A DNA stretch of 45,126 nucleotides from a virus, in IMG/VR virus record IMGVR_UViG_3300020183_000144, positions 1 to 45,126 of that record. One strand, 5' to 3'. Position 1 is the stretch's first letter. Every line of letters starts with the position of its first letter. The position numbers were made by a program, and so were the translations under genes. The notes under the pieces were generated by a model. The model saw only the letters and a list, made by a program, of their open reading frames with translations, ran no database searches and had not been told where the DNA came from. Shown here piece after piece: positions 1-45,126 of the stretch.

Positions 1-192
1 GATGGATACGAGTGCGTCCCTGATCCGTAGTGCTTTCGTCGTGTTGACCCTCACCATCATGTCTGCGTCAGGGTCCTCCTCGTCCACATCCCCAAAAGTG
101 GCTAGGGTCTCAGCAATGCCGGTGGCCGCGTTGGTTGCCTCATTGATGAGGTGGTGCAGGGTCTGAACCTGCTCTGGGCTTACGGGCGGCAT
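1..192 (-). CDS. Small acidic protein, partial (left-end copy)
   Basis: C-terminal-truncated copy of the gene that is complete at 44622-44843; it runs off the left edge of the window. It begins at the ATG read leftward from 192 and encodes the same acidic N-terminal region (MPPVSPEQVQ...). It differs from the right-end copy at residue level by Ala versus Pro in the ETL(A/P)TFG stretch, plus one synonymous change. On the circular map the integrase gene follows it. Function unknown. Confidence 0.75.
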   Translation of the reverse strand, partial: MPPVSPEQVQTLHHLINEATNAATGIAETLATFGDVDEEDPDADMMVRVNTTKALRIRDALVSI

Positions 193-231
193 TAGAAGCA
201 GCAGCTACGGTCGGTCAGATGGTATGGAGCA

Positions 232-241
232 CTTACGTAAG
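232..241. promoter_or_regulatory. Palindromic early operator-like site CTTACGTAAG
   Basis: Perfect 10-bp palindrome CTTACGTAAG, 40 bases upstream of the leftward start at 192. It is the core of the 18-bp palindrome at 15056-15073 and is unchanged in the right-end copy (44883-44892), although the bases around it vary. Conservation between the two strains supports function. Operator or promoter element is inferred. Confidence 0.5.
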
Positions 242-283
242 GGTCAACCCCTTTTCTAGCACTTTTGTCGAGTCCCGTGCGTC

Positions 284-496
284 TCAGCTCTCAGTGCCGT
301 GGTAGCCGTAACGATCAACCGCCTTCCGCCTGCTGTCAGTGCGCGTGGTCGCTCTAAGTCTTCGCTTACCGGAGCGAACTTCGCGTGCAAAATCGAGGAA
401 CTCTGCTGCACGATGCAGCTCACCTGCAGTAGCAAATGAGACAGCCGCCCGCAGCTTGGCCATCGCCTGCTGCCTTAGGTGAGCAGCATCGTCCAC
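284..496 (-). CDS. Small basic protein of unknown function
   Basis: Encodes 70 residues. The N-terminal half is helical and Ala-rich (MDDAAHLRQQAMAKLRAAV) and the C-terminal half is strongly basic (SGKRRLR, TDSRRK). Start is a GTG at 496. A second, incomplete copy lies at the right end (44934-45126). Comparing the copies gives ten substitutions, nine of them synonymous and one Thr to Ala, so the frame is under purifying selection and the gene is very likely real. It lies between the DUF3310 gene and the small acidic gene before the integrase. The start is preceded by the operator-like sequence at 500-516. No known domain recognised; the basic tail could bind nucleic acid, which is a guess. 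Confidence 0.8.
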   Translation of the reverse strand: MDDAAHLRQQAMAKLRAAVSFATAGELHRAAEFLDFAREVRSGKRRLRATTRTDSRRKAVDRYGYHGTES

Positions 497-499
497 TCG

Positions 500-516
500 T
501 TACTCAGGTAAGTAAC
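500..516. promoter_or_regulatory. Operator-like site TTACTCAGGTAAGTAAC
   Basis: Sequence TTACTCAGGTAAGTAAC sits directly upstream of the leftward GTG start at 496. It has the TTAC...GTAA half-site arrangement of the palindrome at 15056-15073, and close relatives lie upstream of the starts at 5023 and 5397. Either a repressor operator or part of an early promoter. Confidence 0.45.
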
Positions 517-522
517 GCCAGT

Positions 523-756
523 CTAGGCGCCCTCTTGGCGGATCAACTCAGTCAAGTACCACTGAGCCTTGCGCAGGTCTTCAAGGCCGTTCTTGAGGTT
601 GGTGCGCCAGATGTACTTCATGACGGCACCTCGGCAGTACGCCTTAAAGCCCTCGTCACCTAAGGCAGAGTGGATCGCATCAATGCACTCAACCGCATTT
701 GCGGTGTAGTGAGGCGGATGGTTGACTAGATCGGGAGTGGTGTTTTGGTCGGTCAT
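523..756 (-). CDS. DUF3310 family protein
   Basis: Encodes 77 residues matching the compact DUF3310 pattern found in many phages: NHPPHYT near the N-terminus, then ECIDAI, GFKAYCRGAVMKYIWR, KNG, and EDLRKAQWYL near the C-terminus. The family is linked to T7 gp1.7-like nucleotide metabolism, but the biochemical role of stand-alone members is not firmly established. Its neighbour is dCTP deaminase (805-1386), which fits a nucleotide-pool function. The start ATG is unambiguous and the length is typical. Confidence 0.85.
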   Translation of the reverse strand: MTDQNTTPDLVNHPPHYTANAVECIDAIHSALGDEGFKAYCRGAVMKYIWRTNLKNGLEDLRKAQWYLTELIRQEGA

Positions 757-804
757 GGGAAGTCCTAATTAGGCGGTAATTTGGAGTTGGTTAGTGGGTC
801 TGAC

Positions 805-1386
805 CTAAACCCTTGCCAAGGTGACACGCTCGGGTTGGTTTTGGTATTTGCCCGAGCGGTTTTCGTAGGAGACAGCACAAGGCTCACCTTCCATAAAGAG
901 CGCCTGAACGATGCCCTCGTTGGCGTAGATGCGGCAGTCAGCACCAGAGGAGTTGCTGAACTCCAAGGTGAGGTGGCCGTTCCAGCCAGCCTCTCCCGGC
1001 GTCGTGTTGGCGATCACCCCCATGCGGGCGTAAGTGGACTTACCTATGAACAGACAGGTGATGTTGGTGGGGATGGCGAGATGCTCAAGGGCAACGCCCA
1101 GGCCGTAGCTGTGGCCAGGGAGGATGAAGTAGCTGCCGCGCTCGTCCGCGTGGAGAGGGACCGACTCAAGGTTGGCGGAGTTGAACGCCTTGGGATCCAT
1201 CACAGTTCCGGGAACGTGGCGAAACACCAAGAACTCCGATGGCGACAGGCGTAGGTCGTAGCCGTAGGAGCTGCAGCCGTAACTGAGCACCTTCCGATCT
1301 TCGACTTGGCGAATCAGTGAGGGCTCAAAGGGTTGGATCATGCCGCCTGCAGCGCGAACACGGATCCAGATGTCGTTTTTCAGCAT
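805..1386 (-). CDS. dcd: dCTP deaminase
   Basis: Encodes 193 residues of the dCTP deaminase/dUTPase superfamily, which converts dCTP to dUTP for dTTP synthesis. Visible signatures are YGYDLRLS (residues 41-48), GKSTYARMG (115-123) and the loop GWNGHLTLEFSN (134-145). By analogy with E. coli Dcd, Ser117, Arg121 and Glu142 correspond to the active-site Ser, Arg and Glu; QALFMEGEPC near residue 161 follows. Full length for the family, so probably active. It sits just upstream of the DUF3310 gene and downstream of the DNA polymerase in one leftward early block, consistent with supplying deoxynucleotides for phage replication. Confidence 0.93.
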   Translation of the reverse strand: MLKNDIWIRVRAAGGMIQPFEPSLIRQVEDRKVLSYGCSSYGYDLRLSPSEFLVFRHVPGTVMDPKAFNSANLESVPLHADERGSYFILPGHSYGLGVALEHLAIPTNITCLFIGKSTYARMGVIANTTPGEAGWNGHLTLEFSNSSGADCRIYANEGIVQALFMEGEPCAVSYENRSGKYQNQPERVTLARV

Positions 1387-1432
1387 TGCGTTGAGAGGGT
1401 TTTAGCTGCCTGTCGTAAAAGGGATAAAATGC

Positions 1433-1642
1433 TCAGGTATAAGTGTGATCGCGTTTGACCTCTTCCCGGAGCTCTTGCAACCACCGCAACGTTTTAAATG
1501 TTTCTGGAAACATTTCTGAAAACAAGGCAACACGACCAAAATCTGCAGTTTCATCACTTATCCCTAAGTCCGACGCCAAGGCATCGCCAAATCGGTCATG
1601 CAGCTCGTCAAGAAACGACTCAAAACTTGTCGGGTGAATCAT
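1433..1642 (-). CDS. Small hypothetical protein
   Basis: Encodes 69 residues (MIHPTSFESFLDELHDRFGD...), mostly helical and acidic, with no motif I can name. I chose the ATG at 1642; a longer reading to 1729 would overlap the end of the polymerase gene by 65 bases. It lies between the polymerase and dCTP deaminase in the leftward block. Base composition is more AT-rich than that of the flanking genes. Confidence 0.65.
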   Translation of the reverse strand: MIHPTSFESFLDELHDRFGDALASDLGISDETADFGRVALFSEMFPETFKTLRWLQELREEVKRDHTYT

Positions 1643-1664
1643 TGAAGTAATGCGGTTTTTTTGT

Positions 1665-3473
1665 TTACTTGGCTTGACCCCATGACTTCGCCACGGAGCC
1701 TTCGCCAACCATGTCCACCGAGTCGCCAATGATGAGGCGACCCGCCAGTAGCAGTTGACGCTGCATCATTTGCAGCACCTCCTCGCCGCTGCCTTCAGGT
1801 GCCTCGACGATCAATTCATCGTGGACCTGGGCGACAAGCCGGGCTCCTTTAGGTAGCCGCGGCCAGATGCCGACCATGGCTTGTTTGACGATGGAAGCAG
1901 CGGTGCCCTGAACGATGTTGTTGAGCAAGACGGTGGGGCGGGCTTGATCACCAACCAACCACCTGCGGCGTCCATCAACCATTCGCACCTCTCCCTTTTC
2001 AACCTCACGCTTGGCCCAGGCGTGCCATTTGGCCATGCCGGGATAAGCGTTAAGCCAAGCACTTCGGAACTCTTTGGCCTCCTCTTCTGTAATGAAGTTA
2101 CCGAATGAAGCGAAGTAGTCCTTAATGCCTTGAGCTGAACTTCCAAACAACGCGGAAAAGTTCGTGGACTTAGCCCTCTGCCGCTGCTCCTTATCGACCT
2201 CCTCAATGGGAATGTGGAACATTAGGTGAGCAGTCAAGGTATGAAGGTCAGTACCCTCCCGCAAAGCTTTTTGCATTGTGGTCTCGTTAGCGATGGGCTC
2301 CGAGCACGCCACACCCATTTCCATGTTTTTGACATCCATCACCACCAGTTCATACGCATCGGCAGCAACAATGATGTCCCTAATAAATGCTTCCCTAGGA
2401 AATTGCTGTGCATTAGGATTTGAGCTGCTAAACCTGCCTGTACCAGTTTGTAAAGGTGCAAATCGGGGATGAATACGTCCATCATCTTGAATGTGTTTGT
2501 CCAAGATGGTTTGAATCATCGAGCGACGCTTCTCGGCTCGCTTGTAACCCAAGAGGCTGAACACCACCGGGTTGTCGGCCAAGGGCCTGAGGATCTTCTT
2601 GTCGGTGGTGAGCTTGTTTGTCTTGGGATCTCGCGGGTCTAGACCGATGGAGACCAGATGACCCAGCACCTGCGTGGGGCTGTTGATGTTGAAGCCTGCG
2701 GGTCTGCCACCATCCCGTTTGGGTTCCTTCTTCGCACGAAGGTTGTAGCTGCCGTCGTCATCACGGGGTAGGCCATCGCCGTGAAGTTCCCGCAGTTGGG
2801 AATCAAGCAGCTCCAGGAACTCGCCTTTGCTGAGACCAATCTCCTCCTCCAGCTGGGTGATGGCGGTGAGGGCTTGCTGCTGATCCACCAACATGCCGGT
2901 GTGCTCCATCTCCACCACGGCGGGAATGAGGGCGCACTCCAAGTCGTAGACGCGCTGCAGACCAGCGTTCTTGATCTCCGCCTGCTGCTCACGCCACGCC
3001 TGCCAAGTGATGCGAACGTCACCCATGGCGTAGGCGAGGTCGGCTTCGTCCAGCTCAGCGCTCATCCAGTCCTGCTTCTGCAGGGTCTTATCGAGCTGGG
3101 TCTTGAGCACCCGCAGCGCAATGGCTTCAAGGGAGTTGGAGACGTTGGCCAGCCCGTTGTTGAGCAAGGCCGACTGAATCATGGTGTCTTCCAGCCGACC
3201 CACAAGACGGATGCCGCAACCGAGGAGGCAGCGGTAGTCGTAGGCGATGTTCTGGCCCACCCAAGTGATGGTGGGGTCCTGGAGCATCACCGTCAGCTCC
3301 ATCCAATCGGGCTCAGTGAAGGTGGCTAAGTCGTACCAAAGCTCACCGGCGTCGGAGTGCAGTTGCAGAAGGCGGACGTGGTTGCGCCCCTTGAAGGAGA
3401 GCGGCGCCATGGCAGTCTCCATGTCGAGGCAAATGGTTTTGCCCAGCGATTTGAATGTGGTTGGTTGTGCCAT
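1665..3473 (-). CDS. DNA polymerase I (family A) with 3'-5' exonuclease domain
   Basis: Encodes 602 residues, the usual length for a phage PolA without the 5' nuclease domain. The exonuclease motifs are present: CLDMET near the N-terminus (Asp and Glu), QNIAYDYRCL, and YAMGDVRITW. Polymerase signatures follow: TGTGRFSSSNPN, motif A VVMDVKNMEMG (catalytic Asp, conserved Glu), motif B RQRAKSTNFSALFG, and motif C QVHDELIV about 50 residues from the end. In motif B the residue equivalent to E. coli Phe762 is Phe and that equivalent to Tyr766 is Phe. The ATG at 3473 overlaps the stop of the upstream gene as TGATG, with GAGGA just before it, so the two genes are translationally coupled. It should be the replicative polymerase, working with the primase/helicase at 5498. 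Confidence 0.95.
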   Translation of the reverse strand: MAQPTTFKSLGKTICLDMETAMAPLSFKGRNHVRLLQLHSDAGELWYDLATFTEPDWMELTVMLQDPTITWVGQNIAYDYRCLLGCGIRLVGRLEDTMIQSALLNNGLANVSNSLEAIALRVLKTQLDKTLQKQDWMSAELDEADLAYAMGDVRITWQAWREQQAEIKNAGLQRVYDLECALIPAVVEMEHTGMLVDQQQALTAITQLEEEIGLSKGEFLELLDSQLRELHGDGLPRDDDGSYNLRAKKEPKRDGGRPAGFNINSPTQVLGHLVSIGLDPRDPKTNKLTTDKKILRPLADNPVVFSLLGYKRAEKRRSMIQTILDKHIQDDGRIHPRFAPLQTGTGRFSSSNPNAQQFPREAFIRDIIVAADAYELVVMDVKNMEMGVACSEPIANETTMQKALREGTDLHTLTAHLMFHIPIEEVDKEQRQRAKSTNFSALFGSSAQGIKDYFASFGNFITEEEAKEFRSAWLNAYPGMAKWHAWAKREVEKGEVRMVDGRRRWLVGDQARPTVLLNNIVQGTAASIVKQAMVGIWPRLPKGARLVAQVHDELIVEAPEGSGEEVLQMMQRQLLLAGRLIIGDSVDMVGEGSVAKSWGQAK

Positions 3474-4252
3474 CAATCCTCGTCCTCATCTCCCAAGAAA
3501 CAACCACACGTTGACCAGTCGTCGAAATCCAAACCCAAATCAGCAGCACTTTTTGCTTCTCTGAAAACCTTCATTGTCAAAGGTTTTGTCTTGCCGCCCC
3601 TTCTGTCCCTCAGAATGGAAATATCTTTGTTTAGATACTCACGCATCTCCTGCTCTTTCTTTTCGTGAAACCCGTAGCGCTCTGGAAAGTTTGCTAGCAA
3701 GGTTATGAAAGCAGTGTGACCCGCTTTTACGCAAAAGCCACCGCAATTTGCGTGCGAAAAGCCAAGTTCATAAAGACGCGGGGGTTTCAAACCACGCTGA
3801 GCTGCAAGCTGGAAATACTGGTCTCTGGTCAACCAAGGATCCCAACAAAGAGGAAAATCAACTACGTAAGGCTCATAGCCCTTCCGTATAGCAGGAATAC
3901 GGTGGGACTCCATGCCGTCAATACCCAAATAAAGAATGAACTCGCAATCAAGGCCGTCTATGTACCTCCTGCAAACTTCTTGCTTTAATCGTTTCGAACA
4001 AGTAGCTAGCCGTGTATTGCCTAAGAATCTGTCGTCCTTAAACACGTCCCAAGGCGTTCTACCGTCTTTAAGGTAAACAAGCTCAGCGCCAGTATCTTTT
4101 GCACCCTCGTACAAAAAACGGTAGTTATCTTGATCCTCAATACCTGTATCGGCAAACACCAAAATCGTGTCGTTCGCGCCAAATCTTTCTACCACTCGTC
4201 TGGCCGCCACCCATGAAGCAATGCCTGAAGAAAAGAAGACAATGTGCTTCAT
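3473..4252 (-). CDS. PAPS reductase-like / adenine nucleotide alpha hydrolase
   Basis: Encodes 259 residues of the ATP-pyrophosphatase/PAPS reductase fold. The N-terminal strand and loop KHIVFFSSGIASWVA is the modified P-loop; FADTGIED follows, then TCSKRLK (Cys85), HANCGGFC (Cys170, Cys174) and a C-terminal CGC near residue 250. The cysteines could hold a metal or Fe-S cluster. In phages such proteins are usually called PAPS reductase family without known substrate; sulfur transfer to DNA or tRNA is possible but unproven. The start MKH at 4252 is preceded by GGAGG at good spacing and overlaps the previous stop as TGATG. The gene is visibly more AT-rich than its neighbours, suggesting later acquisition. 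Confidence 0.85.
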   Translation of the reverse strand: MKHIVFFSSGIASWVAARRVVERFGANDTILVFADTGIEDQDNYRFLYEGAKDTGAELVYLKDGRTPWDVFKDDRFLGNTRLATCSKRLKQEVCRRYIDGLDCEFILYLGIDGMESHRIPAIRKGYEPYVVDFPLCWDPWLTRDQYFQLAAQRGLKPPRLYELGFSHANCGGFCVKAGHTAFITLLANFPERYGFHEKKEQEMREYLNKDISILRDRRGGKTKPLTMKVFREAKSAADLGLDFDDWSTCGCFLGDEDED

Positions 4253-4422
4253 CAATCCTCCAGCCACTCGGGCGAATTGAGGACTGAGATGACGGTCTCA
4301 CCGGGGTACAGCTCCTTGGCGGTCAACATGGCCGCGGCCAAGCTGGTGGCCATCACCACCACGGATCGCAGGGATGTAGTGACGCGGTAGGTGCGCAGTG
4401 GTAAGGGTTTCAGGGGTGTCAT
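4252..4422 (-). CDS. Small conserved-type protein, 56 aa
   Basis: A 56-residue frame (MTPLKPLPLRTYRV...SPEWLED) locked between its neighbours by overlaps: its ATG lies in an ATGA overlap with the stop of the 4419-4655 gene, and its stop forms TGATG with the start of the PAPS-reductase-like gene. This double coupling is strong evidence that it is translated. The pattern TYRVTTSLRSVVV, LTAKELYPGE, SVLNSPEW looks like a small beta-alpha-beta protein seen in other cyanophages; function unknown. Confidence 0.8.
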   Translation of the reverse strand: MTPLKPLPLRTYRVTTSLRSVVVMATSLAAAMLTAKELYPGETVISVLNSPEWLED

Positions 4423-4655
4423 GCAACCCCCTGGCGTTGGCGGTACTCGTTGAACATTGCCTCGTTGCAGGTGTAGAGGAACTCGGCGTTACGCACGACG
4501 CTTTTGATGTCGTCGTCGGAGAGGTGACGGAACTGGTTGAGCAGCTCCTTGAGCACCACCTCCCGGCGATCCATGCAGACCAGCGCTGTGGCGTGGAGGT
4601 CGTCCTTGCTGTAGAGGCGCCCTGTCAACCAGGGAGTGGAGGGTGAGGGGTTCAT
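4419..4655 (-). CDS. Hypothetical protein, 78 aa
   Basis: Encodes 78 residues without a recognised domain; a helical stretch (REVVLKELLNQFRHLSDDDI) occupies the middle. It is coupled on both sides: its start overlaps the stop of the 4652-5023 gene as ATGA, and its stop overlaps the ATG of the 56-aa gene. Part of the leftward early operon leading to the DNA polymerase. Confidence 0.75.
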   Translation of the reverse strand: MNPSPSTPWLTGRLYSKDDLHATALVCMDRREVVLKELLNQFRHLSDDDIKSVVRNAEFLYTCNEAMFNEYRQRQGVA

Positions 4656-5023
4656 TGCGCCAACAGGTGATCGAGTTGAGCGCGGAGTGAGTCCCGTTCT
4701 GCCGTAACTGCCTTGAGTTGATCAAGGATGTCGAGGATTGAAACCTTGCGCTGCCTCAGGCCCATTTCACGTTCGATGGCGTGAGCAAAGCGACCGGAGG
4801 TACGCAGCAGCTTTTCAACGGTGCCGAGGTCTGAGGACTGACTGAGCCGTTTGGCCAACGTCTGCGAGCACTCGGAGTGGAGACCATGCACCTCCGTTTC
4901 AAGGAGGCCCAATTCGCGGTCATTGAGTTCAGCCAGCTCATCGAGGTAGACGGTGCGACCGAGGTAGCGACTGACGATGTAGGGGACGGTGGGTTTCGAG
5001 AGGGTCCTGGAACGACCTTCCAT
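4652..5023 (-). CDS. Hypothetical coiled-coil protein
   Basis: Encodes 123 residues. The C-terminal 60 residues are rich in heptad-like Leu, Ile, Glu and Arg (ILDILDQLKAVTAERDSLRAQLDHLLAQ is the clearest part, shown here as one segment broken by Thr/Ala), suggesting a coiled coil. First gene of the coupled run 5023-1665 that ends with the polymerase. An operator-like site lies at 5058-5074 just upstream, so this is probably the first cistron of that operon. Function unknown. Confidence 0.75.
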   Translation of the reverse strand: MEGRSRTLSKPTVPYIVSRYLGRTVYLDELAELNDRELGLLETEVHGLHSECSQTLAKRLSQSSDLGTVEKLLRTSGRFAHAIEREMGLRQRKVSILDILDQLKAVTAERDSLRAQLDHLLAQ

Positions 5024-5057
5024 AGGTGCTAGGGGTAGCGGGCCTGATGCGAGACCC

Positions 5058-5074
5058 TTACTCAGATAAGTTAC
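5058..5074. promoter_or_regulatory. Operator-like site TTACTCAGATAAGTTAC
   Basis: TTACTCAGATAAGTTAC, 34 bases upstream of the leftward start at 5023, shares the TTAC...AAGTTAC ends of the perfect palindrome at 15056-15073 and nearly matches the site at 500-516. Probable early regulatory site for the polymerase operon. Confidence 0.45.
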
Positions 5075-5079
5075 TGCCT

Positions 5080-5397
5080 CTACGCCCCTAGGTCAACCGA
5101 CTCCAGCGGGCGATGGCGCTCGCGGGTTTCAAAGAAGCCGGCCAGGTCCTCGGGGTTGCGCTCCATGAGAAGCCGGGCGTAGTAGGCCGTGAAGTTGTTG
5201 TTAAGCCTGAAGCTACCCACGGGCTCGCTGGTGTTCAGGGCTAGCTCGTAGCGGAGCACCTCCCAAAGGGCTTTTACGCCCCAGCGCTGGACTCCACGGT
5301 TGCGCAGCTTGAAGGCCAGGCGCTCCAAAGCTGTGTAGACGTGCGGGTTTTCGGCATGGAAGCGGCTGAACTCGGCGTCAAGTCGAGGGGTCGGCAC
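5080..5397 (-). CDS. Conserved-type phage protein of unknown function
   Basis: Encodes 105 residues with the pattern FHAENPHVYTALERLAFKLRNRG, then GVKALWEVLRYELAL, FRLNNNFTAYYARLLM and FFETRERHRP. I recognise this arrangement from many phage genomes, where it is always annotated as hypothetical; it is helical and aromatic-rich. First gene leftward from the divergent region 5398-5497, facing the primase/helicase gene. Start ATG at 5397, with no competing start upstream. Confidence 0.8.
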   Translation of the reverse strand: MPTPRLDAEFSRFHAENPHVYTALERLAFKLRNRGVQRWGVKALWEVLRYELALNTSEPVGSFRLNNNFTAYYARLLMERNPEDLAGFFETRERHRPLESVDLGA

Positions 5398-5497
5398 AGG
5401 GGTATCAGAACCAGTCTCAAAATACTTAGGTAATTACCTTGCCAAGTCAAGAGATACGGGCGACCCTCCCTAGGTTGGATTTCCCTAGGTAAGGCAC
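5398..5497. promoter_or_regulatory. Divergent early promoter region
   Basis: This 100-base gap separates the leftward gene at 5397 from the rightward gene at 5498. It contains ACTTAGGTAATTACCTT (5424-5440) near the leftward start and two CCCTAGGT(T/A) copies, one at 5468 and one at 5483-5491 close to the rightward start. These resemble the recurring TTAC/GTAA and CTAGGT elements elsewhere. It likely holds both early promoters and their operators. Confidence 0.55.
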
Positions 5498-7828
5498 ATG
5501 GTGGTGGGCGGGTTCGGGCAGGAGTACGACCACGAGCTGGAGCGCCTAAAGGAGGCCCACCGTGAGATCGGTAGCCGTATCCCGGCCATTCACCTCCCAC
5601 AGCTGGCGGGGTTACCCCTGAGTTGGCGGTTGTGCGGCACTGGCAATCGCGGGTCGGTCAAGGACTGCTTTGAGAGCAGGTGGAACTCAGATCCCGACAA
5701 GCGCTACACCGCCCTGCAGTTGCTGCAGCGAAATGGGACGTTTGTGCAGCAGTGCATTGGCGCTGGCGTTCTGACCGGGCCTGCAAGCCAGGGCCTGCTG
5801 GTGCTGGATTTTGACGAGCCTGAGGATCCGGGGCTCGATGGTTTATCGGAGGCGACGTTTCAGCAGGTCTTTGGCCGGCCCTCCTCTGAGTTGCCGACGA
5901 CTGCCACCAACACCAGCGGGAGAAGGGGGCGCCGCAAGGTGTTTCTGAGGGTGCCGGAGGACTGGTGGCCAGAGCTAGGCAACTGGAGCTTTGATGCCGG
6001 CCCGTATGAGGAGGGCAAAAAGCACGCCTTTGAGGCGCTGTGGCTGAACGGCACAGGCACCGCCAAGCAGGCCGTGATTGCAGGGGATCATCCTTTGTCC
6101 AGTGAGTCTCACCCGCTTTGTTACCACTGGGTGGACGGGCTTCACCCCGCGATGGTTGGTGTGGCGACTGCACCTGCATGGGTAGTGGCTGGCTTTATTC
6201 GCCAAGTGCAGCGGGGCTTAGCTCCCAAGGCCGCGGCGGATGAGGACAGCTTTGAGATGAAGCGTGCAGCCGGGGAGCCGCAGCCCTGCGACCTGCTGCT
6301 GCCAAAGGATCAGCGGCGATTGCTCCTGCTGATGCAAAAGCACTGGCCGTACCGAGGAGCACCTGCCGACTCTCCACTGGCAGCGAGTTATCAGTCGGCA
6401 TTCCGGCCCCTGGTTGCTGGTCTGCTGAACGTGCTTGGTAAGGACACAGCGATGGCATGGCTTGGCGGCCAGGAATGGGACCGCCGCAACGATTGGGATG
6501 ACGGGAACTTGGGCTCGTTTGAGGCGTTGATGGATTCGCTGAGCCGCAGTGCCACCGACACCGATAGCAAGTGTGGGTGGGGCTCGATTGTCACCGCTGC
6601 CTTGGCGGGCGGGTTTGTGTGGCCGAAGTGGGCGCTACCACCAAAGCAGATCGACGTTGATGACTTCACCACCCATGCCGCCAAGAAGGTGAGCAAGTTG
6701 CGTGAGGCTCTGGAGGTGATCGACGCAATGGACTCGCCTGTGGACCGGCTGGCGTCGTATCAGGAGCTGACGAAAATGGTGGGGTGCAAAGAGAGTGAAA
6801 TGTCCCAGCTGGTGCAGCTCATGCAACAGGAGAGCGACACCGGCCTTCAAGAAGGGACGTTGGAAGAGGTGCTCAGCCAAGCCGCTGACATTGAGCCCGC
6901 CATTGAGAACCTGCTGGCGCTGGGGGCAGTGACGATGGTTGCGGCTGACGGGGGTGTGGGCAAGTCGGTGTTGATTTACCGGATTGCTGAGGCGGTAGCC
7001 AACGGCGGGAAGTTCGGAGGAACCCTCCAAGCGGTCAAAGGGAGCGTGCTGGTGGTGCAGAAGGACGAGAGCGCCGCCAATGCCAAGCAAAAGCTGCGGC
7101 TGATGGGGATGCAGGTCCCAAGGGACTCGGTGATCTTCAAGTTCAACTTCAACGCAGCGATGTACCCGGAGCTGCGGAAGTGGATCCGCGATCACCAAGC
7201 CCGTGTGGTGGTGATGGACTCGTTTGGTTCGCTGTTCGGTGGTGCTGTGGGGATGGGAGAGGCGGAGGTGGGGTTGCACCTGTACCGCCTGAACCAGATC
7301 GCCAGTGAGGAGGGGGTAGCGATCTTGCTGACCCACCACCTACGGAAGATGGACAAGAGCAAAGCGGGTGCCAGGAAGGAGGTGCATTTGGGGGATCTGT
7401 TTGGTAGCAGCTACATCGTCAACGGGGCTAGCGACGTGTGGGCTGTTGTGCGCGATAGCGAGAGCAAGGAGCCGAAGTTTGTGCTGACGGTGTTGAAGCC
7501 CAGGACCGGGATCACGATGGCAGGTGATCGCTTTGAGCTGATTGGGAGCAACGAGGATCTGAGCCTGACGATCACCTCCCATAACGGGGAGGCTGATGGG
7601 ACTGAGAAGCTGCGGGGCTTGAAGGCGAAGGTTGTGGAGTGCCTGAGTGGCAGGAGTGAGGAGGCTGCGTTGGACCTGAACGAGATCAGTGCTGCTGTGA
7701 ACGCCCATCGGGGTTCAGTGGAGCGGGTGGTGAAGGCACTGGTGAGTGCTGAGCATCCCGGTCTGCAGCGGTTAGGTCAGAAGCGTCCTGGGCTTAGGAA
7801 GCCCACCTACGTGTATTGGGTGGAGTGA
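5498..7828 (+). CDS. Primase-polymerase / RecA-fold helicase
   Basis: Encodes 776 residues in two parts. The N-terminal third resembles a bifunctional primase-polymerase domain: GLLVLDFDEP supplies the paired acidic residues Asp104 and Asp106, and GRRKVFLRVP follows. The C-terminal half is a RepA/DnaB-like RecA-fold ATPase with Walker A GGVGKS (Lys489), a Walker B-like VVVMDS (Asp574), ILLTHHLRK, and a winged-helix-like end. Such fusions prime and unwind phage or plasmid DNA. The iteron cluster lies immediately downstream, which suggests that this protein acts at that origin. The ATG at 5498 follows a CTAGGTAAGG element and lacks an obvious Shine-Dalgarno sequence. Confidence 0.88.
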   Translation: MVVGGFGQEYDHELERLKEAHREIGSRIPAIHLPQLAGLPLSWRLCGTGNRGSVKDCFESRWNSDPDKRYTALQLLQRNGTFVQQCIGAGVLTGPASQGLLVLDFDEPEDPGLDGLSEATFQQVFGRPSSELPTTATNTSGRRGRRKVFLRVPEDWWPELGNWSFDAGPYEEGKKHAFEALWLNGTGTAKQAVIAGDHPLSSESHPLCYHWVDGLHPAMVGVATAPAWVVAGFIRQVQRGLAPKAAADEDSFEMKRAAGEPQPCDLLLPKDQRRLLLLMQKHWPYRGAPADSPLAASYQSAFRPLVAGLLNVLGKDTAMAWLGGQEWDRRNDWDDGNLGSFEALMDSLSRSATDTDSKCGWGSIVTAALAGGFVWPKWALPPKQIDVDDFTTHAAKKVSKLREALEVIDAMDSPVDRLASYQELTKMVGCKESEMSQLVQLMQQESDTGLQEGTLEEVLSQAADIEPAIENLLALGAVTMVAADGGVGKSVLIYRIAEAVANGGKFGGTLQAVKGSVLVVQKDESAANAKQKLRLMGMQVPRDSVIFKFNFNAAMYPELRKWIRDHQARVVVMDSFGSLFGGAVGMGEAEVGLHLYRLNQIASEEGVAILLTHHLRKMDKSKAGARKEVHLGDLFGSSYIVNGASDVWAVVRDSESKEPKFVLTVLKPRTGITMAGDRFELIGSNEDLSLTITSHNGEADGTEKLRGLKAKVVECLSGRSEEAALDLNEISAAVNAHRGSVERVVKALVSAEHPGLQRLGQKRPGLRKPTYVYWVE

Positions 7829-8190
7829 GGGGTGGGGGGTGTGGAGGGAAAGTGTTGGTTTATTGGCTATTTCGCTGAGATCCCTTGGTATGACAGGGGA
7901 ACAAACCAACATTTAGAAACCAACATGGCAATAAACCAACATGTTGGTTTCTGGAGGGGGTGGTTGGTTTATTGGAATAAACCAACATGTGGAAAACTGG
8001 GCAAAGCCCTTGGCATGACTGGGAGGTGCTTAATAAACAAACAAAAATCCCCCCACCCCCTCACCCTGTTGGTTTACTCACCTACCTCATAGCGCGTCTC
8101 ACGAGTCCAACGCACTCAGTGAAGCAGATCCCCTACCTGAGTGACGGCCCCTCCCCGCAGTGCTATGACTAACGTAGTTACTTAAGTGTT
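7829..8190. other. Iteron-rich intergenic region, probable replication origin
   Basis: This 362-base gap holds seven copies of AAACCAACAT or its complement: 7853-7862 (-), 7903-7912 (+), 7917-7926 (+), 7933-7942 (+), 7941-7950 (-), 7963-7970 (-, partial), 7979-7988 (+) and a further one at 8067-8076 (-). Two overlap to give the perfect 18-bp palindrome AAACCAACATGTTGGTTT (7933-7950); GGTTTATT-GG-AATAAACC forms another inverted repeat at 7966-7983. A G-rich tract (7829-7848) and a C-rich tract (8049-8066) flank the cluster, and an AT-rich stretch (8029-8048) could melt. Position after the primase/helicase gene fits an iteron origin; an operator array is the alternative. Confidence 0.7.
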
Positions 8191-8865
8191 ATGGGTAAGC
8201 CAAGCCAGTTCCCCCCAGGGCCGATCACCACCAGCTGCCTTCAGGGACGTGAGCAGTTCCGCAAGGCGTTCAAGGCTTTTTCTAGGCAGTGGAGCCAGCC
8301 TCAGCTGATGAAGCTGGCTACGGCAGCTCTGAAGGACAACGTGGTTCATTCAAGCCAGATCAGTGGTTTTGCCACCGGCACCCTCAAGGATCCAGCCCCC
8401 AAGGTTCTCTACGCCCTTGGAGTGTTCAACGAGGCACTGGCTAAGGGAGAGCTACCAGAGACCCTCAGTGGCCTCTGGAAGGACCGTGAGGTGATGCGCA
8501 CCCCCAGTGGTGCCGTGATGGGTCCTGGGGAGATGTTCTTGGCCTTTGTGGGGGCTCTGGACCTGGGGCTGAGCAATGCCAAGGAGATCCCCTTGGAGCA
8601 TGAGGAGAGCGTGTCAGCGGTATTTGGGAAGTGGGCGAGGCTCACCCTCGCCAGTAAGGGGGTGGATTTCGTGGTGGAGGACCACCAACGGTTAGTAAAG
8701 GCCGCGGCCAGCTTCAAGGGACTCCTCGCTGGCAAGACGGTCAAAGGTGAGGAGCTGATCAGGGATCTCCCTGTGATCGCAGCAGAGCTGGGTGTTGAGG
8801 AGGGGGAGTGCTGGGACGTGATCCAAGAGCACCTCCACCAGCTGACCACCACCACCAATGGGTAA
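8191..8865 (+). CDS. Hypothetical protein, possible DNA-binding regulator
   Basis: Encodes 224 residues. The segment HSSQISGFATGTLKDPAPKV (about residues 53-72) followed by a helix ending FNEALA resembles the recognition part of Xre-like helix-turn-helix proteins, but the match is weak. The rest is mixed alpha/beta without a named motif. The start ATG at 8191 follows TAGTTACTTAAGTGTT, a variant of the early operator-like element. It lies between the putative origin and a ribbon-helix-helix gene, so a regulatory or initiation role is possible. Confidence 0.65.
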   Translation: MGKPSQFPPGPITTSCLQGREQFRKAFKAFSRQWSQPQLMKLATAALKDNVVHSSQISGFATGTLKDPAPKVLYALGVFNEALAKGELPETLSGLWKDREVMRTPSGAVMGPGEMFLAFVGALDLGLSNAKEIPLEHEESVSAVFGKWARLTLASKGVDFVVEDHQRLVKAAASFKGLLAGKTVKGEELIRDLPVIAAELGVEEGECWDVIQEHLHQLTTTTNG

Positions 8866-8900
8866 CTGTCTTAGGTATTTGCGTTAGACTCAAGTAAGTG

Positions 8901-9158
8901 ATGCCCACCAAGATGCCCGCACTGTCACGCCCCATGGGAGGTCGCACTCCACACACACCTTGGGGGTCCAGCAAGGTGCAGCGCACCATCAGCATCACCG
9001 ACGAGGCGTGGGACCTGTGGACCGCTGCTGCGATGAAGGCAGGGGTCAACAGAAGTGAGCTGTTTGAGGTGATGGCCAGGAGTGTGGGTCAGCTGGATGT
9101 GCTGCACCTACGGACAGGGTTGCTCAGCGACCTGATGCCCACCACCTCTAGGGGTTGA
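8901..9158 (+). CDS. Ribbon-helix-helix (CopG/Arc-like) protein
   Basis: Encodes 85 residues. After a 25-residue basic leader, KVQRTISITDEAWDLWTAAA and then MKAGVNRSELFEVMARSV form the strand-helix-helix pattern of Arc/CopG/MetJ repressors, with the beta strand at QRTISIT. Such proteins bind short palindromes as dimers, so it is a candidate for binding the TTAC/GTAA sites or the iterons. A GTG directly before the ATG (8898) could also serve as start. Gene order with the ssDNA-binding protein suggests early expression. Confidence 0.7.
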   Translation: MPTKMPALSRPMGGRTPHTPWGSSKVQRTISITDEAWDLWTAAAMKAGVNRSELFEVMARSVGQLDVLHLRTGLLSDLMPTTSRG

Positions 9159-9172
9159 CTTACCTAAGTAAC
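9159..9172. promoter_or_regulatory. Operator-like site CTTACCTAAGTAAC
   Basis: CTTACCTAAGTAAC sits right after the stop of the ribbon-helix-helix gene and about 38 bases before the next start (9211). It matches the CTTAC-n-TAAG core of the 15056-15073 palindrome. A CTAGGT copy follows at 9181. Likely regulates the ssDNA-binding protein gene. Confidence 0.45.
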
Positions 9173-9210
9173 GCACTAAGCTAGGTCGGTCAACGGCACA
9201 GCCCACCGAC

Positions 9211-9819
9211 ATGCCTTTCGTTTCTGATCGCTTCGTAACCGCCGTCAAGGAGAAGAAGTCCTCTTCTGGTGGCACCGACCTCTTCCTCAACCCCGGTTCC
9301 CTTGGTGATGGGGACAGCGTTCGCTTCTCTCCCGTAGGGGATAAGTCCCTTGACTTCGTGGAAATTTGGGCCCGCTCATCTGAGGGTCGTCCCAAGTGTC
9401 TGCGCTTTTCTGAGGAGCCCACCACCAAGGAACTCAACGACCGCGCAGCGGATGAGGGTGTCCAACTGATTGATCAGAAGGGACAGCCCACCCGCCTCAA
9501 GCAAGCCTTGGCGTTCTGGGTGTGGAACTACACCACCAGCAGTGTGCAGCTGTTCCAAGCCAGCCAAGTGTCGATCCTCGACACCCTTGCTGCCCTGTTC
9601 AGCGATGAGGACGTGGCCAACGATCCCGCTGGCTGGGACTTTGAGCTGAACCGCACCGGCACCGGGATGGACACCCGCTACACGGTGGTGTTGAAGCCGG
9701 GCAAACGGAAAGGCACCGTCGCTGCTCAGGTCAACGCAGCGTGGGAGGAGTGTGTTGCAGAGGGCTACAACCTTGAAGCCCTCCTGACAGGCGGTGACCC
9801 CACCAAGATGCCCTTCTAG
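9211..9819 (+). CDS. Single-stranded DNA-binding protein (phage gp32/SSB-like)
   Basis: Encodes 202 residues resembling phage ssDNA-binding proteins: a short basic N-terminus, a beta-rich core with FVEIWARS and CLRFSEEPT, then AFWVWNYTTSSVQLFQASQ, and the signature GWDFELNRTGTGMDTRYTVV near residues 148-167. The family coats single-stranded DNA at the fork. The C-terminus is not strongly acidic, unlike classic SSBs. Position between helicase/primase and exonuclease supports a replication or recombination role. Confidence 0.7.
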   Translation: MPFVSDRFVTAVKEKKSSSGGTDLFLNPGSLGDGDSVRFSPVGDKSLDFVEIWARSSEGRPKCLRFSEEPTTKELNDRAADEGVQLIDQKGQPTRLKQALAFWVWNYTTSSVQLFQASQVSILDTLAALFSDEDVANDPAGWDFELNRTGTGMDTRYTVVLKPGKRKGTVAAQVNAAWEECVAEGYNLEALLTGGDPTKMPF

Positions 9820-10059
9820 GGGCTTGTAGCGGGGTCTGGTGGCCGTTAAACCACCTACCCCAGTCACGTCGGGATTCTCACGGCCATACAACACCCTCCC
9901 TAGTTGGCGCTGGGGTCCAAGGGAAAAACCGTGAGGGGGTTAATGGTGCCCTATGTCCGATCCCGACACCCCTGAGTCCCTAGGTACTAACTGGGGTCTC
10001 AACAAACGGGAGGTGGTCGTAACACCTCCCAACCCATTCACCACCTACCCCTAGAAGCG
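9820..10059. other. Structured intergenic region
   Basis: A 240-base gap with two inverted repeats: GGTGG/CCACC arms within 9831-9861 and long-range CTCACGG/CCGTGAG arms near 9876 and 9930. Neither is followed by a T-run, so they are not classic terminators. The only reading frame seen is the 33-codon frame at 9953-10054. Confidence 0.35.
9953..10054 (+). CDS. Possible 33-aa peptide
   Basis: An ATG frame of 33 codons (MSDPDTPESLGTNWGLNKRE...) ends five bases before the next start at 10060. The tight spacing and sensible N-terminus make it plausible, but there is no clear ribosome site or homology to lean on. Confidence 0.3.
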   Translation: MSDPDTPESLGTNWGLNKREVVVTPPNPFTTYP

Positions 10060-10302
10060 ATGTACACCCGCTACGCCCTGATGAGGGCAGATGGGCGGTG
10101 GTTCAAGCACCCCCACGATCTCAAACCCACGGAGTGGAGCCCTCACCTCCACGAGGCTCACCTCTGGGTAGACCTCGACGCTGCTAAGGCCGCGGCATAT
10201 GTCTGCGGGCAACTTCGCTGTGAGGACGTGCTCCCCATCGAGGTGCTGGTCTCCCCCAATGGCCAACGGATACAGCACACCTACAGCAACGTGAGCGCGT
10301 GA
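10060..10302 (+). CDS. Hypothetical protein, 80 aa
   Basis: Encodes 80 residues (MYTRYALMRADGRWFKHPHD...) with a beta-rich aromatic N-terminus and a helix around LDAAKAAAYVCGQL. Its stop overlaps the GTG start of the exonuclease gene, indicating co-translation. No domain recognised. Confidence 0.7.
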   Translation: MYTRYALMRADGRWFKHPHDLKPTEWSPHLHEAHLWVDLDAAKAAAYVCGQLRCEDVLPIEVLVSPNGQRIQHTYSNVSA

Positions 10303-10997
10303 TCAAGCCCACCTCCACCGTTCAACTGCCCACTGCTAGGGGTTACGCCAGGCGGTGTGAGGACAAGACCGGTTACATCACCCCAGTAGGGAAACTCCCC
10401 AGCGTCACCACCATCGTTGGGGAGACCAAATCAGAAGCCGCTAAGAAGGCTCTCCAAGCATGGTTGGATCGCCCTGGAGCAGAACAACGCTCCCTGGCAG
10501 CCCGTACCCGAGGCACCTACCTACACACGCAAGCGGAGAACTGGATCCTCGGGGAGCCCACCACCAACCACTTGGTGTTCGGGGGGTTCTGGAGGTCGCT
10601 TGAGGGGTGGTTACAAGCCAACTTTCATTCAGCCTTGGGGGTGGAGTTCCCCTGCTGGCATCCGGCGGGCTTCAGTGGCACCGCTGACTGCATTGGGTGG
10701 ACCTACGACTCCACCGACATTCAACTTATTGACTGGAAAACCCGTAAGGGTACAGCTCCGATTGATCCGGCTTCAGAAATGATGAGAGATGGTTACTTTG
10801 TTCAACTGGCTGCTTATCGTGCGGGAATCAGGTGGACCTACGGAGTTGAAGTGGATAGCGCTTTGTTGGTTGTTGCTCGTCAAATTGGTCCTGCCAATGT
10901 GTTTCGTCTCGATCAGCAACTGCTGGATGACTGTGAAGCGGAGTTCTTTCATCGCCTCCAGCTTTATCAGGAGGCACACCGTCATGTCATGGCTTGA
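10299..10997 (+). CDS. PD-(D/E)XK exonuclease (Cas4/RecB/MGME1-like)
   Basis: Encodes 232 residues with the nuclease pattern RGTYLHTQAE (His76, Glu80), GFSGTADCIG (Asp130), IQLIDWKT (Asp145, Lys147) and a YFVQLAAYRAG motif near residue 169. This is the RecB-like fold used for DNA end resection; phage members often pair with an SSB, encoded here at 9211. The GTG start overlaps the upstream stop. The first half is GC-rich with CCC/ACC codons, while from about 10720 onward codons become AT-richer, as if the gene were a mosaic of two sources. Catalytic residues are intact. Confidence 0.85.
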   Translation: MIKPTSTVQLPTARGYARRCEDKTGYITPVGKLPSVTTIVGETKSEAAKKALQAWLDRPGAEQRSLAARTRGTYLHTQAENWILGEPTTNHLVFGGFWRSLEGWLQANFHSALGVEFPCWHPAGFSGTADCIGWTYDSTDIQLIDWKTRKGTAPIDPASEMMRDGYFVQLAAYRAGIRWTYGVEVDSALLVVARQIGPANVFRLDQQLLDDCEAEFFHRLQLYQEAHRHVMA

Positions 10998-11253
10998 GCG
11001 AGTCACACGCCCCAACCCTCATTACACCCATAAGTCAACCACCATCGTTTTGCATCGCAATGACAGCGACGACCCCATCATCCACAATTTGCAAGGTCTG
11101 TGGGTCAATGAAACCCTGCTTGGAGTGCTGGAACCTCTCGTCCAGGAGTATTACGACGAACAGTTCGACCCCATCTGTGAGGTCCTCTGGCAAGACGGTG
11201 AAAAAGAGTGGGGTGAGGAGATCAATCTGGTTATCCATAACAATCGCTCTTGA
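10984..11253 (+). CDS. Hypothetical acidic protein, 89 aa
   Basis: Starts at an ATG inside the end of the exonuclease gene (14-base overlap) and encodes 89 residues (MSWLERVTRPNPHY...), with an acidic second half (LVQEYYDEQFDP, GEKEWGEEIN). No motif recognised. The overlap suggests co-expression with the exonuclease. Confidence 0.6.
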   Translation: MSWLERVTRPNPHYTHKSTTIVLHRNDSDDPIIHNLQGLWVNETLLGVLEPLVQEYYDEQFDPICEVLWQDGEKEWGEEINLVIHNNRS

Positions 11254-11383
11254 GCTGGGGGTATTGGTGGCGGTGTATGCAGCAGGTGTGCATGTAGGAG
11301 CCACCTACCATCAGGAGCAGAAGGCCATTCACCAGCGGTTGAGCCACTATCACTCCCAAGGCCATTCATGGAGCCATTCATAG
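11198..11383 (+). CDS. Small single-pass membrane protein
   Basis: Starts at a GTG inside the previous gene and encodes 61 residues: a basic N-terminus (KKSGVRR), one hydrophobic segment (about residues 10-30, ITIALELGVLVAVYAAGV), then a His-rich tail with HYHSQGHSWSHS. The basic-hydrophobic order predicts a signal anchor. The 3' end runs into the CCATTCA repeats, so its final codons are themselves repeat DNA. Start choice is uncertain. Confidence 0.5.
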   Translation: MKKSGVRRSIWLSITIALELGVLVAVYAAGVHVGATYHQEQKAIHQRLSHYHSQGHSWSHS

Positions 11384-11687
11384 AGGCTCCAAACGCCATT
11401 CAAGGGGGATTGATGGCCTCGATCTACCGCACCCCTAATGGGGAGTACAAAGTGCTGCTAGCGGGGACTGTGGGGGCGTTATGGGCCAGCAGCCTGGGGG
11501 ATGCCATGGCGCTCGCCTACAGCCTCACCAGCACCCCCACGTTGGGATAGGCCATTTAAGGGGATAGAGGTGTTACTACAGAATTGGGTGAGACTCATGA
11601 GACACGAAATGCCATTCACTCAAAATCGCATTCAATGGGCCTCAAAACGCCATTCACTAGGCCATTCATGGCAAAAAATCGCATTCA
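11324..11687 (+). repeat. CCATTCA direct-repeat cluster
   Basis: GCCATTCA occurs at 11324, 11361, 11373, 11395, 11611, 11649 and 11661, with the variant CGCATTCA at 11627 and 11680 and GCCATTTA at 11551. Spacings within the two dense groups are 12 and 22, then 22, 12 and 19 bases, close to multiples of a helical turn. All copies face the same way. This resembles a second iteron-type protein-binding array, overlapping the ends of two small genes. Confidence 0.65.
11413..11550 (+). CDS. Small hypothetical protein, 45 aa
   Basis: ATG at 11413, preceded by AAGGGGGATTG as a good ribosome site, encodes 45 residues (MASIYRTPNGEYKVLLAG...). An upstream ATG at 11368 is in frame but lies within the repeats and has no ribosome site. 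Last gene of the rightward replication block. No domain recognised. Confidence 0.55.
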   Translation: MASIYRTPNGEYKVLLAGTVGALWASSLGDAMALAYSLTSTPTLG

Positions 11688-11865
11688 CTAGGGGGTGGCG
11701 GCCTCCGATACGGTTTCAGCCACCAGCACACAACACTGGTGACACCGCGCACAGCCTTACGGGTAGTGCCGACCGCCGTACTTACGTTACACTTGGCGAT
11801 CCCCTGGGGGGACCTGGGGGTGATAAGGCCAGAGGCGCTGAGAATGAGAACCGTTCTCAGCCATA
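11551..11865. other. Gene-poor region with second half of repeats
   Basis: No convincing gene. It holds the right half of the CCATTCA cluster to 11687, an operator-like GTACTTACGTTACACTTGG near 11778, and an inverted repeat TGAGAA/TTCTCA near 11840-11860. It separates the convergent ends of the rightward replication block and the leftward accessory block. Confidence 0.4.
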
Positions 11866-11895
11866 GGCAAAAGAAAAGAGGGCCGGTGGCCCTCT
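11866..11895 (-). terminator. Rho-independent terminator (leftward)
   Basis: Perfect 8-bp stem AGAGGGCC/GGCCCTCT with a 3-base loop (11877-11895), followed in the leftward direction by TTTTCTTTT. It lies 25 bases beyond the stop of the leftward gene at 11920, where a terminator is expected. Confidence 0.85.
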
Positions 11896-11919
11896 AGGTG
11901 GGATCGGTAGGGGTAGCGG

Positions 11920-12081
11920 TCAGGTCAGCCGGTGGCTTCGGTCACCCTCAAGATCAGCGAGCAGATCTTCTAGGTGATCAGTGAACTGGCCATAAGTGGC
12001 AGAGATGGCCGGCCAATCCGGCAGGCCCTCCAGCACCGACAGAGCAAGTCTCACCCGATCCGCAGGGGTAAGGGGTTCCAT
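11920..12081 (-). CDS. Small hypothetical protein, 53 aa
   Basis: A 53-residue frame starting at the ATG read from 12081 (MEPLTPADRVRLALSVLEGL...), helical, with an acidic segment FTDHLEDLLADLEGD. It is followed at close range by a strong terminator, which supports a real leftward transcript. No domain recognised. Confidence 0.6.
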   Translation of the reverse strand: MEPLTPADRVRLALSVLEGLPDWPAISATYGQFTDHLEDLLADLEGDRSHRLT

Positions 12082-12290
12082 AGTGTGAGTCCGATTGTGT
12101 GATCTGCTGATGTCGCCATCAGCGGGGCCATCCTAGCGTGGCTGATCACCGGCCCGTATGGCGTGTGACATAAAAAACACCGCCGGACGGCTGAGAACCT
12201 CTGCCACCACTGGGGTCGTTTGTGACCGTGTGACATAAAAACCCCCGAACCCTTACGGGCCGGGGGTAGCGGGATCGGTGGGGGGAACGC
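12082..12290 (-). terminator. Tandem leftward terminators with identical tails
   Basis: After the stop at 12291 the leftward strand reads a hairpin with CGGGGG/CCCCCG outer arms and a GGG/CCC inner stem (12242-12266), followed by TTTTT. A second weaker hairpin (GCCG/CGGC, 12182-12191) is followed by TTTTTT. Both T-runs belong to an identical 15-bp direct repeat CGTGTGACATAAAAA on the plus strand (12162-12176 and 12227-12241). No gene is seen in the gap. Confidence 0.7.
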
Positions 12291-12719
12291 TTAACGGGGT
12301 TCGGGACCCTCACGGGCACCTAGAGCTGATACACCACCTTCAAACGCGGCCCGGTTGATCAGCTCAGCATCTGAGAGGCTCGGACCCGTCGCCATAACCT
12401 CCCGGAGCTTTGCCAGGGCTGAGATCAACCGGGGGAGTTCGCTTGGGGTAGCTTCCAACAGTTGCAGTTGCAGCCGTTGGAGTGCCATAGCTGCAGTCTC
12501 GCTAAAAGGGTCTGCAGCCGGGCCAATGCCATCTTCTCGGATCTCATCATTGGCCAAGGCCAGATACCGGCGGGCTTGTCTGACTGACACGCCGTAGTCA
12601 GTCACCAGCCGTGAAAGGATCACGCTGGGGGTTGCACCCTGCAGGCGCAGCATTGCCGCAATGCTGACCCGTTCCTTAAGTTCCGCGTTGGTGGCTCGGG
12701 GGGTAGTGGGGTCGGTCAT
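12291..12719 (-). CDS. Helix-turn-helix protein, terminase-small-subunit-like
   Basis: Encodes 142 residues from the ATG at 12719, which overlaps the upstream stop as ATGA. Residues 14-60 (ELKERVSIAAMLRLQGATPS, then YGVSVRQARRYLALANDEI) form a helix-turn-helix closely resembling the N-terminus of the small terminase at 15204-15533: both share the GA-S and GV-RQA-Y-A pattern. The C-terminal half is Leu-rich and helical. It could be a second DNA-binding relative of TerS or a regulator derived from it. It is the last gene before the tandem terminators. Confidence 0.65.
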   Translation of the reverse strand: MTDPTTPRATNAELKERVSIAAMLRLQGATPSVILSRLVTDYGVSVRQARRYLALANDEIREDGIGPAADPFSETAAMALQRLQLQLLEATPSELPRLISALAKLREVMATGPSLSDAELINRAAFEGGVSALGAREGPEPR

Positions 12720-13420
12720 TCGCCTAGCGCCGCTTCCACTGCGCGCCGTTGCACTCCATGGGCGCGAAATACAATCGCCACGTGTGACGGGCGCGCGGCG
12801 CACAACTGACAGCGCTCACACGTCATTCCATCGAAACGCTGCGCAGGGCAAACGATGGCGCGATTGCCGCCAGCCGTCACCCACTGCGCGCGCGATTCTG
12901 CGGCCGGTACGACAAACACCGCCCGCAATCCGTCCGCAATTGCGGAATCAGCGGCCGTTTCGCTGTGGCAGCTTGCGTTGACGGTGAATCCGTTGGCCGT
13001 GGCCGCGCGGAATGCTTGCACCGTGTCTGGCGTCAGCTTGTGGTGGCTGTACGTGAATCCGCGACGACCCCTATTCGCTTCCACCAGCTGACCTAATGCG
13101 GTGCGTCCGGTAAGAGTGCCGGGCTTCCAAAGGTCCCCGGCCTGATTGTGCCGCCACAGCTGGCCCTTCGGCAGGTTTCGGATTGCCTCTAGGAATTCCT
13201 GCCACGGCAGACCGCGTCGCCCTTCGGTTACGGCGCGCCAGTGAATCGCCAAAGGACCTGATTCCGCGTAGCAGCCTTTGCCCTTGAAAGGGCAAACTGC
13301 CGAGCTCGGGCATGTTTCGGCGCTTGACGTGCTAACCGGGATTGGGCCGGTTTTCGCGTTAGCACTGCGGGCCGTCAGATGAAAAAGCAAACGACCGGCC
13401 GCTGCGTTAGGTGTGGCCAT
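12716..13420 (-). CDS. Cysteine-rich phage protein of unknown function
   Basis: Encodes 234 residues from the ATG at 13420, preceded by a C-rich leader. Cysteine motifs are ETCPSSAVCPFKGKGCYA (Cys37, 43, 50) and IVCPAQRFDGMTCERCQLC near the C-terminus; GQLWRHNQAGDL and FRAHG are further landmarks. I recognise this pattern from many phages and prophages, where it is annotated as unknown; the cysteines suggest metal or Fe-S binding. An in-frame start at 13492 would overlap the upstream gene and is disfavoured by the leader position. The gene is very rich in GCGC-type codons, like the next two genes upstream. Confidence 0.75.
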   Translation of the reverse strand: MATPNAAAGRLLFHLTARSANAKTGPIPVSTSSAETCPSSAVCPFKGKGCYAESGPLAIHWRAVTEGRRGLPWQEFLEAIRNLPKGQLWRHNQAGDLWKPGTLTGRTALGQLVEANRGRRGFTYSHHKLTPDTVQAFRAATANGFTVNASCHSETAADSAIADGLRAVFVVPAAESRAQWVTAGGNRAIVCPAQRFDGMTCERCQLCAARPSHVAIVFRAHGVQRRAVEAALGE

Positions 13421-13428
13421 GTTTGAAA

Positions 13429-13452
13429 GGGGGTAAGGGGTAGGGGTAACGG
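13429..13452 (-). promoter_or_regulatory. C-rich leader element 1
   Basis: Read leftward, CGTTACCCCTACCCCTTACC followed by CC lies nine bases before the ATG at 13420. Near-identical elements precede the starts at 14124 and 14654. No Shine-Dalgarno sequence is present. Likely a shared translation or transcription leader. Confidence 0.5.
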
Positions 13453-13464
13453 CGTTAGGTGAGA

Positions 13465-14124
13465 TCAGCAAACGCCGAGAATCCGCGGCCAAGATTCCGG
13501 GTGGTCGGATTCGACCGTCCGGCCGTCCGGTGTTTCGGCCACAGAATCAAGCGCCCACGCTTCCACTTCCCCATAGGTGGGCACAAGCCACCACCGGCCG
13601 CGCCACAGCAGTTCCACACCGTCTGCACCGTCGCGCAATTGATTGGCGGGAATGATCTCCGCGGCGGGGAATTGTTCGGCCGCTTCGCTATCGCTTGCAA
13701 AGGTATGACCCATTGCGCGCGCAACTGCGGCGCTCACTTCCGCGTAGGTTCCGGCGCTCTCCAAGGCTTCAAGCGGCGTTAATTCCCGCGGGCCGATGAT
13801 GGGTCGCCCGGATTGTGCGCGCTTAACATCGTCGACCCACCGGCTGGCCAATGGCCAATTGCGTGCGCCTTCGGCTGTGATTTCAGAGAAGGCGCAATCC
13901 CACAAGCGCGCCAGAGCGATTGCGTCGCGCTGCGCCACATCAATTCCCACTGCGGCGCCCAAGCCAATGCCATGGTGGCTGATTGTCCAATGGCGCGGCT
14001 CCCGGCTTAAACCGTCCGGCGATTTGCTGCTAAGCGGCCGATGCACCGCCAGAAATTTGCCAAGCCACACAGCCGGAACAGTGCGGGGCTGTCCGTCTCT
14101 CGTTTGAACGTTGATCGTTTGCAT
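13465..14124 (-). CDS. Hypothetical protein, 219 aa
   Basis: Encodes 219 residues from the ATG at 14124 (MQTINVQTRDGQPRTVPAVW...). The N-terminal part has strand-rich segments (VWLGKFLAVHR, WTISHHGIG) and the middle is helical (QRDAIALARLWDCAF). The C-terminal part has a Trp-rich stretch (LLWRGRWWLVPTYGEVEAW). No family recognised. A C-rich leader (14133-14156) precedes the start. It belongs to the leftward accessory block with the genes on either side. Confidence 0.7.
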   Translation of the reverse strand: MQTINVQTRDGQPRTVPAVWLGKFLAVHRPLSSKSPDGLSREPRHWTISHHGIGLGAAVGIDVAQRDAIALARLWDCAFSEITAEGARNWPLASRWVDDVKRAQSGRPIIGPRELTPLEALESAGTYAEVSAAVARAMGHTFASDSEAAEQFPAAEIIPANQLRDGADGVELLWRGRWWLVPTYGEVEAWALDSVAETPDGRTVESDHPESWPRILGVC

Positions 14125-14132
14125 AATTTGCA

Positions 14133-14156
14133 GGGGGTAAGGGGTAACTGTTACGG
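14133..14156 (-). promoter_or_regulatory. C-rich leader element 2
   Basis: Leftward sequence CCGTAACAGTTACCCCTTAC followed by CCCC, ending nine bases before the ATG at 14124. It shares TTACCCCTTACCCCC with the leader at 13429-13452 at the same distance from the start. Confidence 0.5.
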
Positions 14157-14165
14157 CGCAGCGTG

Positions 14166-14654
14166 TCACCACTGCGAGGGATCACAGCCGGGCGCAACTG
14201 GCGCAGCCACAGCAGCACCATCGGGTCCTAAAGACAAAGCTGAATGCAGCCAACCGGCGCGCGGGCGGAACACGTAAACATGCTCACAGCCGCAACCGTC
14301 GGCCCAATCCGCCAAAGCATCAACGGAAGCAAAGCGGCGCGGTGCAACGTCCGATTCGCCTCGTTCGGCGAAATAGAGCGGCTGCGCTTCTCGGTCGTCT
14401 TGCGCGCGCCAGTTGCCCTCTGTGTCTGTGAGCGGGTCGCCGTTAGCGTCGCGCAGTGTTGGGCCGCTTTGCCACGTCGACCGCGTGCGCAGGCATGAGA
14501 TGTCCCCCGGCGCGATCAGCGCCGCTGCCTTGCGCGCCGACCCATAACAGGTCTGCAGAATCGGCAGGTGGTGGGAAGGGTATCCATCCCAGTGGCAGTA
14601 GATAGCGCGCAGGCCGCGCGGTGTTTCGAGAGCGATTGCGGAACGTGTGGCCAC
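14166..14654 (-). CDS. Conserved-type phage protein of unknown function
   Basis: Encodes 162 residues with the N-terminal pattern ATRSAIALETPRGLRAIYCH followed by WDGYPSHH, and later LIAPGDISCL. This IYCHWDGYP arrangement is common in phage and prophage proteins annotated as hypothetical. Start is a GTG at 14654 directly after the third C-rich leader. The last residues are Ala/Pro-rich. Role unknown. Confidence 0.75.
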   Translation of the reverse strand: MATRSAIALETPRGLRAIYCHWDGYPSHHLPILQTCYGSARKAAALIAPGDISCLRTRSTWQSGPTLRDANGDPLTDTEGNWRAQDDREAQPLYFAERGESDVAPRRFASVDALADWADGCGCEHVYVFRPRAGWLHSALSLGPDGAAVAAPVAPGCDPSQW

Positions 14655-14658
14655 GGCA

Positions 14659-14680
14659 GGTAAGGGGTAGGGGTAACGGG
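14659..14680 (-). promoter_or_regulatory. C-rich leader element 3
   Basis: Leftward CCCGTTACCCCTACCCCTTA followed by CCTG, ending about five bases before the GTG at 14654. Nearly identical to the leader at 13429-13452. Confidence 0.5.
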
Positions 14681-14690
14681 GTTGAGTGAA

Positions 14691-14819
14691 CTAGCGACGC
14701 ACCACACCGGCAACGGCTTGCGCCATAGGCCGGAGGATGGGAGAACCGGGCGCCAGGGCATCCGCCCAGATCAGGGCAGCGGCAACCCACGCCAGAACGC
14801 CGAAGGAGTAGCGCACCAT
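14691..14819 (-). CDS. Small membrane protein, 42 aa
   Basis: A 42-residue frame (MVRYSFGVLAWVAAALIWAD...) whose ATG overlaps the stop of the upstream gene as TGATG. One hydrophobic segment (residues 6-19) follows a single Arg, and the C-terminus is basic (VVRR). Translational coupling to the membrane-anchored HTH gene suggests that the two small membrane proteins act together. Function unknown. Confidence 0.65.
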   Translation of the reverse strand: MVRYSFGVLAWVAAALIWADALAPGSPILRPMAQAVAGVVRR

Positions 14820-15010
14820 CAGCAACCTGCCGCTAGAACACGGCGCACAGTTGAACGGCTGCAACCAATGCGGTCTGCGATTTGCTGCTGCGATGCCCCT
14901 GCGGACCGCCAGCGGCGGATCCGTTGCTCGCGGGATTCTGACGCCCATAGCAGGAACAAAAGGGGGAACAAAAGGGCCGCCAGTAGAACGGCGACAAATG
15001 TGGTAGCCAT
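14819..15010 (-). CDS. Membrane-anchored helix-turn-helix protein, 63 aa
   Basis: Encodes 63 residues. Residues 4-22 (TFVAVLLAALLFPLLFLLW) form one transmembrane helix. Residues 28-60 are a compact helix-turn-helix of the resolvase/Hin type: EQRIRRWRSAGASQQQIADR, IGCSRSTVRRVLA. The combination in such a small protein is unusual and suggests a DNA-binding domain tethered to the membrane, or an HTH relative adapted for another use. It is the first gene leftward of the perfect 18-bp palindrome at 15056-15073 and could be its regulator. The stop overlaps the ATG of the next gene. Confidence 0.75.
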   Translation of the reverse strand: MATTFVAVLLAALLFPLLFLLWASESREQRIRRWRSAGASQQQIADRIGCSRSTVRRVLAAGC

Positions 15011-15023
15011 AGGGTTAGGTGAA

Positions 15024-15050
15024 GAGGTAAAGCCCTCGCGGGCTTACCTC
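15024..15050. promoter_or_regulatory. Leader hairpin GAGGTAAAGCCC / GGGCTTACCTC
   Basis: Arms GAGGTAAAGCCC and GGGCTTACCTC with a four-base loop and one bulged base, lying in the leader of the leftward gene starting at 15010. No T-run follows in that direction. May be an attenuator or operator. Confidence 0.45.
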
Positions 15051-15055
15051 TGATT

Positions 15056-15073
15056 GTAACTTACGTAAGTTAC
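15056..15073. promoter_or_regulatory. Perfect 18-bp palindrome GTAACTTACGTAAGTTAC
   Basis: GTAACTTACGTAAGTTAC equals its own reverse complement over 18 bases. It lies between divergent genes (leftward 15010, rightward 15204). Its core recurs at 232, 500, 5058, 9159 and elsewhere upstream of early genes, so it is the best copy of a genome-wide element. A dimeric repressor operator is the simplest reading. Confidence 0.75.
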
Positions 15074-15203
15074 AGCGCACAGGCGCAGCACCCGCAAAAG
15101 GGGGGCAAACTCGATCAGTGTTCCTTATGTAAGGATCACCAGGGCCAGCACCGCACCGCGACGGCAAGGCCCGGCAAACTAGGCGCAGACACCCTTAGAT
15201 AAG
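15074..15203. promoter_or_regulatory. Upstream region of the late block
   Basis: Between the palindrome and the small terminase start. It contains the inverted repeat TCCTTA-TG-TAAGGA (15122-15135) and CCCTTAGATAAG just before the start, both related to the early operator family. Probable start of late transcription. Confidence 0.4.
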
Positions 15204-15533
15204 TTGGCACGAAAATCCAGCGGTGCAGAACTAGAACGCCGGATTTGCGTTGCTGTGAAAATGCTAAGCGAAGGCGCCAGCAGCAGCCGCGTGGTTCAGA
15301 CGATCTCAGCTGAGACGGGGGTGACTGAGCGGCAGGCTTGGGATTATGTAAGCGCCGCAAGAAAGCGGCTTGTTGAGATTTATCAGCAAGACCGGGACGA
15401 ATGCGTAGCAGGTGAGCTTCTCAAGCTTGACCACATCAGCGACCGTGCAATCCAGACCGGCCAACTATCGGCTGCCGTTGGTGCTGTAGGTCTCAAGCTC
15501 CGGGTGATCGGTGCGGATGCCCCGCGCAACTAA
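15204..15533 (+). CDS. Terminase small subunit-like helix-turn-helix protein
   Basis: Encodes 109 residues from a TTG at 15204. The N-terminal region ELERRICVAVKMLSEGASSS followed by TGVTERQAWDYVSAARKRL is a helix-turn-helix; the rest is helical (DRDECVAGELLKLDHISDRA, then QTGQLSAAVGAVGLKLRVIG), as in small terminases that form rings and recognise the packaging site. It precedes the large terminase in the rightward late block, separated by 514 bases. A homologous HTH occurs in the leftward gene at 12291-12719. The TTG start is the only one that keeps the complete HTH. Confidence 0.75.
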   Translation: MARKSSGAELERRICVAVKMLSEGASSSRVVQTISAETGVTERQAWDYVSAARKRLVEIYQQDRDECVAGELLKLDHISDRAIQTGQLSAAVGAVGLKLRVIGADAPRN

Positions 15534-15980
15534 CACCGGCCACAGCCACCAGAGCCGGCGGTAGGTAGCGGGATCGATGGTGACAAACAACGGCTGCAGG
15601 TTGCGCTGATCTCTCCCACATAACGCGACCCCCCGTCACCCCCACTGGCCACCAAACGGGCGCCGCAGCCAACGTGGCGCGACATTATTTGCAGGGAGTA
15701 AAGGCGGCGTCCCCCTACCACCGGTAGCCGAGCCCTGCCCCCTACCAAACGGGCGCAGGGCAGGGGTGACAGACCCCGCGAGTCCCTCATCGAACCCCCT
15801 AAAACGGGACCCTTATGTAACCCTCTCCCTACCCCTAATACCCTTACGTCACATAACCCTAGGCCCTTAGCCCGCCTACCCCTACCCCACCCCCAGGGCC
15901 TAGAGAAAAGCTGCATCACCTAAATAGGCGGGTAGGCTTGAGGTGCTCCGGTGGAACGGGGCGTCCGGGAGATTAAGGGA
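15534..15980. other. Non-coding region between terminase subunits, polypyrimidine tract
   Basis: No convincing gene in about 450 bases between the terminase genes. From roughly 15700 to 15900 the plus strand is strongly pyrimidine-rich with repeated CCCTA/CCTACCCC. It includes CCCTTATGTAACC and CCCTTACGTCAC, weak copies of the operator element. Location beside terS makes it a candidate packaging (pac/cos) region. A short transcript ending at the next terminator is also possible. Confidence 0.4.
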
Positions 15981-16005
15981 CGCGGGCCCCTCAGGGGCCC
16001 TTTTT
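15981..16005 (+). terminator. Rho-independent terminator before terL
   Basis: Perfect 7-bp stem GGGCCCC-TCA-GGGGCCC (15984-16000) followed by TTTTT and then GTTG. It stands 450 bases after the small terminase stop and 42 bases before terL, so it would end terS-side transcription or a small RNA arising in the gap. Confidence 0.85.
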
Positions 16006-16012
16006 GTTGAGC

Positions 16013-16026
16013 CCGTTAACCTAGGT
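16013..16026 (+). promoter_or_regulatory. Late motif copy, CCGTTAACCTAGGT
   Basis: CCGTTAACCTAGGT ends 21 bases before the terL ATG (16048) and directly follows the terminator. It is a variant of the late-block motif CCGGMAAYYTAGG. A promoter right after a terminator makes sense here. Confidence 0.5.
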
Positions 16027-16047
16027 AAGTAGCCCACCTCCCCCTGG

Positions 16048-17403
16048 ATGTCGATTCTGAGCGTGATCGCGGGCGGGAAGGTGCTGGAGAAGCCCCAACG
16101 CACGGCCACGCGCTGCACAGAGAGCTACGAGGGCTTACGAAAACGCATCTACAAGGATCTGCTGGAGCCCCAAAAGCAGTTTGTAGACGACACCGACCAC
16201 AAGATTCTCGGTTATTGCGCCGGGTTTGGGGCAGGCAAAACTTTTGCTCTGGCCGCCAAAGCAGTGTTTTTGGGTATGGACAACCCAAACACAACCGCAG
16301 CAGTATTTGAGCCCACCAACATCATGTTGCGGGACGTTTGGATGCGTTCTTTTGACCAATTTTTAGAGGAATACAACATCCAGCACGACTTCCGCGTGTC
16401 CCCGCAGCCCGAATATGTGTTGCACCTACCCCATGGCCCCGTCACACTGCTGTGCCGGGCCACAGAGACATTTAACCGGATTCGTGGACAGAACCTCTCG
16501 TTTGTTTTAGCCGACGAGATTGACACCTCACCAATGGAGGTAGCACAAAAGGCAGCAGAGATGATGCTGGCCCGTCTTCGTGGCGGCCAAAAACCCCAGC
16601 TGGCACTGGCTTCTACGCCAGAAGGCTATAAATATCTCTACCGCACCTTCGTCGAGCAGGGCGACAATCTCGACCGTCGTTTGATCAAAGCCAAGACCAC
16701 CGACAACCCCCACCTCCCAGCTGGCTTCGTTGACTCGTTATATCAAAACTACGACAGTCAGCTGGTTGCCAGTTACATCAACGGTGAGTTCACGAACTTA
16801 GCGAACACCACTGTTTACCACCCATTCGACAGGGACCGTCACTGGTGCGACACGGAGATACGCCCCGAGGACCGTGTATTTGTGTCGGTTGACTTCAACG
16901 TGGGTGCGTGCTTCTGCGAGGTGATGGTGCGGCGCGGCGACGAGTTCCACGTCATTGATGAACACCACCCGAAGGACACCCCTGCGGTGGTGGCGTTGTT
17001 GCAGGAGCGATACGGGGACTTTGTAGAGCGAGGGGACTTGGTGGTAATTCCTGACGCGGCATCAAGGCAGCGCACCACCACCAACGCAGCGGAATCCGAC
17101 CTTTCGCTGCTGCGTAAGGGTGGTTTTGCGGTGAAGACCCAGAGCGCCAACCCTCAGATCGCGGACCGGGTAAACGCGGTGAACGTGTTGCTACTGGCCG
17201 ACCGCTTAAGGGTTCACAACCGTTGCAAGTACCTAATTAAGTCGTTGGAGCAGCAGACCTACGACAAGTCGGGCAAGCCGACGAAGGGGATTGGGGGGTT
17301 GGATGACATTTCGGGTCCTGTGGACGCCTTGGGCTACGGCATTACTTACCTGGCACCGCTACGTCGCTACGCGACGGGCGGCTCTTCCTTCCGCACCTAC
17401 TAA
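16048..17403 (+). CDS. terL: Terminase large subunit
   Basis: Encodes 451 residues. Walker A GFGAGKT (residues 59-65, Lys64), Walker B LSFVLADEID (Asp156, Glu157) and the LASTPEG coupling motif form the packaging ATPase. The RNase H-like nuclease follows with VSVDFNVG (Asp282), VIPDAAS (Asp336) and GPVDALGYG (Asp425). It drives DNA into proheads and cuts it. Length and motif order are typical for siphoviruses. The stop overlaps the next ATG as TAATG. Confidence 0.95.
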   Translation: MSILSVIAGGKVLEKPQRTATRCTESYEGLRKRIYKDLLEPQKQFVDDTDHKILGYCAGFGAGKTFALAAKAVFLGMDNPNTTAAVFEPTNIMLRDVWMRSFDQFLEEYNIQHDFRVSPQPEYVLHLPHGPVTLLCRATETFNRIRGQNLSFVLADEIDTSPMEVAQKAAEMMLARLRGGQKPQLALASTPEGYKYLYRTFVEQGDNLDRRLIKAKTTDNPHLPAGFVDSLYQNYDSQLVASYINGEFTNLANTTVYHPFDRDRHWCDTEIRPEDRVFVSVDFNVGACFCEVMVRRGDEFHVIDEHHPKDTPAVVALLQERYGDFVERGDLVVIPDAASRQRTTTNAAESDLSLLRKGGFAVKTQSANPQIADRVNAVNVLLLADRLRVHNRCKYLIKSLEQQTYDKSGKPTKGIGGLDDISGPVDALGYGITYLAPLRRYATGGSSFRTY

Positions 17404-17750
17404 TGGCCAAACGCGACCGGCTACATCTCTCCCGCTATCAATCCATCGAGACTTACAGGGATTGGAACGGCAGGGCATATATCGCTTGCAGCAGCAGCGC
17501 TTCCATGCTGTTTCGGGATGTCGCTGAGCTACGCAGGTGGCTGAAGCTGCCCAAAGGCATTGCATCCCGTGAGGCATTAGACAGCTGGATTGCCTCACTT
17601 GAGGCAATGGACGCTGATAGAGCGATAAAGCGAGAACAGCTCCCTAAAAACGAGGGGCTCAGCGAGGAGCTAATGGCGACGGGCTTTGGCCCTGAGGTTC
17701 ACGCCATCGAAGAGAGCGACCCGAACTTCGCTACGAAGACGGTTATCTAA
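17403..17750 (+). CDS. Hypothetical protein, 115 aa
   Basis: Encodes 115 residues (MAKRDRLHLSRYQSIETYRD...) coupled to terL by a one-base overlap (TAATG). N-terminal half is beta-rich (GRAYIACSSSASMLFRDVAE); C-terminal half is helical and acidic. No family recognised; position between terminase and portal suggests a DNA packaging or head function. Confidence 0.65.
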   Translation: MAKRDRLHLSRYQSIETYRDWNGRAYIACSSSASMLFRDVAELRRWLKLPKGIASREALDSWIASLEAMDADRAIKREQLPKNEGLSEELMATGFGPEVHAIEESDPNFATKTVI

Positions 17751-17756
17751 GGGCCA

Positions 17757-17770
17757 CTGGAAATCTAGGT
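17757..17770 (+). promoter_or_regulatory. Late motif copy, CTGGAAATCTAGGT
   Basis: CTGGAAATCTAGGT ends 17 bases before the portal GTG start at 17788. Matches the late-block consensus in 13 of 14 positions by eye. It supports the GTG as the real start. Confidence 0.55.
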
Positions 17771-17787
17771 GACGCAAGGGATCTGAA

Positions 17788-19368
17788 GTGGTCGTCAACA
17801 ACAGCAGCTACCCCCCACAGAGTCTTGGGTCTGCTGGGGTAATGCCGGCCAACACCAACACCGACGATCCGAGCATCGTGTCGAGCCAAGTGTTGGCGAT
17901 GCGAGGGAACTGGGAGTCGATTGATATTTGTATGGATGGCACGCGGGGATTGCGTGCCCGAAGTCGGGTACTGATCCCGCAAGAGCCCTCAGAGTCCGAC
18001 GACGCCTACCAGCGTCGGATTTTCCACGCGACGCTGCCACCCTTTTTAAGCCGTTTGGCATCCCAGGCAGCGGGGATCATTTTGCGCAAGGGCGTAAAGG
18101 TGGAGGGTGACGACTACTGGATGACATGGATCCAGAACGTCTGCGGTGACGGCACCACCCTTGATGAGTATGCCCGTCGTCAGCTGGTGACGGCGTTGCT
18201 GTACGGGCACAGCAGCACCGTGGTGGACTTCACCAATGACAGCTCACCGCGGACGCTGGCGGAGGAGCGGCAGTCTGGGCGTCGTCCTTACTTGGTGCCG
18301 ATCCACCCGAGGCAGATCTTGGGATGGCGCACCACCAACGACAGTGCCTGCAGCGACTTGGCGCAGGTCCGAATACGCGAGCAGGTCGTGGTCGCCAAGG
18401 GGGCGTATGGAGAGGAAATCGTCGATCAGATCCGGGTGTTGACCCCTGGCGGCTATGAGGTGTGGCGTTCCGCGCCGTTGCCTTACCGGCAGCTATCGAA
18501 CTACGCGGTGCAGCCGCTCCCCCTGCAGTGGGAGTTGGTTGAGTCAGGTGCAACGACGCTGGGCCGGGTGCCGATGGTGACGGTTTATTCCAACCGCACC
18601 GGCAATTTGATGAGCACACCTCCGCTGATGGAGGTGGCCGCGCTGAACTTGGCCTATGCGCAGCGGTTCTGCGATCTGCACCACAGCATCCACGTAACCG
18701 CCAACCCGATGTTGGTGATGCGTGGGTTTGACCCGGACACCGACAGTCCGATTGGCATTTCAGCGAACACAGCGCTGCTAATGCCAGTAGATGGTGGGGC
18801 GGAGTGGATCCAGCCCACCACCGACGCATTTGAGGCGCAGCTGCGGACGCTAAAGGAGTTGGAGGATCAAATCAGCAGGTTGGGCATCAACACGTTGAGC
18901 CAAGCCAACCTCACCAACGCTGCAGCTGAGGCACGCCGCTTAGATCGTGTCGATAGCGACTCGATCATGGCGATGATCTCGCTGGATCTGGAGCGCACGC
19001 TGGCCCAGATGTTTGAGCTGGCGTCTTCCTACGTGGGTATCGAGCCACCAACGGTGACGATTCCACGGGACTACGACAACCGGATGCTGACCGGCAACGA
19101 GGTGACAGCGTTGCTGCAGCTCTATATGCAGAACGCGATCAGCCAGCAAACACTGCTGAAGGTGCTGCAGGACGGAGAGGTGCTGCCAATCACCATCGAC
19201 TTGGATGCCGAGATGAGTTTGACGGCTGAGCGATTGGAGGAGCAGCAGGTTATGGAGCGTCTCGCCATGGCCGGTCCCGACATGGCGTTCCAGAACGCCG
19301 GCCAAGGCGAATCGCTCGACAGCCAGACGCTGCCAACGCCGTTGCGCCCTGGCCGTAACGCCAACTGA
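17788..19368 (+). CDS. Portal protein (DUF4055-like)
   Basis: Encodes 526 residues. The layout fits the DUF4055 portal family: an N-terminal segment with TLPPFLSRLASQAAG, a central core (HPRQILGWRT, VPMVTVYSNRTG), and a helical C-terminal half (AYAQRFCDLHHS, LEDQISRLGINTLSQ), ending in a Pro/Asn-rich tail. It would form the dodecameric ring at the portal vertex. The GTG start is supported by the late motif 17 bases upstream. Position after terminase and before a head morphogenesis protein is standard. Confidence 0.85.
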   Translation: MVVNNSSYPPQSLGSAGVMPANTNTDDPSIVSSQVLAMRGNWESIDICMDGTRGLRARSRVLIPQEPSESDDAYQRRIFHATLPPFLSRLASQAAGIILRKGVKVEGDDYWMTWIQNVCGDGTTLDEYARRQLVTALLYGHSSTVVDFTNDSSPRTLAEERQSGRRPYLVPIHPRQILGWRTTNDSACSDLAQVRIREQVVVAKGAYGEEIVDQIRVLTPGGYEVWRSAPLPYRQLSNYAVQPLPLQWELVESGATTLGRVPMVTVYSNRTGNLMSTPPLMEVAALNLAYAQRFCDLHHSIHVTANPMLVMRGFDPDTDSPIGISANTALLMPVDGGAEWIQPTTDAFEAQLRTLKELEDQISRLGINTLSQANLTNAAAEARRLDRVDSDSIMAMISLDLERTLAQMFELASSYVGIEPPTVTIPRDYDNRMLTGNEVTALLQLYMQNAISQQTLLKVLQDGEVLPITIDLDAEMSLTAERLEEQQVMERLAMAGPDMAFQNAGQGESLDSQTLPTPLRPGRNAN

Positions 19369-20195
19369 TGACCCCAGATGAGTACGTGCGCGAGTTAGCG
19401 CAGGCGATCACGCAGCAGGAGGACCTCAACGACTCGGAAGCGCGTGACGTGCTGTATGAGTTGGCGCTGCGGATCTACGCGCTGCTGCTGCGGGATCTAC
19501 CTGAGGAGCGGCTAGAGCGCCAACTGCGCTGGCGCCAGCTACGCACCCGCATCACGCTTGAGCTGTTGGCGATCAACGACGTGCTGGCCCAGCAGCTCTA
19601 CAACCGCTTGGCGGCCACGGAGCTGTTGGTAAGCGACGTAGCTCGACGCTATTTCCAGCTCCCCGTTGGGGCCGTTCCACCACGACAACTAACAGAGGTG
19701 TTGGACACCACCCGTGTTGTGGGTGTTCCGGTGTCGCAGTTGTTTGTGCGCAACCCACGTACTGGGCTCTCGCCGTTTGTGACGCAGCTGTTGCAGTTGC
19801 TGGAGAGGAGCGTGGTGGGGATGTTCTTCACTGATCCGCCTGTAGCGGAAGTGGCGGCCAAGGTGATCGGGGTACGCACCAGTGTCGGTCGTCAGGTGCC
19901 TGTCCCATCGAAGGGAACAGTGGCCAACAACTGGCGGGAACGTGTGCAGTCGATTGTGGCCGCGGCGTTATGGGGCACGGTGCAACCGGCGATTGACCGG
20001 GCAGCTGCGGCAGCCGAGCGAACGCGAATCGCACAGCTCTTGCGGTGGCGGTGGAACGCGGTGTTGGACCCAAAGACGTGTCCGGTGTGCCGCCCACTGC
20101 ACGGCAGGCTTGAAGCAGATCCTGCGGACTTCCCTCAAGGCCCACCTCCTATACACCCCAGATGCCGGTGTGTATTGATCCCGGAGATGGAGTGA
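19368..20195 (+). CDS. Head morphogenesis protein (SPP1 gp7 / Mu gpF-like)
   Basis: Encodes 275 residues. The C-terminal hallmark of the family is clear: WRWNAVLDPKTCPVCRPLHG and PPIHPRCRCVLIP, with paired cysteines and a His as in the Mu F-like minor head domain. The N-terminal two-thirds is helical with a long Arg/Leu-rich segment. These minor proteins bind the portal and are packaged in few copies. The ATG overlaps the portal stop (TGATG). Confidence 0.88.
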   Translation: MTPDEYVRELAQAITQQEDLNDSEARDVLYELALRIYALLLRDLPEERLERQLRWRQLRTRITLELLAINDVLAQQLYNRLAATELLVSDVARRYFQLPVGAVPPRQLTEVLDTTRVVGVPVSQLFVRNPRTGLSPFVTQLLQLLERSVVGMFFTDPPVAEVAAKVIGVRTSVGRQVPVPSKGTVANNWRERVQSIVAAALWGTVQPAIDRAAAAAERTRIAQLLRWRWNAVLDPKTCPVCRPLHGRLEADPADFPQGPPPIHPRCRCVLIPEME

Positions 20196-20215
20196 CCCTT
20201 ACGTGAATACTTAGA

Positions 20216-20229
20216 TCGGCAATCTAGGG
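20216..20229 (+). promoter_or_regulatory. Late motif copy, TCGGCAATCTAGGG
   Basis: TCGGCAATCTAGGG ends 19 bases before the GTG start of the scaffold gene (20249). Also preceded by CCCTTACGTGAATACTTAG at 20197-20215, a relative of the early operator, so this spot may be doubly controlled. Confidence 0.55.
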
Positions 20230-20248
20230 CGTTCTCTCAGCCTATTGC

Positions 20249-20986
20249 GTGTCCGAAAACGTAAGTGGTGTTCCTCCTGTGGAGGACACGAGTGCGGCGG
20301 TGCCGCCCTCAACCGCGACAGAAGCCACCGACAACTCTGAACTCCAGCGGCTCAAGGCCAAATTGGACTTGGTGCAGCAGGACAAGTTGAGAGCTGGTGA
20401 AACTAACGCCAAGCTCAACAGCAAAATCCAGGAGTTAGAGGAGACGGTCAGAGGTCTTACGACCCAACTGAAGACAGGCGAACAGCAACAACTGGAGGGC
20501 TCGGGTGAGTACCAAAAGTTGTGGGAGCAATCCAAGGACACCAACAAAGCCTTGGAGCGCAGGATTACGGAACTAGAGAGCGAGCTTGACGCCGAGCGCC
20601 AAGCGAGAAAGACGGAGACCCTCCGTACCAAAGCCCTACAGGAAATCGGTGAGTCGAAGGCCCTGCGCCCCGACCAGCTGTTATCACTGATTGCCCCAAA
20701 CCTCCGTGAGGCAGACGGCACACCAGTGGTTCTGGAAGGTGGGATGGAGATTCCGTTACGCGATCACCTTGCCCGGTTACGCGCCCCAGAGTCTGGTTGG
20801 GAGCATCACTTTGCACCCAATGGAGCGATGGGACTAGGGATGAGGCCATCTGCCACCACCTCCAGTAGCTACGGCGGAACAAATCCGTTCCGAGCAGAGA
20901 CGCGAAACCTGACCGAGCAGGCCCGTTTATTCCGTGAGGACCCCGCGCTGTACGAGCGCCTGAAAGCAGAAGCCACTCGCGGCTGA
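20249..20986 (+). CDS. Capsid scaffold protein
   Basis: Encodes 245 residues just before the major capsid gene. After a disordered acidic N-terminus, residues 30-140 form a long coiled coil (LQRLKAKLDLVQQDKLRAGE, KIQELEETVRGLTTQLKTGE, ITELESELDAERQARK). The C-terminal region is Gly/Ser-rich and ends in a short charged helix (PALYERLKAEATRG), typical of scaffold contacts with the shell. Function inferred from position and coiled coil. GTG start, preceded by the late motif. Confidence 0.82.
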   Translation: MSENVSGVPPVEDTSAAVPPSTATEATDNSELQRLKAKLDLVQQDKLRAGETNAKLNSKIQELEETVRGLTTQLKTGEQQQLEGSGEYQKLWEQSKDTNKALERRITELESELDAERQARKTETLRTKALQEIGESKALRPDQLLSLIAPNLREADGTPVVLEGGMEIPLRDHLARLRAPESGWEHHFAPNGAMGLGMRPSATTSSSYGGTNPFRAETRNLTEQARLFREDPALYERLKAEATRG

Positions 20987-21022
20987 GAACAAAACCACCA
21001 CTTGCATTAAGGAACAGAGGCA

Positions 21023-21976
21023 ATGGCCGAAACCGTCCGCTCGAATGTCATCGTTCCCGACATTTTTGAGCCTTATATCGAAGAACAGACCACCCTCCGC
21101 AATGCCTTTATTGGCAGCGGCGTGGTGCAGCCGATGGCTGAACTCAACGCCACCGAAGGCGGTGACTTCATCAATTTGCCGAACTGGGTTGCCAACCTGA
21201 GCGGCGACGCTGAGGTACTGAGCGACTCGACCTCTCTGACCCCCGGCAACATCACCGCTGATAAGCAGCGTGCTGTGGTGCTGCATCGTGGGCGGGCCTT
21301 CGGATCTCGGGACCTCGCGGCGTTGGCTGCTGGCTCGGACCCCTTGGCTGCCATCGGCAACAAGGTTGCTGCATACATCGCCTATGAGCAACAGAAGGAC
21401 CTGCTGGCTTGCCTGTCTGGTGCCTTCGCTACTGCTCTTAACGGCTTGACCGTCAGCACTGAAGAGGCATACCCCACCGCCTCCATGGTGTCTGGTGCCC
21501 GCGCCAAGCTGGGCGATCAAGGCGAGAAGCTGTCCGTGATGGCGCTTCACAGCTCGGCCTACTACAAGTTGGTTGAACTGAAGGCTCTGGATTACATCTC
21601 CGCTGCTGAGATGGGCTCCACCGACCCTGTTGGTGGTAGCCGTGTACCCAGCTTTGGCGACGTGCGGGTGCCGACCTACATGAATTGTCGGCTTGTCGTG
21701 TCCGATGACCTCGGCGCCGACGATGTGTATTTCTTCACCCCTGGCAGTGTGGCTTCGGGTGAGCAGGCCGGTCTTCGCTCCGAGCAAGACCGCGACATCC
21801 TCGCCAAGGCGTCCTACATCAGCTTCGACTGGCACAACGTCTTCCACCCCATTGGTGTGAAGTACGTGGGCACTGGTGCAAACCCCAACCGCGCCACCCT
21901 TGCTACAGGCGCCAACTGGCAGAAGGTGTTCAATGACAAGAACATCGGCATGATCAAGGGCACCCTGAACGTCTGA
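21023..21976 (+). CDS. Major capsid protein
   Basis: Encodes 317 residues, of major-capsid length and position. Features include EQTTLRNAFIGSG near residue 20, a helix around SDPLAAIGNKVAAYIAYEQQ (the HK97-fold spine-helix region), and a C-terminal domain with SFDWHNVFHPIGVKYVG. It resembles the group described as major capsid protein 13-like. A ribosome site AGGAACAGAGG lies before the ATG, one of the few clear ones in the late block, fitting high expression. Confidence 0.85.
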   Translation: MAETVRSNVIVPDIFEPYIEEQTTLRNAFIGSGVVQPMAELNATEGGDFINLPNWVANLSGDAEVLSDSTSLTPGNITADKQRAVVLHRGRAFGSRDLAALAAGSDPLAAIGNKVAAYIAYEQQKDLLACLSGAFATALNGLTVSTEEAYPTASMVSGARAKLGDQGEKLSVMALHSSAYYKLVELKALDYISAAEMGSTDPVGGSRVPSFGDVRVPTYMNCRLVVSDDLGADDVYFFTPGSVASGEQAGLRSEQDRDILAKASYISFDWHNVFHPIGVKYVGTGANPNRATLATGANWQKVFNDKNIGMIKGTLNV

Positions 21977-22173
21977 TGGGACTGACCGGGTTCAACCTGG
22001 CCCGGCGTAAGGAGGAGGCTGCTACTGCGGCCTCCCTTCCTTGCCCCGCACCAGTTGCAGCAGCACCTGCTGCTGAAGAGGACAAGCCGAAGCGCAAGCA
22101 GCGGCCTAAGCAGAAGCCGGTTGACGCTCCTGAGGTGGTTACCCCTGAGGAGCTTGCTGGGCCGGAAATCTAG
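21976..22173 (+). CDS. Small Ala/Pro/Lys-rich protein
   Basis: Encodes 65 residues, low complexity: Ala/Pro-rich middle (PAPVAAAPAAEEDKPKRKQR) with a strongly basic stretch, then VVTPEELAGPEI. Coupled to the capsid gene by TGATG. Likely disordered; similar short proteins sit after capsid genes in related phages. Function unknown. Confidence 0.65.
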   Translation: MGLTGFNLARRKEEAATAASLPCPAPVAAAPAAEEDKPKRKQRPKQKPVDAPEVVTPEELAGPEI

Positions 22174-22175
22174 GG
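22162..22175 (+). promoter_or_regulatory. Late motif copy, CCGGAAATCTAGGG
   Basis: CCGGAAATCTAGGG overlaps the end of the preceding small gene and ends 16 bases before the ATG at 22192. One of the best copies of the late consensus. Confidence 0.6.
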
Positions 22176-22191
22176 AGCACCACCTCAGGTC

Positions 22192-22734
22192 ATGGCCGCT
22201 GAGATCATTGCCACGGTTGGTGCCGCTAACGCCAACAGTTACATCACGTTGGTAGAGGCACAGGCATTTGCCGATGGCGACATCAGCGCTGCGGAGTGGG
22301 ATAGCTCGACCACCGACCAGAAAAAGCGGGCGCTGATCACCGCCACCCGCAATTTGGATCTGGTCGGTTTCGTCGGGACACGAACCACAACTACTCAGGC
22401 GCTGGCTTGGCCACGCAAAGACTTCAGAACAAGCGAAAAGACCTACGCCGACAATGAGATCCCCAGTGAGATCAAGTTGGCGACTTGGGAGCTTGCCAAG
22501 GCACTGGTGAAGGACATGGTGGTCGCCGGCCAAGTGGCAGGCAGCACCTCCCTGATTCCCGGTATCCCCAACACCGGCTTAAAGCGGGTCAAGTTGGATG
22601 TGATGGAGGTGGAGTGGAAGCCGGATTATCAGCCAGCCATAACTCCCCTAAAAGCGCTGCCCCAACTCCAGCAGCTGTTGCAGGATCTGATCTTGAACAC
22701 CCCCGGCCAGACAGTGGCAGTGGTGCGCAGCTAG
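22192..22734 (+). CDS. Head-tail connector, DnaT-like phage family
   Basis: Encodes 180 residues with the pattern NSYITLVEAQAFADGD, W, KKRALITATRNLDLVGFVGT and QALAWPRKD. This is the family named after a DnaT-like ssDNA-binding domain but found in phages as the adaptor placed after the capsid gene. Located between capsid and tail genes, it is best read as a head completion protein. The ATG is supported by the late motif 16 bases upstream. Confidence 0.78.
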   Translation: MAAEIIATVGAANANSYITLVEAQAFADGDISAAEWDSSTTDQKKRALITATRNLDLVGFVGTRTTTTQALAWPRKDFRTSEKTYADNEIPSEIKLATWELAKALVKDMVVAGQVAGSTSLIPGIPNTGLKRVKLDVMEVEWKPDYQPAITPLKALPQLQQLLQDLILNTPGQTVAVVRS

Positions 22735-22750
22735 GTCAGTTCCTGAAGAA

Positions 22751-22773
22751 GACGTAACTGGGTTAGGTACGTC
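22751..22773 (+). promoter_or_regulatory. Inverted repeat upstream of the sigma-like gene
   Basis: Six-base arms GACGTA (22751-22756) and TACGTC (22768-22773) surround ACTGGGTTAGG. It sits 12 bases before the sigma-like gene start at 22786 and is unlike the other late motifs, though it includes TTAGGT. A separate operator for this gene is inferred. Confidence 0.45.
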
Positions 22774-22785
22774 TACACTGGGCCA

Positions 22786-23340
22786 ATGGCTCAGGTTGCC
22801 GACCCACAGCCAAGATCTACACCGGCGCGGCATCGCCCCCGTACCGGCTACTTGGCCACGCCGTTATCTCGTGACGAGCAGCGGATGGTGGCGCGGATGT
22901 ACCGACAACACCAAGGGTTATTGCGGTTGATGGGGCGCAAGCTCTGCCGCAAGTACCCCTTTGTCAGTGCAGAGGACGTGTTCAGCTGCATTGATCAGGC
23001 GTTTATCAAGACGTGCCGTGCATGGCAGCCGGCCAAGGGCACCTTCTCAACACTGTTGACGGTGTTTGCGGAGGGGGACGTGTTGCATTTCATCCGCGAC
23101 CACAACTGGACACTGAAAGCACCTGGGGCCGTGCGTCGCAACGGCCAGCTAGCACGAAAGCTGATGGAGAAGGGGTGCAGCTCTGGCGAGGTGATGATGA
23201 AGCTGGGTCTGACGGATGAGCAGCTGAAGTTAGCGCTCACTGCCACCAGCCCCACCGACCACGACATCCGAGGATTTGACCTCCACGTCTGTCCCAGACC
23301 CAACCCCTGGGAGCTGCTGGAAGCTGAAGAAGCTGGATAA
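22786..23340 (+). CDS. Short sigma-70-like factor (regions 2-3 only)
   Basis: Encodes 184 residues. After a basic N-terminal tail, residues 41-112 follow sigma region 2: HQGLLRLMGRKLCRKYPFVS, AEDVFSCIDQAFIKTCRAWQ, then KGTFSTLLTVFAEGDVLHFI and RDHNWTLKAPGAVRR, echoing GEI-RHFRDR-W-VP of SigF/SigB-type factors. Residues 120-153 (KLMEKGCSSGEVMMKLGLTD) look like a region 3 helix-turn-helix. No region 4 is present; the C-terminus is short and acidic. It lies inside the structural module between a connector and the tail tube. I infer a phage late sigma factor or an RNA-polymerase-binding relative. It differs from the full group 2 sigma factor at 42203. Confidence 0.72.
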   Translation: MAQVADPQPRSTPARHRPRTGYLATPLSRDEQRMVARMYRQHQGLLRLMGRKLCRKYPFVSAEDVFSCIDQAFIKTCRAWQPAKGTFSTLLTVFAEGDVLHFIRDHNWTLKAPGAVRRNGQLARKLMEKGCSSGEVMMKLGLTDEQLKLALTATSPTDHDIRGFDLHVCPRPNPWELLEAEEAG

Positions 23341-23352
23341 GGCAACTTAGGC
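23339..23352 (+). promoter_or_regulatory. Late motif copy, AAGGCAACTTAGGC
   Basis: AAGGCAACTTAGGC ends 17 bases before the tail tube ATG (23370); it overlaps the stop codon of the sigma-like gene. Confidence 0.55.
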
Positions 23353-23369
23353 GAAAGACTCAACCAGTC

Positions 23370-23852
23370 ATGGCTACAGGTGCTTTTTTCGTCGCCCTCG
23401 GGTACAAGCTTTTTCTGAAGCTGGGCACCAGTGCCAGCGCCATTCCCACCAGCAGCACGGGCATGACCCGTATATTTTCGCTGGACAACACCGGCATCCA
23501 AGCCCAGTCCGACACCCAGGATGTGATTGATTACGACTCGGAGCAGGGCTTCAAAGCAACCCTAATTACCTCGCAGTCGTACACGATTCCTTGCTCCATG
23601 AATCTATCGTGTTCGGACCCCGGGTATCTCATTTTGAAGGAAGCTGCCCGCGAAGCTGCTAGCGGCACACTTGTCCAGTGGTATCGTGAAACTCCTGTGA
23701 CCGATGGTTCTACAGATGATCCCGAAGTACACGCCGGCCTTGCTCAGGTTGGCTCGTTCTCCGAGGATATCCAAGCAGGGAATATCGCAAAAGTTAATTT
23801 CGACTTGATCGGATTTGGGGCGTATTCGTTTACTCCTCAAACTGCTGACTGA
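23370..23852 (+). CDS. Major tail tube protein
   Basis: Encodes 160 residues, mostly beta and Ser/Thr/Gly-rich (LKLGTSASAIPTSS, DVIDYDSEQGFKATLITSQS, VQWYRETPVTDG, KVNFDLIGFGAYSF). The size, beta content and position before the tape measure fit a siphovirus tail tube protein of the TP901-1/lambda V type. It would polymerise into the tail tube. Start supported by the late motif. Confidence 0.8.
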   Translation: MATGAFFVALGYKLFLKLGTSASAIPTSSTGMTRIFSLDNTGIQAQSDTQDVIDYDSEQGFKATLITSQSYTIPCSMNLSCSDPGYLILKEAAREAASGTLVQWYRETPVTDGSTDDPEVHAGLAQVGSFSEDIQAGNIAKVNFDLIGFGAYSFTPQTAD

Positions 23853-23886
23853 TTCAGTTAGGGCCCGAGGTCTAACGCTTTGGGCC
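23853..23886. terminator. Possible bidirectional terminator between convergent genes
   Basis: TTAGGGCCC and GGGCCTTAA form an imperfect hairpin across the gap between the rightward tail tube gene and the leftward connector gene. No long T-run on either side, so termination is only suggested by the convergent layout. Confidence 0.4.
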
Positions 23887-24375
23887 TTAAGTACCTCTAA
23901 AACCTCGCCATACGTTGGCGAAGATTTTTTCTGGTGGCTTGGCCTCAAAAGCCGCTTTAATCCAGTTGCGCCCTGGCCGGTTGCCGACGTTGACGAGCTC
24001 ACCGCGGACGTTGACGTAAGAGCCGTAGACACCACCTTCTAGAACTCGCTTTGCGTAGGGGGCTCTCCACGCAATGCTCAGCGTGTCTTTGTCGCCACGC
24101 CGTGTGATCAGTGGCGCCGTGATGGAGTCGAGCAGAGTTCCGGTATCCACGATGTCTCGTTTCCCGGCCCGCACAATCACGCCCGGAAGGCCGGGTTCAG
24201 TTTCACCGCCCATCAGGAGGCTTTCTTCCCTAAGTGTGTCCCAACTCCAATCCCACAGAGGGTTGGCGATTTGTAGTGTTGTTTCTTCGACGTAAGTTGG
24301 TGCCACACGTCCCAAGGTGCTGGCGACCTTGGCCTCAAGCCGAGAGGCGTTCCAACGGCTAAAGCTGACCGGCAT
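23887..24375 (-). CDS. HK97 gp10-like head-tail / tail completion protein (inverted)
   Basis: Encodes 162 residues with the gp10-like pattern: DTGTLLDSITAPLI, RAPYAKRVLEGGVYG and NRPGRNWIKAAF toward the C-terminus. Such proteins join heads and tails and are normally co-directional with the other structural genes. Here it is on the opposite strand together with the gene at 24378-24770. Start ATG at 24375; the two inverted genes are separated by two bases. Confidence 0.75.
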   Translation of the reverse strand: MPVSFSRWNASRLEAKVASTLGRVAPTYVEETTLQIANPLWDWSWDTLREESLLMGGETEPGLPGVIVRAGKRDIVDTGTLLDSITAPLITRRGDKDTLSIAWRAPYAKRVLEGGVYGSYVNVRGELVNVGNRPGRNWIKAAFEAKPPEKIFANVWRGFRGT

Positions 24376-24377
24376 GG

Positions 24378-24770
24378 TTACTCCTTAGCGAGGAGTGTGA
24401 TTTTGGTTCCAAGGATGCTGGACAACTGCGCTCCCAGAACTCCTTGATCTCCGTAACCAAGTCGAGAGCGAATGACTTCAAACGGCACAGCTTGGGCGGT
24501 GCCGAAGATCAGGGTGCCAGTGCTACCAATGCCTACCCGAGGATCGAGCGCCTGCGGTGAAATGACGTACCCCTCATAAAGAAGACCGTTGGCATCGACA
24601 CCGGGGTAGACGGTCGGATCGACGTTGACTGCTTTGAGAAACGCAGTGTGCTGGACTTCAGCCCAAGAGGGGTAGACGTTTCCGGTTTCTGGGTCGGTGA
24701 GCACACCTTCACCTGCAACACGAAATGAGATCGTTGCGTTGGCGAGCGGCAGCAGGGCGGAAGTGCTCAT
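24378..24770 (-). CDS. Probable head closure / connector protein (inverted)
   Basis: Encodes 130 residues, beta-rich (TISFRVAGEGVLTDPETGNV, GTLIFGTAQAVPFEVIRSRL, TKITLLAKE). Size and neighbour (gp10-like protein) fit a head-closure or stopper protein, but I see no decisive motif. Read leftward from the divergent region 24771-24817. Confidence 0.6.
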   Translation of the reverse strand: MSTSALLPLANATISFRVAGEGVLTDPETGNVYPSWAEVQHTAFLKAVNVDPTVYPGVDANGLLYEGYVISPQALDPRVGIGSTGTLIFGTAQAVPFEVIRSRLGYGDQGVLGAQLSSILGTKITLLAKE

Positions 24771-24775
24771 AACCG

Positions 24776-24797
24776 AGGTTGCCCCGGCAACCTAGTT
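24776..24797. promoter_or_regulatory. Divergent late motif within an inverted repeat
   Basis: AGGTTGCC-CC-GGCAACCT (24776-24793) is an inverted repeat whose right arm is the late motif CCGGCAACCTAGTT (24784-24797), ending 20 bases before the tape-measure GTG at 24818. The left arm gives a partial motif toward the leftward gene at 24770. Probably a bidirectional promoter for this divergent pair. Confidence 0.55.
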
Positions 24798-24817
24798 CCA
24801 CAGCAGTAGGTGAGACG

Positions 24818-27800
24818 GTGGCGGAGGACCTGGGCCAGGCCCAATTAACGCTGACCGTCAACCTCGACAAGTTCCGCGACGATCTACGGAACGCCAAGCG
24901 ACTTGTCGCTAGCGAGCTTGGCGATGCAGGTATCGGAGGCAGCGGGAGTCGGCGCTCCAGCCCACAGCGATCCAGTGAAGCTGCAGCAGAAGCAAGGGCG
25001 CAACGTGCTCGTGAGCGTCGTGTAAGGGATGAGCAGCGTGAGTTAGCGCGAAGGTCGCGGCAGGGCGGTGCTCGTGAGAACACCCGCGCTCTAGAGATTG
25101 CGCAGGAAAAGCGATTCCGAATCGCTCGCCGGATTGATGATCTTGAAGAGCGCGGCGCTGACGTAGCCCGGCTCCGCAACCGTCTAGGTCAACTGACTGA
25201 GGCGCAGTCCAAGCGTCAGTTCGGAACGTTCCGGCAGATCGGGCAAGAACTTGCTCGGCAGGTCACGCTTGAGGAGCGCCGCGTTGGGGCACAGCGTCGT
25301 CAACAGCGTGCCGCTCAAGCGCAGGCACGAATTGGTGCTCGCAATGGCGGGGCAAGTGAGTCGATCACCGCCCTAGAGGACGCGCAGGATCGTAGGTTCC
25401 GTCTGAGCCAACGGATCAACCGCCTTGAGGAGCGCGGCATCAAGGTTGACAAGCTGCGCACACAGCTCGGGAATCTCACCACCTCCTACGCGAACCGCCA
25501 GTTCGGAACGGCAAAGCAGCTTTCGCGTGAACTAGGTCGGCAAGTCACGCTGACTGAAGCACGGGCTCGGCGGGAGCGCGAAGCGCAGCAGGCCATTGAT
25601 CGCCGCACAAAGGCTGAACAGGCTGCGACAGCACGTAGCGCACGACTTGGGGGACCACGTTCTCCGATCCAAGGAAGCCGCTCGATCCCTGATTCCCCTG
25701 CGTTTTTAGATGCACAGCGGAAGCAACAGGCACGGGATCTTGCTCGTGCCGCACGAATCGGTGGACCCAGTGAACCGATCAGGGGTCGCAAGGACTTAGA
25801 GGGCTCACCTGCATTTATCCGAGAGCAGGTCAAGCGCAGCACTGACATTTACAAGCGCTTTGTCGAGCAGCAGGCGCGTGAACTCACGCGGGCTGCGCGG
25901 GCTGGAGGTCCAGCTGAGCCGATCAAAGGGCGAATAGACCTTCCAGGTTCACCAGCTGCGATTCAGGCAGAGCAGAAAGCAAGGGTTGCTGCGGAGCGAG
26001 AAGAACAGCGCCGCCGGCGGGAACAGGCTGCTCGGCTTCGTGCGCAACGTGCAGAAGAACTACGGATCGCTCGTGGTAACACCTCCCCGGTTTCCGGGAT
26101 GCTTCCCGGCGGTGTGCGGATTCCAGGGTCACCCGCAGCTAAGGGACGTGAGCTGGACATCAGAAACAACTGGAAGGTGTTCCTCGATCAGTTGGTTGAA
26201 ACTAAGGAGGCTATTGACCAAGCAAGCGCCAAAGCATCAGCGCAACTCAAGGGACCAGCGCTGCCTGTTAGTGGCAGGCTGATCAACGGGCAGGTAGTTC
26301 CAGGCTCACCTGCTGATCTGCAGCAGCGAGCAGGAAGTAGCGGAGCAAAACCACGCGGCCCCGCATTGCCCATCTCGGGTCGTCTCCCTGGTGGGGGTGC
26401 GATTGCTGGCTCACCGGCGGCGGCTGCAGATGCAGAGCGAAAGCTGGGAGAAGCTCGCCGCAAGGTCGAGGCCGATACCCGCCGTCTGGCACGGCAAGAA
26501 ACCAAGCGCACCCAAGATCGCCGCAAGCGTGTAGGCGAGGCCGTTGGCAACGCAATCATCGGCGGAGCGTTTCCTGCTTTATTCGGTCAAGGAATCGGAG
26601 CCAGTATTGGCGGCGGCGTTGGTGGTGGATTGGGAGGACTGCTGGGAGGAAACTTTGGATTCGGTCTCAGCCTTGTCGGTACGGCATTTGGACAAGCTGT
26701 GGACACCGCTTTACAGCAGTTTGCTGATCTCGGCGCTGCTATAAATACTCCCGTCAAGAATTTCTCCGCCCTTCAAGAAGCGGCTCTCCTAAGCTCCCGC
26801 GGGCTTGAGCGCAATGTCGAGGGATTGATTGCTGCCGGTCGTTATGCCGAGGCCAATGCTGTTATTCAAGCGGATCTCGCATCGACATTTGGCGATCTCT
26901 CTACTGCGGAACGCTACCGTGATCAGGTTGATCAGTTAAATCGCGCTTGGGCACAGGGCACTACGCAGCTAGCAGCCTTTGTCGCCGGCCCGCTCACTGA
27001 ATTGATAAAGCGCACCCGACTTGCAATCGGCGGAACGCCTCAGAACAACGAGGAACGAGAGCTACAGCAACAGCAGCGCAGCAATGTTGCTGACACCTTC
27101 ACCAAAGTTGGTTTGGGGGTCGCCAGTATCGGGGGTGCAGCGGCTCTGACACCCGGCTTGCAGCTTCCCGGCTTGGCCACCCTTGGTATCGGCGGCCTGT
27201 TGACAGGCATTGGTCGCCTTGCAGGACAGGGGGGTGGTAACCCTGCAGACGAAGACCTAAGGCCATTAGTCGAGGCCACGAACCGTGCGGTTGAGGCCCG
27301 CGCAAAGAGTCTTGATCTTGCTAAGGCAGAGCGACAGCAGATCGTTGCTCTAGCGCAAGGCAATCGGGATGCAGCTGACGCCGCGGAGCGCACAGCTGCT
27401 GCTCTGCGTCGTGACGAAGCGATTGCCACCGACCCAACACAGTCCTTGGCTGCTTGGAGGGAGTACGAGAAAACCATCGTTGGAATCAACGAACGTCAAA
27501 AACAGCGTGAAAAGGAGCTGACTCAAACCGTTCAGCAGGAAGCAATCAAGCGCAACCAAATCGCCCAGCAGATCGGCGCCACCCGCGCCCGCCGCGATGC
27601 TGCCCTTGCGCAAGCGGACTCGGCTGCCAACCCCGGCAACACCACCCTTGCTGGCCGCGCCGGTGAGCTGGAGGGCCTCTCGTTCCTGGCGCAGAACCGC
27701 CTGCGCGTGGAGCAGGCGATTACCAGCGAACGACTCCTCCAAGCCCAGTACGCCCAAGAGAGCGACCCGACAAAACGCGCCCAGCTGGCCGAGCAAATAA

Positions 27801-28237
27801 CGAGCGCCTCTTACGAACTCCGCCTCGCCGGCGAGGAAGCCGGTGCGGCCCTCGCAGAAAAGGCAGCATCCGCCGCTGAGTCCCTACGCAGCGCCCAAGA
27901 AACCCTGCGCGGCACGCTGCAGAGCAACTTTAACTTCCTGCCCCGCGACCAGCGCCAGGGGCTACTGGACAGCGCCCGCGACGACATTGAGCGTGGCCGT
28001 CGAAGCGGGATCCTGCGCCCCAACTTCGGGGCCGCCGGTCGCCGCCGCATCTTTGCGGCTGCGGACTTCGTGCGCAACGTCGAGCAGCAACGCGGTCAAG
28101 TCGCCCAACAGCAAGCGCTGGTGGATGCCCTTAAGGAAAACACCAACGCCGAACGTAACATCCGCATCAACGTGACGGTGAACGCTGACGGCAGCTTCGG
28201 CTACGACCAAACCGAGCAGCAAGCCGCCCTCCTCTAA
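24818..28237 (+). CDS. Tail tape measure protein
   Basis: Encodes 1139 residues from the GTG at 24818, chosen because the late motif ends 20 bases upstream; a TTG at 24779 lies inside the motif region. It sets tail length and is ejected with the DNA. The N-terminal third is Arg/Glu/Gln-rich coiled coil with an internal duplication of about 80 residues (encoded near 25066-25310 and 25345-25590, each containing RLNRLEERG-like and RQFGT segments). Then six diverged repeats of GP--PI-GR----GSPA (25640-26430) follow. A hydrophobic Gly-rich stretch (GIGASIGGGVGGGLGGLLGG, near 26600) is the likely membrane-active part. The C-terminal part is helical. Confidence 0.9.
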   Translation: MAEDLGQAQLTLTVNLDKFRDDLRNAKRLVASELGDAGIGGSGSRRSSPQRSSEAAAEARAQRARERRVRDEQRELARRSRQGGARENTRALEIAQEKRFRIARRIDDLEERGADVARLRNRLGQLTEAQSKRQFGTFRQIGQELARQVTLEERRVGAQRRQQRAAQAQARIGARNGGASESITALEDAQDRRFRLSQRINRLEERGIKVDKLRTQLGNLTTSYANRQFGTAKQLSRELGRQVTLTEARARREREAQQAIDRRTKAEQAATARSARLGGPRSPIQGSRSIPDSPAFLDAQRKQQARDLARAARIGGPSEPIRGRKDLEGSPAFIREQVKRSTDIYKRFVEQQARELTRAARAGGPAEPIKGRIDLPGSPAAIQAEQKARVAAEREEQRRRREQAARLRAQRAEELRIARGNTSPVSGMLPGGVRIPGSPAAKGRELDIRNNWKVFLDQLVETKEAIDQASAKASAQLKGPALPVSGRLINGQVVPGSPADLQQRAGSSGAKPRGPALPISGRLPGGGAIAGSPAAAADAERKLGEARRKVEADTRRLARQETKRTQDRRKRVGEAVGNAIIGGAFPALFGQGIGASIGGGVGGGLGGLLGGNFGFGLSLVGTAFGQAVDTALQQFADLGAAINTPVKNFSALQEAALLSSRGLERNVEGLIAAGRYAEANAVIQADLASTFGDLSTAERYRDQVDQLNRAWAQGTTQLAAFVAGPLTELIKRTRLAIGGTPQNNEERELQQQQRSNVADTFTKVGLGVASIGGAAALTPGLQLPGLATLGIGGLLTGIGRLAGQGGGNPADEDLRPLVEATNRAVEARAKSLDLAKAERQQIVALAQGNRDAADAAERTAAALRRDEAIATDPTQSLAAWREYEKTIVGINERQKQREKELTQTVQQEAIKRNQIAQQIGATRARRDAALAQADSAANPGNTTLAGRAGELEGLSFLAQNRLRVEQAITSERLLQAQYAQESDPTKRAQLAEQITSASYELRLAGEEAGAALAEKAASAAESLRSAQETLRGTLQSNFNFLPRDQRQGLLDSARDDIERGRRSGILRPNFGAAGRRRIFAAADFVRNVEQQRGQVAQQQALVDALKENTNAERNIRINVTVNADGSFGYDQTEQQAALL

Positions 28238-28995
28238 TGGCTATCACCCTCGGCTCGTTCACCTTCAACACGCTGACGGCGCAGCCTTACGGCTTCGAGG
28301 AGCTGGAGGCATATAGCGGCCTTAGCGCCCGCGCCTGGCGCGTCCAAGGTCTCTGCACCCAAGCGCAGTGGGCCTCGATCACCGACACCTACGCGACTTG
28401 GCGCGACAGCCGGATTAACGACGAGGACACGCTCAAAAGCAAGGTGCTGGGCACCACGGTGTCGTTTACGGGTAGCGCTGCTGGCCTGAGCTGGAGCGCC
28501 ATCCCCTGCTGGTTCCTCGCCGCCCCCAGCGGTGAGCAGACCGGTGCTTATATCAGCGTGCGCTTTGACGTTGTTGATGCAGCGCAGTATTTGGCGGCGT
28601 TGCTTGCGCAGCAGGAGAAGAGCAAGCAGCGCGACGACGGGATGAAGCCCGACCTGGGCACGATCACGATCAGCTACGGCGGCCACACTGCGGTGCTGAC
28701 GCTGACAAAGCCACCCGAGTCGTATAGCAACACCCCCACCGTGCAGCTGACTGCAGCCGGCAAGCCTTATATCAGCGGCCCCCTCGCTGCCACCCGCGTG
28801 CGCGACGTGGAGGGCACCTGCAATGAAGCTAATTGGACTGCGCTGCAGAGCTGGTACGAAACCATCGTCATCGCCACCCCCGGCACGGGCACTTGGTATC
28901 CGACCAGTCCCCCAACCGCAACGGCGACCGCTGAGATCCAAAGCGGCGTCAAGACCACGGTTTATGCCGTCTCCCTGCAGCTGACGCAACTCTGA
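28237..28995 (+). CDS. Tail protein, possible distal tail component
   Basis: Encodes 252 residues, starting at an ATG that overlaps the tape measure stop (TAATG). Two halves look alike: GLSARAWRVQGLCTQAQWAS and PLAATRVRDVEGTCNEANWT, each followed by a Trp-containing segment, so it seems to be an internal duplication. Position between tape measure and tail-tip protein corresponds to a distal tail protein. No catalytic motif seen. Confidence 0.65.
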   Translation: MAITLGSFTFNTLTAQPYGFEELEAYSGLSARAWRVQGLCTQAQWASITDTYATWRDSRINDEDTLKSKVLGTTVSFTGSAAGLSWSAIPCWFLAAPSGEQTGAYISVRFDVVDAAQYLAALLAQQEKSKQRDDGMKPDLGTITISYGGHTAVLTLTKPPESYSNTPTVQLTAAGKPYISGPLAATRVRDVEGTCNEANWTALQSWYETIVIATPGTGTWYPTSPPTATATAEIQSGVKTTVYAVSLQLTQL

Positions 28996-31900
28996 TGACG
29001 CTCGACATCCGCGCCAAGGTCTTCTGCGACAAGGGCCCCGTCATCAGCGGCGGCTTTAGCGACGATCACGTCCAGGGCACCGGCCTAATCCGCACCCGCG
29101 GTGAGGTGGTGTTGAACGGGCTGGTGAACCTGCGGCCAGGCGACAAGATCCGCCTGGGCTACGAGAGGCGCGGCCGCACCACCCGCATCCCCCGCGCCTT
29201 GCGGGTGTTGAGCAGCTTTGCCGATCCGTTCCGCCGGCAGACAACGGTGAGCGTTGGTTGCAAACTGACGATGTTGGAGACGCTGCGGGAGAACAAAAAG
29301 CAGCTCGCTGCAGAGGATGAGGAGAACGACGGCATCCCCTGCGAGGAGTTCGGCAAGACACCGATCAACATCACCTTTACCTTCATCGCCAACACCTGCT
29401 TGGCAGCGTTAGGGCTGACGTTGCGTGGCAACTGGGGGCTGGTGGGCTCCGCGGCGATTGAGAGCTTCGACTACAGCGCCGGCTACGTCCAGATCCTGAG
29501 CGACATCCTCTACAGCCAGTCCAAGGTCGGCTATCTGGATGCCGAGGAGCAGCTGGTGGTTGTGGACTTGAGCAAGATCACCGGCACCACACCGGTTTTT
29601 GACGAGGACGATGTAATTGACGTATCGCCAATCCGCAGCGGCGACATCCCGCCGGACGTGGTGCTGGTGGAGTACAGCTACAACCGCTTCAAGAAGCCAG
29701 ACCCCGACTATCTGGACAACGAGGAGGAGCGTCAGAAACGCGACTGGGAACTGGACATCACCCAAGGCGAGCTTGAGTACGTCTTTGTGACGTACAACGA
29801 CGGCGACGACGTACAGCTGTTCACGCACTACCCGCTGAGCACCAGCCGCACCACCTACGACAAGTTGGACCGCGTGCTGCTGCGCGAGGAGCGCACCACA
29901 ACGCACAGCGCCAAGATCAACTCCGCCTATGTGAGCGAGCTTTTGGAGGAGACCGGCGCCCTACGCCCGAATGTTGGCGTGTCGGAGGAAACGACGGTTA
30001 CCGAGTTTATTTACCGCTACTCAGCAGAACAGCTAGTCGTCCCACCGGAAAACCTACCACCCTGCACTTACTGGTACTACATCGGCACAGGAACCCTATA
30101 CAACGAAAAGCGCGACAACCAGCCTGTTGCGCAGGTGGTGACCCGTACCGCCAGCGACCTTGCCGTCGTCGGTTCCATCAACCTCCCCACCTACTTCTAC
30201 CCAGACGGCGCCCTCCACCCCGGCAATGCTGACTTCCCCATTGAGGTGATCCGCACGGAGTTTGAGCAAGACGGTGACTACATGGGCCAAATGGAGCGCG
30301 ACCGCTTGGGCATGAGTAGCGGCATCAGCTACTTTCAGGACGGATCATTTGACGGCATCACCAAAACCAAGACCTACCGCCAGACCTGCTACGCGATGAC
30401 CCAGCCCGGTCAGCAGGGCCTGGCGAAGATGGCGGAAGACATCGACAGCGTGAACGACGCTGCAGTGATGTTGGCTATCGGCTCGCAGATGGTGAACACC
30501 GGCGTCAGCGTCGAGACCCACTACGACCGCTATTACGGCGTGCAAAAACGCCCCAGCTTGGCGGCCCGCAAGAAGCAGCAGTTTTACCGCGACCCCCGCG
30601 AGAGCGTCAGCCGCACGGAGTTCATCCAGGGCACTGATGGCGTAGGCATCACCACCAGCTACTCGATGCCCTGGGCGCCGGACGACCGCATTGCCTACCA
30701 AGCCGGCAGCGCAGACCCGTATCTGGTGGAGGAGTCCATTGCCCCAGAACTCGCCCGCAAGTTCGGGCGGGTGCAGCAGCAACTCACCTACGGCCACCGG
30801 ATGGGCTTTGCGGTGCAAACGGTGCCCAACAAGCTCCCGCCCTACGGCGCCTCGCTTGCCACGTTGCGCCTGGGAGGAATCTTGGCCCAGTACATGGTGA
30901 ACGCCCAGAGTTGGAACTTCGATAGCAACGGCATCGTCACCAGCGTGGACATGGTGTATTTGGGCGGCGTGGGCGCCACGACCGAGGCGTACCGCACGCC
31001 CAGCCCTTGGGCACCGGTTCAAGACGGCATCACCCAACTCCCTATAGCTCCTGCGGTCACAACAAACGCTGATCCCGCCCCAGCCAACAGCGTGACGACG
31101 CCGAGCGGCTTCGACCCCAACGCCCCCGGCACGATCTTCAACACCCTGCCCACCACAACTGCGCCGGTCTATGAAAAGCAGGTGACAACAACGGTGCTGG
31201 TGCCGCCGTATCAGGAGGTGGTGGTCAACAACTTCACCACCTTTGTGAACGCGGATGTGACGCGCACGTTGATCTTCGTGCCGTTGGACGACCGCGACGC
31301 GGCCCCCAGCGTCAAGCTCGGCAACGCTGCGGAGTCCTTTGTCTACACCGCCCGCGACAGCGACCCCACATTGCGCGTGGGTATGACTGCCGAGCAAATT
31401 GTCTACGAACTGCGCACCACCGCCCCCAGCGTTGTGATCGGCAACGCAGCCGAGGTGGAGCTGACCTTCGACTTCGCAGCGGGCGATGCCACCCCTGTTG
31501 CAGGCAGCGGCATCACCACCTCCACCCCAAGCGGCTGGTCGCAGGTTTACAACAGCAACGTGGACGACACCCCCGTTGAGGTCACGGGTATGCCGTTCAC
31601 CTTCACGTTCAACGGCGTCGGCTACACCAGCCTGTGGGTGAGCCCCAACGGCTACATCACATTCGGCTCCGGCTCCAGCGAGTACACCGGGCTTGGTAAC
31701 ACCAACCCCCCGCTACCCAAGATCTTCCTCAACGCCATGGATGATTCCATGCAGAAGGTCTACGTGCGCAGCACCGCCAACACATTTCGCGTGCGGGTGG
31801 AGGGCAACACCACCACCAGTGGCACCGGCACCAATTACCGCGTCCACGAGATCGCGTTCTTCAAAGCAACTGCTTTTGGTGGCTACCCCGTAATTGAAGT

Positions 31901-32078
31901 GCGCATGGGCGTAATGCCCCAAACAACAGGGCTATTCAACGTCTACAGCGCCAGCGCCGTTCTCAGCACCGACACCGCAACCCCTGGCGCCAACAAGAGC
32001 TGGGTGTTTGAAGGGGCAGACACCGCTGGCACCGAGTGGTTCATCCTGCCCGCCTACAGCGTCACCCCAGTCGAATAA
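28995..32078 (+). CDS. Tail tip / baseplate hub protein
   Basis: Encodes 1027 residues, ATG overlapping the preceding stop by one base. N-terminal region is beta-rich (RPGDKIRLGYERRGRTTRIP) like phage tail-hub proteins. The middle is long, with many Tyr/Asp-rich segments. The last 150 residues hold a separate jelly-roll-like domain with PFTFTFNGVGYTSLWVSPNG and YITFGSGSS, reminiscent of nidogen-type adhesive domains. Likely contacts the host surface. No lysozyme or protease motif recognised. Confidence 0.72.
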   Translation: MTLDIRAKVFCDKGPVISGGFSDDHVQGTGLIRTRGEVVLNGLVNLRPGDKIRLGYERRGRTTRIPRALRVLSSFADPFRRQTTVSVGCKLTMLETLRENKKQLAAEDEENDGIPCEEFGKTPINITFTFIANTCLAALGLTLRGNWGLVGSAAIESFDYSAGYVQILSDILYSQSKVGYLDAEEQLVVVDLSKITGTTPVFDEDDVIDVSPIRSGDIPPDVVLVEYSYNRFKKPDPDYLDNEEERQKRDWELDITQGELEYVFVTYNDGDDVQLFTHYPLSTSRTTYDKLDRVLLREERTTTHSAKINSAYVSELLEETGALRPNVGVSEETTVTEFIYRYSAEQLVVPPENLPPCTYWYYIGTGTLYNEKRDNQPVAQVVTRTASDLAVVGSINLPTYFYPDGALHPGNADFPIEVIRTEFEQDGDYMGQMERDRLGMSSGISYFQDGSFDGITKTKTYRQTCYAMTQPGQQGLAKMAEDIDSVNDAAVMLAIGSQMVNTGVSVETHYDRYYGVQKRPSLAARKKQQFYRDPRESVSRTEFIQGTDGVGITTSYSMPWAPDDRIAYQAGSADPYLVEESIAPELARKFGRVQQQLTYGHRMGFAVQTVPNKLPPYGASLATLRLGGILAQYMVNAQSWNFDSNGIVTSVDMVYLGGVGATTEAYRTPSPWAPVQDGITQLPIAPAVTTNADPAPANSVTTPSGFDPNAPGTIFNTLPTTTAPVYEKQVTTTVLVPPYQEVVVNNFTTFVNADVTRTLIFVPLDDRDAAPSVKLGNAAESFVYTARDSDPTLRVGMTAEQIVYELRTTAPSVVIGNAAEVELTFDFAAGDATPVAGSGITTSTPSGWSQVYNSNVDDTPVEVTGMPFTFTFNGVGYTSLWVSPNGYITFGSGSSEYTGLGNTNPPLPKIFLNAMDDSMQKVYVRSTANTFRVRVEGNTTTSGTGTNYRVHEIAFFKATAFGGYPVIEVRMGVMPQTTGLFNVYSASAVLSTDTATPGANKSWVFEGADTAGTEWFILPAYSVTPVE

Positions 32079-32081
32079 CCC

Positions 32082-32095
32082 CCGGCAACTTAGGT
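32082..32095 (+). promoter_or_regulatory. Late motif copy, CCGGCAACTTAGGT
   Basis: Exact CCGGCAACTTAGGT, identical to the copy at 40217-40230, ending 16 bases before the ATG at 32112. Confidence 0.6.
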
Positions 32096-32111
32096 GCAAT
32101 AGCGCAGCGTC

Positions 32112-32522
32112 ATGGCGATCACCACGACCATCAGCCAAGCGGAGCTTGCTCGCGTGGGGGTCACCGCCTATCAGGGCAAGACTTACCGCATATGTTTGGC
32201 GTACAGAAACACGGCGACGCTAACGGCCAATAGCACCGTGGCCGAGTGGGATGCCGTTAAGTTGTACGGCAACGGCTACGAAAGTGCGACCGGCACCATC
32301 GCCGCAGGCAGCTACAACACCACTACCGCCCGCTACGAGCTGCCCCAGATCGCTGTGACCTTCACAGCATCAGGCGGCAACTGGATCTACGACACTCTCT
32401 ACGTCGTGATCACCGATGGCTCTACCAGCACCCTGCACAGCATTGTGGTTGAGAACCCAACGGTGACGCTGGTGGATGGCGGCTCCATTACCTACCGGGT
32501 GGTTCTAAACACCAACGACTGA
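32112..32522 (+). CDS. Small tail-associated protein
   Basis: Encodes 136 residues, beta-rich and Thr/Ser/Gly-heavy (SQAELARVGVTAYQGKTYRI, YNTTTARYELPQIAVTFTAS). Sits between the tail tip and a fibre-like gene, so it is probably a virion tail component. The stop overlaps the ATG of the next gene (TGATGG). Confidence 0.6.
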   Translation: MAITTTISQAELARVGVTAYQGKTYRICLAYRNTATLTANSTVAEWDAVKLYGNGYESATGTIAAGSYNTTTARYELPQIAVTFTASGGNWIYDTLYVVITDGSTSTLHSIVVENPTVTLVDGGSITYRVVLNTND

Positions 32523-34048
32523 TGGCTCGGCTGGGCCTTGACATTGACCTAGCACTTCAGCGCCTGCTGGGGCTGAACAAGGAACGCGCCGCGGCAAACC
32601 GCGGTGCCTTGGAGGACCGCAAGCGCACGAAAGAAACCGCTGATCAGAAAGCCCAAGCTGCCGGCGCTGCGTTTAGCACCGGCGCACCCACCCAAAACGA
32701 GGAGCCCCGCGGCGGCATTCCCAAACGCCCCAAACCCCAAGACCCCGCAGCGCAGCGGCGGAAGAAGGGCGTTGAGGTTTACGGCGTAGACAACATAAAC
32801 AGTTTTGCTGTAGCCGGAACAGTACAAGAAGACTCAATATCATTTAATGGTTATGCTGCAACTTGGAAGTGGAACGAAAGCAGCGTAATCAATCTACCCG
32901 TTTTCGGCCTACCATACACGCTTGCGTATTACAATGTAGTACCCGTACCACTAACAAACTTTTATAGCACTCAGCAGACCCGCTGGCGCCCAGCCTTTAA
33001 CCAAGAACTAAAGAACAGCCGCAAGTTCTACTTGGGTGGCGCCTATACGATAGATAACGATCTTACGGGGCTTGACTGGACGTTTTCTCACCGATCGCAG
33101 GTAAATGGCGTTCCTGGAGCGACGCCTAGCGTTGCGACTCCGCCAACGCTGCCGTTCCTCTTAGAAGACAAGGTTGTTGTCGATCAAAACGCCTTCCCTT
33201 ACCCTGCTAGAGCAGACTCGCCCTGGTGGAGCGAAGATGGCACAGTCCTGACACGCAGCGACGGAAAGTTTATCTACCATTCTAGGCTAATCGTCTACTC
33301 TACAGCAAAAGCCGATTATTTCTACGGGAGCAGCCCCGCAAGATCAATATATGACCCGAACGACTTTGAAAGTACAGGGCAACCATACACCACACCATCA
33401 GGAACCTACCGCTTTGAGAGTACCGCTCGGTCGGTGTCCACTGTTCGAGACGAACTGCCGCCTTCGTTCAGGGGAAAAAATCTTGGGACTGGGAGTAACG
33501 TGTATAACTTTCAAGCGCTTTATTGGCGTTTTGACGCATCCACAAAACAGACCACATCTTCTACATCTTTACTCGGCAGTATAGATGGCGATTTTCGCGG
33601 CAACATAATACCTTCGCGGTACTCAGACGCCCTTGAAATAGTCGGGCTGTGGTTCGACGGTATGCACCCAGGTGACCCGTCGCGCCGACTCTGGAAAGCC
33701 TACTCAGACAACTACTCAACCCTGTTCAACTTTGTGTATGAGGACTTCCTATCGAATCCGAATGGTTTTTTGCTTCGGTGGCCCCCTGGGCTGGTCTACA
33801 ACGAGCAAACCGGGCTTCTAACTATCGTCACCGGACTGAACGGCGTTTACGCCCCTCGCATCTTCTCAAAGGATATAGGCAAGAACGTCAACTACTTCTC
33901 CACCATCCCAGTTGTTCATCTGCCTGCGGGCTACAACGAGTTTCTTACAACCGAGCAGGACTTTATTGACAAAGGGTGGAAAGCCGAGGGCCTTGTTCCA
34001 CAAAACACCCTCAACCCCCTCCAGCAGTATTTCGCCTTCAAGCCATGA
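32522..34048 (+). CDS. Tail fibre / receptor-binding protein candidate
   Basis: Encodes 508 residues. The N-terminal 60 residues are a charged helix (LLGLNKERAAANRGALEDRK) that could attach to the tail. From about 32780 the DNA becomes clearly more AT-rich, and the protein turns into a Tyr/Ser/Phe/Asn-rich beta domain (YNFQALYWRF, GLVYNEQTGLLTIV). That split suggests a conserved attachment end joined to an exchangeable host-recognition domain. Confidence 0.65.
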   Translation: MARLGLDIDLALQRLLGLNKERAAANRGALEDRKRTKETADQKAQAAGAAFSTGAPTQNEEPRGGIPKRPKPQDPAAQRRKKGVEVYGVDNINSFAVAGTVQEDSISFNGYAATWKWNESSVINLPVFGLPYTLAYYNVVPVPLTNFYSTQQTRWRPAFNQELKNSRKFYLGGAYTIDNDLTGLDWTFSHRSQVNGVPGATPSVATPPTLPFLLEDKVVVDQNAFPYPARADSPWWSEDGTVLTRSDGKFIYHSRLIVYSTAKADYFYGSSPARSIYDPNDFESTGQPYTTPSGTYRFESTARSVSTVRDELPPSFRGKNLGTGSNVYNFQALYWRFDASTKQTTSSTSLLGSIDGDFRGNIIPSRYSDALEIVGLWFDGMHPGDPSRRLWKAYSDNYSTLFNFVYEDFLSNPNGFLLRWPPGLVYNEQTGLLTIVTGLNGVYAPRIFSKDIGKNVNYFSTIPVVHLPAGYNEFLTTEQDFIDKGWKAEGLVPQNTLNPLQQYFAFKP

Positions 34049-34194
34049 GCACCTCTATCCCGATCAACCGCGACCTACTGCAGGCCAACCAGCTCCGCGC
34101 CAGCGCCAACCGCGCTGCCCTCGCCCGGCGCCAAGCGGATGCCCGTGCCGTTGCCACCGCAAAAGCGCAGAACACGGCCAAAAGCGCTCGCTAA
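34045..34194 (+). CDS. Small protein resembling the fibre N-terminus
   Basis: ATG at 34045 overlaps the stop of the fibre gene (ATGA) and encodes 49 residues (MSTSIPINRDLLQANQLRAS, AALARRQADARAVATAKAQ). The helix aligns by eye with the first helix of the preceding fibre protein (both LL-x-x-N--RA-ANR-AL--R). It may be a leftover or an adaptor made from that attachment helix. Confidence 0.6.
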   Translation: MSTSIPINRDLLQANQLRASANRAALARRQADARAVATAKAQNTAKSAR

Positions 34195-34222
34195 CATATA
34201 CATACCTAAGTAGCTCACCTGC

Positions 34223-34852
34223 GTGGCAACGCTTCCGTTCCTCAAGCCACCTGCTGCACCGAGCACCCGCGACATCGGCAACAGCGAATCCGGCATCTTG
34301 CGCTTCCCGGTGCTGGGCGGATTGACGGTGCAAGAGAGCATTACCATCGACGAACTGCTGGCCGAGCGCCCCAACGCCTTCGTCGAAGCCGCGAAGGTCG
34401 CCACCACGATCAGCACCGCCGAAAGCATCACAGCAGTCGAAGCGTTCACGGTGATTGAACGCGCCGTTGGCACCCAGGACTTAGAGCCCGAGGCACAGGC
34501 GCTGCGGCTGAAGTACGCCGAGCAGATCAACCACGTCATCCGCGTCTTTAGCACCAGCAACCAGCACACCACCGACGCCGCGGTGACTGCACTGATCCGC
34601 TGGCGCCTGGACCGCCCGGACTGGAGCGTGGACGACACCCACACCCTTCACCGCCGGCTGCGCACCGACATCTACAACCTGTACCTCGACGAGCTGGACG
34701 CCGAGAACAACCCCGCCGCGCCGGTGACTGAAGAGGAGCTGGGAAAGCCGCTGCCGGCCTCTGGTCGCCGGCCAAAACGAACTGGGCAGAAATCGCCCAC
34801 GACCTCTTCCACTTCTACCCCGGCCAGTACAACCGAAGCACCTTCCACGTAG
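34223..34852 (+). CDS. Tail assembly chaperone, zero-frame product
   Basis: Encodes 209 residues from a GTG. Residues 20-60 (GILRFPVLGGLTVQESITID, ELLAERPNAF) and the helical middle match phage tail assembly chaperones that coat the tape measure. Zero-frame translation ends in a low-complexity Ser/Thr/Pro tail after residue 175. At 34741-34747 the sequence G GGA AAG is read in exactly the frame needed for -1 slippage into the longer frame that continues to 35388. This is the lambda G/GT arrangement. It sits after the fibre genes instead of just before the tape measure. Confidence 0.8.
   Translation: MATLPFLKPPAAPSTRDIGNSESGILRFPVLGGLTVQESITIDELLAERPNAFVEAAKVATTISTAESITAVEAFTVIERAVGTQDLEPEAQALRLKYAEQINHVIRVFSTSNQHTTDAAVTALIRWRLDRPDWSVDDTHTLHRRLRTDIYNLYLDELDAENNPAAPVTEEELGKPLPASGRRPKRTGQKSPTTSSTSTPASTTEAPST
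34741..34747 (+). other. -1 programmed frameshift slippery site GGGAAAG
   Basis: Heptamer G GGA AAG (zero-frame codons CTG GGA AAG) is the same slippery sequence as in lambda G-T. After slippage, the -1 frame is open without a stop from 34747 to 35388. GC-rich sequence just downstream could form a stimulatory structure. Confidence 0.85.
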
Positions 34853-35388
34853 AACTGCGCCGCGCTGTGCTGTGCAGCTGGGAGCACCAGCAGCGCATTG
34901 AGCTTGAGCAGCTCCGCCGCGCCGAGCTACCCATCGCCTGCTTCCAATCGCTGTTCGCCAACGCCAACCGCGACAGCAAGAGCAAGCCCTTTGCGCCGGA
35001 GGACTTCACGGTCTTCAAGCAGCGCAGCACCGACGAAAGCCGCGTCACCCCCGCTACTGCCGCAGCGCTGATTGCGCTCCAAGCCGAGGGCTTGCTGCAC
35101 CCGCTGCTATTGAGCTGTTGGTCAGACGCGATCAACAACCCCAGTGCTGCACCCACGCCGGAGGTGCGGGCGCTGGTGTCACAGGACAACGGGGTCTGGG
35201 TTGTGGCACCGGTGTGGGAGGGCAGCAACGTGCGCGGACTGGTCTGCGTGGCGGACTTTGTACACGGCCCTGTGCGCCTCCGCGACATCGACCGCCGGCT
35301 GATGAGCTACGAGGTGGTGTTGCCCAAACGCAACAACGCCGCAGCGGGCTGGATCGAAGCTGGGCACTTGCTTCTGGGGGCAACCTAA
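34747..35388 (+). CDS. Tail assembly chaperone, frameshift extension
   Basis: Read in the -1 frame from the slippery site, this encodes 213 further residues. The fused protein would have about 388 residues. The first part, before any in-frame start codon, already reads as sensible protein (TNWAEIAHDLFHFYPGQYN), which argues that it is translated by frameshifting and not from an internal start such as the GTG at 34867. Later segments (WEHQQRIELEQLRRAELP, WVVAPVWEGSNVRGL) are unlike any domain I can name. In lambda the T part recruits tail tube protein; the same role is inferred. Confidence 0.78.
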   Translation, partial: AAAGLWSPAKTNWAEIAHDLFHFYPGQYNRSTFHVELRRAVLCSWEHQQRIELEQLRRAELPIACFQSLFANANRDSKSKPFAPEDFTVFKQRSTDESRVTPATAAALIALQAEGLLHPLLLSCWSDAINNPSAAPTPEVRALVSQDNGVWVVAPVWEGSNVRGLVCVADFVHGPVRLRDIDRRLMSYEVVLPKRNNAAAGWIEAGHLLLGAT

Positions 35389-35391
35389 GAC

Positions 35392-35802
35392 ATGGATTTG
35401 CTCACCCTCCGAGAAGAGCTGGAGACGCTTTTGGCGGATGAGCTGGGCGTCTACACGTTGGCGAACGGCATCACCACCCCAGCCATCAGCGTCCGCGCCG
35501 CCGGTGAGCTAACCCCCGCGCAAACCACCGTCAGCGGGTTGGAGTGCGTGATTGAGAAGCAGGCGCAGCTATCGCTGATCCGCCAGTACGCCCCCGGCCC
35601 CGCGTTCCGGCGCTACACGATCTATCTCGTGAGCTGGGATGCCAAGGATTTGAGCGCCGTGGCGGAGATGGTGGTGCGCCACTTCACCACCGCCGTTAGC
35701 GCTGAGCTGCGCCCACTGCGCGTCCCGCCCGGCTTGGGCCCCCAGGACCAGATGCGCATCACGCTCCAGTTCAACCCCGAGCCTGAGGAGGTAGCAGCAT
35801 GA
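35392..35802 (+). CDS. Tail terminator / minor tail protein candidate
   Basis: Encodes 136 residues (MDLLTLREELETLLADELGV...), with a helix then mixed strands (YTIYLVSWDAKDLSAVAEMV). Size and fold pattern fit tail terminator or completion proteins. It follows the chaperone by three bases, and its stop overlaps the next ATG. Confidence 0.5.
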   Translation: MDLLTLREELETLLADELGVYTLANGITTPAISVRAAGELTPAQTTVSGLECVIEKQAQLSLIRQYAPGPAFRRYTIYLVSWDAKDLSAVAEMVVRHFTTAVSAELRPLRVPPGLGPQDQMRITLQFNPEPEEVAA

Positions 35803-36137
35803 AGCCAGCGGTCCACAACATCCGCCCCCAGCGCCGCGCTGACTACACCCTCGGCATTGTGCTGAAGGACAACGACGGCGTAGTGATCAACCTCACCGGC
35901 GCCCAGGTGTTGGCACAGGTGTGGGACAAAAAGCGCACAACGAAGTACGGCGACTTCACGGTGACGGTTAGCGACCCCACTACGGGAGCAGTTGAGCTGT
36001 TGCTGCCGTACACAATTACCACCAGCCTGCCGGCGGAGGCGCGTTACGACGTGATGGTGCTGCGACTTGGCGGTCTCCGTGAGTATTACTTGGAGGGGAT
36101 CGTCCGCCCGAGCGAGGGCTACACAGCGCCTGCCTAA
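35799..36137 (+). CDS. Fibre-associated beta-domain protein
   Basis: Encodes 112 residues with an immunoglobulin-like pattern: RRADYTLGIVLKDNDGVVIN, LTGAQVLAQVWDKK, GAVELLLPYTITTSLPAEAR, REYYLEGIVRP. This resembles the N-terminal domain of phage baseplate upper/fibre proteins (BppU-like). ATG overlaps the upstream stop by four bases. Confidence 0.6.
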   Translation: MKPAVHNIRPQRRADYTLGIVLKDNDGVVINLTGAQVLAQVWDKKRTTKYGDFTVTVSDPTTGAVELLLPYTITTSLPAEARYDVMVLRLGGLREYYLEGIVRPSEGYTAPA

Positions 36138-36140
36138 ACC

Positions 36141-36389
36141 ATGAGCACGCAAATCACCGAAACCACGGCGACGGTTGTTGTCGAATCTCCAACCACCAGC
36201 ACGGTTGAGATCATCACCGCAGGCCCGCAAGGCCCGACCGCACCTGTCGGAACCCTGGGCGAAATCCCAGACGTAGACACCAGCGGGGCTGTCGCCAACA
36301 GCGTGCTGTACTACGACGCAGTTAGCGAGATGTGGAGGGGCGACGACATCAACACCATCATCACAATCACTGATGGCGGCGGGTTTTAA
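36141..36389 (+). CDS. Small fibre-type protein
   Basis: Encodes 82 residues, Thr/Val-rich, with GPQGPTAPVG (a short collagen-like stretch), then LYYDAVSEMWRGDDIN, a motif typical of cyanophage tail fibre subunits. Follows the previous gene by three bases. Confidence 0.6.
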   Translation: MSTQITETTATVVVESPTTSTVEIITAGPQGPTAPVGTLGEIPDVDTSGAVANSVLYYDAVSEMWRGDDINTIITITDGGGF

Positions 36390-36390
36390 C

Positions 36391-36404
36391 CGGGAAATCT
36401 AGGT
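36391..36404 (+). promoter_or_regulatory. Late motif copy, CGGGAAATCTAGGT
   Basis: CGGGAAATCTAGGT, starting two bases after the stop at 36389, ends 21 bases before the GTG start at 36426. Confidence 0.55.
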
Positions 36405-36425
36405 GTAAAGACCGCCTGGCGCTCA

Positions 36426-37532
36426 GTGGCTAACACGATCCGCATCAAGCGCAGCACCAGCACTGCCGCGCCTACCTCCCTCGCCAATGCGGAACTTGCG
36501 TTTTCGGAGCAGAGTTCCAAGCTGTTCTATGGCGTAGGTACTGGGGGTGCCGGTGGCACAGCCACCAGCGTTCTGGCCATCGGTGGCCCCGGCGCCTACA
36601 CCACGCTGGACACCGAGCAGACGATCAGCGGCAATAAGACCTTTAGCGGCACGGTGGCGCTGGGCAGCGCAACAGTCACCGGCCTAAGCAGCACCTCTGT
36701 CAGCGAGGGCACCAACCTCTATTACACCGACGCCCGCGCCCGCAGCGCGATCAGCGTTAACACAGCAACCGGCCTGAGCTACAACAGCAGCACCGGCGTG
36801 GTTGCGCTGGCCAGCATCCCCAATAGTGCTCTTGCCAACAGCAGCATCACGATTAACGGTGTTGCCACTCCGCTAGGCGGCTCAACCACAACCACCACTG
36901 TTAGCGGTGGTCTGGGCGGCACGGTCACCTTCCAGGGCACCGCCGGCGAGATCGAAGTCAGCACCAACTCCGGCACCAGCACCTTTACCTTCGGGCTGCC
37001 GGACAGCGTTCAGATCACCAGCAACCTAAACGTCGGCGGCAACGCCGTTATCACCGGAAACCTGACGGTCAACGGTACGACCACAACGCTGTCCAGCACC
37101 GAAGTGGTGGTGGCGGACAAGAACATCGTTCTTGCCAACGTCACAACGCCAACTGATGTGACGGCAGACGGCGCGGGCCTGACGATCAAGGGCACCAGCG
37201 ACAAGACCTTCAACTGGGTGGACGCCACCGATGCGTTCACCAGCAGCGAGGACATCAACGTCGCCACGGGCAAGGCGTATTACATCAATGGCACTTCGGT
37301 GCTGAATGTCAACACGCTGGGCAGCGGCATCGTCAACAGCTCGCTCACCAGCGTCGGCACCATTGGCACCGGCGTGTGGCAGGGCACGGCGGTGGCAGTG
37401 GGTTATGGCGGCACCGGTCTGACTGCTGCGGTCAGCGGCTTGCTGAAGGGCAATGGCTCGACCTATAGCGCCGCAGTAGATGGCACGGACTACCTGAGCC
37501 CTAGCGCCACGATTGATGGAGGCACGTTCTGA
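36426..37532 (+). CDS. Tail fibre protein
   Basis: Encodes 368 residues, Thr/Ser/Gly/Ala-rich. Contains GTNLYYTDARARSAIS and GLSYNSSTGVVAL, followed by NVGGNAVITGNLTVNGTTTT and GYGGTGLTA, repeat phrases characteristic of marine phage and cyanophage tail fibres. Likely trimeric, binding the cell surface. Coupled to the next gene (ATG at the stop, 37532). Confidence 0.78.
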   Translation: MANTIRIKRSTSTAAPTSLANAELAFSEQSSKLFYGVGTGGAGGTATSVLAIGGPGAYTTLDTEQTISGNKTFSGTVALGSATVTGLSSTSVSEGTNLYYTDARARSAISVNTATGLSYNSSTGVVALASIPNSALANSSITINGVATPLGGSTTTTTVSGGLGGTVTFQGTAGEIEVSTNSGTSTFTFGLPDSVQITSNLNVGGNAVITGNLTVNGTTTTLSSTEVVVADKNIVLANVTTPTDVTADGAGLTIKGTSDKTFNWVDATDAFTSSEDINVATGKAYYINGTSVLNVNTLGSGIVNSSLTSVGTIGTGVWQGTAVAVGYGGTGLTAAVSGLLKGNGSTYSAAVDGTDYLSPSATIDGGTF

Positions 37533-38557
37533 TGCCAAGGCAGAACAAGATCCTGATCCGCCAAGGAACCACCACGCCTAGCGCTGGTGATTTCGATGTT
37601 GCGGAACCAGCATGGGATAAAACAGCTGGAAAGCTTTATGTAAAGAATGCTGCTGGCTCAATGGTTGAAATTGGGCCTAGCAGTGCCACTAGCGTCAGCG
37701 ACGGTGACAAGGGTGATATTACTGTTAGCGGAAGTGGATCAACTTGGACGATTGATAATGGCGTTGTCAGCACCAGCAAGCTGGGTGGTGACATAACAAC
37801 CGCAGGCAAGGCGCTACTGGATGATGCGGATGCTGCAGCACAACGCACAACCCTCGGCCTTGGCACGCTTGCGACGCAGAACGGCACATTTTCTGGCACT
37901 AGCAGCGGCACCAATACTGGCGACCAGACAATCACGCTAACTGGTGACGTCACTGGCTCAGGTGCTGGATCTTTTGCTGCGACCATTGGCAATGGTGTAA
38001 TCACCGATGCCAAGGTTGCATCCAATGCTGGAATCAGTGGAAGCAAGTTGCAAACCGCTAGCACCAGTAATGCGGGCGCGGTTCAGCTGACTGACTCAAC
38101 TAGCAGCACCAGCACAACGACAGCTGCAACACCGAATAGCGTCAAGTCTGCTTACGACTTGGCCAACGCGGCATTGCCAAAGTCGGGCGGCACAATGACG
38201 GGTGTTATTGATTTTGATGCGTCTCAGGGTTTTACTGACTCTTCTGGCAGCTTTCGCATCGTTCCACAAAACAGCAAGACTAGCTCTTACACCCTAATTG
38301 CAAGCGATACTGGCAAGCACATCAGCATCACCACCGGGGGTGTCACTGTTCCAGCAAGCGTGTTCAGTGCAGGCGACGTTATTAGCATCTACAATAACAG
38401 CGGTAGCAATCAAACCATCACGCAAGCAGCAAACACGACGGTGCGCCAAGCTGGAACTGCAAACACTGGTAACCGCACGCTGGCCCAATACGGACTAGCT
38501 ACAATCTTGTGTGTTGCCAGCAATACTTTTGTTATTTCTGGAGCTGGGCTGAGTTGA
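37532..38557 (+). CDS. Tail fibre protein
   Basis: Encodes 341 residues. Starts with NKILIRQGTTTPSAGDFDVA, a common fibre N-terminus; then GDITVSGSGSTWTIDNGVVS and GAVQLTDSTSS, YDLANAALPKSGGTMTG, the last being a well-known phage fibre motif. C-terminal part is a beta domain. Codon use is more AT-rich than in the preceding fibre. The stop overlaps the next ATG (TGATG). Confidence 0.78.
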   Translation: MPRQNKILIRQGTTTPSAGDFDVAEPAWDKTAGKLYVKNAAGSMVEIGPSSATSVSDGDKGDITVSGSGSTWTIDNGVVSTSKLGGDITTAGKALLDDADAAAQRTTLGLGTLATQNGTFSGTSSGTNTGDQTITLTGDVTGSGAGSFAATIGNGVITDAKVASNAGISGSKLQTASTSNAGAVQLTDSTSSTSTTTAATPNSVKSAYDLANAALPKSGGTMTGVIDFDASQGFTDSSGSFRIVPQNSKTSSYTLIASDTGKHISITTGGVTVPASVFSAGDVISIYNNSGSNQTITQAANTTVRQAGTANTGNRTLAQYGLATILCVASNTFVISGAGLS

Positions 38558-39333
38558 TGTCAACGCCATCAATGATGCTCTTGTTTGGTGGGTCTGCAGG
38601 GCCAACTGCACCAACAAGCGTTGACTACTTGGTTGTTGCAGGCGGCGGCGGCGCCGGCAGCGGAACGATGTACTCTGGAGGCGGTGCTGGCGGCTACCGC
38701 TCAGGCAGTCTGTCAATAAACAGCGGCACCTCTTATACGGTAACAATCGGTGCCGGTGGGTCAATTAAGTCATCTACTAGCGGAGATCCAGGCTCAGATT
38801 CAGTGTTTAGTTCAATCACCTCAACAAAAGGCGGCGGTGGCGGGGGCAACAACGCAAATGGCGGTTCTGGTGGTTCCGGCGGAGGTGGTGGAGCGGGCAC
38901 CTCGGGCCTACAAACCTCGGGCGGCACTGGTACATCTGGACAGGGTCACAACGGTGCAAATGGTGTTCCGAGTAAAGCTTTATCTACGAGACTTGCTGGC
39001 GGTGGAGGCGGCGCCGGCGCTGCGGCTTCAGGAGCGGACGGTGGGAACGGCACGCAGAGTTCTATAACAGGTACGGCGACTTATTACGCCGGTGGTGGGG
39101 CTGGAAATGCTTACGGAACGACTGGAACAACTGGCTTAGGCGGTGGCAGTGGAGCCAATCAAGGTGGTGGTGGTACAGCCACCCAAGGTGGTTCTGGAAT
39201 TGTGATCATTGCTTATCCAGATTCCTTTGCGCCTATCGCATCTATTGGCGCCGGACTTAGCTACTCTCAGCCCACGCGAAGTGGTTATCGGGTCTATAAG
39301 TTTACAGCCGGCAGTGACACTATCTCTTGGTGA
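38557..39333 (+). CDS. Glycine-rich tail tip adhesin
   Basis: Encodes 258 residues from the ATG at 38557. DYLVVAGGGGAGSGTMYSGG opens a Gly-rich domain with many GGG runs and regular spacing, ending GGSGIVIIAYP. This matches the glycine-rich domain of phage fibre-tip adhesins, where polyglycine helices pack together and loops bind receptors. The last segment (TRSGYRVYKFTAGSDTISW) is typical of the family end. Variable loops are expected between Gly runs. Confidence 0.8.
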   Translation: MSTPSMMLLFGGSAGPTAPTSVDYLVVAGGGGAGSGTMYSGGGAGGYRSGSLSINSGTSYTVTIGAGGSIKSSTSGDPGSDSVFSSITSTKGGGGGGNNANGGSGGSGGGGGAGTSGLQTSGGTGTSGQGHNGANGVPSKALSTRLAGGGGGAGAAASGADGGNGTQSSITGTATYYAGGGAGNAYGTTGTTGLGGGSGANQGGGGTATQGGSGIVIIAYPDSFAPIASIGAGLSYSQPTRSGYRVYKFTAGSDTISW

Positions 39334-39334
39334 C

Positions 39335-39727
39335 ATGGCACACTACGCTTTTTTAGATGCAGAGAGCCTTGTGGTTGCCGTCATCGTCGGCCGCGATGAG
39401 GGTGACGATGGCGTGAATTGGGAGCAGTACTACGGAGAACGCTTAGGAATGACGTGTCGCCGCACCAGTTACAACACGTTTGCGGGGGTGCATCACCAAG
39501 GCAAGCAGCCATTTAGGAAAAACTATGCTGGTATCGGATACACCTACGACGCAGAACGTGACGCCTTCATTCCGCCGCAGATTTTTCCTAGCTGGGTGTT
39601 AAACGAGAGCAGTTGTCAATGGCAGGCGCCTGTGCCCAAGCCGCCTGAGGATCACACTGTTGCTTACGAGTGGGATGAAGCTTCAGTGTCTTGGGTAGCT
39701 GTTGAGCTTGAGCCCCTTGCACCGTAA
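39335..39727 (+). CDS. Cyanophage conserved-type virion-associated protein
   Basis: Encodes 130 residues: MAHYAFLDAESLVVAVIVGR, DEGDDGVNWEQYY, CRRTSYNTFAGVHHQGKQPF, RKNYAGIGYTYDAERDAFIP, ending in Pro-rich WQAPVPKPPEDHT. I recognise this as a protein common in cyanophages next to fibre genes; role not established, probably structural. The ATG at 39335 is one base after the adhesin stop. Confidence 0.75.
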   Translation: MAHYAFLDAESLVVAVIVGRDEGDDGVNWEQYYGERLGMTCRRTSYNTFAGVHHQGKQPFRKNYAGIGYTYDAERDAFIPPQIFPSWVLNESSCQWQAPVPKPPEDHTVAYEWDEASVSWVAVELEPLAP

Positions 39728-39971
39728 AGCAGCGCATTAACGTCGTGCTGTTCCCGCTCTGCTTCGGCATCGGGCTGATAGAGCCCAAGCCTCTGTCCGG
39801 TCCCTGAGGCCGGTCACGCTTCAGCCTTCTAATAGGGATGCCCGGTGGCTGGTCCTCACGCGGTGCCAGACTCACCGCTGCCGGGCGCAACGGTATCGCC
39901 TAGTTCTCGAAAAACTAGATCGCTAGCTTAGCGGCGCCGGCAACTTAGAGGGTGACAACCCCCACCGGCTG
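39728..39971 (+). other. Hairpin-rich intergenic region
   Basis: About 240 bases without a convincing gene. Hairpins: GGGCT-GATAG-AGCCC near 39772-39786, CCGG arms near 39799-39814, and a long one with GCCCGG/CCGGGC ends plus GGTG and GCTGG inner arms near 39840-39890. The clustering suggests a structured RNA or processing site between fibre and lysis genes. A 21-codon frame inside the last hairpin is not credible. Confidence 0.4.
39937..39950 (+). promoter_or_regulatory. Late motif copy, CCGGCAACTTAGAG
   Basis: CCGGCAACTTAGAG ends 21 bases before the GTG start at 39972 of the lysis cassette. Matches the consensus except near the 3' end. Confidence 0.55.
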
Positions 39972-40214
39972 GTGAGCGACGAGGAGTACATAGCACCAGC
40001 CCCAGTCGCTGAGAGCACTTGGCTCTCACAGGCCGTACCAGCATTACTGGTGGCGGCGGTTGTTGGGCTGTGCGGACTCTTCCTCCAGGTCACCAAGATC
40101 GAAACTGGGCTCACCACCGTTCTGGAGGACGTGCGGGAGCTGAAGAACGACTCAAAGGAGCGCTTGAACGACATCGACCGCCGCGTTAGAGCGCTTGAAA
40201 TGCAGAGCCGTTAG
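39972..40214 (+). CDS. Single-pass membrane protein with coiled coil, lysis candidate
   Basis: Encodes 80 residues: a short acidic N-terminus, one transmembrane helix (AVPALLVAAVVGLCGLFLQV, residues 21-40), then a charged helix with heptads (VLEDVRELKNDSKERLNDID). Upstream of a small hydrophobic protein and the endolysin, it may be a holin or lysis accessory protein. GTG start supported by the late motif. Confidence 0.6.
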   Translation: MSDEEYIAPAPVAESTWLSQAVPALLVAAVVGLCGLFLQVTKIETGLTTVLEDVRELKNDSKERLNDIDRRVRALEMQSR

Positions 40215-40216
40215 CA

Positions 40217-40230
40217 CCGGCAACTTAGGT
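40217..40230 (+). promoter_or_regulatory. Late motif copy, CCGGCAACTTAGGT
   Basis: Exact repeat of the 14-mer at 32082-32095, again ending 16 bases before an ATG (40247). Confidence 0.6.
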
Positions 40231-40246
40231 AACCTGCGAGTACCGC

Positions 40247-40387
40247 ATGGAAACCACCGCAATCCTGGCACTTGTGCTGCTGATTATCAGCGAAGTGCTC
40301 CCCTACACCCCCCTGAAGGGCAACGGCATTGTCCAAGAAATTGTGGAGGTGCTCCGCAAGGTCTTCCCCTATAGCGTCAAGAAGTGA
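40247..40387 (+). CDS. Small hydrophobic protein, holin candidate, 46 aa
   Basis: Encodes 46 residues: METTAILALVLLIISEVLPY, then a short polar loop with NG, then a helix ending in basic FPYSVKK. One membrane segment near the N-terminus. Similar short proteins with SEVLPY are known from cyanophages. The next gene's GTG overlaps its stop. A role with the endolysin in lysis is inferred. Confidence 0.65.
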   Translation: METTAILALVLLIISEVLPYTPLKGNGIVQEIVEVLRKVFPYSVKK

Positions 40388-40704
40388 GCCAGCGGGACTA
40401 CCGCATTTGGGCCGCAGTCACCCATGAGGTACTGCGGCTTTGGTGTGATCGGCGCCCCTCGCTCAGGCACAACACCATCGTCAAGGCACTGCTGGAGAAC
40501 ACACGCCCTGACTGGGTGCAGTGGAAGACGGCGGTAGCGATGCGTGAAGTGGATGAGTGGATCACCGAGATGCACCACCAATGGGACGAAGAGCACGCCG
40601 CGGCCATCGCCCCTGTGATCACCGAAGCTCCACCCGATGGAAGCAAAGCGCAGGACCTGCTCGGCGGTGAACTGCGCATCAGAGCACCTTGGACAAAGCA
40701 ATGA
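40384..40704 (+). CDS. Hypothetical protein, 106 aa
   Basis: Encodes 106 residues from a GTG overlapping the upstream stop (GTGA). Trp-rich helical N-terminus (RIWAAVTHEVLRLWCDRRPS), then acidic region. Its stop overlaps the endolysin ATG (ATGA). Part of the lysis cassette by position; no domain recognised. Confidence 0.6.
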   Translation: MSQRDYRIWAAVTHEVLRLWCDRRPSLRHNTIVKALLENTRPDWVQWKTAVAMREVDEWITEMHHQWDEEHAAAIAPVITEAPPDGSKAQDLLGGELRIRAPWTKQ

Positions 40705-41837
40705 GCACCATCAAGCTGCGCGATTTCTTCAAGCACTACAACGGCGAACCCCATCAGGCTGCGGCGATTGACCTGCTGCAAAGCCAGATGCCGCAGTCGC
40801 TGCTTAGGAGTGACGCTGACTGGGTGGTGACCTACAGGGCCACCCCCAAACCAAAGCCCTCAGTGGTTGAAAACACTTGGAACGGCGTAGTTGAGTGCGC
40901 CCGTCGCGCAGGCGCTCGCTACCCAGAACTTGTTGGTGCGCAGTGGGCACTCGAGAGCGGATGGGCTCAGCACACCAGCGGCACTAACAATTACTTCGGT
41001 TTGAAGGGTCCTGGCACCAGCGTTAAGACCCAAGAGGTCGTCAACGGCAAGACCATCACGATCACCGCTGAGTTTCTCAATTTCAGCAGCATCGAGGAGT
41101 GCATCACCTACTTGGTAGATCGCTGGCACCGCGATTGGAAGCAACATAAGGGTGTTAATAACGCCCCCAACCGCGATGATGCGGCTAGGGAACTTGTAAA
41201 GCAGGGCTACGCCACGGACCCCAAGTACGCCGAGAAGCTGATTCATCTAATGAATCAGCAGGCCCCGCTACCCAAAGTACCTGCAGTGAAGCAAGACGGT
41301 GCGTTGATCGAGAAGGTGCCGTACTTCAGCCAGCGCGACTCGACGATTGCGGGCCAGGCGATGCGGATGTGCTTCAGTTCCAGCTGCACCATGCTGGCCG
41401 CCTACCTACGGCCCAACGAGTTGCGAGGCCCAGCAGCAGATGACGTGTACCTCAAGCGTGTGCTGCAGTACGGCGACACCACCGACGCTTCGGCCCAACT
41501 GAAGGCCCTGGAGTATTACGGCATCCGTGCCCGCTTTGTGCAAAACATCGGCTGGGACGACCTGCAGCGTCAGATCGACAACGGTGTTCCTACACCTTGC
41601 GGGTTCCTCCATCACGGAACTAGCAGCGCACCATCTGGTGATGGGCACTGGCTCACCGTGATCGGTTACACGCCTGCAGCGGCCATTGTTCACGATCCCT
41701 TCGGTGAGATGGACGTGGTGAGGGGCACCTACCTGAGCAGCAAAGGCGCCCGTCAGGCGTACAGCCGCAAAAACTGGGGACCCAGGTGGCTGGTCGAAGG
41801 CCCCAAATCAGGTTGGGCGATTTTGGCGGATCGTTAG
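40701..41837 (+). CDS. Two-domain endolysin: glucosaminidase plus C39-like peptidase
   Basis: Encodes 378 residues from the ATG at 40701. The N-terminal domain (about residues 55-190) is GH73-like: LVGAQWALESGW (Glu85 likely catalytic), NNYFGLKG, then FLNFSSIEECITYLVDR. The C-terminal domain (205-378) looks like a papain-fold C39 peptidase: VPYFSQRDST, MRMCFSSSCTMLAAYL (Cys224/Cys229), GDGHWLTVIGY (His316) and VHDPFGE (Asp332). Two activities would cut glycan and peptide bonds of peptidoglycan. A Lys/Pro-rich stretch links the parts of the N-terminus. Last gene of the rightward late block; a leftward gene ends inside its 3' end. Confidence 0.85.
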   Translation: MSTIKLRDFFKHYNGEPHQAAAIDLLQSQMPQSLLRSDADWVVTYRATPKPKPSVVENTWNGVVECARRAGARYPELVGAQWALESGWAQHTSGTNNYFGLKGPGTSVKTQEVVNGKTITITAEFLNFSSIEECITYLVDRWHRDWKQHKGVNNAPNRDDAARELVKQGYATDPKYAEKLIHLMNQQAPLPKVPAVKQDGALIEKVPYFSQRDSTIAGQAMRMCFSSSCTMLAAYLRPNELRGPAADDVYLKRVLQYGDTTDASAQLKALEYYGIRARFVQNIGWDDLQRQIDNGVPTPCGFLHHGTSSAPSGDGHWLTVIGYTPAAAIVHDPFGEMDVVRGTYLSSKGARQAYSRKNWGPRWLVEGPKSGWAILADR

Positions 41838-41981
41838 GTGAGCGCAGTACATCATCCGGGCCAGCTCGTAAACCCACAACGCCTGCCAATCCCGCCTGAA
41901 ATAACGGGTCATACCCGCGTAGGTGACCGAATACACCAACCCGCACGAGGTCTTGTACTGCTCAAAAGTCGGGGCAGACAT
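41808..41981 (-). CDS. Hypothetical protein, 57 aa
   Basis: Encodes 57 residues from the ATG at 41981 (MSAPTFEQYKTSCGLVYSVT, YFRRDWQALWVYELARMMYC). An in-frame ATG at 42029 would add 16 residues but would collide with the divergent start at 42028. Ends 30 bases inside the endolysin gene. Upstream on this strand is CGAGCAACCTAGCG, a late-motif relative, 24 bases before the ATG. Confidence 0.5.
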   Translation of the reverse strand: MSAPTFEQYKTSCGLVYSVTYAGMTRYFRRDWQALWVYELARMMYCAHLTIRQNRPT

Positions 41982-41990
41982 TGCGAGGGG

Positions 41991-42016
41991 GCAACCTTGG
42001 CATAGCGCTAGGTTGC
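41991..42016. promoter_or_regulatory. Divergent motif pair GCAACCT...AGGTTGC
   Basis: GCAACCT (41991-41997) and AGGTTGC (42010-42016) form an inverted repeat with a 12-base spacer between divergent genes starting at 41981 and 42028. Each arm is the CAACCT core of the late motif facing one gene, as at 24776-24797. Confidence 0.5.
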
Positions 42017-42027
42017 TCGGTGTATTC

Positions 42028-42384
42028 ATGACGTTCTCCGACTGGATGGTGCCCGAGTTAAGTGTCAGCGCTGCAGTCGAGTTGGAGAATAGTAAACGGA
42101 TTATAAAAAGCCACGCAGCAAACCACCCTGACAAGATCGTCGAGCTGGCCTGTTCCGCAATGGAGCAGGCTTTTATGTATCAGTCGATCACGCGGAAAGC
42201 AACTAAGCGGATTGCAGAACTGGAGATGACCATGCTTCTGTCGCCACCTGCAACACCTCCAAATCAATCGGAGCAGCCTTGTGGACTACAGGCTCTTCCA
42301 CGACTTCTTCAATGGGTTCTGGCTCGATGGCTTCCGGCTTGTGCGTCATGTGGTAACGCAGCTTGTTCAACGCAACCAAAGTGA
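42028..42384 (+). CDS. Hypothetical protein, 118 aa, overlapping the sigma gene
   Basis: Encodes 118 residues from the ATG at 42028. The first 70 residues (FSDWMVPELSVSAAVELENS, KIVELACSAMEQAFMYQSIT, KRIAELEMTMLL) look like a genuine helical protein ending in an AELE pattern common in small cyanophage proteins. The remainder, rich in Pro, Cys and Ala, overlaps the 3' end of the oppositely oriented sigma factor by 182 bases and may simply be read-through until a stop. Confidence 0.55.
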   Translation: MTFSDWMVPELSVSAAVELENSKRIIKSHAANHPDKIVELACSAMEQAFMYQSITRKATKRIAELEMTMLLSPPATPPNQSEQPCGLQALPRLLQWVLARWLPACASCGNAACSTQPK

Positions 42385-43243
42385 GTTGACGCACCCGCTC
42401 CCGACTGAGATGGACCTCTTGCCCCATCTCTTTCCAGCTAGCGGGCTCTTTCCCGTCAAGGCCAAAGCGTCTGATGATGTAGACCTGCTCCTCTTTGCTG
42501 AGCTGAGGCAGCGCTGATTGGAGCAGCTGCAGATTATCTTGGTCGTCGAAGGAGTCCAGCAGTTCATCCTGCGTTGGAAGTGCATCGTCCCTAAGCATCT
42601 CCAAGAAGGTGCTGGTCTCTTTTTCACCAGCAAGCTTGTCCAAGGAGACGCAGTGCGAACCTCGGGTTGCCATCAGCTCTAGCTCTGAGCGCTTGATGCC
42701 CGTTGCAGCCGCGAGTTCGTCAAGCGTTGGTGTGCGACCCAAGCGGGAGGTTTCTTGGTGCATGATCTTGGTGACCTTGCTCGCGTTCTCCGCAACGTTG
42801 ACAGGTCTACGGATGGCACGCTCTTGGGTGGTGTAGCTGCGGTTGATCGCCTGACGACACCACCAGTAGGCATAGGTGGAGAACTTGTAGCCGCGCTTGG
42901 GATCAAACAGCTCGACAGCGCGGATCAGACCGATGCTGCACTCCTGCACCAGATCAATCATCTCCAAGAAGGAGGTCTTGCGGTTGCTGCGTTTGACGAT
43001 GTAAACGACAAGGCGCAGGTTGGCTTGGACAAAGCGGTTCTTGGCACGCTCGCCTTTGACCACCTCCCGCTTCTCTTGGCGTGTCAACTCACGGCTGGAG
43101 TCACGCAGCTCCATCATCCGCCGCACCTGTTTGCCCAGGTGAATCTCCTCCTCGGGCGTCATCAGCGGGATCTTGCCGATGTTGTCCATGAAGGCATCCA
43201 TCGCGCTGGTGTTGTGGTTCCTCCGGGGTTTGTCTGGTTGCAT
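42203..43243 (-). CDS. RNA polymerase sigma factor, cyanobacterial group 2 type
   Basis: Encodes 346 residues from the ATG at 43243. Region 1.2 (residues 15-45: IGKIPLMTPEEEIHLGKQV), region 2 (67-140: ANLRLVVYIVKRSNRKTSFL, LVQECSIGLIRAVELFDPKR, FSTYAYWWCRQAINR), region 3 and region 4 (245-296: EEQVYIIRRFGLDG, HLSRERVRQLTLVALNKLR) are all present, so it should recognise both -10 and -35 elements. It resembles host RpoD-type group 2 factors, probably redirecting host polymerase. A Glu/Pro-rich C-terminal tail of about 45 residues follows region 4. An upstream in-frame start at 43306 is less likely. Confidence 0.92.
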   Translation of the reverse strand: MQPDKPRRNHNTSAMDAFMDNIGKIPLMTPEEEIHLGKQVRRMMELRDSSRELTRQEKREVVKGERAKNRFVQANLRLVVYIVKRSNRKTSFLEMIDLVQECSIGLIRAVELFDPKRGYKFSTYAYWWCRQAINRSYTTQERAIRRPVNVAENASKVTKIMHQETSRLGRTPTLDELAAATGIKRSELELMATRGSHCVSLDKLAGEKETSTFLEMLRDDALPTQDELLDSFDDQDNLQLLQSALPQLSKEEQVYIIRRFGLDGKEPASWKEMGQEVHLSRERVRQLTLVALNKLRYHMTHKPEAIEPEPIEEVVEEPVVHKAAPIDLEVLQVATEAWSSPVLQSA

Positions 43244-43400
43244 CGCTGCTATGGGTGTCGGTGTAGGAGCGGATGAAGAAAAGGGCGGCTGCAGAAACAG
43301 CCGCACGGATACGGGCGTGGGATTCCAAGGTTTCGTCTTTGAACTCCGGTGCCCAAAATGCTGCGAGGGCTCGCTGTTCCCAGCAATCAGTCTGAGGCAT
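43101..43400 (-). CDS. Possible protein overlapping the sigma gene start
   Basis: ATG at 43400, overlapping the end of the preceding gene by 14 bases, opens a 99-codon frame. The first 50 residues (MPQTDCWEQRALAAFWAPEF, ESHARIRAAVSAAALFFIRS) look like real protein, but the rest overlaps the sigma gene by 143 bases and is low-complexity Gln/Asp/Gly. Either a real overlapping gene or a frame that simply stays open. Confidence 0.4.
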   Translation of the reverse strand: MPQTDCWEQRALAAFWAPEFKDETLESHARIRAAVSAAALFFIRSYTDTHSSDATRQTPEEPQHQRDGCLHGQHRQDPADDARGGDSPGQTGAADDGAA

Positions 43401-43548
43401 CCGCCCCACCACCAGGTGAGCTGTCGAGGAGGTGCTTGCCAAAGGCGATGAAGTTCTCGCGGGTCTGCTTATTGGCCGGCGCAAAGGGAAAGGACTCTTT
43501 CCACCAAGCGTCAAAGAGGTCCGCGATCTGCTCTGCGTTAAAGCTCAT
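43387..43548 (-). CDS. Small hypothetical protein, 53 aa
   Basis: Encodes 53 residues (MSFNAEQIADLFDAWWKESF, PFAPANKQTRENFIAFGKHL). Its ATG overlaps the stop of the upstream gene as ATGA. Small cyanophage proteins with this FPFAPANKQTR style are familiar, function unknown. Confidence 0.65.
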   Translation of the reverse strand: MSFNAEQIADLFDAWWKESFPFAPANKQTRENFIAFGKHLLDSSPGGGADASD

Positions 43549-43726
43549 GTCTGGGTTGTGGGGTCTGTGTGTACTCGATCCAGAGGCCGGTGTAAGTGCT
43601 GCGAAGCGGATGCCCATAAGGGAGATCAGCTCGATTGGACCTGCGGTAGAGGTCTTCCATCAGATCTTGCCTGGCCTGCTGCTCTACTGGGTTGCACTCG
43701 GCCATGTAACTGGGTTGAGTTGGCAT
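43538..43726 (-). CDS. Small hypothetical protein, 62 aa
   Basis: Encodes 62 residues (MPTQPSYMAECNPVEQQARQ, DLMEDLYRRSNRADLPYGHP), with YTGLWIEYTQ near the end. Overlaps the next gene's start by 11 bases. Transcribed leftward between integrase and sigma factor. Confidence 0.65.
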   Translation of the reverse strand: MPTQPSYMAECNPVEQQARQDLMEDLYRRSNRADLPYGHPLRSTYTGLWIEYTQTPQPRHEL

Positions 43727-43751
43727 CTGCCGTAAAAAGAGTTGGAAGATT

Positions 43752-43767
43752 GGGGGCCGTAGCCCCC
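43752..43767. terminator. Hairpin after the integrase gene
   Basis: GGGGGC-CGTA-GCCCCC forms a perfect 6-bp stem 13 bases beyond the integrase stop (43781). The T-run (CTTTTTAC read leftward) comes about 14 bases later instead of immediately, so termination is plausible but not textbook. Confidence 0.55.
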
Positions 43768-43780
43768 ATCGAGATTCCCG

Positions 43781-44635
43781 CTAGACAAGGGGCATCTCGT
43801 AGTTGTTGGTGATGCCGGCGTAGTGCTCCCAGCAGGTTTGGGGAGTGTTGCCGGCCCACTTGGCCACCTGCGTCACAGGGATGCCCTGCTCCAGCAAGGA
43901 ACTGATGAAGGTGTGCCGAAGGTCGTAAGGCCGGTAGCGGTGCTTGATCACACCTTTGTTGTAAAGACGCTGCATAGCGCTGCGGAACGATGTTTGGTAC
44001 GTCTGCCGCGGCCAAGGAAAGACAAAAGGCTCGTTATGCGCCTTTTGCATATCTCTGAGGATCCCGTAGGCGATCTCGTTTAGAGGCACCCACCGTTCTT
44101 TCCCCGTCTTGGTGCGGGTCTGCAGCCCGTGTGTGAGGGTCATGTTCTGGTGGATCCGGCAGCGCCGGTTCTCCCAGTCCACGTCTTCCCACTGCAGGCC
44201 AAACACCTCCGCAGTACGGAGGCCAAGCTGTAGCTGGAAGTTGGCCACCAGATGCCACTTGGCCTCATGGATGGAAGTCAGTCGCAGCGAGGCCATCACG
44301 TCGTCCTGAATCGGCTTGGGGATGACGATGGGCTCAGGTTTCTGGTCTTCCTTGGGTAGGCGGAAGGTGGCCACTGGGTTGCGGCTAACCAGCGCTACGT
44401 CCTCGCTGGCTGCCCAGCGGAACAGCGTTTTGACGTACTGGGCCACCGCTTTGGCGGACTTGGGCGGCTGTTGCTTGAGGATCCAGACCATGGCAAGACG
44501 AGCCTGCTCGGGGTCCTGAAACGGACAGCGCTCCAAGTAGTTGGTCACCTGCGTCCAAGTGGAGGTGGTGCTGGTTGGTGCGACCGAGAGGGCTCGCTCA
44601 GACTTGAAGGCTTCCCAAAGCTCAAGAAGGGTCAT
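43781..44635 (-). CDS. int: Tyrosine recombinase / integrase
   Basis: Encodes 284 residues from the ATG at 44635, which overlaps the upstream stop by 14 bases; an in-frame start at 44650 exists. An N-terminal SAM-like domain (residues 1-95) precedes the catalytic domain. Box I is LGLRTAEVFGLQW (Arg140), then TKTGKERWVPL (Lys176), box II YDLRHTF (Arg240, with Tyr in place of the usual first His), WAGNTPQTCWEHYAG (Asn where His is common) and nucleophile Tyr272. Such substitutions occur in other phage integrases, so it may still be active. It indicates a temperate lifestyle or ancestry. No attP core could be identified. Confidence 0.9.
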   Translation of the reverse strand: MTLLELWEAFKSERALSVAPTSTTSTWTQVTNYLERCPFQDPEQARLAMVWILKQQPPKSAKAVAQYVKTLFRWAASEDVALVSRNPVATFRLPKEDQKPEPIVIPKPIQDDVMASLRLTSIHEAKWHLVANFQLQLGLRTAEVFGLQWEDVDWENRRCRIHQNMTLTHGLQTRTKTGKERWVPLNEIAYGILRDMQKAHNEPFVFPWPRQTYQTSFRSAMQRLYNKGVIKHRYRPYDLRHTFISSLLEQGIPVTQVAKWAGNTPQTCWEHYAGITNNYEMPLV

Positions 44636-44843
44636 TGAGTAACGAGTCAAGGATGGATACGAGTGCGTCCCTGATCCGTAGTGCTTTCGTCGTGTTGACC
44701 CTCACCATCATGTCTGCGTCAGGGTCCTCCTCGTCCACATCCCCAAAAGTGGGTAGGGTCTCAGCAATGCCGGTGGCCGCGTTGGTTGCCTCATTGATGA
44801 GGTGGTGCAGGGTTTGAACCTGCTCTGGGCTTACGGGCGGCAT
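44622..44843 (-). CDS. Small acidic protein upstream of integrase
   Basis: Encodes 73 residues: MPPVSPEQVQTLHHLINEAT, then a very acidic stretch GDVDEEDPDADMM and ALRIRDALVSILDSLLNDPS. Two helices around an acidic loop. Its stop overlaps the integrase start. Its N-terminal portion is repeated at 1-192. Might influence integrase as a small acidic partner, but no family recognised. Confidence 0.75.
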   Translation of the reverse strand: MPPVSPEQVQTLHHLINEATNAATGIAETLPTFGDVDEEDPDADMMVRVNTTKALRIRDALVSILDSLLNDPS

Positions 44844-45126
44844 TAGAAGCAGCAGCTACGGTCGGTCAGATAGTATGAAGCACTTACGTAAGGGTCAACC
44901 CTTTTCTAGCGCTTTTGTCGAGTCCCGTGCGTCTCAGCTCTCAGTGCCGTGGTAGCCGTAACGATCCACCGCCTTCCGCCTGCTGTCGGTGCGTGTGGCC
45001 GCTCTGAGTCTTCGCTTACCGGAGCGAACTTCGCGTGCAAAATCGAGGAACTCTGCTGCACGGTGCAACTCACCTGCTGTAGCAAAAGAGACAGCCGCCC
45101 GCAGCTTGGCCATGGCCTGCTGCCTT
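44652..45126. repeat. Right copy of diverged terminal overlap
   Basis: Matches 1-476 at about 96-97% identity. The last base of the window aligns with base 476 of the left copy. It includes most of the acidic gene and part of the basic 70-aa gene, plus the operator core CTTACGTAAG at 44883-44892. Confidence 0.9.
44934..45126 (-). CDS. Small basic protein, partial (right-end copy)
   Basis: The C-terminal portion of the gene complete at 284-496, cut by the window edge before its start. Protein differs by one Thr to Ala change near the basic stretch; all other differences are synonymous. Confidence 0.75.
   Translation of the reverse strand, partial: RQQAMAKLRAAVSFATAGELHRAAEFLDFAREVRSGKRRLRAATRTDSRRKAVDRYGYHGTES

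Follow-up and report, generated by a model that had tools for sequence, protein, structure and literature searches.

Within a 45,126-base virus contig (IMG/VR record IMGVR_UViG_3300020183_000144, here called the window, meaning the whole stretch of DNA that was analysed), we identified a gene, SIG, which encodes a divergent member of the sigma-70 family, of group 3 type, that keeps sigma2 and sigma3 and has no sigma4. Judged from sequence comparisons, SIG is very probably the late-gene promoter-recognition subunit of this virus, working like T4 gp55 at a single-element late promoter. A preliminary description of the window had proposed a late sigma factor, and this proposal is now supported by the sigma2-sigma3 identity found by both profile and fold, the fixed place of the gene in the structural module, and a single-element motif that co-occurs with such sigmas in two phage groups.

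Identity, fold and genomic setting of SIG

The SIG ORF (22786..23340, + strand) runs from ATG to stop and encodes a protein of 184 aa, which contains RDHNWTLKAPGAVRR and which we assign to the region-4-less group 3 (SigB/SigF-like) sigma factors. Its sigma2 domain (22870..23103, +; residues ~29-106, regions 2.1-2.4) forms four helices, mostly of high confidence in an AlphaFold model, and is followed by a sigma3-like domain (23125..23244, +; residues ~114-153) that is a three-helix helix-turn-helix according to the model and the alignment to SigB region 3. A conserved C-terminal tail (23245..23337, +; residues 154-184) completes the protein and contains DHDIRGFDLHVCPRPNPWELLEAEE and, across the family alignment, the near-invariant residues D158, H159, F164, H167, C169, P170, R171, P174, L178, and E179; this tail, which has low pLDDT, probably takes the place of the sigma 3.2 finger or region 3-4 linker.

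Residues 38-109 matched Pfam Sigma70_r2 with E=1.2e-4 and 22.3 bits, slightly short of the curated threshold (24), while the same model recognized 27 of the 30 family members, at best with E=3.9e-6, and SIG itself matched the PHROG sigma-factor family phrog_351 (E=5.6e-8). Searching the PDB with the single sequence by phmmer gave nothing useful, and matches came from a family profile alone, which was built from 30 SIG relatives and run against solved structures. The best of these were S. aureus SigB (8x6g_H; E=2.3e-5, aligned over regions 2.2-3.1) and, weakly, SpoIIAC/sigma-F (1l0o_C; E=0.018), where the alignment runs on through region 3; SIG also shares the (F/Y)xRD motif of the SigB/SigF/SigG group. 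The Pfam Sigma70_r3 model itself did not match SIG, nor did any region 4 model, and the protein stops after the region 3.2 position. Members of the SigB/SigF/SigG family have region 4 and use two-element promoters, and because region 4 was not found in SIG, we class it as a region-4-less derivative and not as a canonical group 3 sigma.

Structure prediction gave moderate whole-model confidence (pLDDT 72.8, pTM 0.54). Among the 50 matches listed by a Foldseek search of the PDB, almost all were sigma factors with probability near 1, though individually weak by E-value (1e-3 to 0.1), and superposition on the sigma2 domain of SigE (8b3z) gave an rmsd of 2.1-2.6 Å over ~78 residues. The region 2-like core, region 3-like helix-turn-helix, and missing region 4 read earlier from the sequence were thus recovered by profiles and by AlphaFold/Foldseek. 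By eye, region 2.3/2.4 does not keep the W-W-Q signature, which counts against the late-sigma reading, as does the Pfam score below the threshold. Conservation within the protein is among the highest in regions 2.4 and 3, which face the DNA (RDHNWxxKAP). We also looked for a match to a head-tail or unrelated fold without region 2 similarity, and both Foldseek and profiles gave sigma factors; no connector or neck family was returned by Pfam, NCBIfam, or PHROGs, and no such fold by the search of the PDB.

An imperfect terminal repeat indicates that the source record is near complete. The direct repeat (1-476 versus 44652-45126) is 95-98% identical, which suggests a circularly permuted or population-assembled genome of ~44.65 kb. 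SIG lies in a structural module that holds genes for terminase (16048-17403), portal (17788-19368), minor head protein (19368-20195), and major capsid protein (21023-21976), with the head-tail adaptor gene Ad1 (22192-22734; phrog_477, 1.5e-29) as its upstream neighbor and the tail tube gene (23370-23852; tail/major tail protein, phrog_38654 1e-10 and phrog_1407 7e-8) as its downstream neighbor. This placement between head-tail connector and tail tube, as first described, recurred in each of the 93 related viral loci where the three genes were all seen. Two head-completion-like genes on the minus strand follow between tail tube and tape measure, namely Tc (23887-24375; phrog_5 Neck1-like, weak E=0.005) and Hc (24378-24770), and these were inverted in 81/81 and 79/79 of the relative loci where they were found, respectively.

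We found 94 SIG relatives in viral contigs, and profile search adds more. Relatives share a median identity with the window copy of 71% in SIG, 46% in Ad1, and 31% in the capsid protein, and SIG is under strong purifying selection (dN/dS 0.03-0.17). Because KBS-S-2A, S-H1, P-HS2/MED4-184, and MED4-117 are the cultured phages nearest to this virus in capsid and terminase, its host is likely a cyanobacterium. With SIG as the query, tblastn against INPHARED returned weak matches only. One SIG relative was seen in a search of genome contigs, on a contig of 3.3 kb assigned to a Rhodoferax MAG, and we rejected this as a host clue since the contig is probably a misbinned phage fragment.

A single-element motif upstream of late genes

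Hc and the tape measure gene point away from each other, and the gap that separates them holds a conserved dyad, half of which recurs upstream of late genes in the window. The exact form GGMAAYYTAGG occurs seven times in the window, always on the + strand and in the late region, against a shuffle mean of 0.115. Allowing for one mismatch to GGMAAYYTMGG in relatives, copies stand upstream of portal (GGAAATCTAGG, 17759..17769, +; 27/28 relatives), a scaffold-like gene (GGCAATCTAGG, 20218..20228, +; 36/44), Ad1 (GGAAATCTAGG, 22164..22174, +; 52/63), the tail tube gene, where the motif abuts the SIG stop codon (GGCAACTTAGG, 23341..23351, +; 56/65), and Hc (GGCAACCTCGG, 24773..24783, −; 29/50), with a chance expectation of <0.5 for each of these five counts. 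Further copies precede the tape measure gene (GGCAACCTAGT, 24786..24796, +), a 136-aa gene (GGCAACTTAGG, 32084..32094, +; 9/21 relatives), a 368-aa gene (GGAAATCTAGG, 36393..36403, +), and, with one mismatch, a 109-aa ORF that is possibly terS (GGCAAACTAGG, 15173..15183, +), while one lies near distal late genes where the gene start is not clear (GGCAACTTAGG, 40219..40229, +). For + strand genes of relatives, the distance from GGMAAYYTMGG to the start codon is mostly 17-23 nt.

No relative had the motif before its minor head, capsid, SIG, Tc, or 1027-aa gene, and it is absent at overlapping or tightly coupled genes (minor head, Tc, g252, g1027). That the motif is missing before the major capsid gene (0/47 relatives), which is among the most heavily expressed late genes, counts against the late-sigma reading, though the scaffold copy lies ~0.8 kb before that gene. 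The region upstream of the capsid gene (20987-21022) likewise has no late motif in the window, and many relatives have CGCGGGTAA..CACGGTAAACCCCGC there instead, a potential hairpin.

No partner at -35 distance accompanies the motif: in the 50 nt upstream, column information stayed at or below 0.35 bit for the window family and 0.50 bit for the second sigma-positive group (described below), and the column maxima of both groups directly adjoin the motif, from which we conclude that there is no -35 element. At 24773-24796, two motif copies stand back to back between divergent genes as a head-to-head dyad (CCGAGGTTGCC-CC-GGCAACCTAG), making this a possible bidirectional late promoter. In the window, only ~2 nt separate the motif from the minus-strand start codon, which would leave that gene with almost no leader or place its true start further on. 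We considered whether the dyad marks the end of an invertible segment and rejected this, as the window has no long matching inverted repeat (minimum length 40).

The motif is probably a promoter, a reading supported by its juxtaposition with terminators. An intrinsic terminator ends ≤25 nt before the late element at 9 of 57 sites, compared with 21 of 4000 random positions. For example, upstream of the S-CRES3 tape measure gene, the T-run of a terminator is followed by 4 nt, the element, ~20 nt, and the start codon; a two-element promoter at such a site would overlap the terminator, and the element itself would therefore have to specify initiation, unless such genes rely on read-through.

SIG itself is preceded by a different element. 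A sigma70 -10-like TACACT (22774..22779, +) sits 6 nt before its start codon and is a candidate SIG promoter, given that TA[CGT]ACT occurs upstream of SIG in 29/69 relatives versus 2.0 expected, mostly 6 nt before the ATG, and not once upstream of five late genes. The late motif was found at SIG in 0/69 relatives, which speaks against the earlier suggestion, in its simple form, that the factor is expressed from within the operon it controls. Elsewhere in the window, TTACCTAAGTAA-like near-palindromes lie upstream of early or other genes (at 5423, 9160, and 34204), and TAACCTNAGTAAGTAG-type elements related to them lie upstream of terL in relatives; both are possibly early or middle promoters or operators.

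Co-occurrence of element and sigma type in cyanosiphoviruses

In the cultured phages P-SS2, S-CBS2, S-CRES1, and S-CRES3, a SigF-like sigma gene directly follows terL, and its product resembles SIG in having a SigF-like region 2 and region 3 (ORF003, the group 3 sigma, in P-SS2). The SIG family profile matched these phage SigF-like proteins at 1e-11 to 1e-5 (P-SS2 1e-11, S-CRES1 5.5e-10). As in SIG, Pfam finds no region 4 in the two tested, from P-SS2 and S-CRES1, a negative that carries less weight in proteins this divergent than in SIG, which is simply too short. They differ from SIG in identity (~32% over part of the length), in having a different C-terminal extension, and in gene position. 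The S-CBS2 SigF-like gene (11833-12453) matches in two pieces in different frames, and a frameshift or sequencing error may have shortened the protein as annotated. Two sigma factors have already been reported in P-SS2 (PMC2784084), and the part of that paper drawn on here mentions neither a late motif nor region 4 loss.

De novo motif search upstream of the genes of these four phages recovered the element GGNANNCTA, of GG.A..CTA type and with the same spacing, with log-likelihood ratios well above those of shuffled sequences (S-CBS2 108/33.5, S-CRES3 84/34.5, S-CRES1 76/36.7, and P-SS2 49/33.6). Counting genes with GGNANNCTA in the upstream 60 nt, we found 6/12 in the window, 13/33 in S-CRES1, 16/35 in S-CRES3, 22/34 in S-CBS2, and 6/27 in P-SS2, all of which carry a SigF-like sigma. 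Phages without one gave 0/23 (KBS-S-2A), 0/14 (P-HS2), 0/16 (S-H1), 0/12 (S-CBS3), and 0/13 (S-CBS1), and the last two to be tested, for which absence had been predicted, gave 0/26 (S-CBS4, bases 1-50000) and 0/14 (S-LBS1). An RpoD-like sigma is annotated in KBS-S-2A, S-CBS1, S-CBS3, and S-LBS1, and since these lack the element, it tracks the SigF-like and not the RpoD-like sigma. De novo search in KBS-S-2A gave a weak and different motif.

These phages are not independent samples, with the sigma-positive ones forming two groups and the sigma-negative controls about three. The motif pattern was derived from the window first and the other phages were tested afterwards; the exact GGMAAYYTMGG occurs neither in S-CRES1 nor in the scanned stretch of S-CBS2, and the looser GGNANNCTA form came only from the de novo search. 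In six extra S-CRES-like contigs, whole-locus GGNANNCTA counts were not above simple shuffles, and all matches were on the + strand.

The window also encodes a full-length RpoD-like sigma, P0002 (42203..43306, −), with regions 1.2, 2, 3, and 4 all above Pfam cut-offs; a similar sigma was present in 10/10 longer relatives searched, and P-SS2, S-CRES1, and S-CBS2 likewise carry a second, RpoD-like sigma. A tyrosine integrase gene (43781-44650, −) lies near P0002. The presence of both SIG and a separate, full-length P0002 suggests a two-step cascade. Genome-wide, region 4 models found only P0002 and a weak helix-turn-helix at 14831-14905 (−). The latter belongs to an ORF of ~63 aa (14819-15007, −) in which a hydrophobic segment precedes the helix-turn-helix, with a weak Sigma70_r4 match of 21.4 bits, and which resembles a membrane segment plus a resolvase-type helix-turn-helix.

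Proposed mechanism, alternatives and implications

We propose that sigma2 of SIG would dock on the β' coiled coil of the host core polymerase and that sigma2 and sigma3 together would read GGMAAYYTMGG as an extended -10 type element, one possible register being GG at -14/-13, A at -11, and T at -7. Transcription would then start shortly before each late gene or gene pair, giving short leaders, and with no sigma4 there would be no -35 contact, leaving the β flap free for another factor. The SIG gene is probably on earlier, from the sigma70-like TANACT read by a host sigma or by P0002, such that SIG would be expressed first and the late genes after it in a two-step cascade.

The closest parallel is with T4, where gp55 is likewise a very small sigma-70-family protein without region 4 (a likeness of architecture) and the late promoter is a single element with no -35 (PMC2988020). 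The T4 element is an 8-bp TATA box, while the SIG element is GC-richer; gp55, which is sigma2-like, binds the sliding clamp through its C-terminus and acts together with this clamp and gp33, while SIG keeps sigma3. The preliminary description had set SIG apart from the late sigmas of T4 and SPO1 because those are encoded outside structural genes, and this stands for gp55, unlike which SIG sits in a structural operon; the location is not unprecedented, given the SigF-like genes that follow terL in P-SS2, S-CBS2, S-CRES1, and S-CRES3.

An unlikely but serious alternative, which refines the late-sigma reading such that our confidences in the two are not exclusive, is that SIG is half of a split sigma whose sigma4 or a mimic of it is encoded separately. 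B. subtilis SigO, listed as a group III sigma2-sigma3 polypeptide of 22.5 kDa and thus similar in size to SIG, lacks sigma4 and obtains it from the separate 9-kDa RsoA (PMC10141391), and T4 gp33 occupies the β flap while gp55 binds the coiled coil (PMC2988020). The window has unassigned small ORFs that might be considered for such a role, including the one with the helix-turn-helix at 14831-14905 (−), but its membrane and resolvase-type features argue against it, no sigma4 other than that of P0002 was found (in a search that would miss a gp33-like partner without sigma homology), and no -35 element is conserved. We put forward, tentatively and as somewhat short of probable, the fuller proposal that SIG is a self-sufficient sigma2-sigma3 factor needing neither sigma4 nor mimic, that the 11-bp element alone makes up the late promoter, including the palindromic bidirectional one at 24773-24796, and that a cascade with an RpoD-like phage sigma operates in two distant cyanosiphovirus groups.

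Other readings deny the link between SIG and the element. It is improbable that the motif is the site of another regulator, or an RNA element acting in translation or processing, coinciding with SIG by chance: the narrow 17-23 nt distance to start codons is what a translational element might show, but overlapping or tightly coupled genes do not have the motif, a minus-strand copy precedes the inverted gene, copies directly follow terminators in other phages, and the motif is missing from seven cyanosiphoviruses without the SigF-like sigma, at least four of which have an RpoD-like one. Slightly less credible still is the RNA-polymerase-binding decoy also raised in the preliminary description, a sigma appropriator that would switch off transcription of the host without recognizing any promoter. 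The retained core-binding sigma2 fold, the absence of region 4, and the unusual region 2.3/2.4 residues would fit such a protein, yet a decoy needs no cognate promoter element, and one was found that co-varies with the SIG protein type; moreover, the DNA-facing RDHNWxxKAP stretches rank among the most conserved. Very improbable, finally, is a structural head-tail protein with a chance sigma-like region. A position between adaptor and tail tube is usual for head-completion genes, but profile and fold both return sigma factors, and Tc (23887-24375, −), with its weak Neck1-like match, already provides a head-completion-like gene nearby.

As far as could be found, how late genes are switched on in cyanosiphoviruses has not been worked out, and we found no published description of the late element, of region 4 loss in these phage sigmas, or of the SIG family in a search that mostly excluded subscription journals. 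For SIG as a late-gene promoter-recognition subunit, our analysis provides a specific candidate sigma, a candidate promoter sequence, and target genes in the cultured phages S-CBS2, S-CRES1, S-CRES3, and P-SS2, in which the proposal is therefore directly testable. If the proposal is true, cyanobacterial genetics would gain a compact candidate sigma/promoter pair, and phages would have come to region-4-less sigmas with single-element late promoters at least twice, once in the T4-like group and once here, starting from a SigF-type sigma.
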